This document shows positions 1 to 24,675 of a DNA stretch of 24,675 nt, piece by piece; within the stretch, counting starts at the first letter, position 1; every line of letters begins with the position of its first letter. Made by a program: the position numbers and the translations under genes. Under the pieces are notes generated by a model. That model saw nothing but the letters and a program-made list of their open reading frames with translations, ran no database searches and was not told where the DNA came from. The stretch is from a virus: IMG/VR virus record IMGVR_UViG_3300043395_004258, positions 1 through 24,675 of that record; one strand, written 5' to 3'.

Positions 1-250
1 TATTTCTACCTGGATTTCCTGGAGCATCAGTACCTGTATTCAATCCAACAACAGGAACTAAAACTTCATCATAATAACTTGAAGAAAGTCCAGAATTTTC
101 AGTGGTTCCATACCATCTCTGAATCCAACCACGAGCATCAGCAAATGTATTCCAAGGACTTCTATTGCGATCTACACTTTGTTGATACTTTGGAATAGCA
201 TAATTATTAGCAGCCGTTTCAGTTGTTGTAGAAATACCCCAGAGTGCCAT
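1..250 (-). CDS. Phage protein of unknown function, 3' end cut off by window edge
   Basis: The frame starts at ATG 250 and runs off the left edge after about 83 codons. The protein begins MALWGISTTTETAANNYAIP and continues with aromatic and Gly/Asn-rich stretches (for example RGWIQRWYGT). From memory, T4-like cyanophages carry small proteins beginning MALWG in their structural regions, so a virion-associated role is plausible, but I see no domain that proves it. A late-promoter motif lies 36-43 bases upstream, which supports late expression. It is the last gene of the late block in this window. It is absent from simple long-ORF lists because it has no stop codon within the window. Confidence 0.7.
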   Translation of the reverse strand, partial: MALWGISTTTETAANNYAIPKYQQSVDRNRSPWNTFADARGWIQRWYGTTENSGLSSSYYDEVLVPVVGLNTGTDAPGNPGRN

Positions 251-285
251 TCTTTTTACCTATAAAAACTATTTAATCTATAGAA

Positions 286-293
286 TATTTATG
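286..293 (-). promoter_or_regulatory. T4-type late promoter (CATAAATA)
   Basis: The minus strand reads CATAAATA, one base from the T4 late consensus TATAAATA recognised by RNA polymerase with gp55. It sits in the gap between the terminator at 311-343 and the start codon at 250, the expected place for a late promoter driving that gene. Confidence 0.7.
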
Positions 294-310
294 TTGTTAT
301 AATGTTCAAT

Positions 311-343
311 AAAAAAAGTAGAGAGAAAAAATCTCTCTACTTT
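311..343 (-). terminator. Rho-independent terminator
   Basis: A perfect 12-bp stem (arms 315-326 and 332-343) closes a 5-base loop. On the minus strand it runs directly into a T-tract. It lies just after the stop codon of the 56-residue gene at 359-529, which it would terminate. Confidence 0.85.
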
Positions 344-358
344 GATTAAAATTTATAC

Positions 359-529
359 TCAGCAACCCTTTAAAAGTGCTGTTCTTACAGTTGATGCAAT
401 AACATCATCAATATCATTGTCAGTAGTATGTACATAACGGTCTAACAGCTCACATACAAGTTTTTTTGTATTACAAGAATTGAGTGCTGCAAAAATAAGT
501 GGTTTTACAATAGTGACTAATGCTCCCAT
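359..529 (-). CDS. Small conserved-type phage protein, 56 residues
   Basis: ATG 529 opens a 56-codon frame ending in TGA at 359. The start is well supported: AGGAGG lies 5 bases upstream. A CATAAATA late promoter lies about 35 bases upstream and a strong terminator follows the stop, so it looks like a complete single-gene late transcription unit. The product has a hydrophobic N-terminal half (MGALVTIVKPLIFAAL), one possible amphipathic or membrane-seeking helix, then a polar half with an acidic NDIDDV patch. I do not recognise a family with certainty. Short proteins of this shape occur in T4-like cyanophage late regions. A membrane or virion role is inference only. Confidence 0.8.
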   Translation of the reverse strand: MGALVTIVKPLIFAALNSCNTKKLVCELLDRYVHTTDNDIDDVIASTVRTALLKGC

Positions 530-561
530 GATGTCCTCCTTAGTTTATATGGTCCATAATA

Positions 562-569
562 TATTTATG
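562..569 (-). promoter_or_regulatory. T4-type late promoter (CATAAATA)
   Basis: The minus strand reads CATAAATA, overlapping the last codons of the upstream gene (stop at 565). It is about 33 bases from the well-formed AGGAGG/ATG start at 529. It has the same form as the site at 286-293. Confidence 0.7.
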
Positions 570-978
570 GATTTAATAAACTACTTTTATATAAGTTGAT
601 GAATTCTCTTAATTTTAATCTTAATTGTCTGACTCTAGGTTTTGGAGTTTTTGGTTGTTTTACTGGCCTTGGTAACTTTATTTTCTTATGTGTCTTTACT
701 TTCAAATCTTTAGGTGGAGGAAAGTCTGGAATCCACTTTTGAACATATTGTTTAGGAGAAGTAGATTTTTGCGGTTTTGGTGGAGCCTCTGTTTCTGGAG
801 CAACAGAAACATAAGAAACTCCACCTCCGGTTCTCTTGATTGGTGAGCGATCACTTCTAGTACTTACTCTAGCTCTTTCAGCTGGAGTAAGTACATCTCT
901 TCCTACTGGTCTAGGTCTTGATCCAGCGATATTTGCCTCATCAATCCTAGAAAGAAATTGATTAAATGTTATTGGCAT
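565..978 (-). CDS. Basic, proline-rich late protein with capsid-targeting-like N-terminus
   Basis: About 137 residues, very rich in Lys, Arg and Pro, probably disordered and nucleic-acid binding. The frame can open at TTG 987, but ATG 978 (MPITFNQFLSRIDEANIAG) is the better start. The gene follows the 482-residue gene within a few bases, so the two are probably co-transcribed. Residues ITFNQFLSRIDEA resemble the short leaders that direct T4 internal proteins into the prohead. IDE followed by Ala matches the (I/L)xE|A/G cleavage pattern of the T4 gp21 prohead protease. The central part carries RxGGGVSYVSV, and the C-terminus is a chain of KxPKxP-like repeats. No enzymatic domain is visible. 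A packaged DNA-binding internal head protein is an inference from composition, leader and neighbours. Confidence 0.72.
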   Translation of the reverse strand: MPITFNQFLSRIDEANIAGSRPRPVGRDVLTPAERARVSTRSDRSPIKRTGGGVSYVSVAPETEAPPKPQKSTSPKQYVQKWIPDFPPPKDLKVKTHKKIKLPRPVKQPKTPKPRVRQLRLKLREFINLYKSSLLNP

Positions 979-983
979 TTTTT

Positions 984-2432
984 TCAATCTTCAACTTTTT
1001 TTGGCAGACCTTTATGTGATGTTTTTGCATATTTGCGAATCTGAGTTTCACTCATGCTATCTACAATATCAAGAACCTGTTTGCTAACTTCAGCTCTTGG
1101 AGTTTTTCCCCTTTTTACAGATAGTGCCAAACCAAATAATTTTTGTTGCTGTTCGCTTTCTGCTTTTTCAGTTATTGTAAGATATTGTTCATAAAGTTCG
1201 GAGATACTCCAATCTGATATATCAATCTCCTCATTCAATACATCATAAATCCAACCAACAAAATCTTCTCTTAAATGTGCTGTTCCCTTTTTGACAAAAG
1301 AAGTAGCAGCAGTTTTTAATCCTCGACTCAATTGTTGACCAAGAGTTGAACCTACTTTCTTTTGGTTCATTGCCTCCTCATGTCCTTTAAGTGCAGATAA
1401 ACCTGCTCTAGCAACCACATTTCCGGTATCTCGTAAAGCAGAACCTATACTTTTTTTAATTCCATTAATTCTGGCATCTCTACCAGACTGCGAAGCTTGT
1501 GTAGGAGTAGTTTTTTCTTGTGATTTTGGGGTAGATGGTCTAGCACCTGGAACTACTTTGCCATGCTTACGATGTCTTCTTGTTATTAGTTCTTGTGTTT
1601 TTACTGCCTTTTCTAAAGCTTCATCGCCTTTTGATTTGACAACCTTTTTTCTAACTGTACCATCAGGAGAATAAGAAGAGAATCTTCTTGTCGTGCCATA
1701 TTTTTCAACAGCTGATTTAGTTATTTTTCCAGGAGAGGCCTTTAATGAAATTCCTCTATTTTTTCCTGTTGCTGGAGTTTTCTTCTTTCCGACCAAAGTT
1801 CTTGCTTCAGTTAAAATAAGATCTTCGGAAATATAGAAAACATATTCAATAAACTTATCTACTCCAAGATCTTCAATTACCATCTGAAGACCATCTTCGT
1901 TTAGTCCTTGGCCATAAAAATATTGAGCAGCAAAATTAATAACTTCTTCAATATAATTTTCTGATAATTCTACACTCTCTCCAATATTAATATTGGGATT
2001 AATATCTACTTTATTGTTAATGTCCGAACGTTCTTTTATTGGTTTTTGCTTTGAATTTTCAATTTCATCATCTATATTTCCAACTACTTCATATAATTCA
2101 TCTCTCCAATTGGAAAATGATTCGTCTACTTTTTTAACCTTCTTTTTAAAAGAACCACCTACCTCACCTTTCTCCCATCCTTTGCCATCACCATCATCAT
2201 CCCACCATCTTTTAGGCTTGTCTTCCATATCTTCATCATCTTCTTTTTCTTCGTCATCTTCTTTTTCTTTTTCTTTTTTATTTTCTTTTTTGTCGTCTTC
2301 TTTTTTTGACTTTTTATACTTTTCTTCAACAAACTCTAGATATTCATCTCTGTTTGAAATAACATTACCTGAAACAGATTCCAAATAAATCTGTTTCATT
2401 TCATTTAGACTTTCTACAATACGTTCAGACAT
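984..2432 (-). CDS. Late multi-part phage protein with charged tract and DUF3008-like C-terminus
   Basis: 482 residues in several distinct parts. Residues 40-73 are an almost pure Lys/Glu/Asp tract. Residues 76-90 (WWDDDGDGKGWEKGE) form an acidic, calcium-loop-like motif. Residues 160-210 form a predicted helical module (YFYGQGLNEDGLQMVIEDLG) of a type seen in cyanophage late proteins. LTE|A at 207-210 matches the prohead protease pattern. A basic, low-complexity stretch spans 210-390, then a second helical module (GWIYDVLNEE). Residues 425-482 (from SEQQQKLFGLALSVKRGKTP to TSHKGLPKKV) resemble DUF3008, a short family of unknown function. An AATAAATA late promoter overlaps the end of the upstream gene. 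It is probably a structural or internal head component, but the function is not established. Confidence 0.8.
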   Translation of the reverse strand: MSERIVESLNEMKQIYLESVSGNVISNRDEYLEFVEEKYKKSKKEDDKKENKKEKEKEDDEEKEDDEDMEDKPKRWWDDDGDGKGWEKGEVGGSFKKKVKKVDESFSNWRDELYEVVGNIDDEIENSKQKPIKERSDINNKVDINPNINIGESVELSENYIEEVINFAAQYFYGQGLNEDGLQMVIEDLGVDKFIEYVFYISEDLILTEARTLVGKKKTPATGKNRGISLKASPGKITKSAVEKYGTTRRFSSYSPDGTVRKKVVKSKGDEALEKAVKTQELITRRHRKHGKVVPGARPSTPKSQEKTTPTQASQSGRDARINGIKKSIGSALRDTGNVVARAGLSALKGHEEAMNQKKVGSTLGQQLSRGLKTAATSFVKKGTAHLREDFVGWIYDVLNEEIDISDWSISELYEQYLTITEKAESEQQQKLFGLALSVKRGKTPRAEVSKQVLDIVDSMSETQIRKYAKTSHKGLPKKVED

Positions 2433-2460
2433 TTGTATAAATTATTAAAAACCTATACTT

Positions 2461-3705
2461 TTATTTATTATTTTTTAAACTCGTTCTATATTTTTTAATA
2501 AAATTTTTGATGTGGTCGGTATCCGACAATCGCATAGTATATTGCCTCAAAGAATCAGTACCTATCAATCTCTGATCTGCAGGAACACCAGAAACTTCCG
2601 TCCACTCTGATAAATCTTTGATCCAAGATTTAAACATAATTCCATCTTCAGTCACACAAATTAAATAATTTGGTCCACGGCGAGTAACTTTACCAACCAA
2701 ACCAGTATTTAAATTTTCTACTTTATTACCAACTTTGAATATTTTTTCTTGATAGTATTGTTCTCTCAATCCTTTAGGATCTAATTTTGGTGCATATTGC
2801 CAAGTTTCTGCTGCAAGTTCTGTTTTTTGTGATTCTTTTTCTTGTTTCTTTCCGAGCATTACTCTTTGTACAGCAAAAAACATTGCCTGAGCATCTTTGT
2901 CGCTCATTCTTTTTGGTAACCCAGTCTTAAATAGCGGATAATTATCTTCAACTGCTGCCTTACGAAGTTTAGATGCAGACATACCAGAAAGTCCTTCTGC
3001 GTCAGCATCAGTCGGCCCAGAAGAAACTACTTTTAATTCATCAAAAGAATATAATTTTCCATTATTCTGATTTGCCAATCTCTCAAACTCAGATAACCTA
3101 TTTTGTCCTACGACTATATTAACTTTATTGTATCCATCTTCATTTACCGCAATCAATACATCAAATATTGTTTTCATTTTTTCATCATTAATAATGTTAT
3201 CCTTGAATTCAGGAAACATTTTTCTCATGTACTTAATTTTAGAAGCAGCATCTAAAGGATTCTTTTTATTATCTTGTGTTCTAGATGGATATATCCTTAA
3301 ATCTCCACCTGCTGCAATTTGTTTTGCTTTTTTGATTAACTTTTCGTGTCCTGCAGTTGGTGGATTGAATCTACCAAACACTATAGTTAGTGGAATTTCT
3401 TTATCAATTTCTGGTGGAGCTGGTTCTTTTTTTGGTGGGGCAATTCCCTTTCTTTCGGCTGCTGCTGGTGGTTGTTCAATTACTCGTTGTGGTGTCTTTG
3501 GTCCAGCTGGAGTTGGTTCAGCTTTTTCTGGTGATGGACTCTTTTTACGTAGCATTTCTAAATCACCACCAACAGTCTGGGCTACTATTCTGCCACTTCT
3601 ATCAACCCAGTTTCCATGCCCATCAGAAGTTAAACCAAGACGATATGCCTTTTCAGATGCTCTTGATCCCCGAAATTCTAATATAAATTGCGAAAATTTT
3701 TTCAT
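2461..3705 (-). CDS. Nucleotidyltransferase (NadM/cytidylyltransferase-like) with capsid-targeting-like leader and KOW-like tail
   Basis: 414 residues in three parts. The leader MKKFSQFILEF strongly resembles the T4 internal-protein leader MKTYQEFIAEA, and is followed by a proline-rich linker (about 55-105). Residues 105-285 are a nucleotidyltransferase fold: GRFNPPTAGH (111-120) is the TxxH/HIGH-type nucleotide-binding motif, and GMSASKLR (241-248) is the ISSTxxR-like second motif. The family transfers nucleotidyl groups to phosphorylated substrates such as nicotinamide mononucleotide. The true substrate cannot be read from sequence. Residues 320-370 (VGNKVENLNTGLVGKVTRRG) look like a small KOW/Tudor-type barrel. 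A double AATAAATA late-promoter motif precedes the gene, so the enzyme is probably made late and could be packaged in the virion. Confidence 0.82.
   Translation of the reverse strand: MKKFSQFILEFRGSRASEKAYRLGLTSDGHGNWVDRSGRIVAQTVGGDLEMLRKKSPSPEKAEPTPAGPKTPQRVIEQPPAAAERKGIAPPKKEPAPPEIDKEIPLTIVFGRFNPPTAGHEKLIKKAKQIAAGGDLRIYPSRTQDNKKNPLDAASKIKYMRKMFPEFKDNIINDEKMKTIFDVLIAVNEDGYNKVNIVVGQNRLSEFERLANQNNGKLYSFDELKVVSSGPTDADAEGLSGMSASKLRKAAVEDNYPLFKTGLPKRMSDKDAQAMFFAVQRVMLGKKQEKESQKTELAAETWQYAPKLDPKGLREQYYQEKIFKVGNKVENLNTGLVGKVTRRGPNYLICVTEDGIMFKSWIKDLSEWTEVSGVPADQRLIGTDSLRQYTMRLSDTDHIKNFIKKYRTSLKNNK
2462..2469 (-). promoter_or_regulatory. T4-type late promoter (AATAAATA)
   Basis: The minus strand reads AATAAATA, overlapping the stop codon of the nucleotidyltransferase gene. 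It lies 30 bases upstream of the ATG at 2432. Confidence 0.6.
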
Positions 3706-3722
3706 TATTGTTAGGAATTCCT

Positions 3723-3730
3723 TATTTATT
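3723..3730 (-). promoter_or_regulatory. T4-type late promoter (AATAAATA, overlapping second copy)
   Basis: The minus strand reads AATAAATA twice with a 4-base offset (3723-3730 and 3727-3734). The site lies 18-25 bases upstream of the ATG at 3705, in a 39-base gap between genes. Confidence 0.65.
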
Positions 3731-3744
3731 TATTTTGTTTACAA

Positions 3745-4374
3745 TCAACCTTTTGGTGGATTACTGTCATCACTATATCTTGTAGATCTTCTTCTTGTGG
3801 ATCTAGTTCCAGGAGCAACTGCTCTATTTGGGTCATCTGCAGTTTGAATTACCGGTTTTCCTGGTTTTATCTGATCACCTTTTCTAAGAATATCATATGT
3901 TAGTGGTTTTCCTTGTGAAGCCAATGGTTGTCTTCCACCTGGACCAACAAATGTTGGAGATGCAGTTGGTCTTTTTGCTTCTGCTTCCCTACCCGCTCCC
4001 GTTGATCTATTCCTTCTTAAAATAACATCTGCTTGTTGTGTTGTTCTCTGTTGTGCTGTAGTTTCTCTTCCTTGTCCTGGAGTTGACAAATTCATAGTTC
4101 TAGATTGCACTCTTCCCCCAGAAGATGATGCTCCTCTGTTTCTTATTCCCGCTCTAATTTCAGCTGATTGATCCACGTTAGTTGGTGGTATACCTAACAT
4201 TCTTCTTCTTCTTTCTGATGCTGCTCTTTTTGCGGCTTTCTGTTCTGGAGTTAATACTTCGTTTATAAGTTCATTATACCAATCATCGCTGACTACATTT
4301 AATATTTTTAATGCAGATACCATGTCATTGGCAAATCCATTTTCTACTAAGTACTCAGCGATATGTAATTCCAT
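3745..4374 (-). CDS. Late basic disordered protein with N-terminal helical module
   Basis: 209 residues. Residues 1-40 (MELHIAEYLVENGFAND then KILNVVSDDWYNELINE) form a compact helical module seen in various cyanophage late proteins. It is similar in style to the helical modules of the 482-residue neighbour. The rest is Arg/Gly/Ser/Thr/Gln-rich and probably disordered, with clusters such as ASERRRRMLG and STRRRSTRYS, so nucleic-acid binding is likely. It is the first gene after the consensus TATAAATA promoter at 4399-4406 and opens the late block. YLVE|N is at best a weak match to the gp21 cleavage pattern. I cannot assign a function. A scaffold or internal head protein is an inference from context. 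Confidence 0.75.
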   Translation of the reverse strand: MELHIAEYLVENGFANDMVSALKILNVVSDDWYNELINEVLTPEQKAAKRAASERRRRMLGIPPTNVDQSAEIRAGIRNRGASSSGGRVQSRTMNLSTPGQGRETTAQQRTTQQADVILRRNRSTGAGREAEAKRPTASPTFVGPGGRQPLASQGKPLTYDILRKGDQIKPGKPVIQTADDPNRAVAPGTRSTRRRSTRYSDDSNPPKG

Positions 4375-4398
4375 TACTCTAATGTTAGAACTTTTTAT

Positions 4399-4406
4399 TA
4401 TTTATA
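4399..4406 (-). promoter_or_regulatory. Consensus T4 late promoter (TATAAATA)
   Basis: The minus strand reads TATAAATA exactly. It lies immediately after the terminator at 4406-4428 and 25 bases before the ATG at 4374. It is the clearest late promoter of the structural block. Confidence 0.85.
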
Positions 4407-4428
4407 AAAAAACCTCCCGAAGGAGGTT
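4406..4428 (-). terminator. Rho-independent terminator with UUCG loop
   Basis: A 7-bp GC-rich stem (arms 4411-4417 and 4422-4428) is closed by a TTCG tetraloop on the minus strand and followed by a run of T. It follows the stop of the small gene at 4433 and would end the replication-gene transcript before the late block. Confidence 0.9.
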
Positions 4429-4432
4429 TAAC

Positions 4433-4609
4433 TCATGTAGCTGCTTTTTTGAGTTCAATATTTAATTGTTTTATTACTTCACGAAGTCTTACAATTCTTT
4501 CTGGAGGAAATTCTTCACTATACCCGATAGTAGAGGAATCAAGAACTTGAAAGACTTCAAGTGCTGATGTCGTATTTAATTTGAGGCTTATTTGTTTTCC
4601 CTTACTCAC
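4433..4609 (-). CDS. Small protein of unknown function, GTG start coupled to mazG
   Basis: The reading frame is open from ATG 4642, but GTG 4609 is the better start. It overlaps the mazG stop as GTGA and has GGAGG 7 bases upstream, whereas ATG 4642 would lie well inside mazG. From GTG the product is 58 residues: a beta-like start (KGKQISLKLNTTSALEVFQV), a short link, then an amphipathic helix (ERIVRLREVIKQLNIELKKA). I recognise no family. It is translationally coupled to mazG and is the last gene before the terminator at 4406-4428. Confidence 0.65.
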   Translation of the reverse strand: MSKGKQISLKLNTTSALEVFQVLDSSTIGYSEEFPPERIVRLREVIKQLNIELKKAAT

Positions 4610-5019
4610 AAATCTCCCTCCACACGATTTTCTGACCTCCATATATCAAATGTCCCCTCAGGATAACGAGCACTCAGTTTCTCATAATTCATTTGTAAGA
4701 TCTCATCAAAATTAGTATCGAGTGCCATGCAAGCTTGGGCAAGATACCAACAAAGATCTCCTAATTCGCGTTTCATGTGAAAGATATTTTCTTCATTGTA
4801 TGGTTTTCCTTGCAGAAAGATTTTTTTTACTACTTCTGTAAATTCCCCAGATTCGGCACTCAATCCGTAAGCAGCGGTCATAAGGCGAGGAATGTCTGCA
4901 TCTTGGGCTTCAAGTTCTGCAAGCCTAGCTAAAAGTGAAGGAAAATCACTACTCGCCATACTGGTAGTCTGCTTTACGAATTCAACATATTTATTGCTAT
5001 CAATTTGTGTTTTTTCCAT
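4606..5019 (-). CDS. mazG: MazG-like nucleotide pyrophosphohydrolase
   Basis: 137 residues. Residues 45-115 carry the all-alpha NTP pyrophosphohydrolase signature: ESGEF (56-60, the ExxE pair) and RELGDLCWYLA (84-94, the ExxD pair) supply the Mg2+-binding acidic residues. The family hydrolyses NTPs or dNTPs to monophosphates and pyrophosphate. MazG is common in marine T4-like phages, where a role in nucleotide recycling or alarmone levels has been proposed. The start overlaps the gp41 stop (TGATG), so the two are translationally coupled, and the end overlaps the next gene by GTGA. No inactivating change is visible. Confidence 0.9.
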   Translation of the reverse strand: MEKTQIDSNKYVEFVKQTTSMASSDFPSLLARLAELEAQDADIPRLMTAAYGLSAESGEFTEVVKKIFLQGKPYNEENIFHMKRELGDLCWYLAQACMALDTNFDEILQMNYEKLSARYPEGTFDIWRSENRVEGDL

Positions 5020-6401
5020 CAGAATGTAAAACTCCTAAATTTACTTTTTAAATCAGATTGATGTTCTTCATGATTATACTCTGCTTCTTGTCCAGAGTCA
5101 AGTATGTCCTTTTGTGCAGATTGGTCCACATCATATAGACGCATCTTTGCACGATCAATTCCGATTACAAATTTTTTATGAATAGATTTATCGCTATATC
5201 TATTTTTCAATTGCTTAACTAAAATTTGATTCAACTGTTCGAGTTCATCAGTAGAAATTAAAGCAAAAAGAAAATCAGCAGTTGCTGGTAGACCAAAAGA
5301 TTCAGAAGTATCAGTTAATTCTGGATCCGAGGACGCAAAACCAGATCTGGTAGTTTGTGTCGCACTCATGATTGGAACATTATGTTCAACTGCCAATCCT
5401 CTCAATTCTTCAGCAATAGATTTCACATAAGAATAAGAATTTACGGAAATATTTCCCTTATATCTACTAGATGCACAAATATTCAAATAATCAATAAAAA
5501 TAACATCAGGCTTAAAAGATTTCTTGAGTGCCAATTCATTGAGAAGTGCCTTAAAATGACCTGCATGTGCTGAAGCGGTTGGATATTCTTTAATGATTAA
5601 AGTGCCTTGTGTTTTCTTAGATATAGTATTAATTTTTCCTTCAAAAACAGACTTTGGTAGATCTTTAATATCTTGGATATTAATGTTCATTTGATTAGCA
5701 TCAATTCGCTCAGCAATTTTTTCTTCTGCCATTTCCAACGTAATGTACAAAACGTTTTTTCCTTGGAGCAAGTAGGCGCCAGCCACATGGCACATGAATA
5801 AAGATTTGCCGACATTCGTACCAGCAAGAGCGATGTTAAGAGTTTTAGGAGAGAGACCACCGTTTGTGATTTTATTAAAATATTCAAGATCAAATTCAAG
5901 TTTATTCTCCTTTATATTGTAACTATCGTATCTTTGTTCATAATCTAAAAGGTAATCATGTCCAATATGATTATCAAAACTCACTGCTAATGCGTCTGAC
6001 AAAATAGATGGAATAGAATCCCTATTTTTGTTTTCGTCATGGCCATCAGCAATTTGAATGGATTCCATAAGAGCAAGATAAATTGCTCTATCTCTACACC
6101 ATTTTTCCGTAGTATCAATTAACCATTGAAGTTCTACTGGAATATGGTCAAATGAATCAACGATATTTAAAATTTCTTTATATGAAGTTTCATTTAAATC
6201 TGTTCTTTTTTCGATTTCAATCAACAAAGACTCCTTCGTTGCTGGAGTGTTATATTGAGTGATAAATGAATGAATTTCACTAAAAATAATCTTAAAACTG
6301 TAATCTTGAAAATACTCAGTTTTTAAAAATGGAAGTACTTTTCTAATATATTCTTCATTATACAAAAGGTTTCTAAGGATTAGAAACTCAACTTTCTCCA
6401 T
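5019..6401 (-). CDS. gp41: Replicative DNA helicase gp41 (DnaB family)
   Basis: 460 residues, close to T4 gp41 (475). This is the hexameric 5'-3' helicase that unwinds DNA ahead of the phage replisome and works with primase gp61 and loader gp59. The N-terminal about 150 residues form the helical domain. The RecA-like core has Walker A GTNVGKS (194-200), the catalytic Glu in TLEM (221-224), Walker B VIFIDYLN (300-307), ATQT (347-350) and LKNRYS (399-404). AAGGAA lies 8 bases before the ATG. The start overlaps the uvsX C-terminal gene by 14 bases. It therefore shares the transcript of the split uvsX locus and would also be reached by the late promoter of the endonuclease gene. Confidence 0.93.
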
Positions 6402-7596
6402 AACTAAATTCCTTGTGTGCGATTTCGTCCAACTGTTGCATTACTTCTTCGGTAAAGTATTTTTCTGGATTTTTTAAAATTTCTTTTGCATAAAGTTTCT
6501 TTCCTTCAATCTCATAGCGTCCTGCTACATTCTTCCAGAGTCCACCAAGTTCTCCAAGTTCAAGCAGACCATAATATCTATCAAGACCACGCTCATCATA
6601 ATACAAACGAACCTCAACGTCTTTATTTTCTTTACTCAAACGCGATTTAGCAGTCTTAGCCTTGATAATATTGCCGACCACTTCTGTTCCATCCTTTTCT
6701 TTCTTTTTGCTGAGATAAATAATCGTAGACGCTGCGTACTTGAGTCCGCTACCTCCACCCATTTCCTTAGTTGGTACGTAAGCTCCGATAACATCATAGG
6801 TGTGATTAGTAACGATCATTGGAATATTTGCCTGACCAAGTTTCAAGGTAAGCATACGGAATGCACCTTTAATCAGTTGTGATTTGGTCATATCACGAAC
6901 TTCTTTATCATTTAATGCATCATTAATCTCTTTACTTGTTGAAAGCATACCCAGAGAGTCTAGCACAAACATACAAGGATTGCGTTCCCCTTCAGGTTTT
7001 TTCATATAAAGGTCAACTGCCTTAAGTGCCTTTCCACGGAACTCTTCAACAGTCACTACATTTACTACAACAATACGAGTAGTGTCTAATCCACGCGACT
7101 CTAGAAGAGATTTAGTGATAGCAGCTTCAGTATCAAAATAGAGACAATAACCATCGGAATTATTATCCAGAAAATTCTTGACAACGGCGAGGCTGAAGAA
7201 AGTATTATGATGATAAATTCCAGATTTAGAATTTGAAATATACCAGTGAGGAGCATCTATAGAAATATCATATACACTTTCAATACCAACTGGAGTTTTT
7301 TCAACTACAACTTTTTTACCATAAGTAGAAGTAATTTCTCCGGCATCAACTGCTTTGATTTCTAATCCAGTATGATAATCTTGAAAGATATGATTTATAG
7401 AACATTCGAATTTATCTCCATCACTAAAATCTAAACTTATAACTTCATTATTGTGTTTGGTTACCACCTGATTAATTCTAGTTTTTCCTGTTGGTGTTCT
7501 AACATATATTTCGTCAGTGACTTCATATGGAACTTCGTGCTCACCTTTACCATAAAGTTTATAAAGTTGTTCGTATGTAAGTTCAAGTTCAACCAT
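6388..7596 (-). CDS. uvsX: UvsX recombinase C-terminal part preceded by C-intein
   Basis: 402 residues from ATG 7596, which has GAGGAA 7 bases upstream. The frame is also open from TTG 7602. Residues 1-131 are the C-intein: a block-B-like region ending in SINHIF, then blocks F and [14 protein letters not shown] and SGIYHHN, with penultimate His and terminal Asn. The first extein residue is Thr132. The rest is the RecA/UvsX core: YFDTEAA, Walker-B-like [15 protein letters not shown] and the loop region [12 protein letters not shown]. Joined to the 64-residue N-extein, the spliced protein would be about 335 residues with a restored GESSTGKT P-loop. UvsX coats single-stranded DNA and drives strand exchange. 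The start overlaps the endonuclease stop by 8 bases. Confidence 0.93.
7204..7596 (-). other. C-intein of split UvsX intein (about 131 residues)
   Basis: This segment encodes everything of the intein after block A: a block-B-like [13 protein letters not shown], block F ([13 protein letters not shown]) and block G (GIYHHN), immediately before extein Thr (7201-7203). No endonuclease domain is embedded. The junction falls exactly where the UvsX P-loop resumes. Confidence 0.9.
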
Positions 7597-8554
7597 TTTC
7601 AAATTCCTCTAAAATTTTTAGCGTTTTTTTTAAATTTTCATCATTATACTCAAAACATTCTGTAGTTTTAATTACAGTTGGAGCATATGAATTTTTAAAG
7701 TAGAGATGAAATTCATTTTCAAGTTTAACGGCATCAATTGATTTTATCCTTTTAAACAAAAATAAATTATAATTTAATGAAATACTCCATCTTTTTGAGA
7801 TGTTATTGTGTTTTGTCAATCCATATTTTACAATTCTATTACCATTATCTTCCAATACTATCATATAAAAGTTCAAGAAGTCAATGTTGGCAATTGTTTC
7901 TTCAGTATAATACCCAACATGAGAATTTAATTTTCTTTTAGTATTAATCTCCTCCAAATTTTTACCACTTTTATAGAAAGATTTAAACCATTTATCATTT
8001 TTCTCTTTCCACTTTTTCAATCCAATGTCTTCCCCATATTTTTTAACATAAAAATCAATTCCTCTTGATTGAGATTTGGATACAATTAATTTAGAATCTT
8101 CTTCAGTATAACCCTGTTTCATCCAATATTCAGGTCGTCTTATTGAACCTTCAATGTAAGTATTTTGGTTTCTATTTAATCTAATATTTTTTGAAGATTT
8201 TCCATTTTCTATTTTTTTATCCTTGAACTCTAAAAACTTTTTAGTTCCCAATTCTTCTCCATATTTTTCAATCCAATAATTTAGTGTTTGCAATTTCAAT
8301 TGGGAGGATTTCATATTTTGTTTTTGACTTTCAGTTCTTTTTGAACCTTTGTTAGATTTACCATTATTTTGAATTTCTTTAATTTTAATTAAAGATTCAT
8401 TTTCACTTAATCCAAGTTCAATCCAATACTCAATGCATCTTGGACTGCATTTTCGTCGTTGCAGTTTTGATTTTTCAAGTGCTTCATCTTCAGTAAACCC
8501 AAGAAGTATCCAGTATAAAGGTCTTCTTGGGTCATTTCTACCTTCTCCTCTCAT
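7589..8554 (-). CDS. Free-standing GIY-YIG-like homing endonuclease inside the split uvsX intein
   Basis: 321 residues. The C-terminal part (about 225-315) fits a GIY-YIG/T5orf172-type nuclease: FYMI (229-232) and KYGLT (243-247) stand for GIY and YIG, followed by Arg255 in SKRW and Glu in KLENEFH (279-281). The N-terminal 190 residues hold two kinds of repeat in the order A-A-B-A-B. Type A is YW-x3-G-[FLY]-[ST]-E-x-[ED] at about 11-32, 39-60 and 139-160. Type B is KYGE[ED][LI]G-x-KK at about 91-113 and 166-188. Such repeats are presumably DNA-binding. The gene lies exactly between the intein halves and has its own TATAAATA promoter. No Shine-Dalgarno precedes the ATG. The GIY-YIG call rests on pattern reading; the position makes a homing role very likely. 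Confidence 0.82.
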
Positions 8555-8598
8555 AGCAATTTAAAACTTTATATTATTTATACAATTGCAGGAGAAAG
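8541..8598 (-). promoter_or_regulatory. Hairpin hiding the endonuclease start codon, late promoter in its loop
   Basis: Arms 8584-8589 and 8556-8561 (GCAATT/AATTGC on the minus strand) pair over 6 bp. Flanking segments 8590-8596 and 8543-8549 (TTCTCCT/AGGAGAA) pair over 7 bp more, extendable by two pairs including a wobble. The 6-base bulge 8550-8555 contains the ATG at 8552-8554. The loop contains the TATAAATA promoter, so RNA started there lacks the upstream arm. Confidence 0.7.
8575..8582 (-). promoter_or_regulatory. Consensus late promoter (TATAAATA) of the homing endonuclease
   Basis: The minus strand reads TATAAATA exactly, 20 bases upstream of the endonuclease ATG at 8554, within the 57-base gap after the UvsX N-terminal stop. 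Confidence 0.85.
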
Positions 8599-8611
8599 AA
8601 CTACTAAAATA

Positions 8612-8887
8612 TTACAAATTACATAGTTTATTTTTTATCCTGTTGGCAGTTTCTTCATCACAATAAATTGTAATTTTTTCCGTTCCTCTAGCACATTTTC
8701 CAGTAGAAGACTCTCCAGCAATAGCAGTAATCTTATTCCCAGATACACCGCCAAATATGCTACCTGAAACCAATGCGTTAAAAATGTACGAACCTGTGTC
8801 AACATATCTTTCAGTTTCATCAATTTCTGAAGCAAGTTGTGTGTATTCTCCACCAATTTCTTTTACAATATCTTTAAGAAAGTCCAT
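8612..8887 (-). CDS. uvsX: UvsX recombinase N-terminal part followed by N-intein
   Basis: 91 residues. Residues 1-64 are the UvsX N-terminal region ending in the P-loop AGESSTGK. Residue 65 is Cys, followed by 26 residues of intein block A (CARGTEKITIYCDEE) and then a TAA stop. The N-intein is thus 27 residues, far shorter than the roughly 90-100 of ordinary split inteins. Trans-splicing with the C-intein at 7204-7596 would join GK to Thr and rebuild GESSTGKT. AGAGGT precedes the ATG. A promoter (TTGATT, 17 bases, extended TATACT) lies just upstream at 8909-8937. The partial protein alone would be inactive, since Walker A is cut in two. Confidence 0.92.
   Translation of the reverse strand: MDFLKDIVKEIGGEYTQLASEIDETERYVDTGSYIFNALVSGSIFGGVSGNKITAIAGESSTGKCARGTEKITIYCDEETANRIKNKLCNL
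8615..8695 (-). other. N-intein of split UvsX intein (27 residues)
   Basis: It begins with the nucleophile Cys (8693-8695) directly after the Lys of the P-loop and stops after KNKLCNL. It contains block A only. Block B is on the C-intein, so the break lies between blocks A and B. Confidence 0.88.
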
Positions 8888-8908
8888 AAATTACCTCTAA
8901 GTAAATCC

Positions 8909-8937
8909 AGTATAGCATCAAATAAAAAATGAATCAA
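8909..8937 (-). promoter_or_regulatory. Sigma70-like promoter of uvsX, extended -10
   Basis: Minus strand: -35 TTGATT (8932-8937), 17-base spacer, -10 TATACT (8909-8914) preceded by TGC. It overlaps the end of gp43 and lies 22 bases before the uvsX ATG. Confidence 0.65.
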
Positions 8938-11419
8938 GGGTTGTTTTTTTCTCTGTATTCCAACCAATAATATCTAAAATTGCTTTAAGTGGTTTAATGA
9001 AAGTTTTTTCGAATTGCATATCATAATCAACATATTTTTGTAAGTTAAACTCTGATGGTAATTTTTGTATAAAAGAAATGACATTTTCTTGAATTGGATT
9101 GGGTAATTTTAAATAGCAATATTTAATTTTTTCTCCATTTTTAATAATGGAATATTTTTTATCCAATTTTTTATCTTTAATGTAATAATTATAAAGTATT
9201 GACCCTCTTACGTGGATTGGTGTGGATTTAGCATACATTGTACTATTAGACTTGAATTTTGTAATTTCATTTACTGATTTAGGAAAAGAAACCTCTTCTG
9301 GGGTCAATTCAAAAAATTCTTTTCTAGTAATATCAATAAATTTTATTACTTCATCTTCTGTTGATGTCATAATTAACTTGATTGCCTTTTTAATTCTATC
9401 TCGACAAAAAGCTGGCGTAGAAGATCTGATTGCTTCAATTCCAGTCATTGAAAGTTCAGGCTCAGAATACCGAATGCCCTCATTGTCCCAAACATTTGCA
9501 ATATATCTTTTTTTAGAAATAAATACAGCACGATCTGTAATTTTTTCTCGTTTCATGTGCAATCGATGTGCGTATGCATTCAAGTAATCCGCCAATTCTT
9601 TATAAGAATTATCTACATATTCTTGAATCTTAGTAGAAAAAATTTTATCTAAAAAATCTATTATTTCTAATTTTGTTGGTGTTTTATTTTGATAGATCTT
9701 ATCTACTAATGGTTTCATATTCAAAAATGCAGAGTCGGTGTCACAATAAACAACATAATCAATATTTTCAGTATTCAATATCTTATTAAAATACAGATTA
9801 AACTTCATTTCAATCCAACGAATTGCTAATTGTCCAGTATAAGTAACTGCTTCGGCATTCCTAAGATCATAAAATCTAAAATATGGATTTCCTGTTGCGC
9901 CATAACAAGAATTCAAACACACCTTAATAGATTGTTCTTTTACACTATACATTGAAATTAGTTTCTTAATATTAGAATCATGAGTTTTTTCATAATCTTT
10001 CTTAAGATCTTTCATTTTGTCTTTGTATAACTTTCTTTTCTGAAACATCTTATCGAGAAGTTCGGGGAGAAATCCCATTCTATCTTTTTTATACATAGAC
10101 CCATTTGGGCAAACCGAATATCTAAAATCATCAGGAATCTTTACAGATTTTTTTAATATAGAATCAATAGATATGTTTGGGAACCTATCCTGAACTAAAG
10201 TATCTGGACTAATATTGAGTCCCATCATAATATGCGGATATAGAGAAGTCAAGTCCATACTAACAACATAGTCGTATGACCCTGGAATTGGCTCTTTAAC
10301 AAAAGCACCAACAAACTTATCAGATTTTTCTTTTGCTGCCTCTTTAAGTGGAATTACAACATGTTTACGACGAAGATAGTTATAAATGATGGTATCCCAC
10401 ATTCTTACTTGATAAAAAACATCTTCAAAATTTGTTTTAGAGTCAAATGCAAGCATGATTGCCAATTCAATCATATGAAGTTTATCTTCTAATTTATTAA
10501 CAAGTTCGGTATCTATTACATTATATTCTACAAATGTGTCCCAATCACTATCATAAAAGTCTTTAAATGTTTCGTATTCACTATGATCTAGTTTATTTTG
10601 TCCTAGTTCATTGAATGTAATAGTATCTAATCTATAATTTTCTGGTTTCTTAAATGAATATTTTTTGTAGAGATCAAAATAATCAATAATAGCTACACCA
10701 AAAATATCATATACAGTTTGCTGTTCTCCTATCCTAACTTCAACTTGTTTATCCGAAATCCAATTATATGGAGATAATTTTCTTGTTTCTTTTTCTCCAA
10801 TTATCCTATACATTCTACCAATAATATATGGAAAATCATAGTATAAACAATTCCATCCAGTAACTATTTCAGGAGTATTATTTCTCCAGAATTCCAAGAA
10901 AGAAAAAATCAAATTAGTTTCGTTTTTACAATAAAAATATTTGTGATTGTTTAATTTTTTATTAAATGGTCTAGTTCCCCAAGTATATATTTTTTTAGAT
11001 ATATAATCCTGAATTGTAATTAATAGAATTTCCTCGTCACACGTTTTTGGATCTGGGAACCCATTCTCTGAAGAAACTTCGATGTCTATCGCTACAATTG
11101 ACATCTTAGTTATATCGTATTCTATATACTCTTCTGGATAGTTATCAGAAATGTATTGATATATTGGCGTTTCATTTCCATATATTTCAAACCCTTCTAC
11201 TTCTTTATATTTGTCAATAAACTGCTTTGACTCTTTAATTGTTCCGGGTTGAATAGATTTAACGTATTTGCCATCTAGTGTTTTATATTCAGTTTTTTTG
11301 TCTGACATGACATAAAAAGTTGGTCTATAATCAACTATGTCTGTGAATCTTTCTCCATTTTCATATCCTCGAACATAAATTTTATTTCCGAGCTGTTTTA
11401 CACTAGTATACCAACGCAT
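8918..11419 (-). CDS. gp43: DNA polymerase gp43 (family B)
   Basis: 833 residues, slightly shorter than T4 gp43 (898). This is the replicative polymerase with 3'-5' proofreading. Exonuclease motifs are DIEVS (112-116), GWNCLYYDFPYI (188-199) and YNVIDTE (299-305). Polymerase motif A is MDLTSLYPHIM (388-398), motif B is the KVCLNSCYGATGNP region (499-512) and motif C is YCDTDS (558-563). The C-terminus TTLDSFFI is a sliding-clamp binding peptide of PIP-box type, expected to dock on gp45. No intein or frameshift interrupts it. The ATG shares its A with the stop of the upstream 98-residue gene (TAATG), indicating translational coupling. The promoter at 11739-11767 serves both. Confidence 0.95.
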   Translation of the reverse strand: MRWYTSVKQLGNKIYVRGYENGERFTDIVDYRPTFYVMSDKKTEYKTLDGKYVKSIQPGTIKESKQFIDKYKEVEGFEIYGNETPIYQYISDNYPEEYIEYDITKMSIVAIDIEVSSENGFPDPKTCDEEILLITIQDYISKKIYTWGTRPFNKKLNNHKYFYCKNETNLIFSFLEFWRNNTPEIVTGWNCLYYDFPYIIGRMYRIIGEKETRKLSPYNWISDKQVEVRIGEQQTVYDIFGVAIIDYFDLYKKYSFKKPENYRLDTITFNELGQNKLDHSEYETFKDFYDSDWDTFVEYNVIDTELVNKLEDKLHMIELAIMLAFDSKTNFEDVFYQVRMWDTIIYNYLRRKHVVIPLKEAAKEKSDKFVGAFVKEPIPGSYDYVVSMDLTSLYPHIMMGLNISPDTLVQDRFPNISIDSILKKSVKIPDDFRYSVCPNGSMYKKDRMGFLPELLDKMFQKRKLYKDKMKDLKKDYEKTHDSNIKKLISMYSVKEQSIKVCLNSCYGATGNPYFRFYDLRNAEAVTYTGQLAIRWIEMKFNLYFNKILNTENIDYVVYCDTDSAFLNMKPLVDKIYQNKTPTKLEIIDFLDKIFSTKIQEYVDNSYKELADYLNAYAHRLHMKREKITDRAVFISKKRYIANVWDNEGIRYSEPELSMTGIEAIRSSTPAFCRDRIKKAIKLIMTSTEDEVIKFIDITRKEFFELTPEEVSFPKSVNEITKFKSNSTMYAKSTPIHVRGSILYNYYIKDKKLDKKYSIIKNGEKIKYCYLKLPNPIQENVISFIQKLPSEFNLQKYVDYDMQFEKTFIKPLKAILDIIGWNTEKKTTLDSFFI

Positions 11420-11715
11420 TATTTTTTAAGAAGAGATTGATATTTTTTAAGAATGATAGATTTTGGATCCACAATTGTAAGTATCTTATCAGAACTAATC
11501 AGAAACATTTCCTGCTCAGTAAAATCAATCAACCATTGTTTGAAAGTAATACCATTAGTTAGACTCTCATAGCATAGTATAAATGGATTTGTAAGCTTAC
11601 AATTTGGCTCTCCAATATCAGCAACAACTTCTTCTATTTCAGAAATTAAAGTTTGGCCACTTTCTAAAACTAAAAGTTTAATTACTTTATTATCTTTTAT
11701 TTTGGCTTCTTCCAT
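11419..11715 (-). CDS. Small beta-rich protein of unknown function (possible Sm-like fold)
   Basis: 98 residues. The start IKLLVLESGQTLISEIEEVV, followed by TNPFILCY and a C-terminal EMFLISSDKILTIVDPKSIILKKYQSL, follows a pattern common in small cyanophage proteins: KLxSGExxIxxV, a strand ending in P, then a later strand pair and a Tyr-rich tail. The 135-residue gene at 22345-22752 has the same plan, so the two may be paralogues. The alternating strands suggest a small barrel such as an Sm fold, but this is inference. AGGAG precedes the ATG. It is the first gene of the gp43 unit and is coupled to gp43 by TAATG, so a role in replication or its regulation is possible. Confidence 0.8.
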   Translation of the reverse strand: MEEAKIKDNKVIKLLVLESGQTLISEIEEVVADIGEPNCKLTNPFILCYESLTNGITFKQWLIDFTEQEMFLISSDKILTIVDPKSIILKKYQSLLKK

Positions 11716-11738
11716 TTGGACTCCTAGATTCTAGAATA

Positions 11739-11767
11739 ATTATAGCAAAAAAAAGGAGGGGAGTCAA
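11739..11767 (-). promoter_or_regulatory. Strong sigma70-like promoter upstream of the gp43 unit
   Basis: Minus strand: -35 TTGACT (11762-11767), 17-base spacer, -10 TATAAT (11739-11744) preceded by TGC. The -35 box lies inside the downstream arm of the hsp20 terminator and the spacer contains its T-tract, so terminator and promoter share sequence. Confidence 0.8.
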
Positions 11768-11790
11768 CTGGAAGTGACCAGTTTCCCCTC
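11747..11790 (-). terminator. Rho-independent terminator after hsp20
   Basis: A long stem with a small mismatch (arms 11756-11771 and 11778-11790, GAGGGG...ACTGG pairing CCAGT...CCCCTC) is followed on the minus strand by eight T. It comes 25 bases after the hsp20 stop. Confidence 0.85.
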
Positions 11791-11814
11791 AACGCCGACA
11801 ATAGTTAAAATTAT

Positions 11815-12246
11815 TTAGAACCAAACTTTTCTTTTCTGGTGTTCTGGAATAACTTTGATCAAGCTAATTGATAGTAATCCATTGTCAAATTCTACTTTTT
11901 TTACTTCCATATCATCGGATATCGTCCAAGATCTAGTAAATGCCCTTTGTGCCAAACCATGATGTACATAATCTTTTTCGGAATCTACTTCTCTTTCTCC
12001 TTCTACGAATAATTTGTTGTTTTCTGTGTATACTGTAATTTGATTTTTTTTGAATCCAGCAAGAGCAACTTCCAATCTAAATTCTGTATTACTCTCTTTA
12101 ATTACATTATATGGTGGATAATTTGATTCGGTTTGATGTAATGCCCCAAATCTATGGAACCACTCATCCATACCTATTGAATATTTTTCAACATCATTTA
12201 AAAATTTTTGGATATTTGCTGTATTATATCGAACTAGTGTGTTCAT
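11815..12246 (-). CDS. hsp20: Hsp20 small heat-shock protein (alpha-crystallin family)
   Basis: 143 residues with an alpha-crystallin domain at about 45-135. The pattern is typical: NVIKESNTEFRLEVALAGFKK, ITVYTENNKLFVEGERE, YVHHGLAQRAFTRSWTI, then DNGLLSISLIKVIPE. Small heat-shock proteins are ATP-independent holdases, and they are common in marine T4-like cyanophages, where a chaperone role during infection or capsid assembly is suspected. AAAGGAG sits 6-7 bases before the ATG, a strong ribosome site. The gene stands alone, with a TATAAT box and a 10-bp inverted repeat upstream, the regA terminator before them and its own terminator behind, so it is an independently controlled single-gene unit. 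Confidence 0.95.
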   Translation of the reverse strand: MNTLVRYNTANIQKFLNDVEKYSIGMDEWFHRFGALHQTESNYPPYNVIKESNTEFRLEVALAGFKKNQITVYTENNKLFVEGEREVDSEKDYVHHGLAQRAFTRSWTISDDMEVKKVEFDNGLLSISLIKVIPEHQKRKVWF

Positions 12247-12272
12247 AGTTTTTCTCCTTTAAAAGCAAGATA

Positions 12273-12301
12273 TTATGTCAAACCCGAAGCATTTGACATA
12301 A
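12273..12301 (-). repeat. Perfect 10-bp inverted repeat in the hsp20 leader
   Basis: On the minus strand TTATGTCAAA (12292-12301) pairs with TTTGACATAA (12273-12282) around a 9-base loop that includes CTTCGG, which can form a stable cUUCGg tetraloop. With a start site about 7 bases after the TATAAT at 12305-12310, the hairpin would fall at the 5' end of hsp20 mRNA. No T-tract follows, so it is not an ordinary terminator. Confidence 0.75.
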
Positions 12302-12304
12302 CTA

Positions 12305-12310
12305 ATTATA
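12305..12310 (-). promoter_or_regulatory. TATAAT -10 box upstream of hsp20
   Basis: Minus strand TATAAT, preceded by TTG. No recognisable -35 box occurs at 16-18 bases, where the regA terminator lies. It is the only -10-like box between that terminator and hsp20. Confidence 0.5.
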
Positions 12311-12320
12311 CAACAAGTAC

Positions 12321-12344
12321 AAAAAAAGGGAGTTCGGAACTCCC
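12321..12344 (-). terminator. Rho-independent terminator after regA
   Basis: A 7-bp stem GGGAGTT/AACTCCC with a 3-base loop (12328-12344) is followed on the minus strand by seven T. It lies 7 bases after the regA stop and closes the gp45-gp44-gp62-regA unit. Confidence 0.9.
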
Positions 12345-12351
12345 AACTTTT

Positions 12352-12789
12352 TTATTCGGTTTCCTGAACTTTTTTCTTAGTTCCGATTGAGTATTTTGCC
12401 TCAAGAATCCATTCATCTTTTTCTTTATACGGAAGAACTTTAATCTGATTGAGAGGTGCAATATCAGAAACTTTATCTGGATTAATTACTGTCACTAATC
12501 CCCAATCAGATAAAAGTTTAATAATACGATTGCGACGTTGGACATCGTTTACTGTAAGATTTGCGTGCTTTCCATCTAAAGCAAACAGTTCTTTGAAACT
12601 AACTAGGTAATATTTTCCTTGTTTATGTAAAATATGAACTGATTGATATAATTTTTTTTCTTTTCTAGAAGCAACTCCGATTCTAGTCAAAGTTTCTCTC
12701 ACCTTCAAAAAATCATCTGGTTCAGATAAAATTATCTCAACCATCATATCAGGAGTCCATTTTACCTGAGGTTCATTAATAGTAGTCAT
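12352..12789 (-). CDS. regA: RegA translational repressor
   Basis: 145 residues, a little longer than T4 RegA (122). The sequence has the RegA order: VEIILSEPDDFLKVRETLTRIGVASRK, QSVHILHKQGKYYLVSFKELFALDGK, then NDVQRRNRIIKLLSDWGLVTVI. RegA binds AU-rich sites near start codons of many early phage mRNAs and represses their translation. The position directly after gp62 matches the T4 order 45-44-62-regA. The start overlaps the gp62 stop as ATGA, so expression is coupled to the clamp loader. The extra C-terminal about 20 residues are charged and probably flexible. A terminator follows directly. Confidence 0.92.
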   Translation of the reverse strand: MTTINEPQVKWTPDMMVEIILSEPDDFLKVRETLTRIGVASRKEKKLYQSVHILHKQGKYYLVSFKELFALDGKHANLTVNDVQRRNRIIKLLSDWGLVTVINPDKVSDIAPLNQIKVLPYKEKDEWILEAKYSIGTKKKVQETE

Positions 12790-13178
12790 TTTGTTCCGCC
12801 AATGTCAAGTTTTTGTTTAATGAAATTGATTTGATCTTTATTTAAAATATTTAGAATCTGAGATGCTTTCTCATCATTATAACCATAATATTGTTTTATG
12901 TATTCTAAATTTTCAATTTTATTTTTGTTGATCCAAGAAGAATATCTCTTCTTTTTTCTCAAACTATTTAGATAAAATAAATATTGCATATCTTTATCCA
13001 ATCGATTATTTAAATTCATCTCATTCGCAAATAAAATGGTATCTAGATGTGCGGAAAGACACCTATTAATAATGTAAGGTGGATAAGACTTTATGTTATC
13101 AGAATCATCTAAAATCAAATTCTCTTTAGTAAAATTTATGGAATTTATCCAATCTTTTAATTCATATTCTATTTCCAT
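12786..13178 (-). CDS. gp62: Clamp loader small subunit gp62
   Basis: 130 residues, shorter than T4 gp62 (187) but typical of marine relatives. It has the characteristic SYPPYIINRCLSAHLDTILFANEMN region (SYPPYIINRC at about 31-40), and a helical remainder. With four gp44 subunits it forms the ATP-driven loader that opens clamp gp45 and places it on primer-template DNA. It has no nucleotide-binding motif of its own, as expected. It overlaps the gp44 end by 10 bases and regA by ATGA, giving tight translational coupling. The identification rests on the YPPYIINR motif and on location. Confidence 0.9.
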   Translation of the reverse strand: MEIEYELKDWINSINFTKENLILDDSDNIKSYPPYIINRCLSAHLDTILFANEMNLNNRLDKDMQYLFYLNSLRKKKRYSSWINKNKIENLEYIKQYYGYNDEKASQILNILNKDQINFIKQKLDIGGTK

Positions 13179-14107
13179 TCAACTTCACACATTATTTCGG
13201 TAAGACAGGCAAGTAAATTTATTTCATTATCTGCAACAAAAGCACTCCTATATTGATATTTTGAAATAATCAATATTGCAGAAGGAATCGTAGATTCTAC
13301 AGCAGAACAATATAAAGTATCATACACTTTTCTAAGGACAATATTTGGATCATTATCCATATTATTGATTACCCACTTCCTTACTTCAGTAAAATTCTTA
13401 TCCTTTAAATATTTTACCAAATTTGTTATTTTAACATCAGATACTGTTGCTAAAATACCAGAATCTATTTTTCCGCTAGAAGAGTATCGTTGAATCTCGT
13501 TTAATGTGCGCCTAAAATCTGGAAAATACTTATTAATAATTCCAGCGATAGCAGCAGTTTCATACTCTACTTTCTCCGAAGTTAAAATGTCAACTATACG
13601 TTTCATAAATTCAGCTGCAAGCTTTGGCTTTTCCTTTGATGGAATAGAAAAGTCAATAGATGCAGCACGAGAATGTAAAGGTGGAATTAATTTATTCTTA
13701 TAGTTACAAGTAAAAATAAAGGTACAATTATTTTGGAGTTCTTCTATTGATGCTCTCAATGCAAGTTGAGCATCATGTGTTAGATTATCACCTTCATCTA
13801 TTAGTAGTATTTTTTTCCCAGTATTAGATAGAGATAGAGTTGACGCATAATTTTTAACTTTATTCCTAATTACATCAATAGATCTTTCATCAGATCCATT
13901 AATTACCATAAAATCTCTATCTAAATCATTAGCTAATGCCTTAATGGTAGAAGTCTTTCCAACTCCAGGAGGACCAGAAAGAATCATATTTGGAACCTTA
14001 CCAGAATCTCTAATTTCAATAAAAAATTTTTTTATTGATTCAGGTAGTATGCATTGTTCTACTTTTTGTGGTGCATATTTTTCGACAAAAATAAAATCAC
14101 GATTCAT
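13169..14107 (-). CDS. gp44: Clamp loader ATPase gp44
   Basis: 312 residues (T4: 319), an AAA+ ATPase. Walker A is GPPGVGKT (45-52), Walker B is LLIDEGDNL (101-109), sensor 1 is TCN (133-135) and the arginine-finger segment is HSRAAS (145-150), where the SRC motif of classic loaders has Ala in place of Cys. The C-terminal half is helical and forms the collar. Its role is to load gp45 onto DNA together with gp62. No clear Shine-Dalgarno precedes the ATG. A 23-codon frame upstream (14097-14168) overlaps the start, so translation might be coupled to it, though this is uncertain. The gene follows gp45 after a 78-base gap. Confidence 0.94.
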   Translation of the reverse strand: MNRDFIFVEKYAPQKVEQCILPESIKKFFIEIRDSGKVPNMILSGPPGVGKTSTIKALANDLDRDFMVINGSDERSIDVIRNKVKNYASTLSLSNTGKKILLIDEGDNLTHDAQLALRASIEELQNNCTFIFTCNYKNKLIPPLHSRAASIDFSIPSKEKPKLAAEFMKRIVDILTSEKVEYETAAIAGIINKYFPDFRRTLNEIQRYSSSGKIDSGILATVSDVKITNLVKYLKDKNFTEVRKWVINNMDNDPNIVLRKVYDTLYCSAVESTIPSAILIISKYQYRSAFVADNEINLLACLTEIMCEVEWK

Positions 14108-14168
14108 AATTTAAATAAAAGGTATCTTTAGATAGTACAGGACACTCATCATTCACAAAAATATTCAT
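14097..14168 (-). CDS. Possible 23-residue leader peptide overlapping gp44 start
   Basis: In the 78-base gap between gp45 and gp44, ATG 14168 opens a frame of 23 codons (MNIFVNDECPVL...) whose TGA overlaps the first codons of gp44. It fills the gap almost completely, and gp44 lacks a clear ribosome site, so translational coupling is possible. No Shine-Dalgarno supports the leader itself. It may equally be a chance frame in AT-rich DNA. Confidence 0.25.
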   Translation of the reverse strand: MNIFVNDECPVLSKDTFYLNYES

Positions 14169-14185
14169 AATAAAAAAAATAAAAA

Positions 14186-14851
14186 TTAACCGAATGTTGA
14201 ATCAGGTTCTAGAGCAATATGATATTTGACTGGTCTCGTCTTACTTTCAAACCTGGATAAAAGTTTCTCCGAGATAACTACATCATAAGAACCAGGAATG
14301 ATTTTAATATTTTCAACTTTAAAATTCATAGTGAATTCTTTATCTGTTTCCCCAACAACAATTAAAAATTCATTTGAAGTATCATTCTTTTTATCTCGTA
14401 CTACAAGATTAACTACTCCATTTTCTCCTACCGCTGCTAAGTCTGGAAGTTGATAAACTGATGCTGCTTTAAGGATTTTTTCTAATTGCGAATGCTCAAG
14501 CTGAAATTTGATGTCATCTGTTGGTAGGCCAATCTCTTTATCTGGAGGAGATACAATAACAGAAGGATCAGCAAAAAAATATTTTACTTTACGTTTTCCA
14601 TCACGAATAGTCAAATAAGAATCATTAGAAAAATCTAATTCTGGACTATCATGTAGACTAATTCCATTCAAAAATTGATTTAAATCATAGATTGCAAAAT
14701 CTCTAGGGAAGTCTTCATCAACAATTGCTTCCGCTAACAGATTTTTCATAACAGTCATAGTCCTAAGTTTTTTCCCTTTTTTAACAAAAATAGATTGATT
14801 AATCGAGGCAAAGTTTTTTAGGATTGTAAATGTTTCATTAGAAAGTTTCAT
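14186..14851 (-). CDS. gp45: Sliding clamp gp45
   Basis: 221 residues (T4: 228). It starts MKLSNETFTILKNFASINQS, a typical gp45 N-terminus, and continues with the paired clamp domains, including YDLNQFLNGISL and the C-terminal SYDVVISEKLLSRF and KYHIALEPDSTF. The trimeric ring tethers polymerase gp43 to DNA. In T4 it also tracks on DNA as the mobile activator of late transcription with gp33/gp55, which is relevant to the late promoters seen here. The ATG follows the previous stop after 5 bases. The promoter at 15342-15370 would transcribe the DUF3310-like gene together with gp45, gp44, gp62 and regA. Confidence 0.93.
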   Translation of the reverse strand: MKLSNETFTILKNFASINQSIFVKKGKKLRTMTVMKNLLAEAIVDEDFPRDFAIYDLNQFLNGISLHDSPELDFSNDSYLTIRDGKRKVKYFFADPSVIVSPPDKEIGLPTDDIKFQLEHSQLEKILKAASVYQLPDLAAVGENGVVNLVVRDKKNDTSNEFLIVVGETDKEFTMNFKVENIKIIPGSYDVVISEKLLSRFESKTRPVKYHIALEPDSTFG

Positions 14852-14856
14852 GATAA

Positions 14857-15309
14857 TCAGTAGTTATAATGGTCAGTTTTATTTTGATGGAGTCCAGAAA
14901 AATGATAAAGCAAGATGCAATAATGAATTGCTTTCAAAATATCTTGTTTCGATTTACCATTTTTCTTGCCAAAACGAGAAAGATACTTAATAGCGTTTGA
15001 ACGAGTAAATGCTTCTGCGTCACCAATACTTTCAATCAAATCAAGAGTCTGGGTTTTTGACTGCTCAGAAGTATAATGAGATCTGTATGTACTTACAAGA
15101 TACTCTTCAACTTGCTTCAAAGTTTTGTCTTCCTCATATTTCCAAAAACCGTTTTTGTTTGCGTCCTCAGGTAGTTTTGTAGCTGTCAAATAATTTTGCC
15201 TGTGGTGTGCCGCGTCAAAATGAATTGTATCAGTTTCGATTGATCCAGAAATCGTGGTGTCATTTTTATTAGTCATTGTACTCTCAAAATTTTCAGACAT
15301 AATTACCAT
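14857..15309 (-). CDS. DUF3310-like phage protein
   Basis: 150 residues from ATG 15309. ATG 15300 (MSENFESTMTNKND) is an equally plausible start, and neither has a clear Shine-Dalgarno. The N-terminal about 75 residues are polar with no recognised domain. Residues 80-145 follow the DUF3310 pattern: HYTSEQSKTQTLDLIESIG, then AFTRSNAIKYLSRFGKKNGK and KQDILKAIHYCILLYHF. That family is common in phages, and its function is not established. It is the first gene after a consensus promoter and lies directly upstream of gp45. The predicted mRNA would begin within the GGAGG-containing hairpin at 15315-15339. Confidence 0.75.
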   Translation of the reverse strand: MVIMSENFESTMTNKNDTTISGSIETDTIHFDAAHHRQNYLTATKLPEDANKNGFWKYEEDKTLKQVEEYLVSTYRSHYTSEQSKTQTLDLIESIGDAEAFTRSNAIKYLSRFGKKNGKSKQDILKAIHYCILLYHFSGLHQNKTDHYNY

Positions 15310-15314
15310 AAAGA

Positions 15315-15339
15315 GAAAAAGGAGGATTATTTCCTCCTT
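15315..15339 (-). terminator. Terminator-like hairpin after cobS
   Basis: AAGGAGG/CCTCCTT arms (15333-15339 and 15319-15325) around a 7-base AT loop, followed by TTTTT on the minus strand. It would terminate cobS transcripts. It also lies around the predicted start of RNA from the promoter at 15342-15370, so it may act as a 5' hairpin or attenuator for the gp45 unit. Confidence 0.75.
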
Positions 15340-15341
15340 AT

Positions 15342-15370
15342 ATTATATCATACAGATTCAGAATTGTCAA
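15342..15370 (-). promoter_or_regulatory. Consensus sigma70 promoter upstream of the gp45 unit
   Basis: Minus strand: -35 TTGACA (15365-15370), 17-base spacer, -10 TATAAT (15342-15347), preceded by TGA as an extended -10. All 12 consensus bases match. It lies within the last codons of the cobS-like gene. Confidence 0.85.
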
Positions 15371-16475
15371 TAGAATCGTCAATAGAATCGTCTTCTGAAG
15401 ACATTACAAAATTTTCATCAATTTTATCGTATAGTTCCATAAATGAACATTTGGTTTCGTCGTCAAATCGTGCAATTGAATATTTAATTGCTTTAGATTT
15501 GTTTTTAAAGATGGCATATGCTTTCAAAAGATGAATCAAACGACGAGTTGAAATGATTTCATCAATTCCACCATCAAAAAAAGTTTTACGAATGGTATCA
15601 CTCCAACTAACAAGCTTTTTGATGAATTCTTCTTCTCCGTCAAGATTAATTGATTTGGCTAGTTTAGTGAGAATTTTGATCTCAATAGAATTTGGTGGAT
15701 ATTGTTGTTCAAAAGTTACACTAAATCGTTCCAGAAAAGCTTCATTGAGAATATTAGTTCCAATGAAACGGCCATCATCTGAACCTTTTCCTCTAGTATT
15801 TGCAGTAGCAATAATATTGAATCCTGGCTTTGGATGAATTACTTTTCCAATTTTTTTGAGAAATAGTGGTTTTCCTTCCAGTACAGATTGTAATACCATG
15901 ATTTTATTTGAAGCTAGGTCGCATTCATCAAGAAGAAGAATTGCACCTCGTTCCATTGCTTCAACTACAGGACCATTGTGCCAAACGGTATCCCCATTTT
16001 GAAGACGAAATCCTCCAATTAAATCATCAGAGTCGGTTTCAATTGTGACATTGAAACGAATTAGTTCACGTTTTAGATGTGCACAGGCTTGTTCAACACA
16101 CATTGTTTTGCCGTTACCAGAAAGTCCAGTAATGAAAACTGGATAAAAAATACCAGAAGAGATAATTTTTTTGATATCAGAAAAACTACCAAATGCTACA
16201 AAATTGGGATCCTTCTCTGGAATTAGATTTTTTTCAATAATAGGAAGTGCTGCTGGAGCATTATATGATTTTTCAATAGAAGTTACTGCATCTACTGTAA
16301 CTTCAAGATTCCACTTTCCATGTCCTACTTTATAATTTTCGAGGCGACGTGTAACAGTAGGATATGAAAGATCTTTCATTGCACTATATGCCCTAACATC
16401 AGCTGATGTGATGTTGTTGCCAAACATATCCATTAGATCTGAAATGATGTTCTCTTCTGTCATTTTTTGGTACAT
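15348..16475 (-). CDS. cobS: MoxR/CobS-type AAA+ ATPase
   Basis: 375 residues. Residues 1-60 look like a small DNA-binding or helical domain (TSADVRAYSAMKDLSYPTVT). The AAA+ module has Walker A GLSGNGKT (117-124), Walker B AILLLDE (178-184), sensor 1 ATAN (223-226), an arginine-finger region LNEAFLERF (243-251) and STRRLI near 310. Annotated relatives in cyanophages are called CobS after the cobaltochelatase subunit. The fold is shared by MoxR ATPases that work with VWA proteins. A VWA/metallopeptidase gene lies directly upstream, so the pair probably forms a remodelling machine. The true substrate is unknown. The acidic tail has a short SIDDSIDNS repeat. A TGCTATAAT box lies 23-31 bases upstream. 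Confidence 0.88.
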   Translation of the reverse strand: MYQKMTEENIISDLMDMFGNNITSADVRAYSAMKDLSYPTVTRRLENYKVGHGKWNLEVTVDAVTSIEKSYNAPAALPIIEKNLIPEKDPNFVAFGSFSDIKKIISSGIFYPVFITGLSGNGKTMCVEQACAHLKRELIRFNVTIETDSDDLIGGFRLQNGDTVWHNGPVVEAMERGAILLLDECDLASNKIMVLQSVLEGKPLFLKKIGKVIHPKPGFNIIATANTRGKGSDDGRFIGTNILNEAFLERFSVTFEQQYPPNSIEIKILTKLAKSINLDGEEEFIKKLVSWSDTIRKTFFDGGIDEIISTRRLIHLLKAYAIFKNKSKAIKYSIARFDDETKCSFMELYDKIDENFVMSSEDDSIDDSIDNSESV

Positions 16476-16497
16476 AATTTAACTTTTGAACTCTGTA

Positions 16498-16506
16498 ATT
16501 ATAGCA
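16498..16506 (-). promoter_or_regulatory. Extended -10 promoter of cobS (TGCTATAAT)
   Basis: The minus strand reads TGCTATAAT, 23-31 bases before the cobS ATG. No -35 box is found at 16-18 bases, where the inverted repeat 16508-16537 lies. The same 9-mer occurs at 11739-11747. Confidence 0.65.
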
Positions 16507-16507
16507 A

Positions 16508-16537
16508 GCCTACAAGGTCTGTTTGGGACTTGTAGGC
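16508..16537 (-). repeat. Perfect 9-bp inverted repeat between the VWA gene and cobS
   Basis: GCCTACAAG (16529-16537 on the minus strand) pairs with CTTGTAGGC (16508-16516) around a 12-base loop. No T-tract follows; the sequence runs straight into the TGCTATAAT box. It may be a weak terminator for the upstream gene or an operator covering the -35 region of cobS. Confidence 0.6.
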
Positions 16538-16553
16538 CAGTTTATAAATTGTC

Positions 16554-18677
16554 TTAAGCAATTAAATCAACAAATTGAGAGAGAATTTTTTTGTTCATTT
16601 TTTTGGATTGCAAAGACCTCTTAAATGCGTTTCTAATCTCAGTTACAGATGCATCATGGGAAACTTGGAAATCAGAATTAGAATTTAAAGAATTAGAATA
16701 AATTCCAAAATAACAATCATAGCCTGAGCATTTAATAGCACAAGATTTGTTCTGTTTCCATTCTTCCCATATTTTATTAACACAATTATCGTGATTTTCT
16801 ACATGTCGTTTAATAAAATTAGACACTTCGCCACTACTAAGCAATCTAATTCCAATAAAATTGACTTGAGGAAACACATCTTTAAGATGTTTTAACAAGA
16901 CATCAGTAAATTTATGAGATGCATAGTAAGAGTATTTGGGGAATCGATATGTGGTTTTTAAAGTGTTATCACGAAGAAAACAATTATCCCCAACTGGACA
17001 AATTCCAGAACTTGAAATACGATTTAAAGCACCAGATTCTCCGTCTGTCAAAACAACACACTGAATTTTTTGTACTTTTGTTTTTTTCTGGAACATAGGA
17101 ATAATTTGATGTAAAGCAACCATAGTTTCATTCAATGGGGTACCAGACAATCCAAGGTTCTTTGGATATGTAAAAGAGAGATTTTCCTTAGTGAAAGTAC
17201 ATGCTAAACGATACAAATTTTTCATATGTAACTCAAGTGTTGCTGAATTCACTGTACTCGAAATAAAATTCAACAAATTATAGTTTCCCTCAACACAAAG
17301 AGAACCAAGTTTACCACTAGCTTTTCCGTAAGAATATGACCAGTTATTTGTAAATGCATAAACTTCAAATGGAATTGATACTTTTTTACAAAACCAAATA
17401 AGATTTAAAAGTTGACAACAAGTATCTAAAATAACTTTATCCATAGATCCCGACCAATCCAAAATAAAGATAAGTCCATGGTTTTTACCTTCTGCAACAG
17501 TAACAATTTTTTTGAAAATGTCATCATTGTACTTATATGAAAATAATGATGTGCAATCTAGAACTCCAGTTTTAGATTCTGAAGACCTAGAATACGATTC
17601 TGCTGCTTTTTTACATTCGAATTCTTTAACTAAATAGTTTACTTCATTTTTAGATCCATTTTTGAACTTTTTAAATTCAATGTCAACAGAAGCAAAATCT
17701 TCCTCAGTATTGTGCATATCCCAATACCTTTTACACAAAGAGTGAATTTTACTATTACTAACAATAATATTATCAATATCTAATTTTGGAATTTCTACAT
17801 AATTCAGTTTTTCAAAATTCGAACTGGATAGACTATTAATAGCTTTTTCTAAAGAGGATGCAGTCTTAACAAAATCAGAATTAGATTTTGTATCATAGTC
17901 AGTTGATTTTTTCTGTCCATCAGATTCACTTTGATCCGATTTACTGGAGGAGGTATCTCCAGATGACTTAGAAGAATCATCAGAATTTAAATCATCATCA
18001 ACATTAACTTCGTCGGAGGATTGATTTCTACTTTCCTCCTTTTTGTCGCCAGGAACAGCATCTCCACCAATCGCTTCTAGATTGTCTACAACAGAACTAA
18101 CATCAATTGATAGGTTTGTTTCATTGTCATATACTTTTTTACAGTATTCGTATAAAAGTTCAGCTGCTTTAATTGCATCCATAAATGTTTCTGCATCTTC
18201 AATTTTTTTCAAAATATCTTTTTCTTCTTCGTTGAACTCTAGTTCAATAAAATTCCCAATTTTAAAATAAAGATTGACTCTATCCGCTAGATTATATTTT
18301 GAAACATCGTCATCTGCAATTGAAAAGAAGTCTTCGTCATTTAATTCTTTATATCCATTATAAAAGGTCTTCTTAAGACCGGGATAACGACGCTTCATGA
18401 GTTTCTCAATACGTACATCTTCAGTTACATTGAGAAACTGCATAGGAACAGCGGTAAGTTCAGACCAATTTTCGGTCGATGTGTAAATTGCATGTCCAGC
18501 TTCATGACTAAGAAGAAGTTGATATACTACATCAGAAGCCTTTTCCCAAACAGGTAAAGTAAGAGTTCGCGTGTCAACATTAAATGATGCAGTATCTACA
18601 TTACTATGTTCGATAATCAGATTCTCTGTAGCTAAGAGGCGAGCCAGATTTCCGTAAATTTCGTGACTTGATTTCAT
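16554..18677 (-). CDS. CobT-like protein: HExxH metallopeptidase-like domain plus VWA domain
   Basis: 707 residues from ATG 18677. The frame is open to 18761, but the extra codons would translate the gp46 terminator hairpin and lie before the promoter at 18700-18705, so MKSSHEIYGNLARLL is the better start. HEAGH (58-62) with NVTEDVRIE downstream (83-91) forms a zinc-metallopeptidase-type site (HExxH plus a distal Glu). A Ser/Asp-rich acidic linker spans about 212-270. The C-terminal VWA domain has the MIDAS motif DWSGS (407-411), LSGTPLNE and VLTDGES. It is encoded immediately upstream of the MoxR/CobS ATPase, the usual partner of VWA proteins. Cyanophage relatives are annotated as peptidase or CobT. 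Whether it cleaves protein or only senses metal is unknown. Confidence 0.85.
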   Translation of the reverse strand: MKSSHEIYGNLARLLATENLIIEHSNVDTASFNVDTRTLTLPVWEKASDVVYQLLLSHEAGHAIYTSTENWSELTAVPMQFLNVTEDVRIEKLMKRRYPGLKKTFYNGYKELNDEDFFSIADDDVSKYNLADRVNLYFKIGNFIELEFNEEEKDILKKIEDAETFMDAIKAAELLYEYCKKVYDNETNLSIDVSSVVDNLEAIGGDAVPGDKKEESRNQSSDEVNVDDDLNSDDSSKSSGDTSSSKSDQSESDGQKKSTDYDTKSNSDFVKTASSLEKAINSLSSSNFEKLNYVEIPKLDIDNIIVSNSKIHSLCKRYWDMHNTEEDFASVDIEFKKFKNGSKNEVNYLVKEFECKKAAESYSRSSESKTGVLDCTSLFSYKYNDDIFKKIVTVAEGKNHGLIFILDWSGSMDKVILDTCCQLLNLIWFCKKVSIPFEVYAFTNNWSYSYGKASGKLGSLCVEGNYNLLNFISSTVNSATLELHMKNLYRLACTFTKENLSFTYPKNLGLSGTPLNETMVALHQIIPMFQKKTKVQKIQCVVLTDGESGALNRISSSGICPVGDNCFLRDNTLKTTYRFPKYSYYASHKFTDVLLKHLKDVFPQVNFIGIRLLSSGEVSNFIKRHVENHDNCVNKIWEEWKQNKSCAIKCSGYDCYFGIYSNSLNSNSDFQVSHDASVTEIRNAFKRSLQSKKMNKKILSQFVDLIA

Positions 18678-18699
18678 GTTTAGAGATTTTACTAAAGCC

Positions 18700-18705
18700 A
18701 TTATA
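18700..18705 (-). promoter_or_regulatory. TATAAT -10 box of the VWA/metallopeptidase gene
   Basis: The minus strand reads TATAAT, preceded by TTG as at hsp20. The -35 position holds only a weak TTTATT. It lies between the gp46 terminator and the chosen ATG at 18677. Confidence 0.5.
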
Positions 18706-18725
18706 CAAAAGAGAAATGCCAAAAT

Positions 18726-18759
18726 AAAAAAAAGAGTGACAGTTTTTAAACTGTCACTC
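18726..18759 (-). terminator. Rho-independent terminator after gp46
   Basis: A perfect 12-bp stem (arms 18734-18745 and 18748-18759), tight A/T loop and eight T on the minus strand, overlapping the gp46 TGA at 18758-18760. It ends the gp55-47-46 transcript. Confidence 0.92.
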
Positions 18760-19726
18760 ATAGATTGGAAAAAGAAAAATTTCCTTTCTTTTCAAACTCA
18801 ATAACATTATCGAATTTATCCAATACTCCATCTTTATGTGAAATGACAAAAATATTAGAATCTTTAATTACATAACGAATAATTTTTAAAAAATCATCGA
18901 TACCAGAAGAATCTAAAGAAGAATCAAAAATTTCATCTAATACAAGTAAATTTACATTTGTAGAATTTTTAATCTTTGCTATTTCCCTCCATGCAAATAA
19001 TAATGCTAGATTGATTCTCTGTTTTTGTCCTTCAGAAAAACTCCCATAACTAAAATCTTCATATATGGGAGTTTTTATATGTTCATTGAATTCTTCATCT
19101 AAATTAAAATTAATATAAAAATCCATCATTTGTAAATATCTATTTACTTGTTGATTAATCACTGGAAGATATTTTCTGATAATTTTTGATTTTACTCCAT
19201 TATCCTTCAATAAAGAATAGACATATTCATAATATTCTATTTTTTCTTTTTTTTCTAAGAATTCATCTTTAGTATCGGATAGCTCCTTTTGCAAAAAACT
19301 CAATTTTTCGTGTTCTATATTTTTGTTTTGTATCTTTTCTTTTATTTGGAAAATATCCGATTTTAATTCTTCTATTTGATTTTTAGATTGTTGTATTTTT
19401 AAATTATTTTGAGAAATTTTATGATTCATGTTCAATATTTCTTTTGAAATCTTAATGAATATGTTTTCTCTTTCTTCTTCTTCTTTTATAATTTTTTCGA
19501 TTTGGTCGTATGCTTCTTTTAATTCTTTAGTGTTAGATTCATATTCTAATATTTTACTTTTCTTCAGATCTTCGTTTATTGCCTGTGTACACGTTGGACA
19601 TGTAGAATGATCAGAAAAAAACTTATAGTCAGAAGTCACTGTAGAAAGTTTTTGAGATAATTTTCCTTTTAAAGTTCCTAGTTTTTTGAGTTTATCTGAT
19701 GCACCATTAAAATGTTTCAGTTTCAA
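18758..19726 (-). CDS. gp46: Recombination nuclease subunit gp46, C-terminal part (frame-shifted)
   Basis: 322 residues counted from TTG 19726, but the same frame is open upstream to the junction at about 19760, where it reads ENVSLLQECEDLN. It holds half of the coiled coil, the zinc hook CPTC (near STCPTCTQAI), the returning coiled coil, the ABC signature FSEGQKQR and Walker B LLVLDEIFDSSLD. These are the parts missing from the product of 19707-20411. Removing one A from the run at 19761-19764 joins the two frames into a protein of about 550 residues, close to T4 gp46 (560). No credible independent start exists here, so this is the 3' part of one gene. Confidence 0.88.
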   Translation of the reverse strand: MKLKHFNGASDKLKKLGTLKGKLSQKLSTVTSDYKFFSDHSTCPTCTQAINEDLKKSKILEYESNTKELKEAYDQIEKIIKEEEERENIFIKISKEILNMNHKISQNNLKIQQSKNQIEELKSDIFQIKEKIQNKNIEHEKLSFLQKELSDTKDEFLEKKEKIEYYEYVYSLLKDNGVKSKIIRKYLPVINQQVNRYLQMMDFYINFNLDEEFNEHIKTPIYEDFSYGSFSEGQKQRINLALLFAWREIAKIKNSTNVNLLVLDEIFDSSLDSSGIDDFLKIIRYVIKDSNIFVISHKDGVLDKFDNVIEFEKKGNFSFSNL

Positions 19727-20411
19727 ATTTAAATCTTCGCACTCTTGTAATAACGATACGTTTTCTAAGATTATTGCTTTCTTTTTCTATTTCTTCAATA
19801 AAGTTAAATTGCATTTTTACTTTATCAGATATAGATTCCTTTTTATAATCTAATATCTTAATTTCATCTTTTATCAATTTTATATTTTCTTTAATCACAG
19901 AATTCATTGAAGAGAATATTTTGATATCTAACAAATCTTCTATCACTTCTCTACGACTTGCGGCAGTTAATTGCATAAACGGAATGAAATTACTGTTCCC
20001 AAGAATTACAATTTGAGTAAAAGATTTATAATTCATTTTGAGAACGTTTTGTTCAAACCATTTTTGTTGATCAATAATAGAAGCATTCTGGTCTAATAAA
20101 TTTCCATTTTTGTAAATCTCAAAAATACTAGGTTTTTGACCCCTTCTCACTTTCCATTCTGAAGTTCCAATAACAAATTCAATTTCTACTAAACAATCTT
20201 TTTCATTTACTGAATTTATTAATTGTGGCTTATTAATTGGCCTATAAGATTTACCAAAAAGAGAGTAGGTAATGGCATCCATAAAAGTGCTTTTCCCACT
20301 TCCATTTTTTCCAATAATACAAGTATTATTATGGCTATTTAAATTAATTTCAGTAAATTTATTTCCAAATGAAAGGAAATTTTTGAACCTTATTGTTTTA
20401 AAGATTATCAT
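19707..20411 (-). CDS. gp46: Recombination nuclease subunit gp46, N-terminal part (SbcC/Rad50-like, frame-shifted)
   Basis: The frame codes for 234 residues and ends 18-20 codons after a frame break near 19761-19764. It holds the Rad50-type ATPase N-terminal half: Walker A GKNGSGKS (34-41), the Q-loop region ILGNSNFIPFMQLTAASRR, then the start of the coiled coil (about 165-217). The last residues, VITRVRRFKFETETF, are out-of-frame noise. Gp46 with gp47 forms the exonuclease that resects DNA ends for UvsX-driven recombination-dependent replication. The start overlaps the 89-residue gene by 14 bases. Without its second half the protein lacks the ABC signature and Walker B, so either a frameshift restores it or this genome copy is defective or misread. 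Confidence 0.88.
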   Translation of the reverse strand: MIIFKTIRFKNFLSFGNKFTEINLNSHNNTCIIGKNGSGKSTFMDAITYSLFGKSYRPINKPQLINSVNEKDCLVEIEFVIGTSEWKVRRGQKPSIFEIYKNGNLLDQNASIIDQQKWFEQNVLKMNYKSFTQIVILGNSNFIPFMQLTAASRREVIEDLLDIKIFSSMNSVIKENIKLIKDEIKILDYKKESISDKVKMQFNFIEEIEKESNNLRKRIVITRVRRFKFETETF

Positions 20412-20667
20412 ATATTTTCGGTGGTATGACTATATCATTTGGAGTTACAACGGTATAAAGATGTCCAGTCACTTCGCATGTTTTTATTAAAATATCATCA
20501 TCATATTCTATAACATGAGTTTCTGGCATACCCAATTCTTCTAACATCATAGCATAACGTACAGCATCATCTTCTTCCTGGAAAAAGAAAATAACTTTCT
20601 TTCCGTTTTCATTTATTACAGAATATGCCCCCTCTTCTTCTTTTCCATCAATAGTGATCAAAAACAT
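20398..20667 (-). CDS. DUF3110-like small protein
   Basis: 89 residues. The arrangement KVIFFFQEEDDAVRYAMMLE, then ELGMPETHVIEYDDDIL, TCEVTGHLYTVV and TPNDIVIPP resembles DUF3110, a family of unknown function found mainly in cyanobacteria and plastid-bearing organisms. If right, it supports a cyanobacterial host. The gene is wedged between the two nuclease subunits: its ATG overlaps the gp47 stop (TGATG) and its end overlaps the gp46 start by 14 bases. This suggests co-regulated synthesis and perhaps a role with the gp46/47 complex, but that is inference. No catalytic motif is visible. Confidence 0.8.
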   Translation of the reverse strand: MFLITIDGKEEEGAYSVINENGKKVIFFFQEEDDAVRYAMMLEELGMPETHVIEYDDDILIKTCEVTGHLYTVVTPNDIVIPPKIYDNL

Positions 20668-21704
20668 CAGACCGATTCACAAGCCTCCATGTAAGTTTCT
20701 TTTAAGATATTTTTAATCTTATTTTTATTTAATTTGCATTCACTTTCATCTATGAATCTCTGAAGTAGTGAGAATGTATCCTCATTTTCTAAACAGATAT
20801 CAAAATTTTCTACATCCGAATGTACATAATTTTCTACTATTTTTAACTCAGCTACATTTGCATTATATATTTTCTCTATGTAATTTTCAAACAGTTTAAC
20901 TCTTGATTTTTTTCTTACTATAACTTTTACTATTTTGCCCTCCAATTCGGAAACATTTAATGTTTGAATGGGAGTATCGTCATAATATAAATTATAATGC
21001 ATTTTATAAGGGTTATCAACATAAAAGTGATCTAATGTATCAGTGTCAAATATAACAAATCCCCGAGTTTCGTCAACATCATTGAAATATATTTCATATG
21101 GATTTCCTATGTAATATACTGTTCCATTATTAGATCTAGTATGATAATGTCCAGAAAAAACTTTTTTAAATTTAGAAAATATCTTTGGATCTCTACCATT
21201 TTCCATTATGTGTCCTTTATGTGCTTCAAATCCATTTAACTCAAGATGGCCCATTACTATTTTTGATGTAGTTTTTTGAAGTAAATCTATAGTATCACTT
21301 TCATTTTCTTGATTAATCCAAGGAACAAAAACTATTTTTAAATCACCAATACTAACTTCTGTTGGATTAGAATATATCTTTATATTTGAATATTGCCCCA
21401 ACAAAAGATCGGGAGAATTCACTCTATTCGTAGATCTAAAATATACGTCATGATTTCCATTTATAAGATGCACTTTATACTTAGAGAGTGGATTTAGCAC
21501 TACCCTTTTAGTCCATTCTAAACCAAAAAAATCAATAGATTTTCTATTATCAAACGCATCTCCCATATGAACAACTATCTCAACACCATGTTGCTCTAAA
21601 GTTGGAAAAAAAATATTTTTATAAAATTGCTCAAAATAGTCTTGAAATATTTTTGATGATTTTCTTGCCGTCCAATGTGTGTCCGTCAACAAACAAATTT
21701 TCAT
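20667..21704 (-). CDS. gp47: Recombination nuclease subunit gp47 (Mre11/SbcD-like)
   Basis: 345 residues (T4: 339). The metallophosphoesterase motifs are all present: DTHW (8-11), GDAFDNR (48-54), GNHDV (83-87), MGHLELNGF and SGHYHTR, supplying the two-metal catalytic site. With gp46 it forms the DNA-end-processing nuclease needed for recombination and host DNA breakdown. The C-terminal about 100 residues form the capping domain. It follows gp55 after 2 bases and overlaps the next gene by one base. No irregularity is seen in this gene, in contrast to its broken partner gp46. Confidence 0.94.
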   Translation of the reverse strand: MKICLLTDTHWTARKSSKIFQDYFEQFYKNIFFPTLEQHGVEIVVHMGDAFDNRKSIDFFGLEWTKRVVLNPLSKYKVHLINGNHDVYFRSTNRVNSPDLLLGQYSNIKIYSNPTEVSIGDLKIVFVPWINQENESDTIDLLQKTTSKIVMGHLELNGFEAHKGHIMENGRDPKIFSKFKKVFSGHYHTRSNNGTVYYIGNPYEIYFNDVDETRGFVIFDTDTLDHFYVDNPYKMHYNLYYDDTPIQTLNVSELEGKIVKVIVRKKSRVKLFENYIEKIYNANVAELKIVENYVHSDVENFDICLENEDTFSLLQRFIDESECKLNKNKIKNILKETYMEACESV

Positions 21705-21706
21705 AA

Positions 21707-22204
21707 TTAAGTTCTAAGCTTAGAATAAACTGCATCTTTAATACTATTGTAATCTGAATAATTTCCACCATCAATAGTATTGTCATCTACAAAAACTTCA
21801 TCAAATCCAGATCTTTCTAAAATTTTTCCTTTAATTTCCAACTGACGTTTTTCTTTTTGTATTCTTCTAAGAAAAGCATAATGAATTACCTGAGTAAAAT
21901 ATGCAAAAGGATTTGATGACTTTTCTGGATCAAAATTTAAAATATATTGTACACAATTTTCTATCCCATCGCAAATCATATCATCTTTAAACATATAATT
22001 TACAAAATTTGGTTTAAAGGACAGATGAGTTGCAATTTTTAAAAAACATTCTCCTATGTAATTTGGAATTGTTGGCTGTGGTTCTCCATTAGTTTTTGCT
22101 TTGCTGACTATACGACGATATTCAACTAAAGCAGCCAAAAACTCTTTATTATTAACATAGTGAACACTACGTTTTCTTTTTGTCATGACAGCTGTTGTGA
22201 TCAT
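21707..22204 (-). CDS. gp55: Late-transcription sigma factor gp55
   Basis: 165 residues (T4: 185). The region from NYIGECFLKIATHLSFKPNF to NPFAYFTQVIHYAFLRRIQKEKRQ carries sigma region 2-like features, including the FDPEKSSNPFAYFTQ segment typical of gp55. Gp55 replaces host sigma and directs RNA polymerase to TATAAATA promoters, six of which are listed in this window. GTAGGT precedes ATG 22204; ATG 22186 (MTKRKRS) is an alternative. The gene heads the gp55-gp47-gp46 unit, with a TTGCCA/TATAAT promoter upstream, so the late sigma is itself made from a host-type promoter. Confidence 0.92.
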   Translation of the reverse strand: MITTAVMTKRKRSVHYVNNKEFLAALVEYRRIVSKAKTNGEPQPTIPNYIGECFLKIATHLSFKPNFVNYMFKDDMICDGIENCVQYILNFDPEKSSNPFAYFTQVIHYAFLRRIQKEKRQLEIKGKILERSGFDEVFVDDNTIDGGNYSDYNSIKDAVYSKLRT

Positions 22205-22231
22205 GAATACCTACAAATAATATATATTGAA

Positions 22232-22261
22232 ATTATAACATACAACCTTCAAAATTGGCAA
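22232..22261 (-). promoter_or_regulatory. Sigma70-like promoter of the gp55 unit
   Basis: Minus strand: -35 TTGCCA (22256-22261), 18-base spacer, -10 TATAAT (22232-22237) preceded by TGT. It lies 28 bases before the gp55 ATG. Confidence 0.75.
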
Positions 22262-22274
22262 TAGCCATTAAAAC

Positions 22275-22303
22275 TTGACACACCTTTTAAAACCTAGTAC
22301 AAT
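22275..22303 (+). promoter_or_regulatory. Near-consensus sigma70 promoter on the plus strand, antisense to the uvsW operon
   Basis: Plus strand: -35 TTGACA (22275-22280), 17-base spacer, -10 TACAAT (22298-22303). It points away from gp55 into the 3' end of the 135-residue gene. No convincing plus-strand gene follows; a 17-codon frame from 22318 has no ribosome site. An antisense or small RNA is possible. Confidence 0.5.
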
Positions 22304-22344
22304 TAGCTTTGTCAGCGATGAAAAAAATATTAGTTATTAATTTA

Positions 22345-22752
22345 TTAAAGATTATTATATATCTTTTCTAATATTTCTTTTGCTTGATTTACATTAGATA
22401 TGTATCCCATTTCTTTAGTTAATTTAAAATGATTCATACCAAAATCAGAACTGTTTTTATGTTTTTGTTTTTGTTTAATAAATTTTTGATGTATTGAAAT
22501 AATTTCTACGTCATTATTTTCTGTCATTGTTATGATACTATCCATATCTATTACAAAAATATCATCTGTAGTTGTCTTCATCCATGGTTCTACTTTATAA
22601 GCAAATCCATATTTAGTTCTAATTTCTGCTATTATAATTGGTTCTGATATTATTAATATAGTTTTATTTTTTTCTTCTGATGCAAACACTCTTCCAAATA
22701 TTTCTTCTCCACTTACTAATTTAATGCTAGCATAAAAGTCTTCTTCCATCAT
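22345..22752 (-). CDS. Beta-rich protein of unknown function (possible Sm-like fold)
   Basis: 135 residues. The order IKLVSGEEIFGRVFASEE, ILIISEPIIIAEI, YGFAYKVEPWMK, then IFVIDMDSIITMTENN and a helical tail matches a small protein type common in cyanophages, and has the same plan as the 98-residue gene at 11419-11715. The strand pattern suggests a small barrel of Sm type, but I have no firm family. A C-terminal extension (about 95-135) is helical and Lys-rich. Its ATG overlaps the uvsW stop (TAATG), so it is translationally coupled to uvsW. No terminator is obvious after it, and the opposing promoter at 22275-22303 reads into its end. Confidence 0.78.
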   Translation of the reverse strand: MMEEDFYASIKLVSGEEIFGRVFASEEKNKTILIISEPIIIAEIRTKYGFAYKVEPWMKTTTDDIFVIDMDSIITMTENNDVEIISIHQKFIKQKQKHKNSSDFGMNHFKLTKEMGYISNVNQAKEILEKIYNNL

Positions 22753-24224
22753 TAATTTAAATTTATTGGTATAATTTGATAATTAAATTCTTCTTCATTG
22801 TAGAGTTTTACACGTTCAATAAAATGATTTAAAGTATAATTTTTTTTATTATTATATGTACAATCATCAGAAATATCATATAATGTAGCTTTGTCCTTAT
22901 TACTTCCTTTTCTTAATACTCTCCCTATGCTCTGTAAATTTCTAATTTTAGATTTACTTGGAGATGCAAATATTATATTGTGTAGATTACGAATTGATAT
23001 TCCTGTACTGAATACTCCATAACTTGCAACTATGATCGCATTATTTTCTCTTTCTGTAATTTCTCTAACTTTTTCTCTATCATTTACGTCTACTCCACCA
23101 TGGACAAAAAATATTTTTCTATTGTTTTCACTGTGACTATTTATTAGCTCATATAATGGTTGACCATGACTTTCTACTCTTGCGAACAATATTAATGTAT
23201 TTCCTTTTAAATCTAAAGAAAGATTTTTAATAAAATTATTTCTTCTTTCATTTGCAATTAAATATTGAATTTCATCTTCATATTGATTGAATTTTTGTGG
23301 ATTATGTTTTAAGATTAAACAGTGTATATCAAGTTGAGATGCTCTTCCTTTTTCTATCATCTCTTTTGTATTGATTGTTTTATATGTTGGTCCAAATAAT
23401 CCAGAAATGACCCACTCATGAGTCTGAGAATCCTTTCCTCCATTAGATAAAGTCCCAGTAAATCCAAATCTATATTTGGCATGATGACATTTTTTCATAA
23501 TATCAATTAAAGATTTTGATTTCGCTTGGTGACTTTCATCAACAATTACACAATCAAAATTTTCAAAGAATGATTTTTCCATTTTAAATATTGACTGCCA
23601 AGTAGATAAAGTTACCGGTAGATCAGTCATTTTTTCTCTACCAGAATAAATCATATGACAATACTTTTCGGAATTCCATCCATACTCATCAAAGTCTTTT
23701 GACATTTGATGTATTAGAGATGTAGTGGGAAATATAATTAATATTTTTTTTCCTTTATTAACATAGTATCTCGCAATAGAATATATTATTAAAGATTTTC
23801 CAGAAGCAGTTGGCGATATTATTGTTTTTCTATTGTATCGTAGACATTCGTAAACAGCATTGATTTGGTAATCATACGGTTGATATGAACATATAGAATT
23901 CATATATCCTTGAACTCCATCTAATGATATTTCCTCATTAATTTCAAATGGCAATCCATAATACTTATTGTATTTGAATTCATAAGTATATCCATATAAT
24001 TTTATTTTAGCTATGACCTTATCTAATAATCCAGCATATATTTCTCCAGTAGAAACAGACAATAAATGTATTGTTCCATCCCAACCTGTTTTTCTGAATT
24101 GAGGCATAAATTTTGCACTATCAACCTCAAATGTAAAATGAGGTTGAAGTTCATATAAAATATGTGGGTCACACTCCAACTTTATATAAACTTCATTTTT
24201 TTTAGAAATCTTTACGTCAGCCAT
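22752..24224 (-). CDS. uvsW: Recombination DNA helicase UvsW
   Basis: 490 residues (T4: 503), superfamily 2. The N-terminal about 100 residues are the UvsW-specific DNA-binding domain. Helicase motifs follow: Q-like YDYQINAV (117-124), Walker A SPTASGKS (137-144), FPTTSLIHQM, DESH (229-232), TGT (256-258) and QSIGRVLRKG near 440. UvsW remodels branched DNA and unwinds R-loops, helping the switch from origin-initiated to recombination-dependent replication. It overlaps uvsY by 8 bases, and its stop overlaps the next start (TAATG). No late-type promoter is visible just upstream. Confidence 0.94.
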   Translation of the reverse strand: MADVKISKKNEVYIKLECDPHILYELQPHFTFEVDSAKFMPQFRKTGWDGTIHLLSVSTGEIYAGLLDKVIAKIKLYGYTYEFKYNKYYGLPFEINEEISLDGVQGYMNSICSYQPYDYQINAVYECLRYNRKTIISPTASGKSLIIYSIARYYVNKGKKILIIFPTTSLIHQMSKDFDEYGWNSEKYCHMIYSGREKMTDLPVTLSTWQSIFKMEKSFFENFDCVIVDESHQAKSKSLIDIMKKCHHAKYRFGFTGTLSNGGKDSQTHEWVISGLFGPTYKTINTKEMIEKGRASQLDIHCLILKHNPQKFNQYEDEIQYLIANERRNNFIKNLSLDLKGNTLILFARVESHGQPLYELINSHSENNRKIFFVHGGVDVNDREKVREITERENNAIIVASYGVFSTGISIRNLHNIIFASPSKSKIRNLQSIGRVLRKGSNKDKATLYDISDDCTYNNKKNYTLNHFIERVKLYNEEEFNYQIIPINLN

Positions 24225-24645
24225 AACCAGATATGTATTTTTGATACTCGATGGAATTTTTTATTTGATATGTCCTACTATGAATCATTTTTAATATATC
24301 ACTCAAATAATTTAACATTGAGTCATAGTATTCAAGTTTTAATGCTATATTGGATATATCATCATCTGCATTCATACATGCTTGTAAATGATCTTTATCT
24401 CTTATTTTTTTCTGATATGATTCTTTATATTCTTCTGGATCTGCTTTTCCAGTATAATATTCGTATTTTTTAAGTTTTATTTTATTTTTTTGTTCTATGG
24501 TCTTTTTTTTCAGTAAGAGTATATTATTAAAAATCTCATAGTATTTGGAATGTAATTGTGGAATTTTTAATGATTCTAAATGTAAATTATCTGGATCTAT
24601 AATAGAATCTTCTTTCCACATTAATTGTAAATCATTGATATTCAT
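24217..24645 (-). CDS. uvsY: UvsY recombination mediator
   Basis: 142 residues (T4: 137). It starts MNINDLQLMWKEDSIIDPDN, and IPQLHSKYYEIFNN is a strong UvsY hallmark; the rest is helical with Lys-rich stretches. UvsY loads UvsX onto single-stranded DNA covered by gp32. It is the first gene in the window by transcription order and is followed by uvsW with an 8-base overlap. AAAGGA lies about 12 bases before the ATG, rather far for a ribosome site. The remaining 30 bases to the window edge hold only the leader and perhaps the tail of a preceding gene. Confidence 0.92.
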   Translation of the reverse strand: MNINDLQLMWKEDSIIDPDNLHLESLKIPQLHSKYYEIFNNILLLKKKTIEQKNKIKLKKYEYYTGKADPEEYKESYQKKIRDKDHLQACMNADDDISNIALKLEYYDSMLNYLSDILKMIHSRTYQIKNSIEYQKYISGYG

Positions 24646-24675
24646 AAAGAGGATTTCCTTTGTTGTCAGTTATTT

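What the first reader, a model, noticed from the sequence alone, without database searches (positions are those of the whole stretch)
6388..8917. UvsX recombinase split inside its P-loop by an atypical split intein with a 27-residue N-intein
The N-terminal gene ends in GESSTGK then Cys plus 26 intein residues. About 1 kb further on, a second gene begins with the rest of an intein (block-B-like, F and G, ending HHN) and resumes with Thr and the UvsX core. Joining the exteins rebuilds GESSTGKT exactly. The break between blocks A and B gives an unusually short N-intein. Split inteins with a free-standing endonuclease between the halves are known from phage metagenomes ('fractured genes'), and short-N split inteins such as AceL-TerL are rare. 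This combination in uvsX makes phage recombination depend on protein trans-splicing.
Basis: partly seen in the sequence, partly recalled or inferred. Interest (0 to 1): 0.92.

Follow-up and report, generated by a model that had tools for sequence, protein, structure and literature searches.

The report
Phage recombinase gene split by intein
A T4-like cyanophage carries its DNA-recombination protein UvsX as two separate genes, each ending or starting in one half of a self-splicing element (a split intein) that should rejoin the halves exactly inside the ATP-binding site; this is a well-supported new member of a known type of mobile element, not a new principle.

Summary
On the minus strand, gene 1 (8887-8612) encodes UvsX residues 1-64 plus a 27-residue N-intein; an endonuclease-like gene follows (8554-7589); gene 2 (7596-6388) encodes a 131-residue C-intein ending HHN, then Thr and the UvsX core. 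Joining the exteins gives a gap-free 335-residue UvsX, 92% identical to the intact UvsX of isolate DSL-LC02. Intact neighbours show the exact empty site. A contiguous relative of the intein folds confidently (pLDDT 95) as an intein. Catalytic residues are invariant in 14 aligned C-inteins; dN/dS is 0.1-0.2. Relatives in IMG/VR form an allelic series: split with endonuclease, with broken endonuclease, without it, and contiguous. The window's UvsX nests among intein-less alleles while its intein matches inteins in distant UvsX genes, so the element moved. Atypical split inteins (15-37 residue N-inteins) and 'fractured genes' are known; I found no paper on a UvsX one. The endonuclease is probably GIY-YIG-like (weak evidence). 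Splicing itself is untested. Verdict: new member of a known kind. The most striking by-products are UvsX in three pieces and 14-residue N-inteins in relatives.

The parts
8696..8887 (-). N-extein: UvsX residues 1-64, ends in Walker A GESSTGK
   Evidence: PHROG 97 UvsX, E 8.9e-17; 92-95% identical to cyanophage UvsX
8615..8695 (-). N-intein, 27 aa CARGTEKITIYCDEETANRIKNKLCNL (Cys1, block A, extra helix); stop 8614-8612
   Evidence: homologous 24-28 aa N-inteins in related contigs
8575..8582 (-). TATAAATA, match to the T4 late-promoter consensus, upstream of the endonuclease gene; present also in L082, L086, L087
   Evidence: only 2 copies in the window, but 2 or more are expected by chance, so suggestive only
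7589..8554 (-). free-standing endonuclease-like gene, 321 aa: N-terminal YW..GY..EA modules, C-terminal domain (about 7592-7912) with weak GIY-YIG-type (MUG113/T5orf172) match
   Evidence: dN/dS 0.16-0.33; full-length relatives found only at this uvsX site
7605..7610 (-). ribosome-binding site AGAGGA of the C-gene, inside the end of the endonuclease gene, conserved in relatives
7204..7596 (-). C-intein, 131 aa, ATG at 7596; block B SINH, block F, block G ending HHN
   Evidence: (Pfam Intein_splicing matched by 14 of 14 members, best E 2.5e-8)
6391..7203 (-). C-extein: UvsX residues 65-335, starts with Thr (+1) of Walker A; stop 6390-6388
   Evidence: RecA E 2.7e-11; UvsX E 1.8e-76

Best explanation
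This is a mobile, class-1-type, atypically split intein inserted between Lys64 and Thr65 of the Walker A motif of uvsX in a T4-like cyanophage (Kyanoviridae-like) genome. The two halves are translated separately (each gene has its own ribosome-binding site), associate, and trans-splice. Cys1 forms the thioester, Thr+1 takes over the N-extein, the terminal Asn cyclises, and a seamless 335-residue UvsX results. The gene between the halves is most likely a homing endonuclease that spreads the whole 1492-bp unit into intein-less uvsX alleles, with repair by phage recombination (which itself uses UvsX). Shown: anatomy, exact junctions, conserved catalytic residues, purifying selection, intein fold of a contiguous relative, horizontal acquisition. 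Inferred: splicing, endonuclease activity, homing.
For: Exact rebuilding of a 335-aa UvsX without gaps. Empty sites in close relatives at the DNA level. Syntenic pol-uvsX-gp41 position. Invariant block-B His, block F/G residues and HHN in 14 aligned C-inteins. IntC dN/dS 0.10-0.21, endonuclease 0.16-0.33. AlphaFold model of the contiguous relative L094: pLDDT 95.1, best PDB matches all inteins, Z 18.5 to Npu DnaE and 16.9 to VidaL. Window extein nested in intein-less alleles (95% identical to L079), while its C-intein is 84% identical to that of L084, whose C-extein is only 67% identical; silent-site difference 0.39 in the intein against 0.75 in the extein. Endonuclease relatives found only at this site. 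No RNA intron signal.
Against: No splicing or cleavage data. The endonuclease class rests on sub-threshold Pfam hits and conserved Y..KYGLT..R..E residues; its model (pLDDT 72, pTM 0.40) found no solved relative. The window record is a fragment, so an intact second uvsX elsewhere is not excluded, although the complete 168-kb relative DSL-LC02 and a 91-kb relative each have one RecA-family gene.
Confidence: 0.9

Rival explanations
1. The two halves assemble non-covalently into a working UvsX without splicing, as the split NrdA of phage Aeh1 does after mobE insertion.
For: Genes-in-pieces enzymes that work without splicing are documented in T4-like phages (PMC2988022).
Against: The break lies inside the Walker A loop, and both flanks carry conserved intein halves with every catalytic residue kept under purifying selection; non-splicing halves would have no reason to keep them.
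Confidence: 0.04
2. A decaying, non-functional insertion: the phage lost UvsX function and the pieces are relics, or the contig is a chimera.
For: L091 and L085 show broken endonucleases, so decay of that part does occur.
Against: Exteins and intein halves keep open frames and low dN/dS in all relatives; the same arrangement recurs in many independent contigs.
Confidence: 0.03
3. The interruption is removed at RNA level by a group I or II intron.
For: Endonuclease genes in T4-like phages often sit in introns (PMC2988022).
Against: No Rfam match in 6300-9000 at E<=1; intein motifs are in frame at both junctions.
Confidence: 0.01
4. The split is adaptive, a brake or timer on recombination (both halves must accumulate; endonuclease under late control), rather than a tolerated selfish insertion. 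This can hold together with the best explanation.
For: A TATAAATA late-promoter-like site before the endonuclease in the window, L082, L086 and L087, and a window hairpin over its start. L093 keeps the split without an endonuclease.
Against: The hairpin is not significant (z -1.6, +0.3, -1.3, -2.0 in four relatives), its pairs are not kept in relatives, and TATAAATA is no more frequent than chance predicts; patchy distribution among intein-less relatives fits a mobile element.
Confidence: 0.1

Closest known systems
AceL-TerL / GOS-TerL atypical split inteins (25 and 37 aa N-inteins)
   Same: Natural split inteins with a short N-intein and long C-intein
   Different: Host gene terminase; split after the first helix (S2 site, PMC13014065). 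Here the host is uvsX and the break lies before that helix, after an added helix. Campylobacter phage TerL inteins match our C-intein at only 27-28%
VidaL (16 aa N-intein) and PolB16 OarG (15 aa)
   Same: Split after the second strand (S1-like), as here; VidaL is among the closest solved folds (20-21% identity) and a weak profile match
   Different: Low sequence identity; our N-intein has 27 aa; PolB16 uses Ser1/Ser+1, ours Cys1/Thr+1
Fractured genes of Dassa et al. 2009 (split inteins with a free-standing endonuclease between halves)
   Same: Gene order N-half, endonuclease, C-half
   Different: Paper not held here, so compared from knowledge only; its endonucleases are recalled as Vsr-like (EDxHD), ours looks GIY-YIG-like with YW..GY modules
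gp41 helicase split intein of Vibrio phage vB_VmeM-32 (KU160494)
   Same: 26-aa N-intein, endonuclease gene, then C-intein ending HHN|T before the helicase core; C-intein 36-37% identical
   Different: Other host gene; its endonuclease has a different C-terminal domain (28% identity overall)
SegA of phage T4 (GIY-YIG endonuclease that cuts uvsX)
   Same: A free-standing endonuclease that targets uvsX (PMC2988022)
   Different: SegA sits beside uvsX and brings no intein

Membership tests
Split intein (class 1) | Nucleophilic residue 1 and block A directly after the N-extein | tested here: met
   Cys1, CARG[ST]EKI or close variants in all N-inteins seen of the close family
Split intein (class 1) | Block B [TS]xxH, block F, terminal His-Asn, Cys/Ser/Thr at +1 | tested here: met
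   His67, H115, H128, N129 invariant over 14 rows, Thr+1
Split intein (class 1) | Hint/intein fold | tested here: met
   L094 contiguous relative, pLDDT 95.1, Z 18.5 to 4kl5; the joined window halves were not folded (tool rule: only sequences as encoded)
Split intein (class 1) | Halves encoded by separate genes | tested here: met
   Two ORFs with stops and own ribosome-binding sites
Split intein (class 1) | Trans-splicing activity | not testable with these tools
   needs bench work
Atypical (short-N) split intein | N-intein of roughly 15-37 aa | tested here: met
   27 aa here, 24-28 aa in close relatives; range from PMC13014065, PMC11766414
Fractured-gene arrangement | Endonuclease gene between the two halves | tested here: met
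   ORF 8554-7589; same in L082-L084, L086, L090, L101, L124; nuclease activity itself untested
Fractured-gene arrangement | Vsr-like (EDxHD) endonuclease family of the original report | tested here: inconclusive
   C-terminal domain gives MUG113/T5orf172 hits instead, not above cut-off for the window protein
GIY-YIG endonuclease | GIY-YIG-type domain above curated cut-off | tested here: inconclusive
   MUG113 E 0.001 in 5 of 8, T5orf172 E 0.006 in 2 of 8; window protein 20.0 bits against cut-off 22.3; structure search found no relative

The most novel reading that the evidence does not exclude
UvsX P-loop inteins of T4-like phages are a full allelic series (contiguous, split by an endonuclease gene, endonuclease broken, endonuclease lost) in which capture of an endonuclease gene near the N-terminus is what splits an intein, and in which assembly of the recombinase from two or even three polypeptides acts as a control on phage recombination, including on the element's own homing.
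Probability: 0.15. Interest if true: 0.75.

Novelty: new member of a known kind. Interest (0 to 1): 0.5.

Why it matters
It puts an atypical split intein and its putative mobility gene into the phage recombinase, the enzyme on which homing in T4-like phages depends (PMC2988022), and supplies a candidate short-N split intein with Cys1/Thr+1 of possible use for protein ligation. The allelic series lets one test how a contiguous intein becomes split and whether a split survives after the endonuclease is lost (L093).

Tried and rejected
Paper searches for a UvsX split intein found none, but the library lacks key papers (Dassa 2009 and Burton 2020 not held), so prior description is not excluded. 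The late-promoter and hairpin idea for the endonuclease is not supported beyond suggestion. Phylogeny of the C-intein is too poorly resolved to say whether contiguous L088 is ancestral or re-fused. Foldseek and VIA found no relative for the endonuclease model; a PDB profile search found none either. No relative of the intein in 84,980 prokaryote genomes. S-B68, which matched beyond the P-loop, is an ordinary intact uvsX. The N-intein alone found nothing in phages.

Full report
What is there. All three genes lie on the minus strand between the DNA polymerase gene (11419-8918) and the gp41-like helicase gene (6401-5019), the place of uvsX in the intact relative DSL-LC02. Gene 1 (8887-8612, 91 aa) is UvsX 1-64 followed by CARGTEKITIYCDEETANRIKNKLCNL. 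Gene 2 (ATG 7596 to 6388, 402 aa) is a 131-aa C-intein followed by UvsX 65-335. Between them an ORF of 321 aa (8554-7589) ends inside the start of gene 2.

Is it real. The spliced product predicted from the two genes is 335 aa and aligns end to end, without gaps, to the intact 335-aa UvsX of Synechococcus phage DSL-LC02 with 307 identities. At DNA level, intein-less neighbours L079, L004 and L100 read GGAAAG|ACTTTC where the window has GGAAAA|1492 bp|ACTTTC. Both genes have their own ribosome-binding sites, AGAGGT and AGAGGA; that of gene 2 is conserved at the end of the endonuclease gene in relatives, and kept in L085, where most of the endonuclease gene is deleted.

Relatives. A search of IMG/VR with the C-intein gave 15 loci at first; L101 and L102 followed, and a block-F pattern search added L124, L128/L134 and L135. 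All of these are in uvsX, at the P-loop. The states are: split with intact endonuclease (window, L082, L083, L084, L086, L087, L090, L101, L124; L092 cut by the contig end), split with frameshifted or mostly deleted endonuclease (L091, L085), split without endonuclease (L093), contiguous (L088/L089, L094/L095, L102). Outside uvsX the same intein type was met, at 28-37% identity, in gp41 of Vibrio phage vB_VmeM-32 (26-aa N-intein, endonuclease between), in a clamp-loader-like gene of LR756508 (contiguous) and in a helicase gene (L103/L104). No match was found in prokaryote genomes.

Function kept. In 14 aligned C-inteins the block-B His, the block-F Asp/His and the terminal HHN are invariant. 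dN/dS against the window is 0.10-0.21 for the C-intein (0.22 for the most distant, L102) and, over all pairs, 0.16-0.33 for the endonuclease. The 160-aa contiguous intein of L094, modelled with all halves in the alignment, folds with pLDDT 95.1; its best PDB matches are all inteins (Z 18.5 Npu DnaE, 16.9 VidaL). Mapped on that model, the window's break falls in the loop after an extra helix (L094 residues 14-24) and before the strand/helix ELTYEQLY (33-45), that is, close to the S1 split site of VidaL and PolB16 rather than the S2 site of AceL-TerL (site definitions from PMC13014065).

Mobility. In a tree of 89 UvsX proteins the window sits inside a supported group otherwise made of intein-less alleles, its nearest being L079 at 95% identity (the intein-less set was picked for closeness to the window, so the count of gains is not an estimate of rates). 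Its C-intein is nevertheless 84% identical to that of L084, whose C-extein is only 67% identical; silent differences are 0.39 in the intein and 0.75 (saturated) in the extein. The intein thus moved between lineages.

Endonuclease. The N-terminal two thirds are repeats of the type [10 protein letters not shown] and [11 protein letters not shown], shared in part with the endonuclease-like protein of the VmeM-32 gp41 intein (28% identity). The C-terminal domain keeps LNFY.I.L..KYGLT..I.KRW...LEN.FH in 8 of 8 relatives and gives weak hits to MUG113 (5 of 8) and T5orf172 (2 of 8), both placed in the GIY-YIG clan to my knowledge. I take a GIY-YIG-type homing endonuclease as most likely (about 0.7), unproven. 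Full-length relatives occur only at this site in the collections searched.

Novelty. Natural atypical split inteins with N-halves of 15-37 aa are published (PMC10189870, PMC13014065, PMC11766414), and split inteins with endonuclease genes between the halves are known (Dassa 2009, cited in PMC3653736 and PMC6892783; the latter reports one in a jumbo-phage polymerase). I found no paper on a UvsX example, but the library is partial. I therefore file it as a new member of a known kind.

Noticed in passing
L085 1845-4645, L091 2714-6241, L096 793-2507: UvsX encoded in three pieces: the P-loop atypical split intein plus a second split intein with a normal long N-half further down (GG|S site in L085, a GG site also in L096, VIG|S site in L091), so two trans-splicing events would be needed; L085 has an HNH-like gene in the second gap.
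   Followed up: partly
L135 2386-4026; L128 and L134 (reverse strand): Distant UvsX P-loop split inteins whose N-intein is only 14 aa (CLGPDTKFVYYTEE, CFHPDTEIEVYTIE), one less than PolB16, called the shortest characterised in 2023; seen in two lineages, one of them in two nearly identical contigs.
   Followed up: partly
L099 2041-5116 (KU160494): Isolated Vibrio phage vB_VmeM-32 has an unannotated atypical split intein in its gp41-like helicase (26-aa N-intein, endonuclease between) and a split intein in its RecA-like gene.
   Followed up: partly
L103/L104: A UvsW-like helicase gene carries an intein of the same broad type, with the two halves in overlapping reading frames.
   Followed up: no
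window 20411-18758 (-): The gp46-like recombination nuclease is in two overlapping frames (20411-19707 and 19726-18758): a frameshift, either sequencing error or real.
   Followed up: partly
window 4399-4406 (-): The only other TATAAATA in the window lies before gene 4374-3745, just after a GC-rich hairpin with a T run, as a late promoter would.
   Followed up: no
L088 3950-4387: Contiguous mini-intein lacks the extra helix, and CTG stands where the split relatives have the ATG of the C-gene, which would fit re-fusion of a split gene.
   Followed up: partly

What the first reader, a model, noticed from the sequence alone, without database searches (positions are those of the whole stretch)
8541..8598. 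Hairpin around the endonuclease start codon with the late promoter in its loop (I-TevI-like control)
Two paired segments (6 bp and 7 bp, extendable) flank a bulge holding the ATG. The TATAAATA promoter lies in the loop between the arms. RNA reading through from the uvsX promoter would contain both arms and hide the start; RNA started at the late promoter lacks the upstream arm and would be translated. T4 I-TevI is regulated by the same logic, so this may be an independent case in a split-intein endonuclease.
Basis: partly seen in the sequence, partly recalled or inferred. Interest (0 to 1): 0.85.

Follow-up and report, generated by a model that had tools for sequence, protein, structure and literature searches.

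The report
Hidden start of a phage endonuclease
A cyanobacterial virus carries a selfish DNA-cutting gene inside a split repair gene, and its start signal appears to be locked in an RNA hairpin until a late-infection promoter, placed in the hairpin's loop, makes a shorter message without the lock; similar locks occur on several other such genes.

Summary
On the minus strand a stem of 9 + 6 bp (8598-8584 with 8561-8541) flanks a 6-nt bulge holding the endonuclease ATG, and TATAAATA (8582-8575) lies in its loop. The gene sits between the halves of a split intein in the UvsX P-loop of a T4-like cyanophage that encodes gp55.
The promoter is well supported. Seven of nine intact relatives at this site carry [N][AC]TAAATA 27-36 nt before the start, and in isolate DSL-LC03 this motif marks gene starts.
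The exact hairpin is weaker. Its pairs are 80% kept in the four closest sequences, with no compensatory change, and an upstream-only shuffle gives p = 0.17.
The logic is strongly supported. Unrelated hairpins wrap the late promoter before other endonucleases: L037 (same site, 14-bp stem hiding the Shine-Dalgarno), L057 (split gp41), L053 (another UvsX split intein) and an HNH gene in DSL-LC03's tRNA cluster. Predicted cost of opening the start, read-through minus late RNA, is median 5.3 kcal/mol for 26 endonucleases against 0.9 for 74 other late promoters (p = 6e-7); the window scores 8.3.
This is I-TevI/MobE-type control, recurrent in split-intein endonucleases. No RNA was measured.

The parts
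8909..8937 (-). sigma-70-like promoter upstream of uvsX (TTGATT, 17 nt, TATACT): candidate source of the read-through RNA
   Evidence: consensus match 9 of 12 with TG before the second hexamer; as many such matches expected by chance in this stretch
8612..8887 (-). UvsX N-terminal half fused to a 27-residue N-intein (IN from about 8695)
   Evidence: phrog_97 UvsX E 9e-17; junction GESSTGK|CARG in the P-loop
8590..8598 (-). 5' arm, outer stem CUUUCUCCU
   Evidence: fold; sequence kept in L004 and L007, TCTCCT in L005
8584..8589 (-). 5' arm, inner stem GCAAUU
   Evidence: fold
8575..8582 (-). late promoter TATAAATA in the loop; predicted RNA start about 8568 (8566-8570)
   Evidence: motif at -27 to -36 in 7 of 9 intact relatives; marks gene starts in DSL-LC03
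8556..8561 (-). 3' arm, inner stem AAUUGC
   Evidence: fold
8552..8554 (-). endonuclease AUG in the 6-nt bulge UAUGAG (8555-8550)
   Evidence: fold; start aligned with relatives
8541..8549 (-). 3' arm, outer stem AGGAGAAGG, inside the endonuclease coding region
   Evidence: fold
7589..8554 (-). homing endonuclease, 321 aa: N-terminal YW-repeat modules and a C-terminal GIY-YIG-like domain
   Evidence: MUG113 PF13455 E 0.0068, below the Pfam cut-off, found in 4 of 9 members; weak fold matches to Slx1 (Z 4.7), UPF0213 and UvrC GIY-YIG, T5orf172/GIY-YIG viral models
7204..7596 (-). C-intein (IC), which has its own Shine-Dalgarno AGAGGA at about 7610-7604
   Evidence: ends HHN|T before UvsX-C; 83% identical in L001
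6388..7596 (-). IC plus UvsX C-terminal part
   Evidence: RecA PF00154 E 2.7e-11; phrog_97 E 2e-76
21707..22204 (-). gp55-like late sigma factor, which would read TATAAATA
   Evidence: phrog_234 late sigma transcription factor E 9e-68

Best explanation
The leader of this split-intein homing endonuclease is a timing switch. Early RNA made from upstream of uvsX runs through the N-intein, the endonuclease and the C-intein. In it the segment 8598-8584 pairs with 8561-8541 across the start codon and keeps ribosomes off, so UvsX halves and intein halves are made and spliced without the nuclease. Late in infection gp55-directed polymerase starts at about 8568 from the TATAAATA in the loop; this short RNA lacks the upstream arm, so the start is open and the endonuclease is made. 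Shown here: the anatomy, the late promoter by comparison, the predicted opening of the start, and recurrence of the arrangement before other phage endonucleases. Inferred: that the RNAs exist, that the hairpin forms, and that it blocks translation in this phage.
For: Fold and geometry. gp55 in the window. Motif [N][AC]TAAATA in 7 of 9 intact relatives against 1-11% of shuffled leaders; in DSL-LC03 TATAAATA lies 12-80 nt before a CDS in 10 of 12 cases and NCTAAATA in 17 of 25, against 2 of 43 and 4 of 57 for NG/NTTAAATA. Opening cost falls by 8.3 kcal/mol from read-through to late RNA, exceeded by 1 of 74 controls; endonucleases as a class 5.3 against 0.9. Independent, non-homologous hairpins with the same geometry: L037 z -7.25, L057 and L053, DSL-LC03 HNH z -6. 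The broken copy L012 has lost the TATAAATA and the 5' arm. Known precedent: I-TevI, I-TevII, I-TevIII, SegB, Aeh1 MobE (PMC2988022).
Against: The window's own arms show no compensatory changes and lose pairs in the nearest relatives. L004 and L007 have little predicted difference. Upstream-only shuffling gives p 0.17 for the window. No Shine-Dalgarno is hidden because none is present. L035 has neither gap nor motif and its start overlaps the IN stop.
Confidence: 0.6

Rival explanations
1. Only the late promoter matters. It gives the endonuclease a late RNA; the hairpin in this phage is a by-product of a pyrimidine-rich leader facing a purine-rich coding start, and early repression comes simply from the lack of a Shine-Dalgarno.
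For: Promoter conserved while the hairpin is not; upstream shuffles reach the observed opening difference in 17% of cases; no Shine-Dalgarno in 8 of 9 intact relatives.
Against: Only 1 of 74 other late promoters shows as large a change; five of the seven family members other than the window also pair their flanks more than most shuffles (L005, L001, L013, L015, L037: p 0.002-0.06), though L004 and L007 do not.
Confidence: 0.3
2. The conserved 5' arm is a DNA operator that resembles the homing site, so that the endonuclease represses its own late promoter as I-TevI does; the RNA pairing is secondary.
For: In L004 the leader matches its own homing site on the opposite strand at 18 of 24 (p 0.003) and that is the best hit in the contig; in the window 19 of 29, tied for best in 24.7 kb; window leader against L004 homing site 22 of 29. 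Explains why the 5' arm is kept when the 3' arm is not.
Against: Not significant for the window on its own (p 0.16; p 0.36) and absent in L005, L001, L013, L015, L037.
Confidence: 0.15
3. The hairpin is a terminator or processing site limiting read-through into the endonuclease and C-intein.
For: Lies just after the IN stop codon.
Against: No U-run follows; the terminator scan finds none in 7500-9100. Terminating here would also cut off the C-intein, which UvsX needs.
Confidence: 0.03

Closest known systems
T4 I-TevI in the td intron (with I-TevII and I-TevIII)
   Same: Late promoter next to a hairpin that hides the translation start only on early and middle RNA; late RNA lacks the upstream arm (PMC2988022, PMC3014915).
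   Different: There the host is a group I intron and a consensus Shine-Dalgarno is hidden; here the host is a split intein, no Shine-Dalgarno is present in the window copy, and the arms flank the start. The nuclease is only GIY-YIG-like.
Aeromonas phage Aeh1 mobE in split nrdA
   Same: Free-standing endonuclease inside a split host gene, with late promoter and RBS-hiding hairpin (PMC2988022).
   Different: MobE is HNH; no split intein is described for it in the review read here.
Split-intein 'fractured genes' with Vsr-like endonucleases (Dassa and others 2009, from memory; paper not held)
   Same: Endonuclease ORF between the IN and IC halves of a phage replication gene; same YW-repeat modules in Vsr-type relatives.
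   Different: Window nuclease has a GIY-YIG-like, not Vsr-like, C-terminus; regulation by hairpin and late promoter was not found described in the library.
T4 segB in the tRNA region
   Same: Parallels the DSL-LC03 HNH gene: endonuclease in a tRNA cluster with late promoter and hairpin.
   Different: HNH, not GIY-YIG.

Membership tests
Hairpin plus late-promoter control of phage homing endonucleases (I-TevI/MobE type) | late promoter immediately upstream, its RNA lacking the upstream arm | tested here: met
   TATAAATA 8582-8575, 28 nt before ATG; motif validated in DSL-LC03 and relatives
Hairpin plus late-promoter control of phage homing endonucleases (I-TevI/MobE type) | stable structure over the start region in read-through RNA, relieved in late RNA | tested here: met
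   predicted opening cost 10.4 versus 2.1 kcal/mol; prediction only
Hairpin plus late-promoter control of phage homing endonucleases (I-TevI/MobE type) | a Shine-Dalgarno is sequestered | tested here: not met
   no SD-like tetramer at -20..-4 in the window copy; met in L037 (AGGAG) and visible in L057. The window is therefore described as working like this type, not as a strict member
Hairpin plus late-promoter control of phage homing endonucleases (I-TevI/MobE type) | structure conserved by compensatory change | tested here: not met
   0 compensatory pairs in 4 sequences
Hairpin plus late-promoter control of phage homing endonucleases (I-TevI/MobE type) | late RNA and early repression measured | not testable with these tools
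   needs infected cells
GIY-YIG homing endonuclease | GIY-YIG domain | tested here: inconclusive
   PF13455 E 0.0068 below cut-off; fold Z 4.7 to Slx1, 2.7 to UvrC GIY-YIG; invariant FY, KYG, RW, E, TTECF-like positions
Split intein in UvsX | IN and IC on separate ORFs flanking a conserved extein site | tested here: met
   GESSTGK|C ... HHN|TFF; relatives with the same split and with an unsplit mini-intein at the same site

The most novel reading that the evidence does not exclude
Hairpin-gated late translation is a general rule for endonucleases lodged between split-intein halves in T4-like phages. The hairpins have arisen many times from unrelated sequence around the late promoter, because the host protein must be trans-spliced early while the nuclease must wait; in some lineages the leader also carries a copy of the homing site as an operator.
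Probability: 0.5. Interest if true: 0.7.

Novelty: new variant of a known kind. Interest (0 to 1): 0.55.

Why it matters
Split-intein genes are widely used as tools, but I found no account of how the endonuclease between their halves is kept silent while the host protein is made. If the hairpin and late promoter are the answer, the I-TevI solution has been reached repeatedly, by GIY-YIG-like, Vsr-like and HNH nucleases, in split-intein and tRNA settings and in cyanophages. That makes an old idea, that selfish nucleases must fit the host's timing, testable by comparison and by simple reporters.

Tried and rejected
A terminator: none found in 7500-9100. An alternative start: the AUG at 8536-8534 is well spaced from AGGAG but out of frame, and the corresponding ATG is absent in L007. 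A shared leader module in other genes: a scan with the leader pattern found only this family plus chance hits. Relatives in bacterial and archaeal genomes: none. Named phages: one short, weak hit only. Homing-site-like operator as a general feature: not significant in most loci. Compensatory change in the window hairpin: none. The fold search of the AlphaFold model (pLDDT 75) gave only weak GIY-YIG-type matches, so the nuclease class stays likely, not proven.

Full report
What is there. The window is a 24.7-kb virus fragment with T4-like replication genes: gp41, UvsX, gp43, RegA, gp62/44/45, gp46/47, gp55 and UvsW (functions by PHROGs, by Pfam, and by gene order against DSL-LC03). UvsX is split in its P-loop by an intein whose halves lie on separate ORFs: UvsX-N plus IN at 8887-8612, and IC plus UvsX-C from 7596. 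Between them is a 321-aa homing endonuclease at 8554-7589. Its C-terminus looks GIY-YIG-like, but the evidence is weak.

The observation. The hairpin is real as drawn, slightly longer than stated: 9 + 6 bp, with the AUG in a 6-nt bulge and TATAAATA in the loop. It is not overwhelming by itself. Shuffling the whole 60-nt element gives 1 of 200 as good, but stricter tests give p 0.09 and 0.17, because the leader is AT/pyrimidine-rich and the coding start is purine-rich.

The promoter. I tested the motif on the isolate with the most similar gene order found, Synechococcus phage DSL-LC03, whose uvsX is intact. TATAAATA lies 12-80 nt before an annotated CDS in 10 of 12 cases, NCTAAATA in 17 of 25 and VATAAATA in 11 of 29, against 2 of 43 and 4 of 57 for NGTAAATA and NTTAAATA; about 4.5% of positions qualify. 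Published cyanophage late motif: NATAAATA (PMC2984593). With the window, ten loci at this UvsX site have a readable endonuclease leader. Nine of them, the window included, have an intact endonuclease ORF, and seven of these nine have the motif at -27 to -36. The exceptions are L005, which has TATATATA (one mismatch), and L035, whose start overlaps the IN stop. The expected rate in shuffled leaders is 1-11%, P about 9e-9, or 3e-6 when the close trio counts once. The tenth, L012, whose endonuclease is broken by frameshifts, has lost TATAAATA and the 5' arm; a motif at -53 there lies inside the IN coding region.

The hairpin in relatives. L004 and L007 keep the 5' arm and promoter but break 3 of 15 pairs; over four sequences 80% of cells pair and none is compensatory. 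L005 pairs UCUCCU with AGGAGA around its start. L001 and L013 have different stems that also enclose the motif. L037, the most distant, has a perfect 14-bp stem with CTAAATA at its loop side and the Shine-Dalgarno AGGAG at the 3' foot: -29.1 kcal/mol, z -7.25, 0 of 200 shuffles.

The logic beyond this site. In an unselected ranking of 37 late promoters of DSL-LC03 by pairing across the promoter, the first is the HNH endonuclease: a 12-bp stem reaching into the ATG with TATAAATA in the loop, z about -6. Across all early loci the top five of 62 promoter-gene pairs are endonucleases. Among them are Vsr-like nucleases in other split-intein genes: L057 in gp41, and L053 with its near-copy L052 in UvsX at another intein. 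A scan for Vsr-like cores gave 79 more loci, most of them between split-intein halves. A promoter-independent start-hairpin score has z below -4 in 8% of 74 endonucleases and in 0 of 256 other ORFs from the same loci; against 116 DSL-LC03 genes the shift in that score is not significant (p 0.07). The measure closest to the hypothesis, opening cost of -12..+12 in read-through minus late RNA, has median 5.3 kcal/mol for 26 endonucleases and 0.94 for 74 controls, p 6e-7; at 5 kcal/mol or more, 15 of 26 against 3 of 74; the window has 8.3. Upstream-only shuffles give p 0.002-0.006 for L037, L057, L053, the HNH gene and L129, and a combined p of 3e-4 for the UvsX-site family (0.007 without L037). 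The endonucleases are related in groups, so these p-values are optimistic. The best-studied cases were picked out by the same kind of score, so their individual p-values are not independent of the search.

How it works. Best reading: early read-through RNA folds the start away; the late RNA cannot. The C-intein has its own Shine-Dalgarno, so UvsX can be trans-spliced early without the nuclease. Shown: sequence, fold predictions and comparative recurrence. Inferred: RNA species and repression. I put 0.6 on this for the window, 0.9 on the late promoter.

Comparison. This is the I-TevI/MobE scheme (PMC2988022). The window differs in having no Shine-Dalgarno to hide and in its split-intein host, so I call it a variant that works like that scheme. 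I-TevI also binds a homing-site-like operator at its late promoter. The window's conserved 5' arm resembles the homing site in L004 (18 of 24, p 0.003) but not significantly in the window itself, so this remains a lead.

Noticed in passing
L059 40808-40846 (OR003938.1, DSL-LC03): HNH endonuclease in a tRNA cluster; the DNA just upstream reads like the 5' half of a tRNA broken near the anticodon loop, followed by a 12-bp hairpin with TATAAATA in its loop.
   Followed up: partly
DSL-LC03 (L059-L061): CTAAATA behaves as a late-promoter variant much as TATAAATA does (17 of 25 next to gene starts); no account of it in cyanophages surfaced in the one search made.
   Followed up: partly
L010, L011, L016, L017: Unsplit mini-inteins without endonuclease at the same UvsX site; L006 has a mostly deleted endonuclease: stages of gain or loss.
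   Followed up: no
L054 leader, about 690-717: Leader of a UvsW split-intein endonuclease carries a near copy of its own homing site (19 of 24) just after AATAAATA, as expected of an I-TevI-like operator.
   Followed up: partly
window 4399-4460 (-): Second TATAAATA of the window, directly after a terminator-like hairpin and 25 nt upstream of the ORF 4374-3745.
   Followed up: no
L050 2215-2275; L021 2600-2665: 9-bp perfect arms enclose the start of two further split-intein gp41 endonucleases, without a standard late motif.
   Followed up: no
L022 minus strand, promoter 1613: The one non-endonuclease control above the window: an 87-aa ORF behind TATAAATA with a strong hairpin (18.7 kcal/mol).
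   Followed up: no
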